NCBI GenBank assembly: GCA_010671905.1
Contig: JAAHII010000001.1
Location: 6,658,026 to 6,722,025, forward strand
Length of the DNA: 64,000 bases
Reading direction: 5' to 3'
Source of the DNA: Leptolyngbya sp. SIOISBB
Lineage (GTDB): Bacteria; Cyanobacteriota; Cyanobacteriia; Phormidesmidales; Phormidesmidaceae
Position 1 is the stretch's first letter. The number at the start of each line of letters is the position of its first letter. Made by a program: the position numbers and the translations under genes. Positions 1 through 64,000 of the stretch are shown here, in pieces. The notes under the pieces are model-generated. The model saw only the letters and a program-made list of their open reading frames with translations. It was not told the origin of the DNA and did no database searches.

Positions 1-780
1 TGGCGGATTCTCGTCGTCGACGATAACCCCGATAACCGCTTGGTCATTCACACCCTGCTAGAGCGCGTCGGCTTTGAGGTCGAGGAAGCCGTTAACGGCC
101 AGGATGCGATCGCTCAATGGCAAACCTGGCAGCCCCACCTGATTTGGATGGACATGCGTATGCCCGTGATGGATGGCTATGAAGCGACGCGGCAGATTCG
201 AGCGTTGGAAAAGAAGGTGGAACAGGGAACAGGGAATAGGGAACAGGGAATAGGGAATAGGAAGCAGGGAATAGAAAATGGGTCACCGACTTCACCCATT
301 CCATTACCAAAGGCCCCAGCGACCCAACCACCCAGCGACCCAACCACCCAGCCACCCACTCCCCACATCCCCATCATTGCCCTTACCGCGAGTGTCTTTG
401 AAGAGAAGCGAGAGGCAGTCTTAGCGGCTGGATGTGACGACTTTGTAAGGAAGCCCTTTCAAGAGCGGGTGATTTTTGAAAAGCTGGCCACGTATTTAGG
501 GGTGCAGTATGAATATCAGGCGGTGAAAGCGGATGCTGCCAGCATCGCTCACGAACCGGGCGAATCACTCACACCCGAGGCTTTGCAGTCGATGACTGTA
601 GAGTGGATTCAGCAATTACATGAAGCGGCGGTGCGAGCAGATGCCACGCTATTGCAGCAACAGATTCAGCAGATTCCGTCGCAATACTCCAACCTATCTC
701 AGCAACTGACCTATCACGTGCGGCATTACGACTACGATCGCATTGTTGAACTCTCAGCCGCCGTGTTAGCAAAACCCTAA
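1..780 (+). CDS. Response regulator receiver domain, C-terminal part of a (probably hybrid) sensor kinase, 5' incomplete
   Basis: The reading frame is open from the first base, so the gene starts upstream of the window. A CheY-like receiver domain is visible: the acidic pair in VVDDN near residue 7, the phospho-acceptor Asp in WMDMRMP near residue 51, and the Lys of RKPF near residue 152. Between the third helix and the strand IPIIALTAS lies an insert of about 57 residues. It is encoded by tandem GGGAATA/GGAACA units and then by Pro/Thr-rich repeats. The tail of about 90 residues is helical and unrecognised. A terminal receiver of this kind normally belongs to a hybrid histidine kinase, but the kinase part is not in view, so that is inference. 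Confidence 0.85.
   Translation, partial: WRILVVDDNPDNRLVIHTLLERVGFEVEEAVNGQDAIAQWQTWQPHLIWMDMRMPVMDGYEATRQIRALEKKVEQGTGNREQGIGNRKQGIENGSPTSPIPLPKAPATQPPSDPTTQPPTPHIPIIALTASVFEEKREAVLAAGCDDFVRKPFQERVIFEKLATYLGVQYEYQAVKADAASIAHEPGESLTPEALQSMTVEWIQQLHEAAVRADATLLQQQIQQIPSQYSNLSQQLTYHVRHYDYDRIVELSAAVLAKP
220..362 (+). repeat. Minisatellite-like repeats inside the receiver coding sequence
   Basis: Positions 220-277 hold consecutive GGGAATAGGGAACA-type units. Positions 316-360 hold repeated CCCAGCGACCCAACCA-type units. Both keep the receiver gene in frame. They encode a Gly/Gln/Asn-rich stretch followed by a Pro/Thr-rich stretch. Confidence 0.8.
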
Positions 781-950
781 TAGGGGTATATCACGTTACC
801 GCTAACCTGTTGTGCAACTATTTTGCCCTCACCTCCTCAGTTTCCTCTCCCCATTCTGAGGGACTGTGAACTCCGGGCTCCCCCCCAAATGGGGAATAAA
901 GCAGGGCTGTTTCAGGGTCGCTAGAGGATATTTCAGACTGTCGATATTTC

Positions 951-978
951 GTCAGGGCGCACAGCTGTGCGCCCTGAC
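951..978. repeat. 28-bp perfect palindrome, REP-like
   Basis: The arm GTCAGGGCGCACAG is followed directly by its reverse complement with no loop. It lies in the convergent gap between the receiver gene and the methyltransferase. It could act as a bidirectional terminator or be a REP element. A palindrome of identical length and similar design lies inside the RAYT gene at 45351-45378. Confidence 0.75.
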
Positions 979-1028
979 CAGAAACGTGAAAGTTGCCTGT
1001 CACGACTCCATCACATCGCGACGGCTCT

Positions 1029-2015
1029 CTACGCCGCCCGCGATCGCCCGACGGCTGCTGGCGTCGTTTGCAAGAACCCGGCAAAAATTTCTGCGACATG
1101 GCGTTGGTCGGTGCCGCAACAGCCGCCCAGCACCCGCAAGTTCGGTAGCATGTTGCCCAAGGCTACACATTGCCGTCCCAGTTCCAGGGGATTGCCTTCA
1201 TCCAGTTCCTCCGCTTCGTCGAGTTCGGCATGACTCTTGATGGAAGCATTCGGGCGGATACCGCCGATACGATTGAGCCAAGCTTCTCCAGACTGAAGGG
1301 TATGGGCAAAGTGGAGCGGATGGGCGCAGTTGATCATGTAGTAACTGGGATAACCATCCGTAGCGCTATCAACTTGGGCGATCGCGGCTTTTAACGATTG
1401 CCCATTGGGTAAACAGCCATCTGTTTCGACGGTGAAGGAAATGACCACCGGCATCTCGCCCGCGTGGGCCGCACGGACAATCCCGATCGCTTCTTCGGCA
1501 TAGGTCATCGTCACCGCCGTGATCAGGTCAGCTCCCGCATCTCGCAGGACGGCCGTTTGGAAGGCATGATAGGCTTCTGCTTCTGTGATTGCCATCAGCG
1601 TATCGGGATTGTAGCCATCGCCTCGGGGGCCTAAGCAGCCACTAATCACGATGGGCGTGGCGGGCGTTTCAAATTCATGGCGAATGTCGCGGAGTAAGTC
1701 AATGGATTTGTAGTTGAGTTCGGCGATCGCCTGTCGGGTATAGCCCAATTGCTGTCCCCAATCAGGGCTGGCTCGCCAGGTAGCGCTTTCCAAAATGCAG
1801 CCCGCTTCAAAGGTGTGGGCTAAGTCGGCGTAGGTGCGGAAATATTTGCGCAAAGCCTCGGTGCCAAAAGCATCTTTGAGCAACGCAAAGGCGGCAAATT
1901 CTGGCAGGTGCAACCCTTCCTGAAAGATCAGGGTGGTTTCTAATCCGCCATCGGTCAAAAAGTAGCGATCGCCCATTTGTGGCAATCGGTGTCGGTAACG
2001 GGCCATGGGGGTCAT
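1029..2015 (-). CDS. Homocysteine S-methyltransferase family protein
   Basis: This 328-residue cytosolic protein matches the zinc-dependent homocysteine methyltransferase family (MmuM/BHMT-like). The family transfers a methyl group from S-methylmethionine or a related donor to homocysteine to make methionine. The N-terminus has the DGGLETTL motif. Zinc ligands are the Cys of INCAHP near residue 228 and the paired Cys of GGCCGT near residue 298. The length is typical of the stand-alone enzyme. The start is the ATG of MTPMARYR; a second ATG three codons later is equally possible. The methyl donor cannot be told from sequence. Confidence 0.88.
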   Translation of the reverse strand: MTPMARYRHRLPQMGDRYFLTDGGLETTLIFQEGLHLPEFAAFALLKDAFGTEALRKYFRTYADLAHTFEAGCILESATWRASPDWGQQLGYTRQAIAELNYKSIDLLRDIRHEFETPATPIVISGCLGPRGDGYNPDTLMAITEAEAYHAFQTAVLRDAGADLITAVTMTYAEEAIGIVRAAHAGEMPVVISFTVETDGCLPNGQSLKAAIAQVDSATDGYPSYYMINCAHPLHFAHTLQSGEAWLNRIGGIRPNASIKSHAELDEAEELDEGNPLELGRQCVALGNMLPNLRVLGGCCGTDQRHVAEIFAGFLQTTPAAVGRSRAA

Positions 2016-2192
2016 GCTCCAAAATACAGGTGAGTTCGATAGCCTGCACTCTAGGCAGCGATCGGGAAGTTTTAGAGAGACGAATTAGCCCGGTGATACC
2101 AATTCTCTGAAAGTGGACTACAGATGCATTTACTGGAGCGATCCCCCCAACCCCCTTGAAAAAGAAGGGCAGTAAAATCCAGGTGGTGAATA

Positions 2193-3401
2193 GCCCCTTT
2201 ATCAAGTAGGGTTGATTCATTGTCGGAAGAGAAAAATGAGAATAGGTCTTATTGGGGATGTTGCTGTTAGGAATGCAAGATGGACTTTCCCTTACTGACT
2301 CTTCTGGAAACCGCCGAGGACTTTCGCCACTTACGGGGCCTGCGCTATCCGCTCTGGCTACTGTTGTTGTTGCTGATTACCGGCGCGATGTGCGGCTACT
2401 GGGGCGCTCGCCCGATGGAAACCTTTGCGCAACAGTACGGCGGGGAACTCTGTCGCCAACTCAACCGTCCGGTGCGCTCGGCGACCCCTTCGGACTCGAC
2501 GTTCCGGCGGGTGCTAGAGCAGTGCGACTTTATTGTTTTAACGCGCATCTTTCGCCAGTGGGCGGCCGCATCGGTGCCCTTAAGCGAAGCGGAGTGGGTG
2601 GCCATTGACGGCAAGAGCATCAAGGGGACGATGAAGGACTACGCCAGCGCCCAGCAAAACTTTGTCATGATGGTCAGTCTGTTTGGACATCGCCGGGGCT
2701 TTGTCTATGCCAGTGAGGGGATGGAAAACCAGCATCAAAGTGAACAGCAAGTCGTCCAGCAGATGCTCGCGACCCTTGACCTCGAAGGGGTGTTAGTCAC
2801 TGCGGATGCACTGCATTGTCAAAAAAAACGGTCGCCTGCCTACACCAGCAAAAAGCTTACTACCTCTTGACGGTGAAGGGGAATCAACCGACGTTGCTCA
2901 ACGCCCTGAAACAGGTGAGTGAGCACCAGGAACCGCTCGATTGCGAACAACGCGAAGACCGCAGTCATGGCCGTTGGGTCTATCGCCGAGTGTCGGTCTA
3001 TGAGGTGACTGGCCAGGACTGGGCCGAGTCGTGGCCAGGACTGCAGCGGGGGCTGTGTGTCGAACGATGGGGCTACCGTGAAAGGCGGCCCTTTGCCCAA
3101 ACCCACTATTACATCAGTAACCTGGATGCGGATGCGGCGACCTTTCTAAAAGGATTACAAGGGCATTGGTCGATTGAGAATCGCTTGCATTGGCCGAAAG
3201 ATGTTGTCCTCAACGAAGACCGGGCACCGCAACGCGCGGCCAACACTGCCGCTAACTACTCGACCATTCGCAATTTCTTCATCACGGCAGCACGGCGGTT
3301 CAATCTGGACTCCATCGCTCAGGCCAAACGGTTTTTCGCCAATCGACTTGACCAGGTTTTACTCTCACTACAATGAATCAACCCTACTTTATCAAGGGGG
3401 C
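2193..3401 (+). mobile_element. ISAs1-family insertion sequence with terminal inverted repeats
   Basis: A transposase reading frame is bounded by inverted repeats. AAGTAGGGTTGATTCATTG at 2204-2222 is matched perfectly by its reverse complement at 3371-3389, and partial similarity extends outward through a C-rich stretch. The transposase stop codon lies inside the right repeat. A second, outer pair of imperfect inverted repeats lies at 2093-2106 and 3442-3455 (12 of 14 bases), each followed inward by CTACAGAT. Either the element is about 1.36 kb long or it sits inside an older palindromic element. No target duplication was identified with confidence. Confidence 0.75.
2280..3376 (+). pseudogene. 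ISAs1-family DDE transposase, frameshifted at an A8 run
   Basis: The N-terminal part (2280 to about 2820) reads through VAIDGKSIKGT and DALHCQKK, both typical of ISAs1 (H-repeat-associated) transposases. The rest continues in the -1 frame from the eight-A run at 2821-2828, giving YLLTVKGNQP, HWSIENRLHW and a normal C-terminus at 3376. Joined together the halves make a full-length protein of about 365 residues. The A run is a plausible slippery site for programmed -1 frameshifting. However, this family is usually encoded in one frame, so a disabling mutation or a homopolymer sequencing error is more likely. Confidence 0.8.
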
Positions 3402-3702
3402 GGCAACAGCGGGGGATCCTCGATCTGTAGCGCTGTTATGCAGAATCGGTATAACTTCTAATGCGGAATTCGGCATGCGGAATTCAGAACTGAAAAGTCT
3501 GTCAAATGGTGATTACAGTGAGATTTGCCAACCAGCGATTGGAGATCGCGGGTGAAGGTCAATTAAGAAGCGTTTGGTCAACCACTGGTTTGGCGATCGC
3601 GTTCCCGACTTATTCTCGATTGGACAGTAGCTTTGGGGATGTCAGACGAGGGTGTAGATATCTGCTCCGGTTACTGCCGCCCGCCATCCAGAGGATTGAG
3701 TC
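3402..3702. other. Intergenic stretch with an 11-bp direct repeat
   Basis: No convincing gene is seen between the IS and the GNAT gene. The outer IS repeat ends near 3455. The sequence ATGCGGAATTC occurs twice at 3461-3471 and 3475-3485. HIP1 cores are present near 3594. Confidence 0.5.
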
Positions 3703-4281
3703 ATGTACGCCTATTCTGAAAGTCAGCCCCTTGCCACAGTCTCGCCGCTTTCCATGCAACCCCCTGCGAGTCCAAAGCGTTCTTCATTGACGGTGCGTTG
3801 GCCCGAGACGACTGACAGCAAAGCTCTCGATACGCTCTTTACAGCTCCTGAGGTCTTGTTTTGGACGGTGGAACTGCCAGGGAACCCGCCGGTCAAACTG
3901 CAATCTCAGCCCAGTCCGTCGGATGAGAGCTATGTCTTGCTGGCCTGTGAGGGTTCGACCATTGTCGGATCTATCTCCCTGAGTGTGTGCCCCGCCGATC
4001 AAAGGCGTCATGTGGGTTCTATCGGTTCCCTGGTCATTGGCCGAGAGCATCGCAGTCAAGAGATTGGGGTCAAGTTAATGAAGTCAGCCCTCTATCTGGC
4101 TGATCACTGGCTTCATCTAAAACGCTTACAACTGGCGGTACTGGCTGATAATGACGCGGCGCTCAAAGTGTTTCATCGGTTTGGCTTTGGGGAAGAAGGG
4201 AGACTGCAAGATTGTGCCCTACCAGGCGACGACCATGTTGACGCCATCCTGATGAGCCGGGTCAAGGTCGATAACGACTAA
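3703..4281 (+). CDS. GNAT family N-acetyltransferase
   Basis: The 192-residue protein has a GNAT fold in its C-terminal two thirds. It contains strand SIGSLVIGREHRSQEIG (motif A, acetyl-CoA binding, with Gln-x-x-Gly replaced by SQEIG), then LAVLADNDAALKVFHRFGFGEEG (motif B region with the usual Asn-xx-Ala and FxxxGF pattern). The first 25 residues are Ser/Pro-rich and probably disordered. The family transfers acetyl groups to amines of small molecules or proteins; the substrate here is unknown. It stands alone between the IS and a decayed toxin-antitoxin pair. Confidence 0.8.
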   Translation: MYAYSESQPLATVSPLSMQPPASPKRSSLTVRWPETTDSKALDTLFTAPEVLFWTVELPGNPPVKLQSQPSPSDESYVLLACEGSTIVGSISLSVCPADQRRHVGSIGSLVIGREHRSQEIGVKLMKSALYLADHWLHLKRLQLAVLADNDAALKVFHRFGFGEEGRLQDCALPGDDHVDAILMSRVKVDND

Positions 4282-4383
4282 TATTAGCCAGCTCCCAAAT
4301 ATTGTTTGAAGCGATCGCGCCCCTTGGCATGGGGACGGAATTCAAGCGGTTAAGTGCGATCGCTATCCGTAGCTCTTTGAAAT

Positions 4384-4563
4384 TCAACTTCGATACCCCG
4401 TCGAACAAGGCGTTAACGGTAAAAGCCAGCGACGGCAGATAACCTCAAATTCGCTAATGATGACGGGTTGGTTTTGCTGGATCTGGTCGGCAGCTTGCCG
4501 CCACTGCTGTTCATCGTCGCGGGTGAGGTAGCGCACCAAAATGTTCGTATCAAGCCCAATCAC
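4384..4563 (-). pseudogene. Truncated PIN-domain (VapC-like) toxin
   Basis: The frame starts at GTG 4563 with VIGLDTNILVRYLTRDD, the N-terminal Asp-containing strand of PIN-domain RNases. It overlaps the antitoxin stop by 14 bases, the usual VapBC arrangement. After about 45 residues the sequence no longer resembles a PIN domain and stops. The later conserved acidic residues are missing, although another frame stays open nearby. The product should lack RNase activity. I read it as a decayed toxin gene. Confidence 0.7.
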
Positions 4564-4795
4564 TCGCCCCCTCAGCAATGGCGGCATCCATGTCTTCAAG
4601 GGTAGTTGGCCGTGCATCGGGGCAATGCAGTATGCCGGATAAGGTCTCTATAGCGACATTGAGGGGAAAGATTTTGACCTGACCGTCTTCGTCAATCACG
4701 AACTCTACTCGGCTACCGCTAGTCAGCTTCAGATGCTGCTGAATTTTTTCGGGCAGGGTGATTTGTCCGGTGTCAGTAACGATGGTGCTGAGCAT
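4550..4795 (-). CDS. AbrB/MazE-type antitoxin (VapB-like)
   Basis: The 81-residue protein begins MLSTIVTDTGQITLPEKIQQ, a swapped-hairpin AbrB DNA-binding domain with the family pattern (T-x-x-GQITLP). It is followed by VEFVIDEDGQVKIFP and an acidic tail that would wrap a toxin. The ATG at 4795 is chosen because the domain starts there; an upstream ATG at 4864 would add an unrelated extension. It would normally repress its own operon and neutralise the PIN toxin that overlaps its 3' end. Since that toxin is truncated, this may be an orphan antitoxin. Confidence 0.75.
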   Translation of the reverse strand: MLSTIVTDTGQITLPEKIQQHLKLTSGSRVEFVIDEDGQVKIFPLNVAIETLSGILHCPDARPTTLEDMDAAIAEGASDWA

Positions 4796-4939
4796 GGCCA
4801 CAGAAACTAAAAGCAACTCGACTCTATTGGTCGTTTGGGCTTTGCATGCGCTTGTTATGTTCAAATTTACTTAAGCAAAACGATCTCTAAACTTCCTTGC
4901 CAGGATTAACACAATGACCGCAGTGGCAAATGGTCATAT

Positions 4940-5137
4940 TTAAATAGACACTTGCTTGCCATATATGTCATGGTCATAGAATTCTACTAGACGACTACTT
5001 TCATTTATTGCAGTTAACTGGTCATTAGAAATTGATTCTTCAACAAGTCTGTAGTTAAGAGATTCACATTGACTATCAGTCAAAAAACAAACTTTTGTAC
5101 ATTGCAGCGCCACAGATAAGTCAGTGCAGAAATCCAT
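4940..5137 (-). CDS. Small hypothetical protein in an AT-rich island
   Basis: This 65-residue ORF has no recognised domain. It is acidic, with three Cys in its N-terminal half, and lies 39 bases downstream of another small ORF on the same strand and in the same phase. The two could form a short operon or be pieces of one decayed gene separated by two stop codons. Base composition is clearly more AT-rich than the neighbours, which fits acquired DNA. Coding status is uncertain. Confidence 0.35.
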   Translation of the reverse strand: MDFCTDLSVALQCTKVCFLTDSQCESLNYRLVEESISNDQLTAINESSRLVEFYDHDIYGKQVSI

Positions 5138-5176
5138 AAATTCCTCGACATTTCACTCTGGACCAAAGAGCCTTGA

Positions 5177-5431
5177 TTATCTTATCCCATAACAGACTTC
5201 TATACTTTCTAAACCGGGAATAATACTGATGTATTTCGGACATTCTATCCAAATAAAGCCCTCTTCAATCAACATGGCACAGTTTTGAACGCTCACTGGC
5301 TCAGGCAGAGAACATTCATACCATCGAAAGCCATTTGAAAATTGACGTAGGAATTCCGGAAGATTGTATAGCTCTTCATGGGTAAATCGAAAACTTACTA
5401 AAGCAGATAAATTTATACTCACTACTCTCAC
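5177..5431 (-). CDS. Small hypothetical protein, possibly immunity-like
   Basis: An 84-residue ORF with ATG start and a mix of aromatic and acidic residues (for example FRWYECSLPEP and GFIWIECPKY). It looks like a small globular alpha/beta protein. No family is recognised. Its size, acidity and AT-rich context resemble immunity or antitoxin genes, but that is only an impression. It is followed on the same strand by the 65-residue ORF. Confidence 0.4.
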   Translation of the reverse strand: MRVVSINLSALVSFRFTHEELYNLPEFLRQFSNGFRWYECSLPEPVSVQNCAMLIEEGFIWIECPKYISIIPGLESIEVCYGIR

Positions 5432-5980
5432 CTTTTAAACATAACGTTGAAGCTGAGCGGCGGTCAGTATTTTTGCATCAAAATCGACATCACTTATGCC
5501 GTCCGATCCTGCGTAGAGTTAGGCGTCATCATTATACGTGTTTCAGTAGTTTGTCATATTCAGAATACGTTCCAGTCCAAAATCAATAGAGATGTTTACT
5601 TTCCAGCAATCCTAATGCTCTGTAATTGAGACTGAAACGGATTGAACGGACTGAATAGATTGACTGATACTAATTCACTCGTTTGAACTGAAGATTTGGG
5701 TGATATGGATCCGGGCTACATCATTCTCTGGCTGCAGAAATATAGCCGAGCTGATTGTTCAGATGAGACCGACGAGCATCGGCAAACGGAAGGAAATGAT
5801 TCGGCATTGGAAAATGAACGTTTGCTTCAAGAATTCACAGCTTAATCCGAACTTAAAGTCAGGTTTATGTGGATTGAATGATTGAAGTCTAATCTCTAGA
5901 TAGATTCATCTAGACATCTATATATAAGTGTTTAGTCTTTGTCTAGGTCATAGCATTTACGGATCATTCCACTCTGAACG
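5432..5980. other. AT-rich intergenic region upstream of the importer operon
   Basis: About 550 bases without a convincing gene; two short ORFs on the plus strand have no codon signature. It must contain the promoter of the ABC operon that starts at 5981. AT-rich segments such as TCTATATATAAG near 5919 could supply a -10 region, but no clear -35/-10 pair stands out. Confidence 0.4.
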
Positions 5981-7186
5981 ATGGCAAATCTTGAACTAAA
6001 AGGAATTTCTAAATACTTCGGCGCTAGTCAAGCCCTGAGCAACATCTATCTCACTGTTGAAGATGGCGAATTTGTCTCCCTGGTGGGACCATCGGGCTGT
6101 GGTAAAACCACGTTACTGCGAATTATTGCTGGTCTAGAAACCGCCAGTGAGGGTGATGTAGTAATCGCTGGGCAGACAGTCAACGAACTGGATCCGGCCC
6201 AACGCAATGTTGCCATGGTGTTCCAGTCCTACGCTCTGTATCCCCACAAGAGCGTGTTTGAAAACATTGCGTTTCCCCTCAGGATGCAGGCTCCCTGGTT
6301 CACCCGCATTCCCATTATCAGTCACCTATTCAAGGCCCGTAGAACGCTGGAGGCCCATCTACAAGAACGGGTGCCTCAAACGGCTGACCTGATGCACCTG
6401 GGGGAGCTATTAAAACGTAAGCCAGGGCAACTGTCTGGAGGCCAGCGGCAGCGGGTTGCTCTGGCCAGGGCCATGGTGCGATCGCCCCAATTGTTCCTGA
6501 TGGATGAGCCTCTGTCTAACCTGGATGCCAAGCTGCGGGCCGATATGCGGGCAGAGATTATTGAACTACGGCGGCGACTGGGGGGCACGTTTATCTATGT
6601 CACCCACGATCAAAGTGAAGCCATGACGATGTCGGACCGGGTGGTGTTGATGCATGAGAGTCGTATTCAACAGATTGGTGCCCCCAGTGAGCTGTACGAT
6701 AACCCTGCCAATCTGTTTGTGGCTGAGTTTATTGGCAATCCCAAAATTAATACCCTGACGGTGCAGTCTTCAACTGCTGGCGAGCTGCATGGCTTTGGCA
6801 ATCATCTACAGGGGGTGCCGGAACACATTGATGGTGTTGCGGTGCCGGTGCGCGAGGCTCTTTCCCTTTGTTTACGGCCTGAAGCCCTGAGGTTGTTGCC
6901 CACTCAGGCCCGAGATGCCTTCACTGGCCGCATTCACATCCTGGAAAATTTGGGTAATGAGTTTCTGGTCATTGTTCATCCCATCGGTGAAATGGAAAAT
7001 AGCGGGGGTGATACGACAAAGCCGATGAAATTAGTGGCTCGGGTGGCGGCTACGGTGGGTCGTCTACTGCACACAGGCGATACTGTGCATCTGCAGCCCG
7101 ACTGGTCCCAGGCGTTGCTATTTAACCAGGATGGCTTCCGGCTTTCTCAGGCCATAGTTACTGTGCTAGAGGAGGTAAGCGTATGA
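5981..7186 (+). CDS. Sugar/glycerol-phosphate-type ABC importer ATPase (MalK/UgpC-like)
   Basis: The 401-residue cytoplasmic ATPase energises the importer encoded by the next genes. Motifs seen: Walker A GPSGCGKTT near residue 37, Q-loop FQSYALYPH, signature LSGGQRQR, Walker B LFLMDEPLSNLDAK and the switch His of THDQ, followed by a C-terminal TOBE/MalK regulatory region. It has a longer helical subdomain than most homologues (the APWFTRIPIISHLF segment) and so is about 30-40 residues longer than usual. The stop overlaps the next start (ATGA), indicating translational coupling. The substrate is best inferred from the downstream phosphodiesterase genes. Confidence 0.92.
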   Translation: MANLELKGISKYFGASQALSNIYLTVEDGEFVSLVGPSGCGKTTLLRIIAGLETASEGDVVIAGQTVNELDPAQRNVAMVFQSYALYPHKSVFENIAFPLRMQAPWFTRIPIISHLFKARRTLEAHLQERVPQTADLMHLGELLKRKPGQLSGGQRQRVALARAMVRSPQLFLMDEPLSNLDAKLRADMRAEIIELRRRLGGTFIYVTHDQSEAMTMSDRVVLMHESRIQQIGAPSELYDNPANLFVAEFIGNPKINTLTVQSSTAGELHGFGNHLQGVPEHIDGVAVPVREALSLCLRPEALRLLPTQARDAFTGRIHILENLGNEFLVIVHPIGEMENSGGDTTKPMKLVARVAATVGRLLHTGDTVHLQPDWSQALLFNQDGFRLSQAIVTVLEEVSV

Positions 7187-8109
7187 CCCTGGTTGCTCCT
7201 AGTCGCGATCACGTAGGCACTCGTTTGAAGAGTCGCGATCGCCCCCCCTGGCTAATTCAACCCCTGTATCTGCTGCCGGCCTTCTTTTTGTTGCTAGTGT
7301 TCTTTGTGGTGCCTGCCCTAACCACCATTGGCATTAGCTTTACCGACTGGCAGTTAGGATCATCCTCCATTGACTTCATCGGTTTGGAGAACTACAAAGA
7401 ACTGTTTACCGATGAGGTCTATCGTAAAAGTCTGATCAACACCCTCAAGTTAGACCTGTTTGTCGTTCCAGTATCATTCTTTCTGGCCCTGGGGTTGGCC
7501 CTGGCCATCAATGGGTTAAATCGCTTTCAAGGCTTCTGGCAAACGGTGTACTTTTTGCCCGTAACTACGACGCTGGTGGCCATGGCCCAGGTGTGGTCCT
7601 GGATTTTGCATCCCCAGTTTGGCATGGTGGCCCAGCTGTTCAAACTGTTTGGCCTCACCCCCATTAACTGGCTCAATGACCAGAGCGTGGTGCTTTACAC
7701 CATTGGCTTTATCTCCATCTGGCAGCTGGTGGGTTACTACACGGTGCTGTTTATTGCCGGGTTGTTAAATGTGCCCAAAGATCTGTACGAAGCGGCGCTG
7801 ATTGACGGTGCCCGCTCTCCTTGGGATAAGTTTTGCCACGTTACCTGGCCGATGTTAGGCCCCACCAGTTTGTTTATTTTTATCATCACCATCATCAAGT
7901 CATCCCAGATTTTTGACACGGTGAAGGTGCTGACCCAAGGCGGCCCCAACAACGCCAGTGAGATTCTGCTGTATACCCTCTACAGTGAAGGGTTTGAGTT
8001 TTTTAGGACAGGATTGGCATCGGCGATCGCCACACTGTTCTTTGCCATCATGCTGCTGCTGACCCTGTATCAGATGCGGGTGTTTGAAAAATACGTCCAC
8101 TACCGTTAG
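7183..8109 (+). CDS. ABC importer permease (MalF/UgpA-like)
   Basis: The 308-residue inner-membrane protein has about six transmembrane segments. The first is the LYLLPAFFLLLVFFVVPAL helix. The cytoplasmic EAA loop is YEAALIDGARSPWDKFCHVTWP, which docks on the ATPase. It overlaps the ATPase gene by four bases and is followed ten bases later by the second permease. Length and topology match the MalF/UgpA class of CUT1 sugar importers without the extra periplasmic loop of enteric MalF. Confidence 0.9.
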   Translation: MTLVAPSRDHVGTRLKSRDRPPWLIQPLYLLPAFFLLLVFFVVPALTTIGISFTDWQLGSSSIDFIGLENYKELFTDEVYRKSLINTLKLDLFVVPVSFFLALGLALAINGLNRFQGFWQTVYFLPVTTTLVAMAQVWSWILHPQFGMVAQLFKLFGLTPINWLNDQSVVLYTIGFISIWQLVGYYTVLFIAGLLNVPKDLYEAALIDGARSPWDKFCHVTWPMLGPTSLFIFIITIIKSSQIFDTVKVLTQGGPNNASEILLYTLYSEGFEFFRTGLASAIATLFFAIMLLLTLYQMRVFEKYVHYR

Positions 8110-8119
8110 GGAGACTCTG

Positions 8120-8935
8120 ATGAAAAAGCACGAACTCTTCCTACACTTCATTTTGGCCATTGGTGGGGTGGTCATGCTCACCCCCTTTATCTGGATGCTG
8201 AGCCTGTCGGTTAAACCAGAGAACGAAATTTATAACGCTCAGATCAGGCTATTCCCCCAACAGTGGGATTGGGCCAACTACACTGAAGCCTTTGTCGATG
8301 CCCATGTGGGTTCGTTTATTATCAACGGGGCCATTGTTACCCTGGGGATTTTACTGTTCCAATATCTATCCACCATTCCAGCGGCCTATGTCCTGGCTCG
8401 TAAGGATTTTCGTCTAAAAGGGGTGCTGTTTTCCCTGGTCTTAGGGGTGCTGCTGATTCCTCCCCAGGTGACTGCCATTCCGGTATATCTGCTGATGGGC
8501 AGACTGGGGTTAATCAATACCACCTGGGCATTGATTTTGCCCTTTACCACTAGCGCCTTTGGCATTTTTCTCTTCCGCCAGAGTTTCAAAGCCTTTCCTC
8601 AAGATTTAATTGACGCCGCTCGGGTGGATGGAGCCAATGAATTCTACATTCTCTGGAGCCTCATAGTCCCGCTCTCGTTACCCACCCTGGCGGCCTTTGG
8701 CATTTTTTCCATCGTGGTCCACTGGAACGATCTGTTCTGGCCCTTGCTGGTGATTTATGACTGGGAAAAAGCCACCCCGCCCCTGGGAATTACCTTTTTT
8801 GAGGGTGGAGACAGTGGCGACAACGTGGGGGCAATGATGGCTGCCGCCACCTTAATTGTGGCTCCCCTCACCATTGCGTTTTTAATCGCCCGTCGCCGAT
8901 TTATTCAAGGCATCACCATGACCGGCATTAAGTAA
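8120..8935 (+). CDS. ABC importer permease (MalG/UgpE-like)
   Basis: The 271-residue membrane protein has an N-terminal helix after MKKHELFLHF, the MLSLSVKPENE segment typical of MalG-class permeases, and the EAA loop IDAARVDGANEFYILWSLIVP. The ATG at 8120 is preferred because GGGAG lies six bases upstream; an in-frame ATG at 8084 would overlap the preceding gene. It pairs with the upstream permease to form the membrane channel. The binding-protein gene follows after a 291-base gap. Confidence 0.9.
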   Translation: MKKHELFLHFILAIGGVVMLTPFIWMLSLSVKPENEIYNAQIRLFPQQWDWANYTEAFVDAHVGSFIINGAIVTLGILLFQYLSTIPAAYVLARKDFRLKGVLFSLVLGVLLIPPQVTAIPVYLLMGRLGLINTTWALILPFTTSAFGIFLFRQSFKAFPQDLIDAARVDGANEFYILWSLIVPLSLPTLAAFGIFSIVVHWNDLFWPLLVIYDWEKATPPLGITFFEGGDSGDNVGAMMAAATLIVAPLTIAFLIARRRFIQGITMTGIK

Positions 8936-9011
8936 AAAAATCTGCTAGACGCCCGCCATCAGGTCTGAAGAGTATCAACTCAAAGCGGGATATTTTCCCA
9001 AGGATCGTTAC

Positions 9012-9073
9012 GAGGTGTCAGGTATCGGGTGTCAGTCAGGAACTGGCTTCTGTCACTCGATACCCGACACCTC
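9012..9073. repeat. Inverted repeat in the gap between permease and binding-protein genes
   Basis: A 23-base arm starting GAGGTGTCAGGTATCGGGTG at 9012-9034 is matched at 20 of 23 positions by the reverse complement of 9051-9073, with a 16-base loop. It is the only structured element in the 291-base gap. It could be an interspersed repeat of the GGTGTCGGGT type or an RNA hairpin that sets the ratio of binding protein to permease. Confidence 0.65.
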
Positions 9074-9226
9074 ACCCAGCCAACATTTTCCGGATGAAGT
9101 TGATACCTGGTCTGAGCAGTATCCCTACTCTAATGCCTGGTATCTGGTGTCTGCTCCTTTGTGTTTCCTCTGTGTTTTTGAGTTCCTGCATAATCGCTGA
9201 CTAACTTGTTGTAAGGAATCCTGATC

Positions 9227-10534
9227 ATGACTCTACCGTTAGCAAAAACCTTCACTCGTGGTGCCCTCGCCACCCTGATGCTGTTAGCTGTTGGCTGCAG
9301 CGGTACTACTACCTCCGAGAATACTGCCTCCCCTGACACTGCCGCCGCTGATAGTCAAGAACCCGTGACCATTACCTTGGCCTATCCCTACGGTGATCTA
9401 TTTACCGATGTACACCGGGAGACAATCGAAAAGTTTGAGGCCGAGAATCCCAATATCAACATCGATCTCCAGGCCCCCCTGGCGAACTACGAAGAACTGG
9501 CCCAGCGTACTCTGGTGGGCATCACCCAGCGACAGGCTCCCACTATCTCTTTCCAGGGCATTAACCAGGTGCGTCAGTTTGTAGATGCAGGCCATGCCAG
9601 TGACCTGAGTGAGTTTGTGGTGGCAGATTCTCGTTGGACTGACGGTGGTCTCTACGAAAATATGATGGCTTTGGGTGAATTTGACGGCAAGCAGTACGCT
9701 ATTCCCTTTGCCGTGTCTACGCCCATCATGTACTACAACGTGGAGCTGTTTGAGCAGGCTGGTCTTGATCCTGAAAATCCTCCCCAAACCTGGCCTGAGG
9801 TCATCGAAGCCGCTAAGAAAGTTCAGGTATTGGGCGGTGACATCACTGGCATGTGGTATGACTACCTGATTACGGGTAACTGGGCCTATCAAGCCCTGGT
9901 GTACTCCAAGGGCAGCAGCATGATGGATGATAGTGAAAGCAATATCACCTTCGGTGGCGAAACTGGTATAGAAGCCGCTCAGCTGCTCCGTAGCTTTGTG
10001 GATGAAGGGGTGATGCAGGACTGGAGTCGTGAGCAGGGCATTGAATCCTTTGTCAGTGGCAAAGTCGGGTTTTACTTTAGCTCCACCTCTTCCCTGGCTA
10101 ACCTGCAAGAGAAGTCTAATTTCACCCTCAAGACTGCCCTCTTCCCCACGGATGAAGGTGGCGAGCGTCGTCTACCTACGGGTGGTAACGCCGCTGTGAT
10201 TATTACCGATGACCCCGCAGAAGCCAAAGCCGCTTACGAGTATGCCATGTTTGCTGCTGGTCCCATTGGTAACAACATTATGGTGAACCGCACGGGCTAT
10301 ATGCCCATGCACAAAGCAGCCGTTGACGAAGCGTTCTACGAGGCTAACCCCAACTACCAGGCGTCGATTGATCAGATTCCTTATATCTTCCGCTGGTACT
10401 CCTTCCCCGGTGAAAACAACCTGAAAATCATCGACACCATCAAAGAGTCTCTACAGGCGGTTGTTTCCGGTCAGGAAACCCCTGAAGCGGCAATCACCAA
10501 GGCGGCTGATCAGGCTCAGGACCTAGTGAAGTAA
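9227..10534 (+). CDS. ABC importer extracellular solute-binding lipoprotein (UgpB/MalE family)
   Basis: The 435-residue precursor has a type II signal peptide: basic KTFTRG, hydrophobic ALATLMLLAV, lipobox ending at the Cys of AVGCSG near residue 24. An acidic Thr/Ser linker follows. The mature part has the family 1 binding-protein fold, with GITQRQAPTISFQG and IPFAVSTPIMYYNVELF being characteristic. It would sit on the outer face of the plasma membrane and deliver substrate to the two permeases. Homology and the neighbouring phosphodiesterases favour glycerol-phosphate-like compounds, but a sugar is possible. A terminator follows at 10550. Confidence 0.9.
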   Translation: MTLPLAKTFTRGALATLMLLAVGCSGTTTSENTASPDTAAADSQEPVTITLAYPYGDLFTDVHRETIEKFEAENPNINIDLQAPLANYEELAQRTLVGITQRQAPTISFQGINQVRQFVDAGHASDLSEFVVADSRWTDGGLYENMMALGEFDGKQYAIPFAVSTPIMYYNVELFEQAGLDPENPPQTWPEVIEAAKKVQVLGGDITGMWYDYLITGNWAYQALVYSKGSSMMDDSESNITFGGETGIEAAQLLRSFVDEGVMQDWSREQGIESFVSGKVGFYFSSTSSLANLQEKSNFTLKTALFPTDEGGERRLPTGGNAAVIITDDPAEAKAAYEYAMFAAGPIGNNIMVNRTGYMPMHKAAVDEAFYEANPNYQASIDQIPYIFRWYSFPGENNLKIIDTIKESLQAVVSGQETPEAAITKAADQAQDLVK

Positions 10535-10549
10535 GCGTTCCTTTGAAAT

Positions 10550-10585
10550 AGATGTCTCTCAGACAGGGAGACATCTGTTCTTTTT
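10550..10585 (+). terminator. Rho-independent terminator after the importer operon
   Basis: The stem AGATGTCTC (10550-10558) pairs with GAGACATCT (10568-10576) around a 9-base loop, followed by a T-rich tract. It separates the binding-protein gene from the YmdB-like gene. Confidence 0.8.
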
Positions 10586-10610
10586 GACTCTCACATACTC
10601 TCATTCTTTA

Positions 10611-10660
10611 GGGGAAGCCGGATTGTCTCCTCACCTGAGATTCGTCCATGCGGCTTCTCC
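10611..10660 (+). promoter_or_regulatory. Imperfect hairpin upstream of the YmdB-like gene
   Basis: GGGGAAGCCG at 10611-10620 pairs with CGGCTTCTCC at 10651-10660 (9 of 10) across a 30-base loop, ending about 20 bases before the ATG. It may be a leader structure or a second, weak terminator. Function unknown. Confidence 0.35.
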
Positions 10661-10681
10661 TTATTCTTATATTGTCTGAAA

Positions 10682-11497
10682 ATGCGTGTATTGTTTTTTG
10701 GTGACATTGTTGGTGAACAGGCCGTTGACCAATTAGTCTCCGATATCCCCCGTTGGCGACAGGAACACCATATTGATTTCGTCATTGCCAATATGGAAAA
10801 TGCCATTGTTAGTCATCCGGAGGATCTCTGGGGCGGGTTCGGTATCTCTCTAGATGTGGTCACTCGCTTAACCGAGGCAGGGGTAGATGTGCTGACCGGG
10901 GGGAATCACTCCTGGGATGCGCCGAATACCGATGCTGTGATGGCTCATCCGAAAATAGTGCGCCCCGGCAACGTGACCAATGATTTACCGGGACGTGGTC
11001 ATATCACCCTGGAGGTGAACGGGGAACTGGTCACCGTTGTTAATCTAATTGGCGATACTGCCGCTGGTAAGCGCTACCAAACCCAGCAACCGTTTGACTA
11101 TTTTCAGGCTCAAACATTTTTAGAAAACAGCTTAATTATCATCGATTACCATGCCAATACTCCCATTGAAAAATGGTCCCTGGCCCGTGTTCTAGATGGT
11201 CAGGTGACGGCCATTATAGGCACCCACACCCACGAACCAACGTTAAATCTATATCGTCTGCCCCAGAAAACTTTCTTTGTGACCGATGTGGGTATGAATG
11301 GACCTACGGGTGGAGTATTGGGCATGGGTAATCGATATTTCCTATCTAAAGAAAAGCAGCCGGATGTACCTGTGGATTTTGATCTGGCAGCGGGACCATT
11401 GCAGCTGGGGGCGGTGATTTTCGATAGTCAAAGTGGAGAAATTGTCAGGTTGAGCGATCGCAACTGGCCTGGCGATCCCCTATTATCTGTTGCGTAA
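10682..11497 (+). CDS. YmdB-family metallophosphoesterase
   Basis: The 271-residue protein matches the YmdB/TIGR00282 family. These are dinuclear-metal phosphodiesterases active on 2',3'- or 3',5'-cyclic nucleotides and related phosphodiesters. Metal-binding motifs are all present: FFGDIVG, NMENA, GGNHSWD, DYHA and GTHTH, followed by TDVGMNGPTGGVLGM. It lies directly downstream of the importer on the same strand and upstream of a degraded second phosphodiesterase, so a role in hydrolysing an imported phosphodiester is plausible but inferred. The ATG at 10682 opens directly on the first conserved strand. Confidence 0.85.
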   Translation: MRVLFFGDIVGEQAVDQLVSDIPRWRQEHHIDFVIANMENAIVSHPEDLWGGFGISLDVVTRLTEAGVDVLTGGNHSWDAPNTDAVMAHPKIVRPGNVTNDLPGRGHITLEVNGELVTVVNLIGDTAAGKRYQTQQPFDYFQAQTFLENSLIIIDYHANTPIEKWSLARVLDGQVTAIIGTHTHEPTLNLYRLPQKTFFVTDVGMNGPTGGVLGMGNRYFLSKEKQPDVPVDFDLAAGPLQLGAVIFDSQSGEIVRLSDRNWPGDPLLSVA

Positions 11498-11510
11498 CCC
11501 ACTACGGCAT

Positions 11511-11806
11511 ATGACTCTCATTGCTCAGATTAGTGACCTCGATGTCCAAGCAGGCAGCGATCGTGCCACGGTGTGGTGGATACTAATCCTCTAGTTATCA
11601 ATGCTATTAACCATCTCAACAGCCTGAAGCCTCAACCCGATTTAGTTATCGCGACAGGAGCTTTAACTCATCGGGGTACTCAAGCAGAATATGAGCAGCT
11701 CTAAGTTATTCTCTCGCAACTTAACGCTCCTATCTATTTGCTTTCCGGAAAACATGCCCCCCGAGAATCTTTAAAGCAAGTATTTTAGTCATCATGGTTA
11801 TCTCCC
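11511..11806 (+). pseudogene. Degraded GpdQ/Icc-like phosphodiesterase
   Basis: Beginning 13 bases after the YmdB-like stop, the sequence reads MTLIAQISDL, then after a frameshift near 11575 VINAINHLNSLKPQPDLVIATG and THRGTQAEYEQL, then after a stop APIYLLSGKH. This follows the GpdQ/CpdA order ISDxH, GDxx, GNHD, but with H changed to D, GD to GA and GNHD to GKHA. There is one frameshift and at least two internal stops, and the C-terminal half is absent. The similarity to glycerophosphodiesterase GpdQ supports a glycerophosphodiester role for the adjacent importer. Confidence 0.8.
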
Positions 11807-11988
11807 AGATTTTCTAGAGCCCGTCATCCGGTCGCGGCCAAATTCTTTCAGCCAAGGCACGACAGCCCCTAACCTGTGGAGTGAATGCGGGCGCGGTCAT
11901 GCTTGCCCCCAAAGGCTTCTAGGATTAATTTATCTCAGACAGCAGTACGCCACAAAGAGGGCACAGGCATGTCTATCTGTTCTCGAAT

Positions 11989-12108
11989 CTAATCTCTCAC
12001 TGCGATCGCCCCATCATTGACACCCTTTTCGAAGTCTCCGGTAAGCTTCTCCAGTTCTTCCCGATCGCTGCCTAAGGTGTTGCTCAACCGCTGAAGGAGC
12101 GCCCCCAA
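11989..12108 (-). other. Possible 39-residue ORF upstream of the cysteine synthase gene
   Basis: A reverse-strand frame from TTG 12108 encodes a short, charged, helix-prone peptide (LQRLSNTLGSDREELEKL and onward). The composition looks protein-like rather than random and it contains HIP1 cores, but there is no ribosome site and no recognised family. It could be a remnant of a lost gene. The rest of 11807-12157 shows nothing recognisable except the cysteine synthase leader. Confidence 0.25.
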
Positions 12109-12157
12109 TTTGTTGGCTGGCCTTCCTCACGGAAAGTCCCCCGACGAGACACCCACC

Positions 12158-13645
12158 ATGAGCAACCGCTACAGCAACATTCTGGAAACCATTGGCCGCA
12201 CCCCCATTGTCAAGTTGAACCAGCTCGCACCAGCAGGCGTTAACGTGTACGTCAAAGTGGAATCTTTCAACCCCATGGGTTCGGTGAAGGATCGTTTGGC
12301 GTTGAATGTGATTGAAACCGCTGAACGTGAAGGCCAACTGGCCCCCGGTCAAACCGTGATCGAAGCCACCAGCGGCAACACGGGCATTGGGTTGGCCATG
12401 GTCTGTGCTCAAAAGGGGTATCCCCTAGTAGTGGTAATGCCAGAGAACTGTAGCGTCGAGCGCCGCAAAATCATGCGCTTTTTAGGGGCTAACGTGGTTC
12501 TCACCCCCGCTTCGTTGAAAGCGATCGGCGCGGTGGAAAAAGCGGAAGAACTGGCAGTTGTCCACAACTGGTTCCTCTGCCGTCAATTTGAAAACGAAGC
12601 CAACGCCAACGCCCATTCTCAAACCACCGCTCGTGAAATTTTGGCCGACTTTGATGATGTCTCCCTCGATTACTGGGTGACCGGATTTGGCACCGGTGGC
12701 ACCTTGAAAGGCGTTGCCCGCGTCCTCAAGGCGGAGAGTCCTAATACCCAAGTGGTTGTCTGCGAACCCGACAATTCCCAACTGATGGCCAGCGGTATTC
12801 GCCAAACTCGCGACGAGCAAGGTGCTCCAGCGGGTAGCCATCCCAACTTCCGACCTCACTTGGTACAGGGCTGGACCCCTGACTTTATTCCCCAACTGGC
12901 GGAAGATGCGGCGATCGCTGACCTCATCGATCAATTCGTGCCCATCGACGGCGCGGAATCGGTGCGACTCTCCCGTGAACTGGCCCAAAAAGAAGGCATT
13001 TTTGTCGGCATCTCCGCTGGAGCCACCCTGGCTGGAGCCTTGGCCGTCGCGGCCACCGCTCCCAAGGGCTCCAACATTCTCTGCATGCTGCCCGACACCG
13101 GGGAACGCTATCTGACTACCCCCCTCTTCGCCGATATTTCCGAAGAGATGACCGCCGTCGAATTAGAGATTTCCCAGTCCTCTCCCAGTGCGCGGTTTGA
13201 TGCACCGCCCTCACCCGCGCCCGCTGCCGCTCAAGCGGCTCCAGTGATTACCCCCGAGGCAGCAGCCTTTGTGCAAGCCGTGCTGACGGAAAAAGAACAG
13301 CCGGTGGTGATGTTTGCCCTGCAGTGGTGCGAGTTTTGCTGGTCCGTTCGCAAGCTGTTTGATCAGTGCGGTATTGCCTACCGCTCCGTTGATTTGGATT
13401 CGGTGCAGTACCAAGAAAATGCCTGGGGTGGCAAGATTCGCGCCGCGCTGAATGACAAGACCGGCTGCAAAACGATTCCGCAAATCTTTGTGGGCGGCGA
13501 GTTTATTGGCGGCTGCACCGAAACCTTTGACGCCTTTAAGTCAGGCAAACTGCAGGAACTGCTCTCGCAACACGAGACCGCCTTTGACGCCAGCGTACAG
13601 CTCGACCCTTACAGCCTGCTGCCCGGTTGGCTGCAGCCTCGATAG
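12158..13645 (+). CDS. cysK: Cysteine synthase A fused to a C-terminal glutaredoxin domain
   Basis: Residues 1 to about 330 are an O-acetylserine sulfhydrylase: PLP lysine in NPMGSVKDRL, ATSGNTGIGLA, the phosphate-binding GFGTGGT loop and CMLPDTGERYL. It makes cysteine from O-acetylserine and sulfide. A Pro/Ala linker follows. From about residue 385 a glutaredoxin-like domain carries the CEFC redox pair in ALQWCEFCWS, TIPQIFVGG and GGCTETF. The ATG at 12158 starts the standard CysK N-terminus. The fusion suggests redox control or glutathione-linked handling of the synthase. Confidence is high for both domains and low for the purpose of the fusion. Confidence 0.93.
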   Translation: MSNRYSNILETIGRTPIVKLNQLAPAGVNVYVKVESFNPMGSVKDRLALNVIETAEREGQLAPGQTVIEATSGNTGIGLAMVCAQKGYPLVVVMPENCSVERRKIMRFLGANVVLTPASLKAIGAVEKAEELAVVHNWFLCRQFENEANANAHSQTTAREILADFDDVSLDYWVTGFGTGGTLKGVARVLKAESPNTQVVVCEPDNSQLMASGIRQTRDEQGAPAGSHPNFRPHLVQGWTPDFIPQLAEDAAIADLIDQFVPIDGAESVRLSRELAQKEGIFVGISAGATLAGALAVAATAPKGSNILCMLPDTGERYLTTPLFADISEEMTAVELEISQSSPSARFDAPPSPAPAAAQAAPVITPEAAAFVQAVLTEKEQPVVMFALQWCEFCWSVRKLFDQCGIAYRSVDLDSVQYQENAWGGKIRAALNDKTGCKTIPQIFVGGEFIGGCTETFDAFKSGKLQELLSQHETAFDASVQLDPYSLLPGWLQPR

Positions 13646-13750
13646 TTCGGACTTCCTGGATTCCATCGTCACTCATGTCTGAAGTCTCCCGGTTGCGATC
13701 GTCGCTTGCAACTGGGAGACCGCCTCATTATTCCTGAAGGAGAACCCCTC

Positions 13751-13975
13751 ATGCGATTAGCCAACCAACCCCATCTGCCTGTTGTCGAGCCTGAGGGCGA
13801 TCTCCCGGCTTTGCCTCAACAACCCACTGAGCCGACAGCGTCCCTTACTGAGCAACCTGAGTCCAAACAGCCCGACCCGACTGCAATCGCATCATCCCCA
13901 GCATTGACCGACTCAGAGTTTTCGCCAGAGCGTCCTGGTCCTGCCTGGATGTGGGAGTTTGGCGTCATGGGGTAG
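13751..13975 (+). CDS. Small Pro-rich protein ending in the motif WMWEFGVMG
   Basis: This 74-residue protein starts at the ATG with AAGGAG eight bases upstream. The N-terminal two thirds are Pro/Glu/Thr-rich and disordered. The end, SPALTDSEFSPERPGPAWM followed by WEFGVMG, is nearly identical to the end of a second small ORF at 14892-14996. I recognise no family. A conserved C-terminal tag on variable disordered leaders would fit a docking peptide or a precursor peptide, but this is inference. It lies about 100 bases after the cysteine synthase gene on the same strand and may be co-transcribed. Confidence 0.6.
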   Translation: MRLANQPHLPVVEPEGDLPALPQQPTEPTASLTEQPESKQPDPTAIASSPALTDSEFSPERPGPAWMWEFGVMG

Positions 13976-14214
13976 GGTGATTGAGCGAATCAATGCACCT
14001 GTTTGGCCAGCTCTATTGCACCTCAAGGTTTGATCAGGACAAGAATAGCGCCAGATGTTTCTCCCTTGCTCCCCATCTCCCCTTGCCCTCTGAATGATTC
14101 AAAGGTGTCCTAACTGAGGCTGCCGCTGCAATATCTTCGTCACCCTCAGATCAACGAGCCACCAACGTTTGAGAAAGACTGCAAGGCACCCAATACGTAC
14201 ATAAGAGTAGAACC

Positions 14215-14745
14215 ATGTTGGAAACCGTTATGTATTTGCGACGTGCCATTGCACCAGACGAGGGCAGCATCCATGAACTATTTTGTGTGCCCGAGGTTTT
14301 CGAATACTTAGCGGATGGTCAGGAACCGCCACCAAGCATTGCGTCAGAGTGGATACATTCCGCAGCGGCTGATGCGGCCCAATATGTTGGAGGACTATGG
14401 GTACTGGTAAGCTGTACTGACCAGACTGTGAGTGGTGTCGTTCGCCTTGCAGGTGACAACACCGGAAAACTAGAACTCATCTATTTATTGCACCCGACTC
14501 TTTGGGGGCAGGGCCTGGCGACCCGCATGGCGCACACTGTCATGGCGCAAGCCTTTGCCACAGGTTTGGCATCAACAATTTGGGCCGGAGCTGACGCCCC
14601 CAATACAAGGTCAATCGCGGTGATGCAGCGGCTCGGTATGCAGTTTTGGCGGGAGGTTCAGTATCCTTTGGGGACTGGTATGGAGTACCAGATGCCGGTT
14701 GTCAAATTTGACCCAGCGAGGATTGAACTGCTGCCCATCGCTTAA
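14215..14745 (+). CDS. GNAT family N-acetyltransferase
   Basis: The 176-residue protein matches the RimJ/RimL-like acetyltransferase group: GKLELIYLLHPTLWGQGLATRMA (motif A, acetyl-CoA pyrophosphate loop) and ADAPNTRSIAVMQRLGMQFW (motif B). The N-terminus MYLRRAIAPDEG is a usual GNAT start, so the internal ATG five codons in (14230) is also possible. It lies between the two small genes that share the WMWEFGVMG tail. The substrate is unknown. Confidence 0.8.
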   Translation: MLETVMYLRRAIAPDEGSIHELFCVPEVFEYLADGQEPPPSIASEWIHSAAADAAQYVGGLWVLVSCTDQTVSGVVRLAGDNTGKLELIYLLHPTLWGQGLATRMAHTVMAQAFATGLASTIWAGADAPNTRSIAVMQRLGMQFWREVQYPLGTGMEYQMPVVKFDPARIELLPIA

Positions 14746-14867
14746 GTGGTCGCTTCTGACGACCTACACAATGTGTCTAAACAGCTTGAGATACTGGGGC
14801 TAAAACCCGTTTCCCAGGATTCTGTGTCGGGGACAGTCAACGAGACCACTAGCTGTATCTGTCGTGA

Positions 14868-14903
14868 TAGGTCTCGTGAGCCGGTCTGGCAATGTTGCTA
14901 AGA
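14868..14903. repeat. Degenerate direct repeat, copy 1 (flanks NACHT gene)
   Basis: The stretch beginning GGTCTCGTGAGCCGGTCTGG resembles, with about one mismatch in four, the stretch GGTCTCGTGGGCTGGCTTGG at 17812-17847. The two copies lie on either side of the NACHT-pentapeptide gene. The first copy runs into the start of the 34-codon ORF. Confidence 0.5.
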
Positions 14904-14996
14904 GCGATCTCCCCTTCTCCCGCCTTAACCGATGCTGAATTCTCGCTAGATCGCCCCGCTCCCGATTGGATGTGGGAGTTCGGCGTTATGGGATAG
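14892..14996 (+). CDS. Short ORF, second copy of the WMWEFGVMG C-terminal motif
   Basis: A 34-codon frame reads MLLRAISPSPALTDAEF and then ends in WMWEFGVMG. Over the last 26 residues it matches the 74-residue protein at 13751-13975 at about 21 positions. It lacks the long Pro-rich leader. It may be a true small gene with a start at 14892, or the surviving 3' end of a duplicated gene. No clear ribosome site is seen. The NACHT gene begins 99 bases downstream. Confidence 0.45.
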   Translation: MLLRAISPSPALTDAEFSLDRPAPDWMWEFGVMG

Positions 14997-15095
14997 GGGA
15001 GATTCAGCAGCGATCGCCTTGAAGTCTTTTGAATATTCTCCTTATGCCCATAAAAGCTGAGCCATATTAGGGGGCGTAGCGCTCCTTTCATCTTT

Positions 15096-17708
15096 ATGGC
15101 CACCAGCCCCGGTCTCATCGCCAAAAAGCCCATCTCGGTATGGAACAAACCGCTGAAGGCCAACTTCAAAGACCTCTTCAAAGCGTTGGGCAAAGCGGGG
15201 GTGGATACGGCAACAGGGCAGTGGATTGGCCTGGGCAAAGATACTGTGGATGCGCTCTCAGCCATTGGTCTGGAAAGCAACGAGCCGGAAGAACTCACCT
15301 GGGCGCTGATTTATAACTCGCTGACCAAGGCCATGGGCAGCATTATTAGCGACAGCCAGTTTTTGATGCAGGATATTCCGGCTGATCTGGATGGGGTGAG
15401 TGACAGCTTAGATTTATCGCTGGAGTCTCAGGAGCTGGAAATCTCCAGTCGTTTTTTTGAGCATCCGGAGCAGTTGCCAGTGCTTGCAGCCCTCAAAACG
15501 CCGCTTCGGCAGTGGCTGCAGGTGTTTGGCATTGAGCCCTATCAAGCGGAAGTGTTGAGCAATCGCCTGCCGACTTACTTTGTCTTTGCGCTAAATCAGG
15601 AATGGCGACGCGGGGCTCAAGACTATGCCCGCATTACCGCTGCGGTGCAGACGCCCTTTACCGCAGCGAGTGAACGCGAACATGGCTGGTGGCTTTACAA
15701 CGCTTGGCTGCAAAAGCAGATCCAAGAGCCGATGCTGTTTGAAGCGTTTGGCCTGGAAGAGGTCTATGTGCCGTTGCGAGGCTACTATCGCCGTAAGGGC
15801 AAAGGTAGCGCTGACGGTGAGGATGACTTTGTCGCTGAGCCTCACTCTGGCAGTCGCGAGCAACATATTCGGGTAGTGGTAGAGCTAGCAGCCTGTTTGC
15901 GACAGTGGCTGCAAACCGCCGACAAAAACGATGCCATCCGCATCATTAGCGGGGGGCCAGGTTCCGGCAAGTCCTCCTTTGCTAAAATCTTTGCCGCCCA
16001 CCATGCGGCCACGGCTGCCTTTCCGGTGCTGTTTGTGCCGCTGCACCAGTTCAACCCGGCGGGCGACTTGATTAAAGCAGTGGAAGAGTTTGTCCGCTAT
16101 GACGAATATCTCAAAGACAACCCCCTCGACCCGGATGATGAAAATTTGCGGCTGTTGGTGATTTTTGACGGGCTGGATGAGCTGGCACTGCAGGGCAAAC
16201 TGGCCAAGGAAGTGGCCCAAGAGTTTGTTCGTGAGGTGCAGAGCAAAGTCAGCCGCTTTAACTATCGCAAGACCCGCCTGCAGGTGCTGATCACCGGGCG
16301 CGAAGTGGCGGTGCAAGAATCCTTTAAAGAGCCGCAGCAGGTGTTGCATGTGCTGCCGTACTTTGTGCCCGAAGAGGCGCGGGAAAAGGAAAATGGTGAA
16401 CCCTATTTAGACACCGCTCAACAGTTGGCCCATGACCAGCGCCATGATTGGTGGCAAAAATATGGCGCAGCCACCCAACAGCCCTATACCGCCATGCCGG
16501 AAGCACTCGACCGGGGTAATCTGACAGAGATTACCGCGCAGCCGTTGCTGAATTATTTGGTGGCGTTGAGCTATGTGCAGGGCAAGCTCACGCTCACTGC
16601 CGAGACTAATCTGAATACGGTGTATGCCGACCTGCTGAATGCGGTGTATGAGCGGGGCTATGAAGATAAACGCCGCCATGTGGCCATTGGCGACATGTCC
16701 AAAGCGCACTTTGTGCGAGTGCTGGAAGAAATTGCCCTAGCGGCCTGGCATGGGGATGGTCGCACCACCACGGTTGAAGAGATCGAACGGCATTGCACCA
16801 GCAGCGGCCTGCAGCGGCTCTTGGAAACCTTTGAAGAAGGGGCCAAGGCCGGGGTAACCCGCCTGCTTGCAGCGTTTTATTTTCGGCAAAGCGGCGTGAA
16901 GGGCAATGAGCGCACATTTGAATTTACTCACAAGAGTTTTGGCGAATATTTGACCGCCTGTCGTATTGTGCGGGCGATGGAGCGCATTCAAAAGCAACTC
17001 GATCGGCGGCAGGAAGATATGGAAGAGGGCTGGGATGAGCGCGAGGCCCTGCTGCACTGGGCAGAGGTCTGCGGCCCCACCCGCATGGATAAGTATCTGC
17101 TGAGCTTTTTGCGCGCCGAAGTCGCCCTTCAAAATCCTGAGCAGGTGGCAAATTGGCAGCAAACCTTTGCGCACCTGATTGGGGTGATGCTGCGACAAGG
17201 CATGCCGATGGAAAAAGTAGAGCCGCCGTTGAAATTTCAGCAGGCGAATCAGTGGGCTATCAATGCGGAAGAGGCGTTACTGGCTGTCCTCAATGCCTGT
17301 GCGTTAATCACGCAAGTTGTCTCAACAATTGTCTGGCCCAGCCAAGAGGCTTTTAGCGCTTGGCTCAAACGACTGGAAGGGCAACGAATTGACGCAGTTA
17401 ATGTTGTCGCTCTTGAAAGCCTCAGTCAACTCGATTTAGATAGAACTATTCTTGACTTTCAAGATTTGTATGGAGCACACCTTCATGGAGCGCGCCTTAA
17501 GAGGGCGCAACTTTATGGAGTATGCCTTGATCGGGCGAGTCTTAATCGGGCGCGTCTTGAGGGGGCGCGTCTTGAGGGGGCGCGTCTTGAGGGGGCTGTT
17601 CTCACTGGCATCTCTTGGGATGAAGACACTAACTGGGAAGGTGTCACAGGGCTGGAGTCGGCCATTAATGTGCCAGAGGCGCTAAAGCAGCAGTTGGGGC
17701 TGGAGTAA
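15096..17708 (+). CDS. NACHT-type STAND NTPase with C-terminal pentapeptide repeats
   Basis: The protein has 870 residues. Residues 1-280 are an unassigned helical region that may hold an effector or adaptor. A NACHT NTPase follows with Walker A GGPGSGKSS near residue 286 and Walker B VIFDGLDELA near residue 355, where the double acidic pattern typifies NACHT. A helical region reaches about residue 780. The C-terminus has about ten pentapeptide units of the A(R/H/S)L type. STAND NTPases oligomerise on sensing a ligand, and bacterial NACHT proteins include anti-phage proteins. The sensor here would be the helical region plus pentapeptides. It appears monocistronic. Confidence 0.88.
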   Translation: MATSPGLIAKKPISVWNKPLKANFKDLFKALGKAGVDTATGQWIGLGKDTVDALSAIGLESNEPEELTWALIYNSLTKAMGSIISDSQFLMQDIPADLDGVSDSLDLSLESQELEISSRFFEHPEQLPVLAALKTPLRQWLQVFGIEPYQAEVLSNRLPTYFVFALNQEWRRGAQDYARITAAVQTPFTAASEREHGWWLYNAWLQKQIQEPMLFEAFGLEEVYVPLRGYYRRKGKGSADGEDDFVAEPHSGSREQHIRVVVELAACLRQWLQTADKNDAIRIISGGPGSGKSSFAKIFAAHHAATAAFPVLFVPLHQFNPAGDLIKAVEEFVRYDEYLKDNPLDPDDENLRLLVIFDGLDELALQGKLAKEVAQEFVREVQSKVSRFNYRKTRLQVLITGREVAVQESFKEPQQVLHVLPYFVPEEAREKENGEPYLDTAQQLAHDQRHDWWQKYGAATQQPYTAMPEALDRGNLTEITAQPLLNYLVALSYVQGKLTLTAETNLNTVYADLLNAVYERGYEDKRRHVAIGDMSKAHFVRVLEEIALAAWHGDGRTTTVEEIERHCTSSGLQRLLETFEEGAKAGVTRLLAAFYFRQSGVKGNERTFEFTHKSFGEYLTACRIVRAMERIQKQLDRRQEDMEEGWDEREALLHWAEVCGPTRMDKYLLSFLRAEVALQNPEQVANWQQTFAHLIGVMLRQGMPMEKVEPPLKFQQANQWAINAEEALLAVLNACALITQVVSTIVWPSQEAFSAWLKRLEGQRIDAVNVVALESLSQLDLDRTILDFQDLYGAHLHGARLKRAQLYGVCLDRASLNRARLEGARLEGARLEGAVLTGISWDEDTNWEGVTGLESAINVPEALKQQLGLE
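17545..17598 (+). repeat. Tandem 15-bp repeats encoding pentapeptide units
   Basis: Near-identical 15-base units of the form CGTCTTGAGGGGGCG occur three to four times in a row at the 3' end of the NACHT gene, preceded by diverged units. The identity at DNA level suggests recent expansion of the pentapeptide array. Confidence 0.8.
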
Positions 17709-17811
17709 TTGACGATTTTTGATCGCGGATTTTGGGTTGCTGCGACTGGGCATCGACGGCTTGCCCCGATCCGTTGGGGGTGCTGACCGCAGCCTGCCTC
17801 TAGGTTGATCG

Positions 17812-17847
17812 GTCTCGTGGGCTGGCTTGGCGATGTGGCTCAGGATT
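17812..17847. repeat. Degenerate direct repeat, copy 2 (flanks NACHT gene)
   Basis: This is the partner of 14868-14903. Unlike copy 1 it is not followed by a WMWEFGVMG-type ORF; the ATG in the matching position runs to a stop after four codons. Confidence 0.45.
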
Positions 17848-17973
17848 TAGAGAGTCATTCGCGACTCACCCTCCCAGATTGTTGCGCTTTTGCACATTCC
17901 GTCGCAGAGATCGTCAGCCTTTCGATAGGCTGATGGAAAGCATGAGTGACCCGAGTGGTGAGTCTTAACTGGC

Positions 17974-18400
17974 ATGGTGCAAGCAGCTTCGCAGTTAATG
18001 AGCTTTCAAGAGTTTCTGGCATGGAAGCCGGAGACCGGACGGTTCGAGCTGCACGATGGAGTCATTGTTGACATGCAGCCAACAGGTGCCCACGAACAGG
18101 TAGTTGGTCTGCTCAACCGTAAGCTCAATGTCATCATTGACCAAGCTGACTTAGCCGCCTTTATTCCTAACACTGCCCTACTCCGTCCGGAGAGTGCCGA
18201 GACTGGCTACAAGCCTGATGTGCTTCTCATTAACCAAACGGGTTTGGCTGACGAACCGCTGTGGGAGCGTGAATCGGTCATCACCCTGGGAAGTTCCGTC
18301 CAGCTCGTAGTCGAAGTCACCTCCACCAATTGGCCCGATGATTACGCCCGCAAGTTTGAAGATTACGAAGCCATGGGCATCCCGGAATATTGGATTTTGG
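17974..18400 (+). CDS. Uma2 family (DUF820) nuclease-fold protein, 5' exon
   Basis: The first 142 codons encode the PD-(D/E)XK-like fold of the cyanobacterial Uma2 family: FQEFLAWKPETGRFELHDG, the catalytic-type Asp of YKPDVLL, the Glu of LVVEVTS, and KFEDYEAMGIPEYWIL. The frame then meets the group II intron boundary at 18401. Without splicing it would stop at 18411. Joined to 20800-20984 it restores a normal Uma2 protein of about 204 residues. Uma2 proteins are abundant in cyanobacteria and their biological role is unclear. Confidence 0.85.
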
Positions 18401-20799
18401 GTGCGACGTGAAAGCTGTACCTGCTGACTGAGAGGCCGTCCTCTCTGGGGAATTCTTGCTCCCCATCGTCCCGTAACGGGGTCAATGACCCTGCCTACAT
18501 TGGTAGTAAGTAATGAATCCAATGGAATGCAAGGCACGCAAGCCTGACCTCTGGCAGCCTCCAGCCGGAGCGAGTGCAAGACGAAGACTGTGAAGGGTTA
18601 ACGGAAGTGAATCATCGTAAGTGTCGTCACAGTAGCCGAGTGAAAGAGGCTGAAACACTCTGACCAAAAGGTAAGTGGGTGGGCGGTCAAAGTCTATTAG
18701 TTGACCGTGCAGGAACCGAACTCCCACCGGCATATAGATGGAACCCCACACCGTCGTAGGTCACAGGTAGGGAACACGGTAAGCCCGATAGGGTCTGGGG
18801 CAGAGGTCGATAGCCCCAGTAAGCCGGTCTGTAAAGGCGGCAGAACTCCCTAGCGGGTAAAGGAAACTGGAGAAAGCGAAAGCTGCGGGTAATGCCGTAG
18901 ATAGGGGTTCAGGCTTTGCCCTAGACCGAAAGGTCGCAGACTTCCAGTGGGTCTTCACCGATCAAGCAAAGTAAGGGAACCTAATCGTTGGTGAAAGATA
19001 GAGCCGCGAGCGGCATCGGAGCGACGACAGCGCGAGTGGACTGGCACAGTATCGACTGGAAGCGAGTCAACCAGCGGGTGCGGAACCTGAGACGGCGCAT
19101 TTATCGGGCGAGCCAACAGCAGCAGTGGAATCGGGTGAGAAGCCTGATGAAACTGATGCTACGAAGTTACGCCAATGTGTTGTGGTCAGTGCGGCGAGTC
19201 ACGCAACTGAATGCCGGACGCCAGACGGCAGGCATTGATGGCCATACCGCGTTAACGCCCGCCCAGCGGGTAAACCTGGTGCATCAGATGTCGCTTTATG
19301 CGCCGCATCAAGTGCGTCCAGCCCGACGGATATATATCCCCAAGGCGAACGGCAAACGGCGTCCTCTGGGAATCCCCTGTGTTCTTGAGCGCGTGGCGCA
19401 AAGCCTCGTCAAGAATGCACTGGAACCCAGTTGGGAAGCTCGTTTTGAAGCACACAGCTACGGGTTTAGGCCCGGACGCAGTGCCCAGGACGCTATCGAC
19501 CAAACGTGGATTCGCCTCAACAAAGGTCATGACAGTTGGATACTCGATGCCGATATCAAAAGTGCGTTTGATACCATCAGCCATGACTTCATTCTCGATG
19601 CCATTGGGCTCTGTCCCGGTCGTGAATGGATTCGGCAATGGTTGAAGGCTGGATATCTGGAAGCGGAGGTGTTTCATCCGACCGATGCGGGCACTCCGCA
19701 AGGCGGCGTCATCTCTCCGCTCCTCGCCAATATTGCCCTTGATGGCATGGGTGAGCTTTTGGGTCAGTTCCGTGACCGCAAAGCCTTCCCCCGCACCGAA
19801 GCGGGTCGGGAGGGGCAAGTTGGATACCGCTAGGTCACCCGCTACGGGTTCATCCGCTATGCCGACGACTTTTTAGTCACGGCTCGCAGCCGCGAAGCGC
19901 TTGAAACCGTCGTCCCGCTCCTGCAAGACTGGCTCCAGCAGCGCGGGCTGATGCTCCATCCGGAGAAGACGCGCATTGTCCACAAAGACGATGGCTTTGA
20001 TTTCTTGGGGTTCCATATCCAATCCCGACAAGGAAAGTGCTTAATTACCCCCCAGGTGGCGAAGGTGAAAGCCAAACTGCAAGTGCTACGAGCCTGGCTC
20101 AAGGCGCATCTGCACACTTCACCGGCCCTGGTCATCCGTTTTCTCAACCCGATTTTGCAGGGTTGGGGACGCTACTATCGCCATGTCGTCAGTAAGCGGG
20201 TTTTCAATGCCATGGATGACCAACTCTGGCGCGCGATTTGGCGGTGGTGCCTCAGACGGCATCCCAACAAATCCAAAACCTGGGTGGCTAAGCGCTACTT
20301 CAAAGCCTTTGGCTATCGGCATTGGGTGTTTGCTGCCAACGTACAGACGCCAACCGACGGCGACAAGTCCATCTCATTGTTTCGGCTTGATTCCTTAACC
20401 ATTGAGCGACATGTCAAAGTCAAAGGCACGGCCTCACCGGATGATCCTGAACTCCACGACTACTGGCAACAGCGTCAACAGCGGCACGGCAAGCGGTATT
20501 GGAGTCGCGGCTCCACTTATTATCGCCTTGCCCAAAGTCAACATTGGCGGTGTCCAGTTTGTGGTGAAGCTCTCATCAATGGCGAGGAAGTCCATGCTCA
20601 TCACCGCTCCCCGGTGAGGATGGGTGGCATGAGTCTGGACGAAAATCTACAATTGCTCCATCATGCCTGTCATCGGCAAGTGCATGGCAAGGCTAAAACG
20701 CTCGTTGGTTCGCAGAGGGCTTGAGCCGGATGAGGGGAAACTATCAAGTCCGGTTCTTAGGGGGGAGAGGGGCAGCGATGTCTTTCTCTCCTACCCAAC
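18401..20799 (+). mobile_element. Group II intron inserted in a Uma2 gene
   Basis: The 5' end is GTGCGACGTGAAAG, the group II GUGYG boundary. The 3' end has a domain V-like hairpin near 20722-20756 (GAGCCGGATGAGG pairing with AAGTCCGGTTCT), then a domain VI stem, and the boundary ...CTACCCAAC ending in AY. Between lie about 590 bases of ribozyme domains I-III and an intron-encoded protein. Removing 18401-20799 rejoins the Uma2 frame exactly (…EYWIL|E-HYQGLGG). The boundaries come from consensus ends and frame logic; the 3' junction could move by a few bases. Confidence 0.88.
18988..20724 (+). pseudogene. ltrA: Group II intron-encoded reverse transcriptase/maturase with HNH domain, internal amber stop
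   Basis: A single frame from TTG 18988 (GTG 18991 is also possible) to 20724 would encode about 578 residues. It contains RT blocks (RRIYIPKANGKRRPLGIP, YGFRPGRSAQDA, ILDADIKSAFDTI, GTPQGGVISPLLANIAL), the catalytic YADD in FIRYADDFLVTA, a maturase domain X with LQGWGRYYRHV, and an HNH nuclease (CPVCGEAL, HAHHRSPVRMGG, LLHHACH). One TAG at 19831-19833 interrupts it 10 codons before YADD; everything else is intact. Unless the stop is suppressed or is an error, the intron cannot move using its own protein. Confidence 0.85.
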
Positions 20800-20984
20800 A
20801 ACATTATCAAGGGTTAGGGGGCCGACGATATATCGGCAATCCTAAACAACCCACTGTTACCGTCTGCCAGCTGATTAATGGCGTTTATCAAACGCAGCTC
20901 TTTCGTCGAGGGGAATCCTTGGATTCACCCCAGTTCCCCACCTTGAGCCTCACCACCACCCAACTGTTTGACGCCGGGACATGA
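20800..20984 (+). CDS. Uma2 family protein, 3' exon
   Basis: This is the remaining C-terminal part of the Uma2 gene: YQGLGGRRYIGNPKQPTVTV, then QLINGVYQTQLFRRGE and FPTLSLTTTQLFDAG, the standard end of the family. There is no start codon of its own other than one inside the intron. The frame agrees with the 5' exon only after intron removal. Confidence 0.85.
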
Positions 20985-20986
20985 AA

Positions 20987-21024
20987 AATGGCTGTCATCT
21001 GCAGACAACAGCCATTCCCTTTTT
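20987..21024. terminator. Terminator after the Uma2 gene
   Basis: AATGGCTGT (20987-20995) pairs with ACAGCCATT (21008-21016), followed by CCCTTTTT. It begins right after the Uma2 stop codon. With the A-run on the left arm it can also serve the reverse strand. Confidence 0.75.
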
Positions 21025-21038
21025 ACGTATCTCAACCG

Positions 21039-21221
21039 CTAGGAATACTGACTTGGCATCGGGTACTCCTGATTGAGGAACCAGTTGCCCACTTCTCGAC
21101 CCTTGTAGGCACGCGGATCATGCAAGGAGAAGGTGCGCAGGTCGCACCAGTAGCGATCGAAGCCATAGCGTGATGAGCCAGCACGGGCACCCATGACGTC
21201 GAAGATTTCGTTGGTCACGCG
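21039..21221 (-). pseudogene. 3' remnant of an acyl-CoA dehydrogenase-like flavoprotein gene
   Basis: The reverse strand encodes about 60 residues, including NEIFDVMGARAGSSRYGFDR, YWCDLRTFSLHDPRAYKG and REVGNWFLNQEYP, then a stop. This closely follows the C-terminal end of acyl-CoA dehydrogenase-fold proteins, especially the SfnB/DszC-like branch with the DRYWR-xxRTxxLHDP signature. No upstream part of the gene exists in this window; 21222 onward is unrelated low-complexity sequence and then guaA. I read it as a leftover of a deleted gene, possibly lost when neighbouring mobile DNA arrived. Confidence 0.75.
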
Positions 21222-21392
21222 TAGCCCCGCCTTTCCCCCCTTGCTCCCCTGGCCCCTTGTTCATCACAAATGGCACGCAAATTTACGCCGTTGTGTACTA
21301 GGGGAACTGCGTTCAGAAGATGAAGATCACCTCCTCACTTAAAAAGAGAAGAGCGATTACCCACCCCAAGTCAAGCTCCCCAATTGCGCCGC

Positions 21393-23006
21393 TTATTCCC
21401 ACTCGATGGTTCCAGGGGGCTTAGAAGTAATGTCATACACCACGCGGTTGACGCCCTCTACTTCGTTGACAATGCGGTTGGAAATCGCTTCCAGCAGATC
21501 GTAGGGAGCACGAGACCAATCGGCCGTCATGCCGTCCTCACTGGAGACGCAGCGCAACACGATCGGATACGCATAAGTCCGCTGGTCGCCCATCACACCG
21601 ACGCTACGCACGGGTAGCAGCACGGCAAAAGCTTGCCAAAAGTCATGATACATCCCGCGAATGCGGATCTCTTCGCGGACGATATAGTCAGCGTCGCGCA
21701 GGATGTTGAGTTTCTCGGCGGTGACTTCACCCAAAATCCGAATCGCTAGCCCCGGCCCCGGGAAAGGATGGCGACGAACGATTTCTTCAGGCAGCCCGAG
21801 CGATCGCCCAAGCTTGCGCACTTCATCTTTGAAAAGCTTCCGCAGCGGTTCCACCAGCTTGAACTGCAGGTCTTTGGGTAAGCCACCAACATTGTGATGA
21901 CTCTTGATTTTGACCGCGACGCGCTCACCAGTTTTGGGATCAACATTGGTATCGGCGGACTCAATCACATCGGGATACAGCGTGCCTTGGGCGAGATAAT
22001 CAAAGGGACCGAGGCGCCGAGACTCTTCTTCAAATACGCGGATAAATTCATGCCCAATGCGCTTGCGCTTCACTTCGGGATCGGTGACGCCATTTACTTT
22101 TTCGAGGAAGCGATCGCGGGCATTCACGTAGCTCACGTTGATGTGAAATTCTTCTTCAAACAGCTTTACCAGGCGCTCTGGTTCCCCTTTCCGCATAAAG
22201 CCCTGGTCAATAAACATGCAGGTCAATTTGTCGCCAATGGCGCGGTTGAGCAAAAAGGCCAGCGTCGAAGAATCAACCCCGCCAGAGAGCGCGAGGAGGA
22301 CGCGACGATCTCCCACTCTCGCCCGCACTTCCCGAATCGCCTCTTCAATGAAGGCTTCAGTCGTCCAAGTGGGCTGGCATTCACAAATGTGATAAACAAA
22401 ATTGCGGATCAACGCCTGACCACCAATGGAATGCACCACTTCGGGGTGAAACTGCACGCCGTAGAATTTGCGCTCATGATCCGCGATCGCGGCGCTTGGG
22501 GTGTTGTCTGTATGGGCCAGCACTTCAAAGCCGCTCGGCATCTGCGTGACGGAATCACCGTGGCTCATCCACATGGTGGTGCCATCTTCAACATTCGTCA
22601 GTAAATCCGTCGGGTCATCGATCCAGAGAGAGGCCTTGCCGTATTCGGCTCGCTGAGCCCGCTCAACCTGGCCCCCCAACTGCTGCACCATCAGTTGCAT
22701 GCCGTAGCAGACGCCTAAGATCGGAATCCCTAAATTCCAAATTTCGGGGTCACAATGGGGCGCTCCCTCGTCATAGACAGAATTCGGCCCGCCGGACAAA
22801 ATAATGCCTTGCGGATTCAACTGCTTCAGCTGTTCTACTGAGGTCCGGTACGACAAGACTTCTGAATAAACCTCGGTCTCGCGAATGCGGCGAGCAATCA
22901 GTTCCGAATATTGAGAGCCAAAATCAAGAATGACTAACATTTGCCGATTGATTGCAGTGGTGCTGGGTTCGGTAGGCGTCGTGGGAGTCTCAGTTTGGGA
23001 AGTCAC
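21393..23006 (-). CDS. guaA: GMP synthase (glutamine-hydrolysing)
   Basis: This makes GMP from XMP, glutamine and ATP. N-terminal class I amidotransferase: [16 protein letters not shown], nucleophile Cys in ILGVCYGMQ, His/Glu in QFHPEVVHS. Then an ATP-pyrophosphatase with P-loop LSGGVDSS, and the C-terminal dimerisation domain ending [12 protein letters not shown] 23006 is chosen because AGGA precedes it and cyanobacterial GuaA proteins share this short Thr/Pro-rich leader. An upstream ATG at 23069 would add an unsupported extension. It follows cbiD on the same strand after about 200 bases, a neighbourhood I recall from other cyanobacteria. Confidence 0.97.
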
Positions 23007-23210
23007 GGCAGGAGTCCTGTAATTGTCAATAAACGGGAACGATGGCGGCTTGGTGATGTAACATCTCAAGCGCCGAAATCAATCAACACAGCGGGGCTAG
23101 CTCAGAAAATGTCGCTAAATCTTTTGAACGGAATGATAACGAGTTTTATCAGTTCTCGATCACCCGACAGCAAAACGAAAAGAGTAGGAGGCTTCAAAAA
23201 GTTATTCCTA

Positions 23211-24356
23211 TCACCTTACCAAAATAGACTGCAGGAGTGTTGCTCCGCGATCGCTCATGGCCACAATTTCCCGCTGGCGGTCAAAGACGGCTGAGCCGAC
23301 GGTGAGCGTGCGGTCAGCATGCGCCTGGATATAGGCGATCGCCCGAGCATCAATCCGTTCGACGAGACTTTGGTAGACCGGCTTGACCCAATGTTTGTGA
23401 TGGGTTTGTTCCAACTGTTGCAACTGGGTTAAGCCCGCCTCAATTGTTTCGGCGGCGAGTAATCGTTGCACCTCTACGGTGGGGAGTCCTTGGGTAGCGG
23501 CGATCGCGCTCAAAATTTCTTGCCGCCCATCGGCAACATAATGATGGGTGTGAAAAATGCCTCCCGCCAATTTGATCAGTTTGCCATGATAGCCCAATAA
23601 CAAGATGCCTTGCACACCAGACAGTGCGGCTTCAACCAGCAGTGGCCCCATCCAGTTACCCGTTTTTACCCGCTGCTCCGATGGAATGCCCAGCTTCAGC
23701 GCTCGATCCAGCCCATTTTCGCCCACACAAAATACCAGCGAGTCAAACTGCTGGGCTTTGTCGCGCACCGTTTGACGAAAGGCGTCGAGCTGTCCGGGGG
23801 CACTCAGAGGCTCGGAAATGCCCGATGTGCCTAACAAAGACAGACCATCTACCACCCCAAAGGCAGCGTTGGAGGTGCGTAGCGCCAGCGATCGCCCCTC
23901 CGGCAAAATGATGGTTACCCGCAAAGTTTTTTGCGGGGGTAGTAACGGTTCCAGATTTCGTCTCAATATAGTTCTGGCGTAGGCGTACACTGCCGGTTGG
24001 TGATCCTGATGAACCAACCGCCCCAGTCCGTCGCCCCCCATGATGGCAATACGCTCCGTTGACGCCGCAGTTCCCCAACTCACGACAGCCCAAACCGGCG
24101 TATGACGTGTCAGGTCGAGGTTGTCACCAGGGTCGCTACGGGTAATCGCTAAAGCTGAACCGTCGGGCAATGCCGCCACCTGTTCAACGGGAATCGTCGC
24201 CGTCGTCTCTGGGTTTACCAAATGGACATCGACAGTTGTGATGGTCTTTTCACCCTCCACAAGTTTTTGCAGAGCTGCGATCGCGCTAGCACAAGCAAAT
24301 ACGGGCAACGTGAAGCCAGTTCTGGGTGCTGGCAATGAATTCGTATCGGATGGCAT
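23211..24356 (-). CDS. cbiD: Cobalt-precorrin-5B (C1)-methyltransferase
   Basis: The 381-residue protein matches CbiD of the anaerobic cobalamin pathway, which methylates C1 of the corrin ring using S-adenosylmethionine. Features seen: RTGFTLPVFACASAIAAL at the N-terminus, ITRSDPGDNLDLTRHTPVWA, GLSLLGTSGISEPLS and LLLGYHGKLIKLAGGIFHTHH. Length is typical. It is divergent from moaA with a gap of only about 90 bases, so both promoters lie there. Only the placement next to guaA gives context; no other cobalamin gene is in the window. Confidence 0.93.
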   Translation of the reverse strand: MPSDTNSLPAPRTGFTLPVFACASAIAALQKLVEGEKTITTVDVHLVNPETTATIPVEQVAALPDGSALAITRSDPGDNLDLTRHTPVWAVVSWGTAASTERIAIMGGDGLGRLVHQDHQPAVYAYARTILRRNLEPLLPPQKTLRVTIILPEGRSLALRTSNAAFGVVDGLSLLGTSGISEPLSAPGQLDAFRQTVRDKAQQFDSLVFCVGENGLDRALKLGIPSEQRVKTGNWMGPLLVEAALSGVQGILLLGYHGKLIKLAGGIFHTHHYVADGRQEILSAIAATQGLPTVEVQRLLAAETIEAGLTQLQQLEQTHHKHWVKPVYQSLVERIDARAIAYIQAHADRTLTVGSAVFDRQREIVAMSDRGATLLQSILVR

Positions 24357-24447
24357 ACTTTGACAATAAAAATGTTGTTAAAGTGAAGGGCGATCGCGAA
24401 TAGTGCGCGATCTTTTACCCGTTTATTGTCCGTCGGATTGCCTGTTT

Positions 24448-25434
24448 ATGAACGCTATCGACTATCTCCGCATCAGCCTAATTGACCGCTGCAACTTTCA
24501 GTGTCAGTACTGCATGCCAGAAGGGGCCGATCTGACCTACGCACTGCAGCAAGATTGGCTCACCCGGGCAGAGCTGCGAGCCCTACTCCAGCAAGTGTTT
24601 ATCCCCGTTGGCTTCACCCGCTTTCGCCTGACGGGGGGAGAACCATTGTTGCGCCCTGATGTGGTTGAGATTGTGGCAGACATTGCCAATCTGCCTGAAA
24701 CTCAAGATTTAGCCATGACGACCAATGCCTTTTTGCTAGCGAAAAAGGCAACAGCACTCTGGCAAGCAGGGCTGCGACGCCTCAATATTAGTTTAGATTC
24801 TTTGGATCCAGATACGTTTCAGTCAATCGTCGGCGGGCGGGGAAAATCTCGCTGGTACGACGTTTGGGAAGGGATTCAAGCGGCCCACCAAATTGGCTTT
24901 ACTCCCCTCAAGCTCAACGTCGTGGTGATTCCCGGGGTGAATGATGGTGAAATCCTGGATCTTGCCGCTTTGACCCTAGAGCGCGAATGGCACGTCCGGT
25001 TTATCGAATTTATGCCGATTGGTAACGGCGATTTGTTTGATGATCGCGGCTGGCTGCCGTCTGAAACGTTGCGCCAACAGATTCGCGATCGTTGGGGCCT
25101 TGCCGCTGGTACTGTGCGCGGCAATGGTCCGGCCGATGTCTTCCAAATTCCGGGGGCTAAGGGGACGCTGGGCTTTATTAGTCAAATGTCAGAGTGTTTT
25201 TGCGATCGCTGTAATCGCATGCGACTGTCAGCCGATGGTTGGCTGCGGCCCTGCCTGTTGAATGAGACGGGCCAAATCAATCTGCGAGAACAGTTGCGCA
25301 GCGGCGTGTCGATGGCGGATCTGCGGGCTCAAGTAGCGAAATTGGTCGATGCCAAGCCTGAAGTCAATTTCAAAATGCGCGAGTCGGGTACCACTGGGGC
25401 CTATAGTCGCACCATGTCGCAAATCGGTGGTTAA
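24448..25434 (+). CDS. moaA: GTP 3',8-cyclase (molybdopterin biosynthesis)
   Basis: This radical SAM enzyme starts molybdenum-cofactor synthesis from GTP. The N-terminal [4Fe-4S] site is CNFQCQYC in [14 protein letters not shown]. The second cluster site is [20 protein letters not shown] near residues 248-270. The protein ends ARTMSQIGG-like (SRTMSQIGG), the usual double-Gly tail. The ATG at 24448 is preferred because the family begins [16 protein letters not shown]; the upstream GTG at 24403 adds nothing conserved. Length of 328 is standard. Confidence 0.95.
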
Positions 25435-25508
25435 TGCGACTGATGGCCTGTCTGTCGTGTTCCCCCCATCTGTCGACAAGATACGGGAACGTGACGTGAA
25501 AGTGATAG

Positions 25509-27381
25509 TTAGGGGTTGAGGCGATGGGTTGGGGGATTATCGGCGACTTCGTAGCGATCACGCCCTTGGGCTTTAGCCGCGTACAGGGCAACGTCAGTCG
25601 CGGCGAGCAATGATTCGGGCAGCAGTTGAGCATCAGGAATGATGGTCCCAATACCCAAACTGACGGAAACTTGTTGCTTGTCAGAGGGGACATGAGGAAT
25701 TCGCATTTCTCTGAGAGTCTCAAGAATATTTTGGGCCACCAGGATGGCCCCTGACGTGTCGGTATCAGATAGTAAAAGCACAAACTCTTCACCGCCATAG
25801 CGCGCCACTAAATCGGCCGGTCTTTGCACAGCTTTCGACAGCAAATAAGCAATCCGTTGCAAGCAACGATCACCGGCTTGATGGCCATAGTAATCGTTAT
25901 ACTTTTTAAAGAAGTCGACATCGCAAAGCACAATGGAAACTGGCTTTTTTTCCCTAGCTAAGCGGTGCCACTCTTGCTCTAAGTAGCGATCGAAATAGCG
26001 CCGATTTGCCACCTGAGTCAGACCATCCACGTAGGAAATCAACTGTAACTCTTGATTCGCTTTGACCAGCTCAAATGTGCGTTCATCAATGCGATTTTCT
26101 AGGGATTTAAAGGATCCTTGTAACTGTTGGGTCATGCTGGCAAATGACCGTGATAGATCGCCAATGACATCGGTACGGCTTAAATCGATGGGCGTTTCCC
26201 ACTCCCCCTTGGCTGATTTCCTGAGCCACATCACTCAACCGTCTGAGCGGCCAAGACAACCATTGAGTAATGCATAAGCCAATCAAAATAGTGATCACAA
26301 AAGCTATACAACAAAGAACAATCGTCACTTTTGTGTTTTGATAAATCTGGGCCATAAAATCTGACTCAGGCACCACCAAAACAACAATCCAATCGAGCCC
26401 GTAGGCATCATTAAATCGAACTGTTTCGATATAGTGACGATGGCCATTTAAATAGGCACTGAGTTGTGCAGACCCAACCGCATCTAGGGTCTCATACATG
26501 GTGTTTAAGTATTGAGTTGTGCGCCGAATTAATTCATCTCGACTATCACTTGCTGCCAAGAGTTTGATCTTTTCACCTTCACCAGTGGTTATCGGCTCCA
26601 GGGTTGAACTCGCAATCAAAGAACCAGAAGGCTCTAGGATAAATGCAATCCCTGATTTACTAATTTTTAGGTGCTGTAGGAAGTCATTTAATTCTTCTGA
26701 GAGGATGATATCAGTTGCACAGATACCGAGTAAATCTCCTGACTGATTATCATAAATTGGAGTATTGGCCGTAATAGTTGGTAAAAGAGTCTGGAAATCT
26801 AAATAAACTTGGCTCCAAGTCGGGCCACCGGCTTGTTTAGTCGTCTCATACCAAGGCCGTATGCGAGGATCATAGACTTCGGTACTCTTACTTCTTAAAA
26901 GGGAGCGCCGTCCGGTGGCATCCATGGCGTAATAATACATGTAGCGTCCTGTCTGGGTATTGGCTACATACGTTTGTAAGCCATCACCCGTTCCTCCTTG
27001 AGAGCGGCCGACCCCTAAAAAAGCGCCTTCTCTTTCAGTCGCACAATAGATGAGATTAGTTGATGGAAATACTTGGGCTTGCTGCCAAAATTGATGCTCC
27101 CCCTGCTCTGCCAGCACATCAATATCGCCCCGAAAAAATGAATTAGCGTTAATTTGGTTGATAACGTACGGACGCTCAATGGTGGCTTCTACTTGTTGCA
27201 AGATGCGAGCCGTCAATTCTGTTCGTAATTGCGAAGCTAGGGTGTTTACTGTTAGTTGACCATTGCGAAAAGATAGATACCCGACGACACCCACTACTGC
27301 GACTACTTGAATGACAAATGGAATTGTGATTACTGTGCGGAGCGGCAATCGATTGAGAAGTTGGTAGAGACGAGAGTTCAT
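25509..27381 (-). pseudogene. dCache-HAMP-GGDEF diguanylate cyclase, frameshifted at a G5 run
   Basis: The N-terminal part has a transmembrane helix, an extracellular double-Cache sensor (YDPRIRPWYETTKQAGG is diagnostic), a second transmembrane helix and the start of a HAMP domain. After a C5 run on the plus strand (26204-26208) the frame changes; removing one base gives ISQG-EWETPIDLSRTDVIGDL and continues into a GGDEF domain with the active GGEEF motif and an RxxD inhibitory site (RPAD) five residues before it. Intact, it would make cyclic di-GMP in response to a periplasmic ligand. ATG 27381 is the likely start. The frameshift could be real or a sequencing error. Confidence 0.85.
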
Positions 27382-27635
27382 TAAGATGGACGATAAAGGT
27401 ATCTTTTCTGACAAATTCGTCTACCTGACGACGAGTGGGAAGCAGGGTTTAAAGCCTTTTTTCTAGAATTTTTATACTTTTCAGTAAACCTTGAGAACAT
27501 CAGTAAGGCAGTAAACTGGCCCTATATTCATTGCCCTTCTTCAATAGAAGCGCTCTCCTCTATGTAGTCATTTTCTCTAGAGAATATCTAGAAGATTATT
27601 CAAGCATAAACTAGTCGATTTTGATGGGTGCACCT

Positions 27636-29039
27636 TTATTTACCGATACAAAAGCGACTGAAAATCTCATCAAGCATGGATTCAGTGATCTCTTCGCCAG
27701 TCACCTCTCCTAGGGCCTGTACTGCTGTACGCAGATCGATCGTCCAAAAGTCGAGGGGCAGTTGGTTCATGATGGTCGTTTGGACTTGCTCTAAGGCAGC
27801 ACAGGTGCGGGTTAGCGCGGCGGCTTGACGTTGATTAATGGTGATTTCAATATCACTGGCCTGCAGGCGATCGCCCTGTACCGCTTGCAGAATGGTATTT
27901 TCAAGGTCTTCAATTCCCCGGTTGAGAGCGGCGGCAGTATAGACTGGCGGCCACGCCACCTCTGGAATGCTTAAGGAACTCTTCGCCTCCAGTAAATCGG
28001 TTTTATTGATAACTAAAATTAGCGGTCGATGGTGAATGAGGTGATACAGTTCCTCATCTGCCACAGTCCAACCTTGCTGTGCATCAATGGTGAAGATGAC
28101 CAAATCGGCAGATTGAGCCGCTGATCGCGATCGCTCGATACCCATTTTTTCCACTCGGTCGCTGGCCTCACGAATGCCAGCGGTGTCGAGAACTCGAATG
28201 GGAATACCGCCCACGACAAGTTGTGACTCAACCACATCACGGGTAGTCCCTGGCAAGTCAGTGACGATCGCGCGATCGCTACGGCTCCAAGCATTGAGCA
28301 GGCTTGATTTACCGACATTGGGCCGTCCGACAATCGCCACCTTGAGCCCTGACCGCAATAGTTCCCCCTGATGCGCTGTAGCCAAAATTGCCGTAACGGA
28401 TTGCCATACCTGAGCGAGCTGTTTCGTGACAGCCGCCTCATCTAGAGGGGGTAAATCATCCTCAAAATCAATCCGGGCTTCGACTTCGGCCAAGATATCC
28501 AAGCAGGCAGACCGTAATTCTCGAATGGGGCCAGTGAGTTTGCCCTGGACGCCAGCCAAAGCGGTTTGTGCGGCCTGGGGTGATTGGGCGCTGACTAAAT
28601 CAGCCACGCTTTCGGCCTGTGTCAAATCTAACCGCCCGTTGAGAAACGCTCGCAGGGTAAACTCTCCCGGTTCAGCTAGACGCGCTCCCTGGGCCAGACA
28701 GAGCTGTAATACTCGCTGCACCGCCATGATGCCCCCATGACAGTGAAACTCGACCACATCTTCACGGGTGTAAGACCGGGGCGACCACATCAACAACAGC
28801 AGCGCCTCATCTACAGTCTGCTGCGTCTGAGGATCACGAACATAGCCATACAGAATGCGATGACTTGCCCATAATTGCTGCCCTGGAGCATGAAACAGCA
28901 CTTGGGCGATCGCTCTAGCCTCCGCTCCCGACAGTCGCACAATGCCCACACTGCCTTGTTGTGGCACGATCGCCGTCGCGATGGCCGCAATCGTTTCTCC
29001 CTGCACAATCCCTGAACTCATCTCTAACGTCAACCCCAT
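27636..29039 (-). CDS. mnmE: tRNA modification GTPase MnmE
   Basis: With MnmG this protein installs the carboxymethylaminomethyl-type modification on U34 of certain tRNAs. It has the N-terminal formyl-tetrahydrofolate-binding domain (DTIAAIATA-like [12 protein letters not shown]), a GTPase inserted in the helical domain ([24 protein letters not shown]) and the essential C-terminal CIGK. The start could be the ATG at 29039 or the internal ATG six codons later. Standard length, single gene. Confidence 0.96.
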
Positions 29040-29218
29040 TCTCCTAAAAGTCGTTGCCGATGTTTGAGCTCAAGAGACCAATAGCCAAAAAACACATATG
29101 CCATCACGAACATCGAAGTCGGACGACCCCATTACCTCAAGTCTAATCGTCAATTTCCTTTTGAACTCTGTACTCTGAACGCTGTGGAGCTCCACCTTTC
29201 CTGTCGGGTATTCAGGAA

Positions 29219-30145
29219 TTAATCAACTTCTGTCAGTTCCTCTACGTGCCCAGTGCCTTGGGTCACCTCAAGATAAATGTGCTCCAATTTCACCGGACTT
29301 CTGGAAATTGCGTCGAGGGGAACCCCTTCAAATCGCGCCAGTAGCTCTCGCAGTTCCAGCTCTTCAGGCACCCAGAAGGCCAAATCAGCGCCGTAGTGGC
29401 GGGGGGTAAAGCCCAGATCCTGAGCGCGCGCGATCGCTGCCGTTGGTTCCTTGGTTTCCACTGTCATAATTTCGCAGGCGGGAATCCGCTGTCGCAACTC
29501 GGCCAGGGTGCCTTCGGTCAATAGCTGTCCAGCCTTAATGATGCCAATGCGCTGGCAGAGGCGCTCCGCCTCGTCTAATAAATGCGTGGTGAGCAAAATC
29601 GTCATCCCCTGTTCCCGACTCAACAGACGAATCAGATTCCAAACTTCGTGGCGCGCTTCAATATCCAAGCCAGTAGTCGGTTCGTCAAGGATTAACAACT
29701 TCGGGGAATGGACGATCGCCACGGCCAAACTGAGTCGTCGCTGCATACCGCCACTGAGCTTTTCGACCGGGGTTTTAGCGCGATCGCTTAAATTAACGGC
29801 TGCCAAACAGTCTTGAATGCGTAGCGATCGTCGCCGTCGCGACAGGCCATAAATTTTGGCAAAAAATTGGAGGTTTTCTTCGCAAGTGAGCGTGCGATAC
29901 AACAAATTTTCCTGGGGCATCACGCCAATCCAAGGTTTGGTGGCCAGGCCTGCTGCTTGGCTATTCACAAAAACTTGTCCCTCGTCAGCCTGCAGGAGAC
30001 CACAAATGAGATTAATCGTGGTCGTTTTGCCTGCCCCATTGGGACCTAATAAACCGTAAACCTCGCCCGGCAAGATATCTAGGCTGAGGTTTTGCAGCGC
30101 CTGCCGTCCACGATAGGTTTTGCTCAAATTTCGAATCGACAGCAT
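29219..30145 (-). CDS. ABC-2-type transporter ATP-binding protein
   Basis: The protein has about 308 residues: MLSIRNLSKTYRGRQALQ, Walker A GPNGAGKTTT, signature LSGGMQRRLSL, Walker B LLILDEPTTGLD and switch LLTTHLLDEAERL. A C-terminal domain of about 100 residues is typical of the DrrA/CcmA-like group that drives ABC-2 membrane exporters. The ATG at 30145 gives the normal start. No partner permease is adjacent; the next upstream gene is a two-helix membrane protein that is too small to be one. The substrate is unknown. Confidence 0.9.
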   Translation of the reverse strand: MLSIRNLSKTYRGRQALQNLSLDILPGEVYGLLGPNGAGKTTTINLICGLLQADEGQVFVNSQAAGLATKPWIGVMPQENLLYRTLTCEENLQFFAKIYGLSRRRRSLRIQDCLAAVNLSDRAKTPVEKLSGGMQRRLSLAVAIVHSPKLLILDEPTTGLDIEARHEVWNLIRLLSREQGMTILLTTHLLDEAERLCQRIGIIKAGQLLTEGTLAELRQRIPACEIMTVETKEPTAAIARAQDLGFTPRHYGADLAFWVPEELELRELLARFEGVPLDAISRSPVKLEHIYLEVTQGTGHVEELTEVD

Positions 30146-30237
30146 CTTTGAACCTGGGATAGCGTGACTCAAGCACTTGGGCAAGGTTCAGAATACCGCA
30201 ACATTCAGGTCTGCGCCCCCAGGGCTGAACTGGAACC

Positions 30238-30702
30238 TTAAGTATCGGAGGATGAAGGAGAACCAGCAATTTTGAAAGAAATTGAGGTCTTTGAGACAGT
30301 CTCCTTGGATGATGGCCGGGCCGGGCTGTCTGGTGCCGCCCAAATTGATGATTGAGACGCCTCTGAGACCACCGATGGCGAACTGGGTGCCGACGTTGAG
30401 ATTGCTGGCGAAATGGTCGGTGGGGTTGCTTTGCCTGACTGAAATCGCTGATTGGCCCAATGCCACACATCACGGTTAGATGCGAGCGCTAGCCCCAGCC
30501 CCCCCAACACCAGCCACGGCAGCGACAGTTCTGGCACTAAGAACCAACTTTGATGACTGAGCCAGTCATATCCGCGTGACGTGATGAAGAGCAAAACACA
30601 GCACAACAACCAAAGAGCCATAAACGCGATCGCCATCAACCAAGCCTGCCACCAGAAGGGTAACGAATTCCCGTAGCCTGTCAAGAGAATCAAACTGCTC
30701 AA
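30238..30702 (-). CDS. Hypothetical membrane protein with Ser/Pro-rich tail
   Basis: The 154-residue protein has two predicted membrane helices (AWLMAIAFMALWLLCCVLLF and LPWLVLGGLGLALA) and then a disordered Ser/Pro/Ala-rich cytoplasmic tail of about 65 residues. No family is recognised. It lies about 90 bases upstream of the ABC ATPase on the same strand, so co-transcription is possible. It is divergent from map. Confidence 0.6.
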   Translation of the reverse strand: MSSLILLTGYGNSLPFWWQAWLMAIAFMALWLLCCVLLFITSRGYDWLSHQSWFLVPELSLPWLVLGGLGLALASNRDVWHWANQRFQSGKATPPTISPAISTSAPSSPSVVSEASQSSIWAAPDSPARPSSKETVSKTSISFKIAGSPSSSDT

Positions 30703-30759
30703 TTTGGCCTAGCGACGTTACAGTAGAAATGAATATCGCCATCCATTATCACAAGATTT

Positions 30760-31560
30760 ATGACTGTGGAACAGCAAGAGGTCATTACGCTGCTATCGCG
30801 TCGGGAAATTGAAAAAATGCGCCAGGCCGGTAGCCTTGCGGCTCAATTGCTGGACTATCTAGAACCCATGGTTAAACCCGGGGTCAGTACTCAAGAACTC
30901 AACGATGCAGCTGAAGAGTGGACTCAACAGCACGGTGCCAAAAGTGCGCCTCTAGGTTACCCGGGTGCCGTTGATCCGTTTCCCCGCTCTATTTGCACCA
31001 GCATTAACGAAGTGGTTTGTCACGGCATTCCCAGTGCAGATCAAATTTTGCGCGATGGGGACATCATGAACATCGACGTTACCCCCATTGTGGATGGTTA
31101 CCACGGTGACACCTCACGAACCTTTTTTGTCGGTACGCCTTCGCCCCTCGCGAAAAAGTTGGTGGAAGTTACTGAAGAATCGATGTGGCGTGGCATTCGT
31201 GCTGTGCAGCCGGGCGCTCGCATTGGCGACATTGGTGCCGCCATCCAAGAATACGCTGAAGCTGAAGGATTTTCTGTCGTTCGTGATTTTGTCGGCCATG
31301 GTGTTCATCGCATTTTCCACACCGCGCCCCAAATCCCCCACTACGGCACCGTTGGCAAAGGAAAAAAATTGCGTAAGGGCATGGTTTTCACCATTGAACC
31401 CATGATTAATGTGGGGACCTATAAAGTGGAAGTGCTGGCCGACGGCTGGACGGCTGTGACCGCCGATCGAAAACTTTCGGCTCAGTTTGAACACACAATT
31501 GCTGTTACCGAGACTGGCGTAGAAGTATTGACTCAGGCTGAGAGCAAGGTACCAGCATAG
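30760..31560 (+). CDS. map: Type I methionine aminopeptidase
   Basis: The enzyme removes N-terminal Met from nascent proteins. Family features are clear: REIEKMRQAGSLAA, ICTSINEVVCHGIPS, the metal-ligand Asp residues in MNIDVTPIVDGYHGDTSRTF, His in FVGHGVHRIFH, Glu in FTIEPMIN and the final Glu in QFEHTIAVTE. At 266 residues it has the normal length, with a short 15-residue leader before REIEKM. Confidence 0.96.
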   Translation: MTVEQQEVITLLSRREIEKMRQAGSLAAQLLDYLEPMVKPGVSTQELNDAAEEWTQQHGAKSAPLGYPGAVDPFPRSICTSINEVVCHGIPSADQILRDGDIMNIDVTPIVDGYHGDTSRTFFVGTPSPLAKKLVEVTEESMWRGIRAVQPGARIGDIGAAIQEYAEAEGFSVVRDFVGHGVHRIFHTAPQIPHYGTVGKGKKLRKGMVFTIEPMINVGTYKVEVLADGWTAVTADRKLSAQFEHTIAVTETGVEVLTQAESKVPA

Positions 31561-31874
31561 TTGGTCGCCTGAAGCTGTTCAGCAAAAAAGTCACCTTGCG
31601 ATAAGTTGTGCTATCACGTTCAACCCTCAGTGATAGTTCAGATATACAAGGTTGACATTGAGTGGATGCGGCGTGACTTGACGCTGGCATCATTCAGTTT
31701 GCCGCTAGGAGACAGAGTCCTTACGCTGGGTCCCACAACCTCTGTTATCTCGCTTATGATTAAAAAGAGCTTGACATCTATCGCTGTTCATGCACTTAGC
31801 TTGAATGTCGTTTTTTCATTCTTCAGGGAACACTAGCGCTTGCATCATTTGCGATCACCATCAGGGATGGGGCT
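31561..31874. other. Intergenic region between map and the RusA-like gene
   Basis: About 310 bases with no convincing gene; a 76-codon ORF here lacks coding character. A TTGACA box occurs near 31770, about 100 bases before the RusA-like start, and could be part of its promoter, but no strong -10 follows at the right spacing. Confidence 0.35.
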
Positions 31875-32294
31875 GTGCTGCCTTTCGACTTTGTCATTGT
31901 GGGTAAACCGGTGCCTCACCGAGCCAAAGATAAAAAGGCTCTGAAAGTTTGGCGTGAACATGTCACCGCGACGGCGCAATATTGTTGGGGCGATCGCCCG
32001 CCTTTGTCAGATAAACTTCATATGAAGATCACCCATTTCTACGATGCGCCTGCGGGCAATCTGGGGCATGATTTAGACAGTGAGCGGATTATTAAACCTG
32101 TCTTAGACGCGCTCAATGGTGTGATCTATCAAGACGATTATCAAATTGCTGAACTCGATAATCGTCGCCGCAATTTGAATGGTTCCTTTCGAGTCAAAGG
32201 AATGTCCGTTGCTCTTGCTGAAGGGTTCTGTAAGGGCGAAGAGTTTTTGCATGTTAAGGTAGACTTCCTGAGGAATCCTGAAAGTGTCACATAA
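31875..32294 (+). CDS. RusA-family Holliday junction resolvase-like endonuclease
   Basis: The 139-residue protein starts at GTG and shows the RusA signature: HDLDSERIIKPVLDALNGVIY then QDDYQI, with the acidic metal-binding Asp residues of the D-x-D, D-A-L-N and D-D blocks in place. RusA enzymes resolve four-way DNA junctions and are mostly phage- or mobile-element-borne. The last codons overlap the start of the next gene by 11 bases, so the two are translationally coupled. Confidence 0.85.
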   Translation: MLPFDFVIVGKPVPHRAKDKKALKVWREHVTATAQYCWGDRPPLSDKLHMKITHFYDAPAGNLGHDLDSERIIKPVLDALNGVIYQDDYQIAELDNRRRNLNGSFRVKGMSVALAEGFCKGEEFLHVKVDFLRNPESVT

Positions 32295-32625
32295 GGTGAG
32301 TGCTGTTGTGAACAAGAGTCGCCCCTTTAAAACTCCCCTAGAGCATCGGCGGTTATTGCGCCTGGCCCGCGAATACGATCGCGCTGGGTACGAAGTGTTG
32401 CTTTACCCCGATGATGCATCCTTGCCGACATCCCTACAGGGTTCTCTCCTTGGACTGATAGCCAAAGGAGAGAACGAAACGATTGTGGCGGATGTGCGAT
32501 CGCGGCCTAATCTCACCCTGAATGGAGCCGCCGATTTGCGTCGCCTAGCCGAAAAAGTCAATGCCATTCCGGGTTGGCAGTTTAATCTGGTCGTGACAAA
32601 CCCCCGCCACCCACAAGCCAGCTGA
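32284..32625 (+). CDS. Restriction-endonuclease-fold (AHJR-like) protein with altered catalytic residues
   Basis: The 113-residue protein starts at GTG inside the end of the RusA-like gene. Its pattern AREYDRAGYEVLLYPD, then SLLGLIAKGENETIVADVRSR, then AEKVNAIPGWQFNLVVTNP follows the REase_AHJR-like fold. In that family the core reads roughly PDLIA ... VVEVKSR. Here the Asp of PDLIA is Gly, the Glu is Asp and the Lys is Arg. It may be a non-cutting DNA-binding partner of the RusA-like enzyme. Family assignment is by pattern and moderately sure. Confidence 0.6.
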   Translation: MSHKVSAVVNKSRPFKTPLEHRRLLRLAREYDRAGYEVLLYPDDASLPTSLQGSLLGLIAKGENETIVADVRSRPNLTLNGAADLRRLAEKVNAIPGWQFNLVVTNPRHPQAS

Positions 32626-32943
32626 GGGCTCTAGGCAGCATTCCATTCTGATCAAGTCTTAGGCTTCCCAGTCCACGCCTTGGGGTGGTGAAACCAGGTA
32701 TTTACTGAGATATATGGGTCTGTACGAAACCGTTGAACGCATCTGAATAACCATCGGTATGTCAGACGAGCAAGTTTGCAAGGTGTCTAAATCCTGAGCA
32801 GATGTTTTTAGCAACACCTAATTTAAGTCAGACTGAGTTTCCTAAACTGCCTGCCGGATAATTCTAGAAAAGACGACCAATCAGCGTTGACTTGCTAGTA
32901 CTACTCGGCGTAAATTTGACCACCCATTGGCCCACTCAAAGAG
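32626..32943. other. Intergenic region before the MITE
   Basis: No gene or clear regulatory structure is seen. Together with the MITE and the stretch up to 33234 this is a gap of about 600 bases and presumably holds the promoter of the binding-protein/GGDEF-EAL pair. Confidence 0.4.
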
Positions 32944-33067
32944 AAGCCGCTGCGCGTCTACACCCTAAATCCCTCTCCCAACGTTAGGAGAGGGATTTCA
33001 AGCTTCCTGCTCCCCCTTCTTTCAGTTTTGGGAGAAGGGGCCGGGGGATGTAGACGCGCAGTGGCTT
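32944..33067. mobile_element. 124-bp MITE-like palindromic element
   Basis: AAGCCGCTGCGCGTCTACA at 32944-32962 and TGTAGACGCGCAGTGGCTT at 33049-33067 form inverted repeats matching at 18 of 19 positions. The interior has the common cyanobacterial CCCTCTCCCAA...GGAGAGGG and TCCCCCTTCT...AGAAGGGG hairpins. There is no coding capacity. Confidence 0.75.
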
Positions 33068-33234
33068 CCCGCAGGGTGGGCAGATCGGTATTGAGACTTA
33101 TGCCGCTGGGTACTAGAGTCGTTACTCTAAACAAAAAGCTTGATAAAGCCTGATGAGCAGACCTTGCATCGATGGGCATGCTAAAAGTATCCATCTTTTC
33201 AGGTATGGCTCATCCCCATTCTCAGGGAAATTCT

Positions 33235-34656
33235 ATGAGGTGTCCGTCGCTAGGGTCGGTGCAGCGATCGCGCCGCCGCTTTTTACAGCACGTCTGCACG
33301 ACCGCTGGTGTCACTAGCCTTTTAGCCAACTGCCGTCAACCTGATTTGGCCCCGACCGATCATCTCAACTCCCCCACGAGTAGTCGCTTTAATTGGCAAC
33401 AGTTCAAAGGGCAAACCATCTCTCTATTACTTAATGAACACCCTTGGACAGCAGGCATACAACCTTATCTGGCAGATTTCGTAGCCCAAACGGGCATCCA
33501 AACCAACATCACGATCGTGCCCGAACCAGAGTACTTTCAGGTGATGGAAAACGCATTGCAGGATGAGTTTACCCCCATTGATGCTTTTTTCTTACCCATG
33601 GATTCCACTGCGTATCGGCTCTGGCAAGCCTCACTCTTGCAACCGCTGACGCCGTTTATCAATAATCCTCAACTCACAGAAACCAGCTACAACCTGTTTG
33701 ATTTTCCCGAAGGATTTCGGCTCGCTGCCATGTATCCGCCAGCCGTAAACGAGCAGCAGCTCTTTGGCATTCCCGCTACGTTTGAGGCTTACATCCTGTT
33801 CTACAACAAACAGCTGGTAAATCAGTATCTCGATGGTGAAGTGCCCCAGACAATGGAGCAACTCATTGACGCTGCCACAACGATCAATCAACTGGGGCAA
33901 GGCGATATCTTCGGGGCCGTGATGCGGGGTGTGCCCTCCGAAACCATTATTGATACGGTCACTGGGCTTATTTTAAACTGCTGGGGCAATGCCCCCTCAC
34001 CACTCCCCTATAACGTTTGGTTTGCTGGCGACTGGCAAGTACCCCAATTTACCGATCCCAAAATTGTGGAGGGCTTAACGGCTTATGCGCGTTTGATGCA
34101 GGCGGGGCCGCCCAATATCTCCGAGATTGATTGGCCCCAAGCAACGGCATTATTTCAAACTGGCAAAGCGGCCTTTTATATCGATGCCAGTTTATTTGGG
34201 CCAGGATATGAGCAAACTGACTCGGCGATCGCGGGTCGGGTCGGCTATAAACAACTCCCGCGATCGCGATCGCAATCGACCAGCCTGACTGGGCACTGGC
34301 TGTGGGGACTCGGCATTGCCCAAAAAGCCCGTTATCCCAAAGCTGCTTGGCTCTTTGTGCAATGGGCGACCAGTCAACAAATGGAACCCCTGATCTCCGT
34401 GGCTACCGGGGGGGCTCCTCGGTTCTCATCTTGGCTCAATCCGTCCCCGTATACCGAAGCAATGGACATCGACTATGCGCTCTGCGTCCAGAAAGCGATG
34501 CAAACCTCGCGTCCCACGGTCGTATTACATGCTCGATGGAATGAGATGGCCTTAGCGATCGCCGAGACCATTCAATCTATCTACAATGGCACCGATGGTC
34601 AGCTAGCCGCATCTAAACTACAAGCGCAAATCGAGCAACTCATCGCTCAGGAGTAG
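33235..34656 (+). CDS. Tat-exported extracellular solute-binding protein (sugar-type)
   Basis: The N-terminus has a twin-arginine motif, SRRRFLQHV, followed by a hydrophobic stretch ending at SLLANC, a possible lipobox. The mature part resembles family 1 substrate-binding proteins (VMENALQDEFTPIDAFFLP, IPATFEAYILFYNKQLV, FQTGKAAFYID, WLFVQWATS). No ABC permease or ATPase is adjacent. The GGDEF-EAL sensor begins three bases after the stop, so it probably acts as a ligand-presenting sensor subunit rather than a transporter part. Among four in-frame ATGs, 33235 has GGGA upstream and gives the best Tat n-region; 33172-33205 are alternatives. Confidence 0.82.
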   Translation: MRCPSLGSVQRSRRRFLQHVCTTAGVTSLLANCRQPDLAPTDHLNSPTSSRFNWQQFKGQTISLLLNEHPWTAGIQPYLADFVAQTGIQTNITIVPEPEYFQVMENALQDEFTPIDAFFLPMDSTAYRLWQASLLQPLTPFINNPQLTETSYNLFDFPEGFRLAAMYPPAVNEQQLFGIPATFEAYILFYNKQLVNQYLDGEVPQTMEQLIDAATTINQLGQGDIFGAVMRGVPSETIIDTVTGLILNCWGNAPSPLPYNVWFAGDWQVPQFTDPKIVEGLTAYARLMQAGPPNISEIDWPQATALFQTGKAAFYIDASLFGPGYEQTDSAIAGRVGYKQLPRSRSQSTSLTGHWLWGLGIAQKARYPKAAWLFVQWATSQQMEPLISVATGGAPRFSSWLNPSPYTEAMDIDYALCVQKAMQTSRPTVVLHARWNEMALAIAETIQSIYNGTDGQLAASKLQAQIEQLIAQE

Positions 34657-34658
34657 TT

Positions 34659-37561
34659 GTGATGTTTGTTCTGTTACGACGACTAACAACGATTCGCTCT
34701 CAACTGATGTTTGGCTTTGGGGCCATTTTGCTAGTGAGCTTTACCAGTTCTGCGATTGGCTACCGCAGCCTGATGCAATTACGCAATACGAGCCAAACTC
34801 TACTCGAAAGTTCGGCGCGAGTGCGCGAACTCAGTTTAGAACTCCAGAGAAATTTTCTGGCCGCTCGACAAGCCGAAGAAATTTACCTCAATCGTTGGAA
34901 AACCACCATCACCACTGAAGATGCTCGAGCGCTCGTTCAGGCTAAGGAGCAAGCCTTAGCGGCCGCCCGTCAAAATCTTTCTGACCTGACGACCCTAGAG
35001 GGCCGGAATTCAGACTTATCACAAGAATTAGCCTTACTAGAATCACTGTTTCTCAATTATGAATCGGCCTTCGACGCTACCGTTGCCCGGATTCAAGCCA
35101 GCCCCCAAGATCGGGCTTTTCAAGCTCGCATTCGGCAGCTCTTTCAGGCCATGGCAACAATGGCAGAGCCGGCCTCTGAACAACGCACCTTGCGAAACAC
35201 CCTCTGGATGATCGTGGCTAAAGAGCAAGCCTATTTCAATTTGGGCGATCCACAATATCTCACTGATGTTCGTAACGAACTCGAAAACTTAGCCATCTTA
35301 AGTCAACAGACTCCGAGCTCTGAAGATGGCCCAAATTTCCCTAGTGAGATTCAAACCTATTTGACAGACTTAAATGCCGCGCTATTGCTGGAGCAACAGG
35401 TGCAAGTAAACACCATTGTGGCGGACAGCATTAATCGGGAAATCGATCGTATTATCCAAACAATTGAAGCCACGACCCAGGCGAGAACCCAAGCCGCCCG
35501 TTTAGAACTGGCAAATACAGCCGCCCAAAGTAGTGCCGCCTTGCTCGCAACAGCCTTGACCGCTTTAGGGTTAACGGTTTGGGCCTGCTTGTGGTTAGGG
35601 AGGCGGATTATGCAGCCCATTACCGCTCTAAAGTACGCAGCCGAACGCGTCAGTGCCGGAGACTTGAATTACCAGCTACAGTTACCGGGGCAAGGCGAAT
35701 TTTCAGTGGTCGCCACGACGTTTAACAAAATGCTGGAGCAACTACGCCATACCTTGACGGATCTGGAGTTCCAGATTTCCGAACGGACGGCTGCTTTAGC
35801 GACTTCTCATCAGTCCTTGCAGGAAAAAACTCAGTCATTAGCCGTCGCCCTCCAGCAACTTCGAGACAGTGAGACCAACTATAAATCGCTCTTAGAAAAC
35901 CTCCAGGCTGGCGTTGTCGTTCATGACCGCGACACCACTATTTTGTTGTGCAATCACATGGCTTCCCAACTTTTGGGGATGTCAGCTAACCAGCTCGAGG
36001 GGCAACAAGCGATTTACCCAACCTGGGCATTAATCGATGAATTTGGGGGGGCGTTAGCGCCTGAGCAATATCCCGTTAATCAAGTCATCACGACTCAACG
36101 CCCCCTGCATAACTACGTTATTGGGATTCAGCAAGGTCCCCCGAGGCAAACGGTCTGGGCCTTAGTGAACGCTTTCCCAGTGATGAATGACCAGCAGTCA
36201 CTACAAAAAGTCGTGGTGACTTTTAACGACATTACTGAACGGAAATTAGCCGAAGAATCCTTGCGCCACCGCGCCCTCCATGATGCGTTGACCGATCTGC
36301 CCAATCGCACCTTACTCTTAGAGCGATTAGATCATGCTCTGCAACAAGCTCAGCGCCAATCAGCCCAGCGCTTTGCGGTGTTGTTTATTGACCTCAATCG
36401 ATTCAAAGTCATTAACGACAGCCTGGGTCACACGATTGGCGATCAATTGCTGATTCAGGTTGGCCAGCTTTTGCTGAATCAAGTCAGAGCAGTCGACACT
36501 GTGGCTCGATTAGGGGGGATGAATTCGTCATCCTGCTAGAGCAAGTTCAAAGTCCGCAGGAAGTCATTTATGTGGTGGAACGCATTCAAGCCAAACTCCA
36601 AGCGCCGATGACGCTCAAGGGGCACACCATGTTCACGTCAGCCAGTATCGGCATTGCTCTCAGTCATCCGAATTATCAGCGCGGTCAAGATATCTTGCGT
36701 GATGCGGATAATGCCATGTATCGGGCTAAAGCTAAAGGCCAATCAAACTACGAAATCTTTGATCCAGAAATGCATGCTGTGGCTCTGCGGCTCTTAAAAC
36801 TAGAGACCGATCTGCGACAAGCGATCGCCGATCAGACATTTTGTTTGCGGTATCAGCCGATTATCGAGCTCGCGTCACGGCAACTCATGGGCTTCGAAGC
36901 CCTCGTTCGTTGGCAACATCCCAACTATGGCTTAGTCACTCCCGATCAGTTCATTCCGCTGGCGGAAGAAACGGGCTTGATTATGCCCCTGAGTGAGTGG
37001 ATTTTGCAAGCAGCCTGTGAGCAAATGAGTCACTGGTATCAAAAGATGGCTCTCACCTATCCTCTGAAGATCAGTGTCAACATTGCTGCAGGTCAGTTCC
37101 AGAATGCGCTGTTTGTCGAAAAGCTCGATCAGGCACTGGCTCAAACCCAGCTACCTGCCACCAGCCTCAAACTAGAAGTCACCGAAAGTGTCTTACTCGA
37201 AAATGTCGATGCTGTGCTCTCGACCTTGTCGCAGCTTAAACAACGCCAGATCGAAATTAGTCTAGATGACTTCGGCACGGGGTATTCGTCTCTTAGCTAT
37301 CTCAAACAATTTCCCATCGACACCCTGAAGATCGACAAATCTTTTGTTGATAGTTTGGAACGGGACGGCGATGCCAGCCTAGTTCAGGCGATTATTCAAA
37401 TTGCGAATTCGTTAAAGATGACCGTGGTGGCTGAAGGGGTGGAAACGCCGACTCAGCAAGCCTGGTTACAAAAGCTAGGGTGTGGGGCAATTCAGGGTTA
37501 CTTGATTAGTCCGCCGTTGGATGTCGCTGCCGCTGAGCACTTTATGCGCACTTTTTCTTGA
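34659..37561 (+). pseudogene. Membrane sensor with HAMP-PAS-GGDEF-EAL domains, frameshifted within the GGDEF motif
   Basis: The first frame (34659-36539) encodes an N-terminal membrane helix, a helical periplasmic sensor of about 270 residues, a second helix (LLATALTALGLTVWACLWL), HAMP, coiled coil, a PAS domain and the first part of GGDEF. The G6 run at 36513-36518 breaks the frame: with seven G the sequence reads LGGDEFVILLEQV. Then the EAL domain follows (GFEALVRWQHP, VTESVLLE, DDFGTGYSSLSYL, KIDKSF, AEGVE). Repaired, it is about 967 residues and could both make and degrade cyclic di-GMP. The adjacent binding-protein gene is the likely ligand receptor. Confidence 0.88.
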
Positions 37562-37594
37562 CGGCTAACGCCTGCCCGAGCATAGGGCCGCACC

Positions 37595-39322
37595 TTAGGA
37601 CTGAAACTGTTGACTATAGAGGTAAGCATAGCGATCGCCCCGTGCGAGCAAGTCTTCATGGGTCCCCGATTCAACGATTTGGCCTTGTTCGAGTACTAAA
37701 ATCCGATCCGCATTGCGCACTGTGGCTAGACGGTGCGCAATGATGAAGGCCGTGCGATCGCCCATCAACCGCTCTAGGGCCTCTTGCACCAGATTTTCCG
37801 ATTCGGAGTCCAGGGCCGAAGTCGCTTCATCCAGAATGAGAATGCGGGGATTAAGTAAGACCGCCCGGGCGATCGCGATGCGCTGACGCTGCCCTCCCGA
37901 CAGGTTCACACCGCGCTCCCCCACCCAAGCGAAATAACCTTGAGAAAATTGACTGATAAAGTCGTGGGCGTTGGCCACTTTAGCTGCTGCTTCAACGGCT
38001 TTAAGGTCAAATTCGGTTTGGCCAAAGGCGATGTTTTCGGCAATGGTGCCTGAAAACAAGACGGTTTCTTGAGGCACAATTCCGATCTGCCGCCGCAGAC
38101 TCTTAAGGGTGACTGCCGCAATGTCTTCGCCATCAATCAGGATTTGACCTGACTGCGGATCGTAAAATCGAGGTAAGAGGTTGACCAAGGTGGTTTTGCC
38201 CGCACCTGAAGAGCCCACTAAAGCGATCTTCTCCCCTGGTTTGGCCAACAAATTAATGCCTTGCAAAACGGGTTCCCCAGCCCGGTATTGAAAGGTGACC
38301 TGGCGATATTCCACTTTGCCCGTCACCGCTGGTAGCGGATGAGCATCTGGCGTTTCCTCCACACCGGGCGCGATCGCCGTCAACTCAAATACGCGATCGA
38401 CCGACGCTTCCGCTTCTTTGAAGAGGTTGTAATTTTCTGTCGTGTGGGTAATCGGGTCAATCAGCAACAGGCCCGCTGTGACATAGCTAGCGAAAGCGGC
38501 TCCGGTGAGATTGCCCGTCGAGATTTGCCAACTGCCCACTAAAAACAGCACTAGAATGATGCCTGCATAAAGTATCCCAATCACGGGATACTGCACCGCC
38601 AACAGCCAGGCCGTCCGATATTTAGCATCGTAGTGGCGCTTAGACTCAACTTGAAAGCGATCAACAACGTAGTCTTCTGCTGCAAAGGCTCGAATTAAGC
38701 GGATCCCGCCAAAGACTTCGGTGAGCTGCGACGACAGATCAGACACTAGGTTTTGGCTCGTGCGAGAATACTGCAGCATGCGATCGCCAAACCACCCCAC
38801 CAGCGCGGCAAACGCGGGCACAATAATCAACATGGTCAGAGTTAACTGCCAGTTGAGATACACCATGTAGGTGAGCACCACCACCAACTGCAAAATGCTG
38901 GGAACAAAGTCTTGAAATAGCTTTTTGACCACTTCTCCAATGCGGTCAACATCTTCGGTTAAGCGATAAGTGAGGTCACCGGTCTGGGCCTTTTCAAAAT
39001 AGGCCAGACTCAGGCGCTGGAGATGGCGATACGTCTCGACCCGCAGTTTGAGGGCCACTTCCAGGGCGGCCTTAGACATGAGGGAATCTTGTCCGTACTG
39101 TCCCAGCTTATGAATCACAAATCCGGCAATGGTAATCGCCGCCAACCGGGCTAGGGCGAGCACTTCGCCTTGCACCAATAGCGATAACATTTCCCCCGAT
39201 AACCAGGCCAAAATCGGCCAAAACGCCGTGAATACCAGCGTACACAGTAGGGCATAAAAGATCGTGCGCCACTGTTCGCGGACATAGGGGGACAGATTTA
39301 AATATTTTGAGCGGGGGGCCAA
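37595..39322 (-). CDS. MsbA/lipid-type ABC exporter (fused membrane and ATPase domains)
   Basis: The 575-residue half-transporter has six membrane helices in residues 15-310 and a C-terminal ATPase: Walker A GSSGAGKTT, signature LSGGQRQRIAIARA, Walker B ILILDEATSALD and switch IIAHRL. It would work as a homodimer in the plasma membrane, exporting lipid, polysaccharide precursor or peptide. The TTG at 39322 is forced by a TGA just upstream; an internal start is possible. It converges with the GGDEF-EAL gene with only 33 bases between. Confidence 0.9.
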   Translation of the reverse strand: MAPRSKYLNLSPYVREQWRTIFYALLCTLVFTAFWPILAWLSGEMLSLLVQGEVLALARLAAITIAGFVIHKLGQYGQDSLMSKAALEVALKLRVETYRHLQRLSLAYFEKAQTGDLTYRLTEDVDRIGEVVKKLFQDFVPSILQLVVVLTYMVYLNWQLTLTMLIIVPAFAALVGWFGDRMLQYSRTSQNLVSDLSSQLTEVFGGIRLIRAFAAEDYVVDRFQVESKRHYDAKYRTAWLLAVQYPVIGILYAGIILVLFLVGSWQISTGNLTGAAFASYVTAGLLLIDPITHTTENYNLFKEAEASVDRVFELTAIAPGVEETPDAHPLPAVTGKVEYRQVTFQYRAGEPVLQGINLLAKPGEKIALVGSSGAGKTTLVNLLPRFYDPQSGQILIDGEDIAAVTLKSLRRQIGIVPQETVLFSGTIAENIAFGQTEFDLKAVEAAAKVANAHDFISQFSQGYFAWVGERGVNLSGGQRQRIAIARAVLLNPRILILDEATSALDSESENLVQEALERLMGDRTAFIIAHRLATVRNADRILVLEQGQIVESGTHEDLLARGDRYAYLYSQQFQS

Positions 39323-39769
39323 GCGATCGCCTCATCATATTCTGCATTTTCCACGCTATCAGGTTCTGGCAAGCGCAACCGTTGTGAGTTATTCGTCATC
39401 CTGGCTCCGCAGTTGCAACCTCCCATGCAGCAGCTAGCCCCAGTAAAATCAAGGCTTTACAGAGATCCGCCGAACCGCCAAGTTACCCCCAACAACCGAT
39501 TGATCATTCATTGCTCGTTCACTAGAGCGCATGTAGATAAGGTGGAGGAATTCTCAGGAAATCTGGCATTCCCTTCATGCAAGTTCATCAACAAAGATTA
39601 AATAACAAAAGACAGGAATTCAAAAGCCTAGAATTGTTGAATTCTCGCTAGTCCGGGTATTTTGCGAGGACAATTGCAAGTTATTTTTTATTTTTATTCC
39701 CAAGAGTAAACTCGGTTTTAAGAATTTTCATTGTAAGTTAAGAGTGGTCAGAGCCATCGTTTTTATTGC
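39323..39769. other. Intergenic region, no gene seen
   Basis: About 450 bases. The left half is mixed; the right half (39600-39740) is AT-rich and probably contains the promoter for the small gene that follows. A HIP1 core lies at its left edge. No repeat or RNA gene was recognised. Confidence 0.4.
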
Positions 39770-39814
39770 TTGGCTCTTTCTTTTAAGTCGCTGTTTCGTG
39801 CTGGTTTTAATGCT

Positions 39815-40036
39815 ATGAACCCTAAGAACAAAAGCTTTTATAACTTTGCGATCGCTCCTGGTACCCGTGACCACAAGGGCTATTTTGTTCAAGATGGCAC
39901 TTATAACCTGGTGCGAGTCGAAGATTCTGGTTGGGCATTTATTTGTCAAGATAATCACACCTGCTACTACGTTGATCCCGAAACTTTGTCAGAAGTCTGT
40001 GATCTAGAAGACTATGCTTTGGTCGCGGGAGAGTAG
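39815..40036 (+). CDS. Small hypothetical protein
   Basis: The 73-residue protein from ATG 39815 (88 residues from TTG 39770) reads NFAIAPGTRDHKGYFVQDGT, then GWAFICQDNHTCYYVDPETL and an acidic end. It looks like a compact beta-rich domain and has two Cys. No family is recognised. An AT-rich upstream region and normal codon use support coding. Confidence 0.55.
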   Translation: MNPKNKSFYNFAIAPGTRDHKGYFVQDGTYNLVRVEDSGWAFICQDNHTCYYVDPETLSEVCDLEDYALVAGE

Positions 40037-40181
40037 TGTTACATCCGTTAATATCTGCAATTCAGCAGCTTTGGTGTTGATGGTGTTAGCGAACATCAAA
40101 GTTGACTTGTGAAGAGAGGTTCGCTGCCTAAAAGAGTCGGGATAGATGATGAGTAAAACTGGTGATCAGGCGATCGGAGAA

Positions 40182-40382
40182 CTAGGAAGTTAACTCGTTG
40201 GAAGTCCATTCCTGACCTTTTTGTAGCCAGCAATTCTTGCGGTGCCAATGAATGCTAAAGTCCGCCTGAATGTCAGTGCCAAATCCTGTTTGATACCCCC
40301 TTCTCAGGTCAACGTGCTTCACCCCCAGCCTCAGCAAACTAGACCCATGATGTTGTGTCGGCAGTTTATGCAGAATCGCCAA
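40182..40382 (-). CDS. Doubtful small ORF
   Basis: A 66-codon reverse frame beginning at TTG, basic and rich in His and aromatics (FGTDIQADFSIHWHRKNCW). The amino acid mix looks fairly protein-like, but no ribosome site, family or context supports it. It could be a fragment of a lost gene. Apart from this, 40037-40476 shows nothing but HIP1 cores near 40401. Confidence 0.25.
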   Translation of the reverse strand: MAILHKLPTQHHGSSLLRLGVKHVDLRRGYQTGFGTDIQADFSIHWHRKNCWLQKGQEWTSNELTS

Positions 40383-40476
40383 CTGTCATAGTTTGGTTTG
40401 CGATCGCGATCGGGCGATTTGGACCCGGGTCAAAAACATGAGAGCCTGATCTCACAGTGCTTTTGGGTTAGGCATT

Positions 40477-41325
40477 ATGGCATCCCAATGGGAAAGACTC
40501 CTCAAAAATACCGGTCGGTGGGTCGGCTCCTTTACTCGGCTGTCTCCGCAGGGCGAATTATTATCTGACATCCCCACTGTGGTTGAATTGAAGCCCTTAG
40601 ACCACGGCAATTTAATGTATCAGACGGTTACCAAGCAGCCACCCGGAAAACCACCGGAGGAGATGGTGCTGCAATACCGAACGCTGGCAAGAAATTTGCT
40701 GTTTTTGGAAAACGGAGCGTTTTCCCAAGGGGCCATGCAGTGGGGGCCATTTTCAGGATTCGGCGCGGAGTTGGGCCTCATGGTCGACAACCATCGCCTA
40801 CGGTTGGTGCAGCTCTTTGACAACCATCGCGAATTCCAACAACTCACTTTAATTCGCGAACACCGAGAAGGGACCGCACCCTCTACACGGTCGAAATTGA
40901 TGGTGGACGACCTGGTCGGCACTTGGGAAGGAGAAGCCGTCACTGTCTACCCCGATTTACAACCTGATGACACCTACGCCACGCACCTAGAAATTACCCA
41001 CCAGAACGGCACAGTGGAGCAAACTTTGCAGTTTGGCGAAACGGCACCGCCCATCAAATCTCAAGGAGTGGTTAGTGGCGATCGCATTTTGTTCACGTCG
41101 GGTAGTCAGTCAGTACAGGTGTTGCTGTTGCCAGATGGGGCGTCGTCGACTTGTCCCGTCCAGATTGAGCCACGTCAACCGCTCTTTCTGGAAGTCGGTT
41201 GGCTTATCTCTCCCCATCACCGTCAACGGCTGATTCGTCAATATTCCGCTCAGGGCACCTGGGTGAGTCTGACCCTGGTGGATGAAACCAAGGTGGATAC
41301 CCAACGTGTTAGCCAGCCGGACTGA
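40477..41325 (+). CDS. DUF3598 family protein
   Basis: The 282-residue protein begins SQWERLLKNTGRWVGSFTRLSPQGELL and has an internal second repeat starting DLVGTWEGEAVTVYPDL. This two-lobed layout with W-x-G-x-F/A starts matches the cyanobacterial DUF3598 family, which is thought to have a lipocalin-like barrel distantly related to phycobiliprotein lyases. Its function is not established. A hairpin follows at 41400. Confidence 0.8.
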   Translation: MASQWERLLKNTGRWVGSFTRLSPQGELLSDIPTVVELKPLDHGNLMYQTVTKQPPGKPPEEMVLQYRTLARNLLFLENGAFSQGAMQWGPFSGFGAELGLMVDNHRLRLVQLFDNHREFQQLTLIREHREGTAPSTRSKLMVDDLVGTWEGEAVTVYPDLQPDDTYATHLEITHQNGTVEQTLQFGETAPPIKSQGVVSGDRILFTSGSQSVQVLLLPDGASSTCPVQIEPRQPLFLEVGWLISPHHRQRLIRQYSAQGTWVSLTLVDETKVDTQRVSQPD

Positions 41326-41399
41326 AGCCCAGACGCTCATGCCACAGTCGAAGACCAGTCCCCTAGGAGCATATCGCTAACTGGGTTGCTGAAAAACTG

Positions 41400-41430
41400 G
41401 GTCTCAGAGTCAGTCAAAGATTCTGAGACC
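41400..41430. terminator. Hairpin, possible terminator after the DUF3598 gene
   Basis: GGTCTCAGA (41400-41408) pairs with TCTGAGACC (41422-41430) with a 13-base loop. The following tract is only weakly T-rich, so termination is plausible rather than certain. Confidence 0.5.
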
Positions 41431-41503
41431 TGATTCTGGTGTAGCTTCCCCAATACTGAGAGGCTATGATTAGGTTGCAAAAATCATCTGTAGGAATACG
41501 TAG

Positions 41504-41929
41504 GTGTCATCAGTCTGCCCCGTCCTAATTGACTTCAGCGGAGCCGGTTTAGGCTTTGACCGGGCTGAGATGGAAGAGTTTCTTGTGAAACTTGCCGACG
41601 AGATGCAATCGGGCGAATTGGTGGAAGAGGCGCACTTAGCCAGAGAAGTAGATCTGCCAGAGGCATCGAAATCTGGGTTGGCTGCTTTTCTAGTCGGCAT
41701 TCTCACAGCTGAGATTAATCGAGAAAACATCCAGAAAGTAATGGACTTTTTGGGCAATCAGTTTTATGGCAAAACGATAACAGTGGCTGGAGAGTTGGGA
41801 GGAGAAAAGATCGCCTTCAACTTTGAGAATCTGAATACTCAAGAGCTTGATAAAGCTATGGAAAATTTAGATCGTATGGTTGACTTACATATTAAAGTTT
41901 TGGAAACCAAGAAAAACTTCAAAGAGTAA
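41504..41929 (+). CDS. EACC1-like small protein, partner of the caspase gene
   Basis: The 141-residue protein starts with a strand and helix (VLIDFSGAGLGFDRAEMEEFLVKL), then a Leu/Ala segment (GLAAFLVGILTAEINRENI), then strands TITVAGELGGEKIAFNF and a C-terminal helix. This order matches the effector-associated constant component (EACC1) proteins described by Aravind and colleagues, which occur next to caspase or trypsin effectors in multi-domain conflict systems. It ends 22 bases before the caspase start, so they form an operon. Assignment rests on layout and context, not strong identity. Confidence 0.6.
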   Translation: MSSVCPVLIDFSGAGLGFDRAEMEEFLVKLADEMQSGELVEEAHLAREVDLPEASKSGLAAFLVGILTAEINRENIQKVMDFLGNQFYGKTITVAGELGGEKIAFNFENLNTQELDKAMENLDRMVDLHIKVLETKKNFKE

Positions 41930-41951
41930 TCGATTACTGAGCTTTGATGGC

Positions 41952-43994
41952 ATGGGGAAGTACGCACTTTTAATTGGTGTTGGCAAATATGGCGAAGGGC
42001 TGGATTCTTTGCCAACCGCTCCCAACGATGTTGCTGCGTTACAGGATGTACTGAGTAACCCTGATATAGGTGGTTTTGACGGGGTGAAACCTGTTGTGAA
42101 TCCATCTCAACGCGTTATGGCTCAAGAGATACAAGAATGGTTTCACAATCGTGAACCAGAAGATTTGGTAGTTTTGTTTTTTTCTGGACACGGGATCAAA
42201 GACGAGTCCCGCAGGCTGCATTTTGCAGCTTGCGACACCAATAAATCTTTGCTGTCTCTCACAGCTGTTCCGGCTACCTTCATTCATAACTGCATTTGTA
42301 AGTGTAAAGCTAAGCGCCAATTAGTCATTCTTGATTGTTGTTTTAGCGGTGCCTTTGGCGATATGGTTGCCAAAGATGATGGCAGTGTAGACATAAAAAA
42401 AGAACTTGGTGCTGAAGGACGAGTTGTGTTGACATCTACAAGTTCTGTAGATTACTCCTTTGCAGCAACTGATTCTGACTTATCTATTTACACCCGTTAT
42501 CTGATAGAAGGGATTGCAAGCGGAGCAGCAGACGAAGACGGCGATGGCATCATCTCTGTTGATGAACTCCACCGCTTTGCTGGACGTAAAGTGAAAGCAG
42601 TATCACCCGCTATGAGTCCTAAGATAATTGCTCTCAAGGACGAGGGTTACAGGATTCAGTTGGCTCGTTCACCCAAGGATGATCCACACCTCAAATATCG
42701 CAAAGAAGCTGAGAAGCGAGCTAAGACTGGTAAGTTTTCTATTCCGGCAAAACGTCTACTGAATTCTCTACGTCGAGATTTGGGTATTTCGGAATCTGAT
42801 GCTGAAGTAATCGAAGCAGAAGTCCTTAAACCCTTTCAAGAATATCAGCGTAAACTTCAGGAATATCGAAGCACGATCACGGCTTCTCTGGCAGATGAAG
42901 AAGAGCTAAGTGACGATACTATCAATGACCTGGTTGATTACCGAAAGTATCTAGCACTCAAACCTCAGGACGCTGCTGCAATCGAGCAGGAAATGCTTGA
43001 CAGTGAGTTAGATCCTGTTTACCCACCACCGCCACCGCCTAAAAATCCACCACCAGTAGTCACCAACAAAGAACTGATTGAGTGTGAACCTTCAAGGATC
43101 CTTTTTCTCAAAAATATTAAAGACCCTCAGGGGGGATGGTCTTACACGCTTGACCATATCCGAGATATGGGCGGAGACGTCGAAAGCCGAGTGTTCGAGA
43201 TCTATTGGACACCAGATGGGAGAGGAGCCAAATCAGCATCGAAAGGCGATCTAATGATCTTGAATCAACATGCAAAGCTCACGCATGTGGTGGAAATGTT
43301 GGACGATGACGTGAGAGAAAACGAAGCAGGATACTTTCGCTGGGTGCGAATAGTTTGGATCGCAGATATGCATGACTGGTCTAAACTGCCTCATCAGAAA
43401 GACATCCTTGAATTTGTGCCGCCAAACATTGGAGGGGGCACTGCCTATACGCTTGCAAACATGAGTAAGCTACAGGCCACTTGGGAGAGTTTTGAAGCTT
43501 TTCAAAAACACGTTTTTCAGGTGTTAACGAGGACTGAAGCTGAGCAGCGGGGCGAAGCGATAGACATTGAACTGAAATCAGAACAAGGTGTTGACTATAG
43601 CCATTTGCAAGAACTGCTGAGAACTGGCCAGTGGAAGGACGCTGACGAAGAAACATATAAAGTAATGCTGCAAGCGGCGGGTAAAGACGCTGAAGAACGC
43701 GGCTATCTAAAACTGGAAGAGGTGCGTAACTTTCCCTGTAAGGATCTTCAGACAATTGACCAGCTATGGGTTCACTTTAGCGGCGGCAAGTTTGGCCTTA
43801 GTGTGCAGAAGCAAATTTGGGTAGAGGTGGGTGGTAAGCTGGACTTTGGCGAAGGTCAACAAGCCGCGATCGCGGCCTATGAAAAAATGAGCGATCGCAA
43901 CGGCTGGCGTGTAAACAGAAACTATATCTCGTACCGTCAAGTAACTTTTGACACCTCAGCCCCTGTGGGACATCTCCCTTTGGTTGTATATTGA
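41952..43994 (+). CDS. Caspase-like protease with EVE-like and GUN4 domains
   Basis: The 680-residue protein has four parts. Residues 1-235: C14 caspase fold, catalytic His80 in FFSGHG and Cys130 in LDCCFSG. Residues 250-355: charged helical region (SLRRDLGISESDAEVIEAEV). Residues 357-368: Pro linker. Residues 380-525: a domain with KGDLMILNQHAKLTHVVEML and FRWVRIVWIA, which I read as PUA/EVE-like. Residues 545-680: GUN4 tetrapyrrole-binding domain (LQELLRTGQWKDADEET, FPCKDLQTIDQLWVHFSGG, PVGHLPL). The start at 41952 opens the caspase strand; the frame extends 24 codons upstream into the EACC1-like gene. Probable role: a regulated protease in stress or phage response. Confidence 0.85.
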   Translation: MGKYALLIGVGKYGEGLDSLPTAPNDVAALQDVLSNPDIGGFDGVKPVVNPSQRVMAQEIQEWFHNREPEDLVVLFFSGHGIKDESRRLHFAACDTNKSLLSLTAVPATFIHNCICKCKAKRQLVILDCCFSGAFGDMVAKDDGSVDIKKELGAEGRVVLTSTSSVDYSFAATDSDLSIYTRYLIEGIASGAADEDGDGIISVDELHRFAGRKVKAVSPAMSPKIIALKDEGYRIQLARSPKDDPHLKYRKEAEKRAKTGKFSIPAKRLLNSLRRDLGISESDAEVIEAEVLKPFQEYQRKLQEYRSTITASLADEEELSDDTINDLVDYRKYLALKPQDAAAIEQEMLDSELDPVYPPPPPPKNPPPVVTNKELIECEPSRILFLKNIKDPQGGWSYTLDHIRDMGGDVESRVFEIYWTPDGRGAKSASKGDLMILNQHAKLTHVVEMLDDDVRENEAGYFRWVRIVWIADMHDWSKLPHQKDILEFVPPNIGGGTAYTLANMSKLQATWESFEAFQKHVFQVLTRTEAEQRGEAIDIELKSEQGVDYSHLQELLRTGQWKDADEETYKVMLQAAGKDAEERGYLKLEEVRNFPCKDLQTIDQLWVHFSGGKFGLSVQKQIWVEVGGKLDFGEGQQAAIAAYEKMSDRNGWRVNRNYISYRQVTFDTSAPVGHLPLVVY

Positions 43995-44156
43995 AGTAAT
44001 TATGGGATAAATGTTTCTCTTCTCTCGCATCCAGACTTGTAAAGTGTAATCCATAGGCACTTCAGACATTTTCAAACTTTTGTTGCCAGGTTTGAGTTAA
44101 CGCAAAAACAAGGGTTTCAGCCATTCCTTACCTGGCACTGAAGTCGTCATCAATCT

Positions 44157-44927
44157 CTACGTACTGTCGTCAAATTGCATACCCGCAACGTCCGGATTCA
44201 GCGCATTAGCCAACACAAAGGTTTTTGCGACTGCGTAAATTTCTGCTGACGGCGCTTGCCAGTCATCCCAAGGCAATCGCTGTTGTCCAGGGCTGGTTTT
44301 GTCCTTTTTGGGCTTGAGGCTGATACCCGCCAGCAATTTTTTGCCCCACGCTCGTTTCTTTTCAGGTTTGGGCTTGGGCTTGTACCGCTTGCAGAGTTCT
44401 CGATAAATCGCAGCGCAAATTTTCAAGGTGGCACCCAATGCCATAAACGCCGGATGCCACTGGGTCAGACCGTCCTGAGTTAAGCGATCATAGGTGCCGT
44501 AATTGCTGTAGTCGTAGAACCAACCCAGCTGCATATTCGCCGCCTTCGGATTCGCATGGATATAGCGCAGGGTATTCAAGGCTCGCCGCTTATCCGTAAC
44601 GGGAAACCCCGTGCTGTGATACCGCTTCTCCCAAAAGTGTCCCGTGCGGTTCAGCAATTTATTGAAACACATGGCCGTAAACCAGTTGAGCCAGTGCATG
44701 ATTTTGGGTAAATCCTCTGGTTGCTGGGGTTCCAACAGATAATGCACATGGTTGCTCATGATGCATAGCCCATAGAGCTTAAAGCCAAACTTGTCCCGGC
44801 AGCGCTTGATCGCCATCAGTAAAACCTGTTTGCATTCAAACCGGGTCAGCCGAAAGTCGCGGTTATTGCACCGGGTGGTGACGTGGTAACAATAGCCGGA
44901 TTTCAATTCACGGGGTTGACGAGGCAT
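44157..44927 (-). CDS. REP-associated tyrosine transposase (RAYT, Y1/HUH family)
   Basis: The 256-residue protein has the Y1 transposase fold: MPRQPRELKSGYCYHVTTRC, the HUH-type metal site in SNHVHYLLEP, GHFWEKRYHSTGF, and the catalytic Tyr in LRYIHANPKAA. A long basic C-terminal extension (KPKPKPEKKRAWGKK) follows. RAYTs nick single-stranded DNA at REP palindromes. The ATG at 44927 starts the conserved N-terminus. It is divergent from a second, different RAYT with only about 130 bases between, which contain a REP-like palindrome. Confidence 0.88.
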   Translation of the reverse strand: MPRQPRELKSGYCYHVTTRCNNRDFRLTRFECKQVLLMAIKRCRDKFGFKLYGLCIMSNHVHYLLEPQQPEDLPKIMHWLNWFTAMCFNKLLNRTGHFWEKRYHSTGFPVTDKRRALNTLRYIHANPKAANMQLGWFYDYSNYGTYDRLTQDGLTQWHPAFMALGATLKICAAIYRELCKRYKPKPKPEKKRAWGKKLLAGISLKPKKDKTSPGQQRLPWDDWQAPSAEIYAVAKTFVLANALNPDVAGMQFDDST

Positions 44928-44938
44928 GACATCTGTTG

Positions 44939-44957
44939 GGGCGTACGCCGTACGCCC
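44939..44957. repeat. REP-like palindrome between the two RAYT genes
   Basis: GGGCGTAC (44939-44946), a three-base spacer GCC and GTACGCCC (44950-44957) form a perfect inverted repeat in the divergent gap, just upstream of the first RAYT start. Confidence 0.7.
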
Positions 44958-45056
44958 TCCCAAGGGGTAACATCCCCCCATTTTCCAAACCTAGTGTCCT
45001 AAATCAAGATCCACAACTGACGGTTCTGGGCATTCTAACCTGGTTCTGATGTCGCC

Positions 45057-45641
45057 ATGCCCGTGCCGTACGACCCCGACCACCATCACCGTCGGTCTAT
45101 TCGCCTCAAGGGATACGACTATTCATCCGCCGGGGCCTATTTCGTCACCCTCTGCACCTTTCAGCGTCAGTGCCTATTCGGACAGATTACAGATGGCACG
45201 ATGCAATTGAATGAATTTGGCCAAATCGTCGCAGAAGAATGGCGACATTCCAGCACCATCCGGCAGGAAATTGATTTCGATCAATGGGTCATCATGCCCA
45301 ACCACCTGCATGGCATTGTGGCGATTAATCCCGTAGGGGCGCACAACCGGGTAGGGGCAAACGGCCGTTTGCCCCTACAACGAACGGGACATTCGCAGCG
45401 CGTTGTTCCCCCGATGAAACCCCGATCTCTGTCATCATTTGTCGCGGGGTTCAAATCGGCCACGACCAAACGCCTCAACGCCTTACGCAATGCAGCAGGC
45501 ACCCCGGTGTGGCAGCGCAATTATTACGAACATATCATCCGCAATGAAGCGTCCCTTCAACGGATTCGGCAATATATCCAAGGCAATCCTGCCACCTGGC
45601 AAGATGACCAGCTAAATCCGTCTAATCCATCCAAGTTCTAG
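45057..45641 (+). CDS. Second REP-associated transposase (Y1/HUH family) with a REP palindrome in its coding sequence
   Basis: The 194-residue protein reads HHRRSIRLKGYDYSSAGAYF, with the HUH site in VIMPNHLHGIVAI and the catalytic Tyr in RIRQYIQGNPATW, a standard C-terminus for the compact RAYT group. Residues about 92-112 (GAHNRVGANGRLPLQ) are encoded by a 28-bp perfect palindrome plus a half copy, placed where homologues have a variable loop, and the frame is kept. It may be active despite the insertion. The sequence is unlike the neighbouring RAYT, so the pair is not a recent duplication. Confidence 0.87.
   Translation: MPVPYDPDHHHRRSIRLKGYDYSSAGAYFVTLCTFQRQCLFGQITDGTMQLNEFGQIVAEEWRHSSTIRQEIDFDQWVIMPNHLHGIVAINPVGAHNRVGANGRLPLQRTGHSQRVVPPMKPRSLSSFVAGFKSATTKRLNALRNAAGTPVWQRNYYEHIIRNEASLQRIRQYIQGNPATWQDDQLNPSNPSKF
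45351..45378. repeat. 28-bp perfect palindrome (REP) inside the RAYT gene
   Basis: The arm GTAGGGGCAAACGG is followed by its exact reverse complement. A half-copy GTAGGGGCGCAC lies just upstream at 45333-45344. The design is the same as the 951-978 palindrome. Confidence 0.85.
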
Positions 45642-45681
45642 CGCGATCGCGATCAATCAGACACCGCGATCTCGTTGTATC

Positions 45682-45809
45682 TGTTTAGCGTGCTGTAGGA
45701 TCCCCCGCTGTCGCCGCCCCCTTAAAAAGGGGGCTAGTACTTCACGGGCTTGGAAGTCCCCCTTTTTAAGGGGGATTGAGGGGGATCGGCAGTAGCTGGG
45801 CGCTAAACA
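45682..45809. mobile_element. 128-bp MITE-like palindromic element
   Basis: The terminal repeats are TGTTTAGCG (45682-45690) and CGCTAAACA (45801-45809). Inside are nested inverted copies of GGATCCCCC...CCCCCTTAAAAAGGGGG and its partner CCCCCTTTTTAAGGGGG...GGGGGATC. There is no coding capacity. It fills most of the gap between the RAYT and ftsH; the remainder (45810-45949) shows nothing recognisable. Confidence 0.75.
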
Positions 45810-45949
45810 CATACATCGCATTGCTGCCTGATTTCCATCTGTACATTTCCTTCGTCGTGATGTAACCGCAAGATTGGGTGGATGCCGTCACCCGCGATCG
45901 CCACTTTCACCCAACCGGCTTCCGCACCTTGAGGACCGCAGGTTAACCC

Positions 45950-47824
45950 TCAAATCGCTAGCATCTGCTGCTCGGGTACCTGCACTTGCGACAGCCACTC
46001 CTTCAGGCTTTCCCCTTCAATGACTTCGGCCTCTAGTAAATGCTGAGTGATGGTTTCCATCAGGTCGCGGTTCGCTTTGAGAATCGCCAAAGCCCGTTCA
46101 TGACCTGCTTCTACCAGACCCTTCACTTCTTGATCGATCGCCTTAGCCGTTTCCGCACTGACCGATCTCCGGGGGTTGGGCATCATGCCATTGTCCAAAA
46201 AGGCATTTTGGTTGCTGCGATCGTAGGCCAATGGCCCCAGCACCTGACTCATACCGTAGGTAGTCACCATTTGCTCAGCCAGATCCGTGGCCCGCTGCAG
46301 GTCGTTTGCCGCGCCAGTCGTAATGCTGCCGAAGACAATTTCCTCCGCCGATCGCCCGCCCAACAGCGTGGCAATCTGGCCCTTCAGCTCGGCTTCGTTT
46401 CGCAAAAAGCGGTCTTCTGTCGGCAGTTGCAGGGTGTAACCGAGGGCTGCCATACCGCGCGGTACGATGGAGATTTTGGCGACCTGGTCGCTGCCGGGCA
46501 TCACCGCGCCCACCAGCGCATGGCCAACTTCGTGATAGGCGACAATCTTTTTCTCCGTGTCATTGAGGACGCGGCTTTTTTTCTCTAGTCCGGCCACGAC
46601 CCGCTCGATCGCTTCGGCAAAGTCGGCTTGTTCCACCGCCGCTTGATTGTTACGCGCTGCTAGCAAAGCCGCTTCGTTCACCAAATTCGCCAGGTCAGCT
46701 CCGGCAAAGCCCGGTGTGCGGGTGGCGATCGCCTTCAGATCCACGGCATCAGACAGTTTTACTCCCTGGGCGTGAATTTTCAGAATCGCCTCGCGCCCTT
46801 TGACATCGGGGCGATCGACCAGTACCTGTCGGTCAAAGCGACCGGGACGTAAAAGGGCTGGATCGAGGCTTTCAGGGCGATTCGTCGCCGCCAGCACGAT
46901 CACCGTCGTGTCACCCGCGCTAAACCCATCCATTTCCGTCAGCAACTGGTTCAGGGTTTGCTCCCGTTCGTCATTGCCCCCGTAAAAGCCGCCAGAGCTG
47001 CGGGATTTGCCAATGGCATCCAATTCGTCAATGAAGACGATGCAGGGCGCTTGCTTTTTCGCCTGTTCAAACAGGTCACGCACCCGTGAAGAACCCACGC
47101 CGACAAACATTTCCACAAATTCCGAGCCGGAAATGCTGAAGAAGGGAACCCCCGCCTCCCCCGCGACGGCCTTCGCGAGCAGGGTTTTGCCCGTTCCCGG
47201 TGGCCCCACCAGCAACACGCCCTTGGGAATTTTGGCCCCGAGTTGGGTAAATCGTCGCGGCGTTTTGAGAAAGTCCACAATCTCGACCAGTTCGGTCTTG
47301 GCCTCTTCGACCCCTGCCACATCAGTGAACGTGGTTTTAGTGGCCTCATCTTCGACGTAGGCTTTGGCGCGACTTTTACCGATGGAAAGGACGCCTTGAG
47401 AACCGCCACCACTCCGCGCCAAGAAAAATCGCCACACCGCCACAAAAATCAACGGTGGAATGACCCAGCCTAAGACGTTGCCAAACCAGCGGTTTTGCAC
47501 GGGCACCGCCGCGAATTCGACGCCGTTGTCTTGCAATACCTGGGGCAGTTGCAGGTCAAAAATGGGCGTGGTTTCGTAGATCTGTCCCGGTTCACCCAAT
47601 TCGTCTGTTACCTGATAGCGAATCTGTTCTTGCCCGACGGACGCCTTCAGTACCTCATGTTCTTGCACCCGATGGATGAACATGCTGTAGGGTTCGCGGG
47701 GCGGCGCGGCGCCAAACACTTCGGGAAACAGCAGGTTAATGATTAAAAACCCGGTACTGAGCAAAAACAGGACGTTGATGAGCTGGCGAGAACGGGGCGG
47801 TTGAGGATCTTTTTTGACGGGCAT
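45950..47824 (-). CDS. ftsH: ATP-dependent zinc metalloprotease FtsH
   Basis: The 624-residue membrane-anchored AAA protease has two N-terminal membrane helices around a periplasmic/lumenal segment (about residues 17-36 and 115-135), Walker A GPPGTGKT, Walker [12 protein letters not shown], the second region of homology [19 protein letters not shown], and the zinc site HEVGH in [11 protein letters not shown]. Cyanobacterial FtsH proteins degrade damaged membrane proteins, including photosystem II D1, and some isoforms are essential. Which of the usual four isoforms this is cannot be told with certainty. It is divergent from lnt. Confidence 0.95.
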
Positions 47825-47990
47825 AGGGGTCTCCCTGGTGCAACAATGTCAGCTGCGGGAAAGCGTCAACACAATCAGCGATCGCGCTTCTATAGGTGCA
47901 ATCGTACTGCTTTGTGGACACACCTTGAGTGAGTACTGATGACCGGCGAACGACCGCATCGAGGTCGCCGTTCAGCCAGCCACAGCAATC

Positions 47991-49718
47991 GTGAATCAAA
48001 ATGCGATACTGCAATCAGTTCACCGCGCTTTACACTTCTTGATCTTGTCAATGGGACTGTTTCCCTCCGAGGGCAAAAACCGCCCGCCTACGGTCGCAAA
48101 ATCCGAAACGCCGCTGACTGAGCGATCCGCTAGAGCGACCGGGCGCACCGCTCAGTTCCGACGCGGGTGGCGATCGCCCTGGCTAGCTGTTTTGCTCGGC
48201 GGGTTGCTGATGGGGCTGACGCCCGATCCGGTCAATGCTTGGCCCCTTGCGTGGATCGCCTTGATCCCCCTATGGCGAGCTGTGGTCAATCCCGCCAGTT
48301 CACCGTCGCTGTGGCGCGCCTTTGGGCTGGGCTGTGTGTGGAGTGTGACCTATCACGGCATTGTGCTCTCTTGGATCACCCATTTGCATCCCCTCACCTG
48401 GATGGGCGTGCCCTGGCTCGCCAGCGTGGGGATTGCGTTGTTTGCGTGGGCTTTTATTACCGGCTTGGGCACTGTCACCTTTGGTCTGTGGGCAGTGCTG
48501 CTGCGGTGGGCGATCGATCGCTGTGGGCTCAGTTGGGCCGGACGCTTGCTGATGGGGACGGCGCTGTGGTGTCTATTGGAAACGTTTCTAAGTTGGGGAC
48601 CATTGGCGTGGCCGTTTTTATCCCTCACCCAAAGTCCAGGCAACTTGTGGATTTTGCATTTGGGCCGACTAGCGGGGCCAGCCGCGATTACAGCGGCAAT
48701 TGTGGCGGTCAATGGCTGTTGGGCCGAGATGAGTCTCAGCCCGGTTTGGCCAAAGAGAGGTTGGGGTCAAGCTTTTCGAGGGGCGGCGTTGACGGGACTA
48801 TTGCTGCTCGTCGGTCTACACAGTTTAGGGGGCCTACTCTATCAGCAGCCCTTGAGCGATCTCCCTGAGGCGGCTTTGCAGATCGGTCTGATTCAGGGCA
48901 ATATTCCCACTCGGGAAAAACTCACCCCGGCCGGTACGCGCCAGGCGATCACCGCCTATGCTGACGGCTATCGCGAATTAGTCGCCCAAGGAGCTGATGC
49001 GGTTTTAACGCCCGAAGGGGCCATTCCGGAATTGTGGACGAGCGATCGCCAGCGACGCAGTCCCATTTTGCAAGCGGTTCGGGCGGCGGGCGTGCCGCTC
49101 TGGCTCGGCACGTTTCGCCCTGTCGGCCCGATCACGAATCGCGAAATGACCCAGAGCTTAGTCAATTTGGATGCCCAAGGCCAAGTCACCAGTCAGTACA
49201 GCAAGGTCAAGCTCGTACCCTTAGGCGAGTACATTCCCTTTGAAGCCACCCTCGGGCGACTGATTTCTCGACTGTCACCGGTTAGCAGCAGTTTGCTGCC
49301 CGGTAGTACCGACCAAATTTTTGCCACGCCTTTTGGCATTGCCGCGATCGGCATCTGCTATGAGTCGCCCTATAGTGAACTGTTTCGGCGACAGGTTGCT
49401 GACGGAGCGGGGTGGATCATGACCGCTTCGAACCATGATCCCTATCCAGCTCGGATGATGCGGCAACATCATGCCCAGGACGTGCTGCGAGCTGTTGAGA
49501 GCGATCGCTGGGCGGTCCGCGTGACGAATACGGGCATTTCTGGCGTGGTTACGCCCCACGGTGAAACGGTTTGGCTGTCAGAGCCCAACGAATATGTGAC
49601 TTATCTCACTCAGATCTATCGGCGCCAGAGTCTGACGCCCTATGTTCGCCGGGGGCAATTGGCTGACATGGACTTTGGTCGCGATCGCGATGGGCCTGAG
49701 CCTTACCGCTCTCCGTAA
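47991..49718 (+). CDS. lnt: Apolipoprotein N-acyltransferase
   Basis: The 575-residue membrane protein adds the third acyl chain to the N-terminal Cys of lipoproteins. About seven membrane helices in the first 270 residues precede a nitrilase-like periplasmic domain with the Glu-Lys-Cys triad: Glu in LTPEGAIPE, Lys in YSKVKLVPLGEYIP and Cys in IGICYESPYSELFR, followed by ASNHDPYPARMMRQHH. The GTG at 47991 is the longest start; a later ATG (MGLFPSEG) would lose only a non-conserved leader. The window also encodes several likely lipoproteins. Confidence 0.92.
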   Translation: MNQNAILQSVHRALHFLILSMGLFPSEGKNRPPTVAKSETPLTERSARATGRTAQFRRGWRSPWLAVLLGGLLMGLTPDPVNAWPLAWIALIPLWRAVVNPASSPSLWRAFGLGCVWSVTYHGIVLSWITHLHPLTWMGVPWLASVGIALFAWAFITGLGTVTFGLWAVLLRWAIDRCGLSWAGRLLMGTALWCLLETFLSWGPLAWPFLSLTQSPGNLWILHLGRLAGPAAITAAIVAVNGCWAEMSLSPVWPKRGWGQAFRGAALTGLLLLVGLHSLGGLLYQQPLSDLPEAALQIGLIQGNIPTREKLTPAGTRQAITAYADGYRELVAQGADAVLTPEGAIPELWTSDRQRRSPILQAVRAAGVPLWLGTFRPVGPITNREMTQSLVNLDAQGQVTSQYSKVKLVPLGEYIPFEATLGRLISRLSPVSSSLLPGSTDQIFATPFGIAAIGICYESPYSELFRRQVADGAGWIMTASNHDPYPARMMRQHHAQDVLRAVESDRWAVRVTNTGISGVVTPHGETVWLSEPNEYVTYLTQIYRRQSLTPYVRRGQLADMDFGRDRDGPEPYRSP

Positions 49719-49860
49719 AACCCCGTAGCCAAAATGATTAATAAAAAGGAAATATTGCGGAATCTTGGCATTGACACTGAAAGACATTTAAAGTGTGTTC
49801 TGGGCAAATTCATTGAATCTTCACAAAGCTCAATAGGCTTTATCAGTCGGTTGAAGCACT

Positions 49861-50349
49861 GTGGCTGATTCTCAGAAAGTCCATCAAGTGTCATCTGCAG
49901 TAAATATTCCGTTTGCCGATAGTCGTTTAGCCCAGCCAGCTTACTTGAGCCTGAGTGATGGCAGACTCGTCACCATCGCATTCAGTATTGGTGTGAGCTG
50001 GAAAGCTATTGGTTCTGGTTCCATACAACGATCCATTTTGAGGGATATGTCTGTAGCTTCTTACGCCACCAACCATGATCACGCGATTTGCTATCGACTC
50101 GAATTGTTGCCAGGGCAAGTCAAACTCCGATTATGGGAACCGTCAGCCATGACCACTGAACAGGCTGAGCAGCCTCTGCCATATTTGTATGTGGCCAATT
50201 TCACCTTCAATACCATGGCCGAAGCGGAAGCTTCTCTCCGTGAACACTTGCTCAATAATGGTGCTTTTGATGTGCCGGATAGCAACTTTCCCCATGAAGG
50301 CGAAATCGCAATTTTGCCCTATCCCACCTGGAATGACGGCTCCCCCTAA
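49861..50349 (+). CDS. Hypothetical protein
   Basis: The 162-residue protein starts at GTG. It has no signal peptide or membrane helix, and reads as a soluble alpha/beta protein (GRLVTIAFSIGVSWKAIGSG, YRLELLPGQVKLRLWEP, FTFNTMAEAEASLREHLLNNG). I do not recognise a family. A strong bidirectional-type hairpin lies downstream at 50463. Confidence 0.55.
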   Translation: MADSQKVHQVSSAVNIPFADSRLAQPAYLSLSDGRLVTIAFSIGVSWKAIGSGSIQRSILRDMSVASYATNHDHAICYRLELLPGQVKLRLWEPSAMTTEQAEQPLPYLYVANFTFNTMAEAEASLREHLLNNGAFDVPDSNFPHEGEIAILPYPTWNDGSP

Positions 50350-50462
50350 AGTCGAGGATGCTCCCTTGGGTATCTAATATGCTGACCTGGAATGAGCGCA
50401 TTCCTCATCAGGAGGTGGGACTCACGGTGATGTTCAGGGCCTTTCAGAACGAGTTTAAACTA

Positions 50463-50501
50463 AAAGCTGAAAGTAGCCTGTAATCAGCCACTTTCAGCTT
50501 T
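50463..50501. terminator. Terminator between convergent genes
   Basis: AAAGCTGAAAGT (50463-50474) pairs perfectly with ACTTTCAGCTTT (50490-50501) around a 15-base loop, with A-rich and T-rich flanks. It serves the hypothetical gene on the plus strand and possibly the repeat-protein gene on the minus strand. Confidence 0.75.
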
Positions 50502-50585
50502 AGAGTTTTGAGAACTAAGTTGGATGATTGGTAGCGACGGCGCATATCAATTTAGGCAACAATCGTTGCGACTCCGCTGTAGCAG

Positions 50586-51107
50586 CTACGCGACAGCATC
50601 CTTGTCTAAGTTCTCGCGACGCAGTTCGTCGAAATCAACCGCGTCTTTGTCCAGATTTTCACGACGCAGTTCATCAAAGTCGATGCCTTTTGCCAGCACT
50701 TCATAGACGGCGTCTTTGTCTAGATTTTCGCGACGCAGTTCATCAAAATCAACCGCGTCTTTGTCCAGGTTTTCGCGACGTAGCTCGTCGAAGTCGATGC
50801 CTTTTGCCAGCACTTCATAGACGGCATCCTTATCCAAGTTTTCGCGACGCAGTTCATCAAAATCGATGGCGTCTTTTTCGAGGTTTTCACGACGTAGCTC
50901 GTCGAAGTCGATGCCTTTGACCTGAATTTCATAGACGGCATCTTTGTCTAGATTTTCGCGACGCAGTTCGTCGAAATCAACCGCATCTTTGTCGAGGTTT
51001 TCACGGCGCAGTTCATCAAAATCGATGGCGGCTTGAGTTGCAGGGGCAACAGCGATCGCGGCGGCGGAAATCGTTAACACGGAAAGAGCAATTGCAAAGC
51101 GTTTCAT
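50586..51107 (-). CDS. Secreted tandem-repeat protein (eight DFDELRRENLDKDA units)
   Basis: The 173-residue precursor has a signal peptide (MKRFAIALSVLTISAAAIA, cleavage near ATQA-A). The mature part is made only of repeats: eight copies of (V/I)DFDELRRENLDKDA. The second, fourth and sixth copies are extended by VYEVLAKG-type residues, so the higher-order period is 38 residues (114 bp). It is highly charged, acidic, has no Cys and is probably helical with short strands. The family is not recognised with certainty; LRREN-type repeats may recur in cyanobacterial secreted proteins. It could be a surface, matrix or ion-binding protein. It appears monocistronic. Confidence 0.8.
   Translation of the reverse strand: MKRFAIALSVLTISAAAIAVAPATQAAIDFDELRRENLDKDAVDFDELRRENLDKDAVYEIQVKGIDFDELRRENLEKDAIDFDELRRENLDKDAVYEVLAKGIDFDELRRENLDKDAVDFDELRRENLDKDAVYEVLAKGIDFDELRRENLDKDAVDFDELRRENLDKDAVA
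50590..51040. repeat. Tandem DNA repeats (114-bp higher-order period)
   Basis: Four near-identical units of about 114 bp, each with two copies of a 42-45 bp subunit, underlie the repeat protein. Third-position differences between copies show that the protein repeat is held by selection while the DNA drifts. Confidence 0.8.
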
Positions 51108-51407
51108 AGTGAGAACTCCTTTCAGTCAGTTGACTGATTCATCTTGAGTTCTATCGTGCGGGAAACTACTGAGAGGGCTCTGACCTGAAAATAAGCAGAG
51201 CTTAATGGGTTCCTGAGAAAACTGAGGAGATGAGTGGAAAGCGCCTGGGTAAATGACTGAAGCAGCGGCTTGACTGACAAAAATGGTGTTCTACATCGTT
51301 GAAATGCTGCCTGGTCAATCCATCAAGCAGATTCAAAGGGAGTTAGTCAGATGGCATCGCGATCGCAGTCCGCACAACCTGGACTGACCATGATCTGTCT
51401 GTTCCCG
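51108..51407. other. Intergenic region, no gene seen
   Basis: About 300 bases between the repeat-protein start and the aldo/keto reductase end. It holds the promoter of the repeat-protein gene. AGGAG-like AGGAGTTCTC precedes that gene on the minus strand and is a good ribosome site. No other structure was recognised. Confidence 0.45.
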
Positions 51408-52451
51408 TTATGCCCAGCGCCGAAAAAAGGAATTTTCTTGCCAGACGCTGGCCGTGCGGCGTTCGATGTCGGCGAGAGCCGCCGCCTTGAGAGGGTGAAA
51501 AGCCTGAGCTGTGGCGACATTTTCTTCCAACTGAGCCACGGTCTCTGCGGCAATAATGCTGGTGTGTACCCCGGCTTGCGAGAGGGCATAGCCCATCGCT
51601 TCCGGCATTCCGGCCAGGACACCTGGCTTAAATAAGCGGCCATATGCGGGGACTTTCATCGCAATAATGCCCACCTGCTGTTGTTGGGCGACGGGGAGCA
51701 CGGTGGTGATGAAGGGCTTTTGCGTATGCCGATCCGCCGCATTAATCGGCACCAAGGCCGTGTCGAAGGGATAGCGTTGCAGGGCGGCCACAATAATGTC
51801 TGGGTTGTGATGACCCGTCACCCCAATATGCCGCACGAGTCCCTGCGCCTGCGCCTCTTGAGCCGCTCGGATTGCCCCAGTTTGGGGTTGCAACAGCGTC
51901 TCTAAATCCCAATCGTAGGTCAGGGCATGGAACTGCCAAAGGTCAATAGTGTTGGTCTGGAGACGCTCCAGAGATTGCTCCAAGTCTCGCCAAGCCCCGT
52001 CATATTGTCGCTGACTGGTTTTGGTGGCGATCACTACCTCAGAGCGGTGAGCCGGTAACACCTGCCCCAAAAAGCCCTCACTGGGCCCATAGCTGGCCGC
52101 CGTATCAAAATAACGAATCCCCAGGGCCAATGCTCTTTGGATAATGGCTAAGGCTTCGGCTTCATCCTGAGGGCGGGCCAGCGGTGAGGCCGAGCCCCCC
52201 AACCCCAGTACCGGCAGCACCAGACCAGTCTGGCCCAAAGGTCGCTCTGGCATTGCCCTCAAGGAGACCGGAGCCTCTGTAAGTTCAGCATCAGGGGTGA
52301 ACGGAGCGGTTGGCAGCGCAGTTGAGTTGTCGGGGATGATCGCCGACTCAGAGGTGATCGCTTGCTGACAGGCAGAAATGCCGAAAACACCGCCCATAGC
52401 ACCCAGGGCTGAGGCCAGAAACTGACGGCGGTTTTGGCGAGAGTGAGTCAT
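51408..52451 (-). CDS. Tat-exported aldo/keto reductase, probable lipoprotein
   Basis: The 347-residue protein begins with a twin-arginine signal (QNRRQFLASALGAMGGVFG) ending in a lipobox-like ISAC. After a 45-residue linker comes an aldo/keto reductase barrel: PLGQTGLVLPVLGLGGS, the catalytic Asp/Tyr in RYFDTAASYGPSE, Lys in VIATKTSQ and His in WQFHALT. AKRs reduce carbonyls with NADPH, so Tat export of a folded cofactor-bound enzyme is notable. The next gene upstream on the same strand is an FMN-type nitroreductase homologue. Confidence 0.87.
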   Translation of the reverse strand: MTHSRQNRRQFLASALGAMGGVFGISACQQAITSESAIIPDNSTALPTAPFTPDAELTEAPVSLRAMPERPLGQTGLVLPVLGLGGSASPLARPQDEAEALAIIQRALALGIRYFDTAASYGPSEGFLGQVLPAHRSEVVIATKTSQRQYDGAWRDLEQSLERLQTNTIDLWQFHALTYDWDLETLLQPQTGAIRAAQEAQAQGLVRHIGVTGHHNPDIIVAALQRYPFDTALVPINAADRHTQKPFITTVLPVAQQQQVGIIAMKVPAYGRLFKPGVLAGMPEAMGYALSQAGVHTSIIAAETVAQLEENVATAQAFHPLKAAALADIERRTASVWQENSFFRRWA

Positions 52452-52596
52452 CTCAGATACCCGATCAAAGACCTAGTGCCATGCTAACAACGGGGTTTCT
52501 CAGGGGCGCGATTGTTGCGAATTCGCTATGAACGCGCTGACGTTTGACCCACACTGTAAAGGCATAAACGTCCGTCCGTCCGAGTAAGGACAGCGC

Positions 52597-53604
52597 TCAA
52601 ACGAGGACGGCGGCGACGGGGCGTCTGAGCGATCGCGGCATCTCGGGACCGCGCCCAAAGCGCACCACCAGATCTGGACGGCGATCGCCAATGCCGAGAT
52701 GCTTTGCCAATTGGGACCGCAGGGCGGCGACTTCTACTGGCTGGTTTAAGAACGCGGTGCGAATGCCTAACGCAGTGGCCTGAAGGGCAAAGCGCTGGTA
52801 AGCTCGACCGACTTCTATCCAGTGGGAGGGCTGATTGGCCTCGGAGACAAAAATCGCTATCCCTGCTGAGCTGCGAATTTGACGAGTATATTTCTCCGCT
52901 TCGGCTTGGGGGGTGAGCAACCGGTCAAACAAGAGATTTCCCAACCAGCGCGGCGCAGTCGGGGAGCCAGTACATCGGGCGAAAAGACCATCCCCCTGAC
53001 GCATCGCTTCTTTGTCGTTGAAGCGAATCCAAGATTTCAGCTCTTGCACAAATGCTGGATCGCTAATTTGAGCGTTGCTGCCCTCAACCACATAGTCCAA
53101 GATCTGCTCGATCGCTGGCTTCTCGGTCAGCAGTATCAGGTGAACGCTGCCCCCAACAGCGGCTGCTAACTGCTGGAGTTCATCCTTGCTCAGCGGTTGA
53201 CCATCGTAATCGGTGCGAGTTGATTGACGCTGGGGAATGGCTTCGAACAGGGGGGAGGCGATCGCCGGGGTCGGTTCTAAATGAATTCGGATAGCGCTAT
53301 CTGCCGTGACCTTAACCAGTCCTTGCTGGCCGTTGGCTTGAGCCGCCTGCACAAGATTTTCAGTAGCACACCCCAGACTGACGTACAGGTGATGATCGTC
53401 AGGGTCAACCACAGGCGTGCGCCGGTCCCAATCCGGCAAGATAGAGATTCCCCCCTCCTCCAGCTTGAACTGCCAACATTGGGTGTTGTGACTCGAAGCC
53501 GCCAAGGTGGCGTAGCGCACGAACTCTCGCTGCATCAGCGCTGCATTGGTTAAGGATGAAGTCGAGTGTCGCCACGTTCGGCTGAGGGCGGTTTCATAGT
53601 TCAT
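52597..53604 (-). CDS. Acg/nitroreductase-family FMN-binding protein
   Basis: The protein has about 335 residues with two nitroreductase-like halves, as in the Acg family. It contains FVRYATLAASSHNTQCWQFK (FMN-binding start), IPQRQSTRTDYDGQPLS (R-x-S/T-x-R in the second half), HWIEVGRAYQRFALQATALGIRTAFLNQPVE and a final DLVVRFGRGP. Acg proteins bind FMN but often lack the dimer partner segment, and may sequester flavin. ATG 53604 matches the conserved start; ATG 53643 would extend it by 13 residues and overlap a small upstream ORF. Confidence 0.83.
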   Translation of the reverse strand: MNYETALSRTWRHSTSSLTNAALMQREFVRYATLAASSHNTQCWQFKLEEGGISILPDWDRRTPVVDPDDHHLYVSLGCATENLVQAAQANGQQGLVKVTADSAIRIHLEPTPAIASPLFEAIPQRQSTRTDYDGQPLSKDELQQLAAAVGGSVHLILLTEKPAIEQILDYVVEGSNAQISDPAFVQELKSWIRFNDKEAMRQGDGLFARCTGSPTAPRWLGNLLFDRLLTPQAEAEKYTRQIRSSAGIAIFVSEANQPSHWIEVGRAYQRFALQATALGIRTAFLNQPVEVAALRSQLAKHLGIGDRRPDLVVRFGRGPEMPRSLRRPVAAVLV

Positions 53605-53746
53605 GGCAGTATTCGTACAAGACCGTGCCACAGCAGGGGGCACTGCCGTGGTCGTTAGCGTTATTTACAAAGACCGGCTGCGCAGGAGGTTGGCTGGTGG
53701 TTGAATGAATCATGCTGGTCAGGCAAGGCTCTGTTCGCTCAATCAT
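53594..53746 (-). CDS. Possible 50-residue Cys-containing peptide
   Basis: A short frame with AGAGGA six bases before its ATG reads MIERTEPCLTSMIHSTTSQ and ends SAPCCGTVLYEYCHEL. It lies in the gap between the VOC gene and the nitroreductase gene and overlaps the latter's start by about ten bases. The good ribosome site and placement in a same-strand series argue for translation. It could be a leader peptide or a small redox-active or precursor peptide. No family is recognised. Confidence 0.4.
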   Translation of the reverse strand: MIERTEPCLTSMIHSTTSQPPAQPVFVNNANDHGSAPCCGTVLYEYCHEL

Positions 53747-53768
53747 CAGAAATCCTCTGATCAATCTG

Positions 53769-54487
53769 TTAGGCGTTGGGGCCGACGAGGCCAAATAAAG
53801 CACCCATTGGATCGGCAAGGACGATTTTGGGCGGCCCCTTTGCCTGGTCTGTGAATGTCTGGTGTTCGCTCGCCCCCAGTCGCTTAGCTTGGGTAAGGGT
53901 GGCCTCAACATCTTGGGTCGCAAAATAGGGCACCCAAGCCGCAAAGCCCGCTGCACCCAATGATGCTTGCCTCACGCTAACTGTGTCAGTGCCGGGGGAC
54001 GGCCAGCCAAACAGCTCACCATAGAATCGCTCGGCTGCCGTGACATCATTGGTGATGAGTTCATCCCCAATAAACGTGCCCTTAGGCGCAGGAAAAGTGT
54101 GTGTCGGCAGGGTCGCACCAATGATTGCCCCTTGTTGGTCTTGAATGACTGAACTACGCCCCACGCCAGGGGTATCAAAGGGTTGGCGAATGATCGTGGC
54201 GCCCAATTGCTGGGCCTGGGTCGTGATCATATCCACATCCGCCACCACGACATAGGCCAGCCAATGGGATGGGATATCCTGGCCCTGCTCAACGAATCCC
54301 CGTGGGCCTCGCCGTTGGCGAGAATTAACGGATACTCAGCGGCCCCAGACTGCCAGACAGAGTTAGCAGTCTGCTCAATCTGATATTGCCAATCCAGTAA
54401 CTCGGCATAAAACCGCCTCGCCTTAGTCACGTCTGACGTCATGAGGTCATGCCAGACAACATGTCCGACTTTGGTCTTAGCGCTCAT
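53769..54487 (-). pseudogene. Two-domain VOC (glyoxalase-like) protein, frameshifted
   Basis: ATG 54487 follows a perfect AGGAGG site. The first frame encodes KVGHVVWHDLMTSDVTKARRFYAELL, the first VOC domain. At the C4 run 54298-54301 the frame is lost; with one added base it reads HGGFVEQGQDIPSHWLAYV and continues in the second frame (WLAYVVVADVDMI, then FIGDELITNDVTAAERFYGE) through a second VOC domain to 53769. The repaired product of about 239 residues is like the CFP-30 type. It is either a recent pseudogene or a homopolymer error. Confidence 0.8.
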
Positions 54488-54599
54488 TTTTCCTCCTGGA
54501 ACTGGAGCTATGTTCATGGGGGTTGGCGGTTGATGCCGCAAGTCCTACCATCCGCAAGATCGACCGTTTGTGTCCTCGCGTCAGGTCTTTGCTGCCTCG

Positions 54600-56018
54600 T
54601 TAACGGGGTTGAACGCGATCGCCTGCCTCCACCGATTCGGGATACGCAATCACCTGATCGCCTTGACTCAGCCCCTCTGCTACCGCTGCGGCGAACGTGT
54701 TTTTGAGGCCCAGGGTGACGGCGGTTTGTTGAGCGCGATTGTCCGCGACTGTAAAGACGCAGGTGCCCGCATCGCAGGGGAAGATAGCACTTACGGGAAC
54801 GCTGAGCACCTCGGTAGCTTCATCAATGACAATATGGGTATCGACCCGGTAGCCATCACCCAGGGGCACTGCCGGATCGGTAAACTGGGCAATCACGTTG
54901 ACTCGCTGCTCTTCTACCCCCAGGGCGGACACTTTGGTAAAGGCGGCGGGTTCCAAATACTGCACTGCCGCCAATAAGGTGTCGTCACCGCCCCACTGGG
55001 TGACTTGGATAGAATCGCCCGGTTGAATTTGCACTGCATCCTGAGAGAGGACGTCAATCACCATTTCCAGATTGCCGGGGTCACCGACTTCCAGCAGCGG
55101 CGTGCCCGCCGTGACGTAGCGTGCACTTTCTTCCATCACGCGCAGGACTCGGCCTTCTGAGGGGGCAGCAACATCGGTGCGCCGGGCATCATCAGCGAGA
55201 CGGGCGAGTTCGGCTTCGACGCCGGCCATTTCCGCCTGATACGCCTCAATCAGATAGTCGGGATCTTGCTGTTCGGCCTGCAGAATGTTGAGATCTTGCT
55301 GGATTGCATTGATCGCAGCGATCGCGCTCTCTAGGGCTTGTTGGGCCGCATTCTTCTCTTGTTCTCGGGCGGTGGCCTCTAAGGCAGCTGATTCCCGCGC
55401 CTGGTCAGAAATCGCGCCCTGAGCGGCCAACTCATTCGCCCGCTGCAGTTCGCGCTGGGCCTGTTGCCAATTCGCTTCGGCTCGGGCGAGTTCTGCCTCA
55501 GCCTGCTGTTTTTCGGCTTGGGCCACGGCAATGCGGCTGCTGGCTTGTTGCAAGGCGTCGTCTTTAGGGCGCAGGGTTTCGACCCCGGCAATTTGCGCTT
55601 GTAGCTCGTTGAGCCGGGCTTGGGACTGTTGCACCTGACTGGTCAACGGCAGCGGATCGATGCGCGCTACCACCTGATTGCCGGTAACGGTGTCGCCTGC
55701 TTCCAGGTCAATCCGCGTCAGACGACCATCGACCGGAGCCGACACGATGAAGCGATCGCGCACCCGCGTTTCGCCCTCCGCATCGACCGTGAGCTGCAGG
55801 TCGCTCGGTTCCACCGTCACCAAATCCACCCGTTTGGGACTGGGCCGCAACACTAATACGCCCAAGCCCACCACGCCTAAGCCCGCCAGCAAATAGAGCC
55901 AGCGTCGCCCCGGTGGCCGCAGCTTAAAACGCCAGCGGGACTTGGGCGTTGGGGTTAGCAACTCGGTCTCGCGAGTTTCCTCGGGTGGGTGCAGGCGCAA
56001 ATCAGTGTCCTGGGCCAT
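54600..56018 (-). CDS. HlyD-family periplasmic adaptor of an ABC exporter
   Basis: The 472-residue protein has a cytoplasmic N-tail, one membrane helix (RRWLYLLAGLGVVGLGVLVL), lipoyl halves (FIVSAPVDGRLTRIDLEAGD and TDVAAPSEGRVLRVMEES), a long alpha hairpin coiled coil (residues about 130-270, Ala/Gln/Glu-rich), beta-barrel and C-terminal domain. It would bridge the inner-membrane exporter to an outer-membrane channel. It is the last gene of the exporter operon, starting 12 bases after the permease stop. Confidence 0.9.
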   Translation of the reverse strand: MAQDTDLRLHPPEETRETELLTPTPKSRWRFKLRPPGRRWLYLLAGLGVVGLGVLVLRPSPKRVDLVTVEPSDLQLTVDAEGETRVRDRFIVSAPVDGRLTRIDLEAGDTVTGNQVVARIDPLPLTSQVQQSQARLNELQAQIAGVETLRPKDDALQQASSRIAVAQAEKQQAEAELARAEANWQQAQRELQRANELAAQGAISDQARESAALEATAREQEKNAAQQALESAIAAINAIQQDLNILQAEQQDPDYLIEAYQAEMAGVEAELARLADDARRTDVAAPSEGRVLRVMEESARYVTAGTPLLEVGDPGNLEMVIDVLSQDAVQIQPGDSIQVTQWGGDDTLLAAVQYLEPAAFTKVSALGVEEQRVNVIAQFTDPAVPLGDGYRVDTHIVIDEATEVLSVPVSAIFPCDAGTCVFTVADNRAQQTAVTLGLKNTFAAAVAEGLSQGDQVIAYPESVEAGDRVQPR

Positions 56019-56030
56019 GACGATGCTCCT

Positions 56031-58394
56031 CTATTCACGAGTTTTGAGTACGGCAACTAAATCCAGCTGGGTAATCTGCCGCAAAATTAACCAGCCCGAC
56101 ATCACGGCAGCGATCGCCACAATGCCAAAGGCAAATCCATAGGTGAAACGGGTAACGACCAAGGGCCAACGATAGAGTTCGGTGTTGTAGAAAAAACTCA
56201 TCAAGGCCGCTAACCCAAATCCCATGGCACTGCCGATAGGAATGGCGACCAAGAGCAGCAGCGTTTGTTCCCCTAGCAAAATGAATCCCACTTCCGCCCG
56301 ACTGAAGCCAATAATGCGGAGGGTTGCGAGTTCTCGGCCGCGCTCTGACAGGGCAATGCGGGCCGCGTTGTAGACCACCCCAAAGGCAATAATGGTGGCA
56401 AAAATCACCAGCACTGTGGTGAAAATTTCGAGGTTGCCCGCGATCGTTTCTTCAAACTGCTCAACGCTGTTCTGGCGGAGGGCCACACTGGCCACTGCCG
56501 GGGTCTCCTTCAGGTCGGCGTAGATGGCATCTAACTGCTGGGGTTCTACCGCCAGGTACGCTCCGGAGAGGGTGGTGCCCTCGCGCATCAGATCATTCAG
56601 AGCGTGGATATCCATGTAGGCGGCCATTCCAATCAGCTCATTCACCAAGCCAGTGACCGTAACCTCGCGGGTGGGGCGAGCCCCTTCTAGCACCTCTACC
56701 GTCAACTGATCACCCGGTTGCACCCCTAAAATTTCGGCCAGTTTATCGGTCAACAAGACGCCTTGGGCCGGTAGCGTCTGGACGTTGAGATCGCGATCCA
56801 TCAAGCGACGCAACGTGCCATCAGCCGGTAACCCCGTGAGCCCCCCCAAGTAAGCACGCTGCTGAAACCGCAACCGCGCGGGCACGACCCGAAACGGCTC
56901 TGCCTGAATGACGCCTGGCAGGTTCAACAGGTCAAAGCGAGCCCGACTAGAGAGGGGTTCGGTGAAGGAGAGGGTAATATCCTCCTGTTGGATTTGACGA
57001 AACTGCACGGTGATCAGGTAATCCATCGCATCCTCGAAGGAATGGCCAACCACCAAAATCGCCACCGCCAGGGACAAGCCCAAAATGGTCAGTCCCGCTT
57101 TGATGGGTTGTCGTTCCACATTACGGAGAATGATGCGACCCGCTGGCGAAAACAGGCGCTGCAGTCCCAAACGCTCCACCAAAGTCGGGCGAAAATCGGC
57201 GGGCGGCTCCGGGCGCATCGCTTCTGCCGGTGGGAGTTTGACCGCTTTGCTCACCGCGACCGCTGCCCCGATCGCCGCCGCAGCCAAACTCACCCCCACC
57301 GAAATCACCACCAGGCTGGGCTCTACCCGAAAGGCGAGGAGGGGAAAGTGATAGAAGTTGGCATAATTGCGCGTCGTCGCTTCCCCCATCCACAGACCGA
57401 GCCCAATGCCCAATAACCCGCCCGCCAGCACGACCAGGGTGACCAGTTTCAAGTAATGCAGTCCCACATCCCAATTGCTGTAGCCAAAGGCTTTCAACAC
57501 CGCGATCTGATCGCGCTGGGTACTGACCAACCGGGCCAGCAAAAGATTCAGCAGAAAGGCCGCAATGCCCAAAAAGATCGTCGGCATAAATACGGCGGTC
57601 GCTTGCAAGCTGGTGATTTCATCCGACAAAAAGCGATTCGAAATCTGATCATGGCGACCGATCGCCCCCAGCCCCCCATAGGTCTCTAACAACTGATCCA
57701 ATTGGAAAATGACCTGCGCCTCACTGGCCCCGTGGGCCAGCGTCAGGGTGACATCGTTGAACGCACCGTCCATATCAAAGGCGGTGCCCAGGGCTTCTCG
57801 CCCCATCCACATCACCCCAAACCGCTCATTGTCAGGCAGCAAATCGGTGCCGCGAATTTCGTACACATATTCTGGTGAGAGGGCCGTGCCAACGATGCGC
57901 AGTTCTTGCCAGCGACCATTGATCACCGCCCCGAGGGAATCCCCAATCGCGAGTTCATTCGCCTCCGCAAAGGTCTCGCTCACCAGCACCTCATCACGAC
58001 GACCAGAGGCAATGTAGCGCCCCTCTTGAATCGCCAGCCCATTCAACACCGGCAATTGCTGATCCGGCACCGAAATCAACCGTCCGGTCGCGGGTTCTTT
58101 CAGACCGGGCACATCCACAATCACGTCGCGCACCACCCGCGTCTGCACCTGCTGCACGCCGGGAATTTCCTGAATGCGATCGCCCAACTGCTCGGGAGCC
58201 CGCTTCAACGACGCAAACACATCGGCAAATCGATACTGGTCGTAGTAGGTTGCCTGGGTCAGATTTAGCGAGTCATAGGCACTCAGCATCGTCACCATGC
58301 TGGCAATACCGCAGGCCACAATCAGCACGATCGCGATCACCTGTCCCCGCAGGTGCAGGAGGTCACGGATGAGTTTGCGATCGAGGGAGAGCAT
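56031..58394 (-). CDS. FtsX-type ABC exporter permease (787 residues, two FtsX modules)
   Basis: The protein begins MLSLDRKLIRDLLHLRGQVI, with a first membrane helix, a large periplasmic domain, three helices around residues 270-400, a second FtsX-like module starting PAGRIILRNVERQPIKAGL, and four helices in all at the C-terminal side ending VAVLKTRE. This is the large duplicated LolCE/MacB-like (ABC3) class rather than the single-module DevC. It pairs with the ATPase at 58916-59668 and the HlyD protein. Such tripartite pumps export lipids, peptides or glycolipids; the substrate here is unknown. Confidence 0.88.
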   Translation of the reverse strand: MLSLDRKLIRDLLHLRGQVIAIVLIVACGIASMVTMLSAYDSLNLTQATYYDQYRFADVFASLKRAPEQLGDRIQEIPGVQQVQTRVVRDVIVDVPGLKEPATGRLISVPDQQLPVLNGLAIQEGRYIASGRRDEVLVSETFAEANELAIGDSLGAVINGRWQELRIVGTALSPEYVYEIRGTDLLPDNERFGVMWMGREALGTAFDMDGAFNDVTLTLAHGASEAQVIFQLDQLLETYGGLGAIGRHDQISNRFLSDEITSLQATAVFMPTIFLGIAAFLLNLLLARLVSTQRDQIAVLKAFGYSNWDVGLHYLKLVTLVVLAGGLLGIGLGLWMGEATTRNYANFYHFPLLAFRVEPSLVVISVGVSLAAAAIGAAVAVSKAVKLPPAEAMRPEPPADFRPTLVERLGLQRLFSPAGRIILRNVERQPIKAGLTILGLSLAVAILVVGHSFEDAMDYLITVQFRQIQQEDITLSFTEPLSSRARFDLLNLPGVIQAEPFRVVPARLRFQQRAYLGGLTGLPADGTLRRLMDRDLNVQTLPAQGVLLTDKLAEILGVQPGDQLTVEVLEGARPTREVTVTGLVNELIGMAAYMDIHALNDLMREGTTLSGAYLAVEPQQLDAIYADLKETPAVASVALRQNSVEQFEETIAGNLEIFTTVLVIFATIIAFGVVYNAARIALSERGRELATLRIIGFSRAEVGFILLGEQTLLLLVAIPIGSAMGFGLAALMSFFYNTELYRWPLVVTRFTYGFAFGIVAIAAVMSGWLILRQITQLDLVAVLKTRE

Positions 58395-58398
58395 AGGG

Positions 58399-58435
58399 AT
58401 GGGGAGGTGGGGAGAGAGGGGGATGGAGGGATGGA
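58399..58435. repeat. G-rich flank, left of the S23-type gene
   Basis: The stretch GGGATGGGGAGGTGGGGAGA and onward resembles the reverse complement of 58862-58900 (CCCAATATCCCCATCTTCCC...). The pair may be the ends of a mobile cassette carrying the S23 gene. Confidence 0.45.
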
Positions 58436-58475
58436 GAATGCTCGGGGGGAATGGGTGTTTGGCGGATTACGGGTG

Positions 58476-58859
58476 ATGGAACGAAGATTTATTCGGCAAC
58501 ATCAGGATTTGGAGGTCTATCAGTTGGTGTTTGGTGGAGCAATGCAGATTTTTGAGTTGTCCAAGCGTTTTCCGGTGGAGGAGCGCTACTCGCTGACGGA
58601 TCAAATGCGCCGGTCTTCTCGCTCTGTCTGTGCAAATTTGGCTGAGGCTTGGCGTAAGAGAAGATATGAGGCTGCTTTTGTTTCTAAGCTGACGGATTGC
58701 CAGGCAGAAGCTGCTGAAACCCAAACTTGGATAGCCTTCGCAGTCAAATGTGGATACATGACGCAAGCAACAGGAAAGGACCTCCACGAAGACTACGATC
58801 GCATTCTCGGCAAACTCGTTAATCTCATCAACCAAGCCTCCAAGTGGTGCTCCATCTAA
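58476..58859 (+). CDS. Four-helix-bundle S23/IVP family protein, inserted in the exporter operon
   Basis: The 127-residue protein begins ERRFIRQHQDLEVYQLVFGG and has FPVEERYSLTDQMRRSSRSV and ANLAEAWRKRRYEAAFVSKL, the classic 23S rRNA-intervening-sequence (S23) four-helix bundle. It lies on the opposite strand between the exporter ATPase and permease genes. Both sides carry GGGATGGGGA-type sequence in inverted orientation, suggesting insertion as a unit. Members of this family occur both inside rRNA and as free genes; their function is unclear. The ATG at 58476 opens directly on the conserved N-terminus. Confidence 0.85.
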   Translation: MERRFIRQHQDLEVYQLVFGGAMQIFELSKRFPVEERYSLTDQMRRSSRSVCANLAEAWRKRRYEAAFVSKLTDCQAEAAETQTWIAFAVKCGYMTQATGKDLHEDYDRILGKLVNLINQASKWCSI

Positions 58860-58915
58860 ATATCCCAATATCCCCATCTTCCCACTTCCCCCCATCCCCC
58901 AATCACTGGCTCTTC

Positions 58916-59668
58916 TCACCATTCCAAATCCTCTGGATTGACCTTGTCGGTATTGAGCTCGATCGCGCTAATTTCGCCGCTGCGCATGTGGATGACGCGA
59001 TCGGCCATGGCGGCGATACCGGCGTTGTGGGTGATGACGGCGGTGGTGGTGCCAAATTCTTGGTTGACTTGCTGCAGAGCCTTGAGGACGAGTTTGCCGG
59101 TGCGAAAGTCGAGGGCACCCGTGGGTTCGTCACAGAGGAGTACTTCGGGGCGTTTGGCGATCGCTCGGGCAATGGCAACCCGCTGCTGTTCCCCTCCGGA
59201 GAGCTGAGCGGGGAAATGGTCGAGGCGATCGCTGAGGCCGACGATGGTCAAAGCTTTTTCGGGCGTGAGGGGATGACGGGCGATGTCGGTGACCAGGGCG
59301 ACGTTTTCGCGGGCGGTGAGGCTGGGAATTAAGTTGTAGAACTGGAAGATGAAGCCCACCGAGTCGCGGCGAAATTGAGTGAGGCGGCGATCGTTGGCGT
59401 GGGTGAGGTTTTGACTACGAAAGATGACCTGCCCACTACTGGGAATATCCAACCCACCCAGGATATTGAGCAGGGTAGATTTGCCGCTCCCGGAGGGGCC
59501 GAGCAACACGACAAATTCCCCTTCGTACAGATCCAGATCGACAGATCGCAGCGCCCGTACTTCGACCTCGCCCATGCCGTAGGTCTTGGTTAACCCCTCA
59601 GCATGAAAGACGACCGGTGTGGTCGGCGTCGTTGACCGTTGCACTAACGAACCGGACTGATTCACCAT
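58916..59668 (-). CDS. ABC exporter ATPase (LolD/MacB/DevA-like)
   Basis: The 250-residue ATPase has Walker [11 protein letters not shown]-loop [11 protein letters not shown], signature [14 protein letters not shown], Walker [12 protein letters not shown] and switch ITHNAGI. These are hallmarks of the LolD/MacB group that powers FtsX-type permeases. Its cognate permease is 56031-58394. The S23-type gene now separates them by 520 bases on the opposite strand, which may reduce polar transcription of the downstream permease and adaptor. Confidence 0.92.
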
Positions 59669-59849
59669 GGCGTAACCGCAGAAGGAATCCTGTTTTGAGG
59701 CTAATCCAAACCGGAGTCGCCTGTGTTTAACCCCATTGAAATTCTTAACGATGGCATCTCAATTTAAGTTCCTGAAGCGATCGCCATTGCCAAGCCTCTA
59801 GTGATCACCCCTTACTCACTGGCTAGCAGACGACCCATATCAAAGTTGG

Positions 59850-61382
59850 TTAATCAACTTTGGGAGCTGGCAATTCTTGGCCGTTTTGCAGTAGCGTGGC
59901 ACTTTCTACGGTGCCGTCGGCAGCGGTATTGAAGACGATGCGAAACTCCAGGATGCGGGCAAAAAATTCCGTCGCTGAGGCGGGATAGAGCGGAATCTGC
60001 GGCTGTCCAGTGCCTTGGATGTGAAGCTGTCCCGACTCGACGGTGATCGCGACGGCAAAGTCAGGGGTGACTTGGTAAGTGCCGATATAGGCGTCTAACA
60101 AAGCCGGATCAATGGCCACCACTGTCGGGTTGGTGGGCAGTTCGTAAGGCTGTTCCCACAAAATGGCCGCTAAGCCCTCAGAAATGCCCTGCGGATTGGC
60201 GGTTGCCACATTACTCAATACCGCGATAGTAGTGCCGAGGGTCGGACTCCCCCCCAGATGACTCACGAAGCCGTTGATACCGCCACCGTGACTGATGCGG
60301 CGATGGGCCGGGTGATCGTGAATGATCAAGCCATAGCCATAGAACAGATTGGGAGCCTCGGCACCCATTGCCACGTAAGGCAAGGTCATCGCGGCGACCG
60401 ATTCATCGCTCAGAATCGTGGCATCGCGGCGATCACCATCAAACAAAAATTGGTTCCAGCGGGCTAGGTCACCGACAGTGGAGTATAGCCCACCAGCGCC
60501 TGCCGGTACCAACATGTTGATGTGCTCAGCTGGCTGATAGCTTTCTCCTGTGAAGCCGTAGCCGCTAGCCAGATTCTCAATCACGACTGAGGGCAGTTCG
60601 TAGCCGGTGTTTTCGAGGCCCAGTGGACGCAGCAAATGCGCTTGCAGGTAGTCTGCGTAAGGCTGCCCCGATACGGCTTCAATCACCTGGGTCAGTAGCA
60701 CGTAACCGGAGTTGCTGTAGCGGAATTGCTCACCGGGTTCAAATTCCAGAGGCAAATCGCGAAAGCGATCAACCAGTTCTTTTAACGTGGTCGACTGCCC
60801 CATCCATTCTAAGTAGTCGGGAAAGCTGGTCAGGTTCGGGATGCCAGCAGTATGGGTGAGTAGGTGATGCAGGGTAATGCGATCACCATTGGGATAGTCT
60901 GGCAGATAGGTGGCAACAGTTGCCTGCACGTCAAGCTTGCCTTGCTCTTGAAGCTGCAAGATGGCGGCGGCTGTGAACTGTTTGGTAATAGAGCCGATGC
61001 GAAACCGGGTCTGAGTTGAGTTGGGGACCCGATGTTCTAGATTGGCCATGCCGTAACCCTTGGCAAAGACGATTTCGCCATGCCGCACGACGATCGCCGT
61101 GCCCATAAAGCGTCCAGTCTCGTAGTGAGCTTGTAAATAGGCATCGATCTCAGCGATCAATGGTGCACTTTTAATGACCGTAGTGGGGATGGTGACAGAG
61201 ACAGAAAGGGGCATCGTGGTTTTCTCTTGGGCGACTATTTGAGTAGCAGGGTGAGGCCAAGTCGTAGCGATCGCCGGATGGCCTAATGGTTGTGTCAGAG
61301 TAGTCGTAGCGATCGCCTTGAGCGGCAACAGGCTATTTCCTAAGACGGCAAGGGCGATTAATAAGTATCTGAAGGACAGCAT
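59850..61382 (-). CDS. Secreted serine hydrolase of the beta-lactamase/penicillin-binding (class C) fold
   Basis: The 510-residue precursor has an N-terminal signal (RYLLIALAVLGNSLLPLKAIA). The catalytic motifs are S-x-x-K in GSITKQFTAAAIL, Y-x-N in RYSNSGYVLL and the H-G-G-G of SHGGGINGF. A C-terminal domain of about 110 residues with beta structure follows (DPALLDAYIGTYQVTPDF), common in esterase/DD-peptidase-like members such as those with a lipocalin-like tail. It could be an esterase, peptidase or carboxypeptidase; true beta-lactamase activity is unlikely to be its role. Confidence 0.87.
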   Translation of the reverse strand: MLSFRYLLIALAVLGNSLLPLKAIATTTLTQPLGHPAIATTWPHPATQIVAQEKTTMPLSVSVTIPTTVIKSAPLIAEIDAYLQAHYETGRFMGTAIVVRHGEIVFAKGYGMANLEHRVPNSTQTRFRIGSITKQFTAAAILQLQEQGKLDVQATVATYLPDYPNGDRITLHHLLTHTAGIPNLTSFPDYLEWMGQSTTLKELVDRFRDLPLEFEPGEQFRYSNSGYVLLTQVIEAVSGQPYADYLQAHLLRPLGLENTGYELPSVVIENLASGYGFTGESYQPAEHINMLVPAGAGGLYSTVGDLARWNQFLFDGDRRDATILSDESVAAMTLPYVAMGAEAPNLFYGYGLIIHDHPAHRRISHGGGINGFVSHLGGSPTLGTTIAVLSNVATANPQGISEGLAAILWEQPYELPTNPTVVAIDPALLDAYIGTYQVTPDFAVAITVESGQLHIQGTGQPQIPLYPASATEFFARILEFRIVFNTAADGTVESATLLQNGQELPAPKVD

Positions 61383-61414
61383 TCTTTAAGAAACTATGGG
61401 TGACATCGCGGAGC

Positions 61415-61843
61415 TTATTTACTGGATTGGCGTAACAGCGTTTCCGTAAACACCTGGGCAAAGGCATAGAGTGATGTGAGAAACCAAATCACGAACGCAT
61501 AGAGAAACCAGATCAACGCGTAGGTATTGGTGGTGATCGCCCGGTTGTAGCGTTGCAGATAGGCCAATATTTGTTCAGTCGTTTGGAGGTCACTGACGGT
61601 GGCTGGATAGCCCACACTATCAAGTGTTCGGTTGAGTAAAAAGGCGATGGCTCCTGCAATGACGATAAAGATCGATAGCAGGATTAAATTCAACTTGAAC
61701 CAGTGCAGCCCTCGTTTGATTAAATTGGGCTCCTGGTTCATTTGGCGTCGAAAAAATAGCAGAATAACGACTGCCTTGATTAAAACGATCGGCAAAATAA
61801 AAATAGGATTGAAGACATTGAGAAAATAGACTAATTGAGTCAT
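61415..61843 (-). CDS. Hypothetical membrane protein (three to four helices)
   Basis: The 142-residue protein has membrane segments IFILPIVLIKAVVILLFF, LNLILLSIFIVIAGAIAFLL and TYALIWFLYAFVIWFLTSLY. No family is recognised. It lies 32 bases upstream of the serine hydrolase on the same strand, so they are probably co-transcribed and may work together in the membrane. Confidence 0.6.
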   Translation of the reverse strand: MTQLVYFLNVFNPIFILPIVLIKAVVILLFFRRQMNQEPNLIKRGLHWFKLNLILLSIFIVIAGAIAFLLNRTLDSVGYPATVSDLQTTEQILAYLQRYNRAITTNTYALIWFLYAFVIWFLTSLYAFAQVFTETLLRQSSK

Positions 61844-62064
61844 GATTTCGCCAAAAATAGTTATTTTTGATCAATTGACAGGATTGAACATCTATTTCAG
61901 AAAGTGACCAGATCACCTAAGAAATCTGCATAATTGTCTGAACGCAGAGATCGCCGTGATCACTCACTTTCTGTTCATAGAATGCTATTAAGTCAATGTC
62001 CCTTGATACCTCCTGTTAGGTAGCATGCCTCACCCAAGTGGGTGAATCAAAATGACGATGGCAA

Positions 62065-62619
62065 TCAGGTCAATCCCGTCACGTGCAAAATTTCATCACG
62101 AGTCTCTTCGGGTGTTTTGCCCTTTGTGTACACCGTGAACTTGGCCAGCTTAGCGTTGGAGGGATGGTGGACAAAGTGTTCGTTGGTTTGGCGAATATCG
62201 TCGGGCAAATCACGGTTGCGATCGGCCAAAATCCTTACAGATTCATCCAGATCAGGTGACGGCAGCAGCAACACCACATGGGGATAGGGGGCGAGGGCGC
62301 GCTGCACCCGAGCAAATAGCGCGGCATCCTCGTAGACCGAGTGACCCGCCCCAAAATCGATGACGCAGTCGGTCTGTTCCGCCAGCAACCGCTCGACAGC
62401 ATGGGCCTCAAACGGTTGCCAATATTGAATGATGGCCCAGGCCCCGCCCGCTTCCCGTTTTTGCTGAGCGAGGGCTGGGTCGTAGCCAATCTCGTCGTAA
62501 TAGCCCCAACGCAGTTCGTCCATTGAGCATTGAGGCAGCGCCAACTGGGTGGCCAGCAGTTCTCCAATGGTCGATTTACCGACGCCTTGAGGGCCAATGA
62601 GAATAATGTCGGATGGCAT
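62065..62619 (-). CDS. P-loop kinase, shikimate kinase-like
   Basis: The 184-residue protein begins MPSDIILIGPQGVGKSTIGELLATQL, an AAA/adenylate-kinase-like P-loop, followed by MDELRWGYYDEIGYD and VIDFGAGHSVYEDAALF, matching the strand-helix order of shikimate/gluconate kinases. The substrate Asp/Arg/Gly set of true shikimate kinase is not obvious, so it may phosphorylate another small molecule. It stands alone. The 285-base gap upstream (62620-62904) shows no gene. Confidence 0.75.
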   Translation of the reverse strand: MPSDIILIGPQGVGKSTIGELLATQLALPQCSMDELRWGYYDEIGYDPALAQQKREAGGAWAIIQYWQPFEAHAVERLLAEQTDCVIDFGAGHSVYEDAALFARVQRALAPYPHVVLLLPSPDLDESVRILADRNRDLPDDIRQTNEHFVHHPSNAKLAKFTVYTKGKTPEETRDEILHVTGLT

Positions 62620-62904
62620 GGCAATATCTTCTACAAGTGATAAAAAAGGTACTCAAAAATAACAGCCTGATGACCAAAGTGTGGCAGTCCCAAATTCTGC
62701 CAGAGTGCGTTTCCATCTCAAGGATGTGATTTAAGCGTCCCCGCTTGTGGCGTGGATACTTTCGCATTGGCCAGACAGCAGCGGCTGAAAAATCGTTTGT
62801 ACAACGTTAGCTAGCTAGACCGTGTGACCGACGGCTTGATCCGTCTCGATGTACTGAACTGAGATGTACTGACTGATAGGACAAGCCCAACCCTGCAATC
62901 CTCT

Positions 62905-63615
62905 CTAGACCGGATCTTGGTGCCGTGCTCTTTGAGGGTGAGCATAGGGCCTAATCACCAAGGCAACTCCAACAGCCCAGCCGATTGAAGCGGCCCATCC
63001 TGCGACGATGTCGCTAGGGTAATGGACGCCAAGGTAAAGTCGGGTCCACCCGATCGCTAGCACAAATATGCCACCCAAAAGTGTGACCAGCCATTGCCAG
63101 CGGCTACCCCGCAGCAAAATGACTAGGGCGGCAATGAAAGTCATGCTGGACATGGCATGACCGCTAGGAAAGCTGTAATCCAGTTCCGGTGCGGGGGAGT
63201 CCCACAGAGCCGGGCGGGAACGCGCCGCGAGTGATTTAACGGTGACATTGATGAGCATGCTGCCTATAAGCGTCAGGCTGTAATAGGTGAGCGATCGCCA
63301 GCGACGCTGCCCGAGAAGGACTAAACCAATGATGAGCGCCAGCGGAAAAACGCCCCAATACACCCCAAACTGCGTCAGCACAACCGCAAACCGATCGAGC
63401 TGGGGTGAGGCCGTCTCACGTAGCCACAGCAGTATCGGCTGGTCCCAGGCAAGCCCTTCTTTCTCCCAAACTTCACCGGCCAACTCAGCAAATATCTGCA
63501 AGGGCAGGAGTACGCCCACAAACAGGACTAGCAGGGCCTGATAATGGCGACGTATCAGCTGCCAACCGGACTCGAAAAGCGCCCCTAGACGCTGCCAAGA
63601 CTTAAAACGGCGCAT
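62905..63615 (-). CDS. PAP2-family membrane phosphatase
   Basis: The 236-residue protein has about six membrane helices and the three phosphatase motifs: KSLAARSRP (K-x6-RP), PSGHAMSS (PSGH) and RLYLGVHYPSDIVAGW (R-x5-H-x3-D). Such enzymes dephosphorylate lipid phosphates, for example phosphatidate or undecaprenyl pyrophosphate, at the outer membrane face. The N-terminal 25 residues are basic. It is a single gene. Confidence 0.9.
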   Translation of the reverse strand: MRRFKSWQRLGALFESGWQLIRRHYQALLVLFVGVLLPLQIFAELAGEVWEKEGLAWDQPILLWLRETASPQLDRFAVVLTQFGVYWGVFPLALIIGLVLLGQRRWRSLTYYSLTLIGSMLINVTVKSLAARSRPALWDSPAPELDYSFPSGHAMSSMTFIAALVILLRGSRWQWLVTLLGGIFVLAIGWTRLYLGVHYPSDIVAGWAASIGWAVGVALVIRPYAHPQRARHQDPV

Positions 63616-63770
63616 GTCAAACTAACCTCGCTAACGCGCAACTTAACCCAAGCGTTATGCCAATGCCTTTGGGGCAGTTGAGCCACAAGACTATGAATAG
63701 ACTTGCCCATGGTAGACCATGGTTAACGTTTGATTAAGTTGTCGAACATGACAGCTGCAAACATCTATCG

Positions 63771-64000
63771 CTACTCATTAGCAGTATCAGTAGCTATTGA
63801 CATTAACGTCTTTAGACGGAGATAGATATAAAGGGTTGTGCCGATAACGACTAGCTGTGCCAAGTAGAATTGAAGCCAGCCTGAAAGCAGCGAAGACCCT
63901 AGAAAACGAATGAGGGTGAGCAGCACCGCATAGACTAGATCAGCTCGAATAGATAGAGATGCGGTCAGGCAAATAAATCGCTCAACAAAATTCTGATTAT
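63771..64000 (-). CDS. C-terminal part of a membrane protein, 5' incomplete at window edge
   Basis: An open reverse frame runs from the window end to a TAG at 63771-63773 and gives about 75 residues with two hydrophobic stretches (ADLVYAVLLTLIRFLGSSLL and FYLAQLVVIGTTLYIYLRL) followed by a short polar tail. No start is visible because the gene continues beyond the window. The family is not recognised. Confidence 0.55.
   Translation of the reverse strand, partial: NQNFVERFICLTASLSIRADLVYAVLLTLIRFLGSSLLSGWLQFYLAQLVVIGTTLYIYLRLKTLMSIATDTANE

What the first reader, a model, noticed from the sequence alone, without database searches (positions are those of the whole stretch)
50586..51107. Secreted protein built entirely of DFDELRRENLDKDA repeats
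After a clean signal peptide the mature chain is eight 15-residue units in a 38-residue higher-order pattern, with only V/I and D/E swaps between copies, while the DNA copies differ at third positions. The repeat has alternating acidic and basic residues and no Cys. This strong conservation at protein level implies a repeated binding or assembly role (surface layer, matrix, ion or polysaccharide binding). I do not recognise a characterised family.
Basis: partly seen in the sequence, partly recalled or inferred. Interest (0 to 1): 0.7.

Follow-up and report, generated by a model that had tools for sequence, protein, structure and literature searches.

The report
Peptide word exported by two routes
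Some cyanobacteria encode apparently secreted proteins made almost only of copies of one short peptide, and also put the same peptide behind a leader for a separate export pump, and the two versions change together between lineages, which points to an undescribed secreted self-matching system.

Summary
In detail: window 51107..50586 (-) encodes a 173-aa protein with a Sec-like signal peptide and eight 15-residue units. Synonymous sites between units are saturated (pS 0.82) while pN is 0.026.

It is one of nine Sec-type paralogues in its genome. A tenth gene puts the same units behind a double-glycine leader, divergently beside an NHLP/NHLM peptide-export cassette.

The pairing recurs with four unit types (A-D) in three cyanobacterial families. 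In the window's family, unit type agrees in 20 of 20 genomes where my scan found both classes. Two expectations held: a genome with a type-C double-glycine peptide had a type-C Sec protein; type-D double-glycine peptides were found beside cassette genes in five genomes of a family where Sec-D proteins had been found first. Sec genes share an upstream array of TCAG-like boxes about 11 bp apart (60 of 96 genes; 6 of 902 control ORFs).

Function is inferred. Homotypic extracellular assembly is my best guess; peptide signalling and toxin/decoy are live rivals. No paper in the searched library contains the unit strings tried.

The parts
50586..51107 (-). Sec-type unit protein (type A), 173 aa plus stop
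51030..51107 (-). Sec-like signal peptide, residues 1-26 (MKRFAIALSVLTISAAAIAVAPATQA); cleavage site inferred by eye, no predictor run
   Evidence: sequence
50982..51026 (-). unit 1 IDFDELRRENLDKDA
50937..50981 (-). unit 2 VDFDELRRENLDKDA
50913..50936 (-). spacer VYEIQVKG
50868..50912 (-). unit 3 IDFDELRRENLEKDA
50823..50867 (-). unit 4 IDFDELRRENLDKDA
50799..50822 (-). spacer VYEVLAKG
50754..50798 (-). unit 5 IDFDELRRENLDKDA
50709..50753 (-). unit 6 VDFDELRRENLDKDA
50685..50708 (-). spacer VYEVLAKG
50640..50684 (-). unit 7 IDFDELRRENLDKDA
50595..50639 (-). unit 8 VDFDELRRENLDKDA
51116..51122 (-). ribosome-binding site AAAGGAG
   Evidence: sequence
51150..51158 (-). -10-like element (CACGATAGA here; CACTATAGA in many paralogues)
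   Evidence: alignment of upstream regions; inference
51169..51226 (-). conserved promoter array CTCAGTTTTCTCAGG..ATTAAG..CTTATTT..GTCAG..CTCAG, boxes at 9-12 bp spacing
50585..51231 (-). block shared with the other paralogue loci of the same genome: CDS plus about 125 bp upstream only
   Evidence: blastn of ten own-genome loci

Best explanation
SHOWN BY SEQUENCE: the window gene is the Sec-signal member of a matched pair of products built from one 15-18-residue peptide unit. One partner is a family of Sec-signal concatemers (2-14 units by my regex). The other is a short double-glycine precursor whose cores are 1-3 of the same units, often beside an NHLP/NHLM export cassette (C39-peptidase ABC transporter, second ABC subunit, short HlyD-like protein, cyclic-nucleotide-domain protein). 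The unit sequence differs between lineages but agrees between the two classes within a genome or genus. INFERRED: both are secreted, meet outside the cytoplasm and recognise each other or a common partner through the unit. The mechanism I think most likely is homotypic assembly: the concatemer forms or decorates an extracellular or cell-surface scaffold (sheath or biofilm matrix), and the short peptide seeds, caps or fills it. Many of the Sec genes are probably switched on together by a response-regulator-type activator binding the TCAG array.
For: Paralogues: own genome, 9 Sec-type and 1 GG-type proteins. In the eight GG precursors of A1 the core is whole units that end at the stop codon. Cassette: TIGR03896, TIGR03796 and TIGR03797 over cut-off at L079 and L077; TIGR03796 and TIGR03797 over cut-off at L271. 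By motif scan a C39-ABC gene lies in 18 of 34 stretches around GG genes, and at least one cassette gene in 25 of 34. Matching: 20 of 20 concordant (12 A/A, 8 B/B); within type A the own-genus pairing is reached or beaten in 8 of 720 permutations; within type D in 1 of 24, the observed pairing itself. Type C, GG to Sec. Type D, Sec to GG beside cassette genes in 5 genomes. Promoter array: 60 of 96 Sec genes against 6 of 902 control ORFs. Each unit is constrained on its own: pS 0.82, pN 0.026, as expected if one misfit unit spoils packing (inference). In types B and C, and many type-D proteins, units abut without a conserved spacer or cleavage motif that I could see, which favours an uncut multivalent chain. 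Precedent: in Synechococcus elongatus the C39-family PteB is implicated in secretion of EbfG1-4; EbfG4 is at the cell surface and in the matrix, and EbfG1-3 form amyloids (PMC9981879, passages read).
Against: No experiment shows secretion, assembly or interaction. AlphaFold gave no confident fold (mean pLDDT 49, pTM 0.14; helical tendency only). 19 of 39 f1 genomes with Sec-type proteins had no GG partner detected; G032 has GG without Sec (a second 'GG only' row, G028, is a regex miss and does have Sec). G016 and G035 have Sec-A proteins and a C39 cassette gene, but my scan found no unit peptide near it. 9 of 34 GG stretches show no cassette gene, 5 (all genus g2) only the HlyD-like one, 2 are cut by contig ends; G059's cassette lacks the second ABC gene in the contig seen. 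36 of 96 Sec genes fail the array test, and some Sec genes were found through the array, so that count is partly biased. The generic array's only exact hit in the own genome is not on a Sec gene (L312). No GG precursor was found in most type-D genomes searched. Relatedness among genomes limits the statistics.
Confidence: 0.38

Rival explanations
1. Polyprotein signal: the Sec concatemer is cut outside the membrane into the same peptide that NHLM exports singly, so both feed one extracellular signal (a bacterial analogue of tandem-repeat pheromone precursors).
For: Same unit in both routes. In type A the 8-residue spacer occupies the place that a second GG leader occupies in the tandem GG precursors of G000 and G003 (AVYEVLAKG against AVSDAALEGVAGG). 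Lineage-specific matching resembles signal-receptor specificity.
Against: No conserved processing site seen: spacers vary (YEVLAKG, VELQVKG, YEVVAA) and are often absent in types B, C and D. No receptor identified or searched for.
Confidence: 0.2
2. Toxin and decoy: the NHLM peptide is a bacteriocin-like effector and the Sec concatemer in the periplasm is a matched decoy that protects the producer by presenting many copies of the recognised unit.
For: The cassette models are named for bacteriocin export. GG genomes nearly always carry Sec (20 of 22 by script, plus G028 by reading), whereas Sec occurs without detected GG in 19 f1 genomes, as orphan immunity genes do. Unit type is matched.
Against: The unit protein is strongly acidic (51 D+E against 27 K+R), unlike the cationic peptides typical of membrane killers (recalled). 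Little diversification within a genus. No target known.
Confidence: 0.18
3. Hydrophilic stress or ion-binding protectant: secreted charged helices that protect the envelope in drying or salt, or bind cations; the GG peptide is an incidental relative.
For: Highly charged, Cys-free, helical in a low-confidence model. EF-hand_5 score below cut-off.
Against: 2% Gly and no DxDxDG loop (sequence). Does not explain matched unit types in two export classes.
Confidence: 0.12
4. Neutral or selfish repeat expansion without function.
For: Multicopy and dispersed, with some interrupted copies.
Against: Saturated synonymous and near-zero nonsynonymous divergence between units; conserved promoter; for the window copy the shared block is gene plus promoter only.
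Confidence: 0.02

Closest known systems
NHLP/NHLM peptide export systems (TIGR03794, TIGR03796, TIGR03797) and cyanobacterial 'bacteriocin' clusters
   Same: GG-type partners have a double-glycine leader and, at L077, L079 and L271, sit beside C39-peptidase and second ABC subunits over curated cut-offs. Haft 2010 (PMC2887384) and Wang 2011 (PMC3140520) describe such clusters (passages read).
   Different: The two precursors tested do not match NHLP or N11P leader models at E 0.01. The HlyD-like gene is short and matches only the first 55 of 421 positions. A Sec-exported concatemer of the same core is not in the passages I read.
EbfG matrix microproteins / PteB of Synechococcus elongatus
   Same: Cyanobacterial GG proteins with a C39-family transporter implicated in their secretion (PMC9981879 passages).
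   Different: The window protein lacks the A-[FI]-N-I-[GS] hotspot named there (sequence); the passages I read mention no Sec-exported partner.
TIGR02953 pentapeptide MXKDX repeat protein
   Same: Small protein with charged repeats; 33.2 bits, E 3.7e-8. That the family has a signal peptide is recalled.
   Different: Below the 41-bit cut-off; different repeat; the match covers residues 5-58, that is signal peptide plus the first two units.
Multi-core RiPP precursors such as microviridins
   Same: Several cores in one precursor (PMC5934393, search listing only).
   Different: Here the concatemers carry Sec-like signals, and I recognised no modification gene beside the GG genes (ORF starts read only).

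Membership tests
NHLP/NHLM export substrate (for the GG partner) | double-glycine leader motif | tested here: met
   A1 (8 rows) and A3 (6 rows); GG columns invariant
NHLP/NHLM export substrate (for the GG partner) | adjacent TIGR03796 C39-peptidase ABC and TIGR03797 ABC over cut-off | tested here: met
   L079, L077, L271; other loci by motif only: C39 gene in 18 of 34 GG stretches
NHLP/NHLM export substrate (for the GG partner) | TIGR03794 HlyD fusion protein | tested here: not met
   L079 74.9 and L077 69.9 bits against cut-off 156.2, only positions 1-55 of 421
NHLP or N11P leader families (TIGR03793, TIGR03798) | leader domain match | tested here: not met
   no match at E 0.01 for the L079 and L077 precursors; NF038167 24.1 bits below 32 for L077. 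Model numbers from PMC2887384
TIGR02953 MXKDX repeat protein | score over 41 bits | tested here: not met
   33.2 bits
EF-hand proteins | Pfam gathering score and DxDxDG loop | tested here: not met
   PF13202 21.7 bits below 25.9; loop absent in sequence
Hydrophilin/LEA-like | more than 6% Gly (definition recalled) | tested here: not met
   3 of 147 residues
EbfG-like matrix proteins | extracellular assembly into fibrils | not testable with these tools
   needs purified protein
Modified RiPP | cognate modification enzyme | tested here: inconclusive
   none recognised among ORFs around GG genes by reading starts; no profile search for such enzymes was run

The most novel reading that the evidence does not exclude
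Cyanobacteria use one peptide 'word' delivered outside by two independent secretion machines (NHLM and Sec). The word drifts between lineages while both carriers stay matched, forming a lineage-specific extracellular self-recognition or self-assembly code under a shared TCAG-array promoter.
Probability: 0.45. Interest if true: 0.9.

Novelty: new variant of a known kind. Interest (0 to 1): 0.75.

Why it matters
Marker genes of such cassettes are widespread in cyanobacteria (TIGR03896 over cut-off in 28 of 95 genomes), and what many of them export is not known (recalled). A matched Sec-signal partner, recognisable by unit sequence and often by promoter, gives such exporters a concrete partner, a candidate regulon marker and a testable function in sheath, matrix, signalling or competition.

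Tried and rejected
Known-family search: Pfam and NCBIfam gave only sub-cut-off matches, the best being DUF7348 at 22.9 bits (cut-off 27) and TIGR02953 at 33.2 (41). Viral contigs: 9 pattern stretches, none confirmed. Plasmids: no match. Phages: one weak hit, LR756502, 37.5% identity, not followed. AlphaFold on 16 sequences: no confident model, so no fold search was made. Unit neutrality rejected. A mobile-cassette reading was rejected for the window copy because shared DNA stops at gene plus promoter; L040, L045 and L046 share longer flanks, not followed. Paper searches: unit strings 0 papers; listings were judged by title and abstract start, and three papers were opened for passages.

The ninth array site in the own genome (G000:C1:601849) has no unit ORF downstream. 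Array hits L304-L308, L310 and L312 have no repeat ORF, L300 no clear ORF, and L309 has a secreted-looking ORF without repeats. Array hits in G010 and G020 precede ORFs with similar N-termini; the G010 one matches NB-ARC and NACHT.

Full report
OBSERVATION. The ORF at 51107..50586 (-) encodes 173 residues: a Sec-like signal peptide (by eye), then eight 15-residue units in four pairs separated by three 8-residue spacers. The DNA period is 114 bp. The eight units differ only by V/I at position 1 and one D/E, yet all 15 codons vary at the third position. Pooled over 28 unit pairs, pS is 0.82 and pN is 0.026. The repeats are therefore old and each copy is held by selection on the protein.

FAMILY IN THE OWN GENOME. 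The window lies at G000:C1:6658026-6722025 of an 8.34-Mb genome. My unit scan reads nine Sec-type proteins and one of another class. A blastn among ten own-genome loci shows that for the window copy the shared DNA is 50585-51231 only, that is CDS plus about 125 bp upstream. Eight of the nine Sec genes carry the same upstream array; the pattern search gave nine matches in the genome, eight of them on Sec genes, and none for the reversed pattern.

SECOND EXPORT CLASS. L042/L077 (G000:C1:523462) and its counterparts carry the same units behind a double-glycine leader (LSDDQLKDVSGG); the eight precursors aligned stop directly after the units, while those of L108 and L110 have a short tail. In G000 and G003 the precursor is leader-core-leader-core. 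These genes lie divergently beside a cassette. At L079 and L077 the cassette proteins score over cut-off for TIGR03896, TIGR03796 and TIGR03797 and below it for TIGR03794; at L271 TIGR03796 and TIGR03797 are over cut-off. A motif scan of 34 stretches with a GG unit gene finds a C39-ABC gene in 18; in 2 more (L090, L380) the contig ends after other cassette genes; in 5, all of genus g2, only the HlyD-like gene is there; in 9 no cassette gene is seen, some of these being short contigs.

DISTRIBUTION. With the window protein, 28 of 95 genomes match at E 0.001, all in the window's family f1. One of these, G011, is a weak 3e-4 match that I do not count. Named carriers in genome contigs include Oscillatoria sp. 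CS-180, Halomicronema MAGs, Nodosilinea, Leptolyngbya RL_3_1 and Shackletoniella (28 loci).

A SECOND UNIT TYPE, FOUND THROUGH THE PROMOTER. The array occurs in 17 of 95 relatives, all in f1. Two of them (G007, G009) had no hit to the window protein; there the array precedes Sec proteins with a different unit, IQATRLEHLDNQSKAVDD (type B). Double-glycine peptides with the same type-B unit had already turned up in genera g2 and g13. Searches with both type-B classes (their match lists are capped), followed by a unit scan of the fetched loci, give for the 57 f1 genomes: GG and Sec 20, GG only 2, Sec only 19, neither 16 (Fisher p 0.004, not corrected for relatedness). One of the two 'GG only' genomes, G028, has a Sec protein that my regex missed (L093); the other, G032, has none detected. 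Typing each class from its own units, the 20 genomes with both give 12 A/A and 8 B/B, no mismatch. Within type A, GG units are closer to the Sec units of their own genus (0.718 against 0.693; 8 of 720 permutations reach this). Within type B there are only two genera (1 of 2 permutations), which tells nothing.

TWO EXPECTATIONS. (1) A type-B GG search hit one genome of another family, G059, whose GG precursor carries three units LSGxSxExFxxGLGNK (type C) beside a cyclic-nucleotide-domain, a HlyD-like and a C39-ABC gene; the second ABC gene is not seen before the contig ends. I then expected a Sec protein with that unit in G059; this was not written down before the search. It is there: a MKRFFTAALS... 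signal peptide followed by ten units, with three TCAG boxes 11 bp apart upstream; G083 of the same family has a relative. 29 genomes were searched; 2 matched. No GG precursor was seen in G083. (2) A generic array, YTCAGN6GTCAGN6YTCAG, matched 35 of 388 class genomes (83 places by my count of the list); the reversed control gave 6 hits in 5 genomes. In family f24 it precedes Sec proteins with unit L[NS]xRFxxxRxxTLNA (type D). I noted the prediction of matching GG peptides before searching. 19 of 32 genomes matched at E 0.1 (30 of f24 plus two f1 controls, both negative), and GG precursors with type-D units were read in five: G118, G195, G201, G259, G283, all beside cassette genes, two of the five cassettes being cut by contig ends. 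Four of these five also have Sec-D proteins; none was found in G283. Over the four genera the true pairing of GG and Sec units is the best of 24 permutations (one Sec set per genus, some from a sister genome).

The unit types look like one diverged family: type D in genus g56 reads RFDEARRENLDK, close to type A DFDELRRENLDK, and G195 carries LTDRHQDEFNDGLKR, between types D and C (by eye, no profile test).

PROMOTER. In an automatic count, a chain of three or more TCAG or TAAG boxes spaced 9-12 bp lies within 190 bp upstream of 61 of 98 Sec genes; counting genes with the same last 100 bp upstream once, 30 of 51 type-A, 19 of 23 type-B, 2 of 2 type-C and 9 of 20 type-D (60 of 96), against 6 of 902 other ORFs in the same loci. 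Some type-B and type-D genes were found through the array, so their share is biased upward. In the own genome the array has CTTATTT in place of one box, so its genes do not match the generic pattern; the single exact generic hit there lies in another gene (L312). The spacing of about one helical turn suggests a winged-helix response regulator; this is inference, and no regulator was identified. The eight GG genes examined have a different conserved element, TTTTTTCAGGCAGACA or close variants, near -67.

MECHANISM. What the data support directly is a matched pair of products with export signals. What the pairing does is inferred. I favour homotypic extracellular assembly because each unit is individually invariant, units often abut without a visible cleavage motif in types B, C and D, and GG proteins are matrix components in S. 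elongatus (PMC9981879, passages read). The asymmetry (GG nearly always with Sec, Sec often without GG) fits a scaffold with an accessory short peptide, but also orphan immunity in a toxin/decoy scheme. The type-A spacer at the place of a second leader is the best hint for a polyprotein signal. Structure prediction was uninformative.

COMPARISON. The GG partner belongs near NHLP/NHLM export systems (Haft 2010, PMC2887384; Wang 2011, PMC3140520; passages read), but the two leaders tested do not match the NHLP or N11P models and the HlyD-like gene is short. The window protein fits no curated family of the two libraries tried. The library holds no paper with the unit strings tried. Wang's supplementary precursor list was not readable here, so single GG precursors may be listed there; in the passages I read I saw no mention of a Sec-exported partner.

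Recounts changed the array count from 61 of 98 to 60 of 96, the unit range to 2-14, and replaced 'mostly beside a cassette' by the counts above.

Noticed in passing
L077 7845-8423, L079 7850-8437 and counterparts: The HlyD-like gene of these NHLM cassettes is only about 190 aa and, in the two tested, matches just positions 1-55 of 421 of TIGR03794: a short adaptor.
   Followed up: partly
L377 17607-18944, L379 7456-8820, L380 7814-9172, L381 4116-5447: A protein of about 450 aa with similar N-termini lies on the other side of the type-D GG gene in four of five loci (not L378); the three tested are AAA_35 proteins. L267 has a 1471-aa WD40 protein near its GG gene.
   Followed up: partly
L184 (G010:C1239) and L200 (G020:C621): The TCAG array precedes ORFs with similar N-termini and no units; the one tested (L184) matches NB-ARC and NACHT models.
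   Followed up: partly
G000:C1:601849-601888: An array copy with two mismatches and no unit ORF downstream; possibly a dead copy.
   Followed up: partly
G000:C1:6655339-6655584 (L043): A shorter three-unit Sec paralogue without the array lies about 2.4 kb before the window start.
   Followed up: no
window 17526-17596: A 15-bp tandem array CTTGAGCGGGCGCGT, 4.7 copies.
   Followed up: no
L279 (G051:C116) 5261-5467: GG peptide beside an NHLM cassette with a single MERFREMRRENRDK-like unit, intermediate between types A and D by eye.
   Followed up: no
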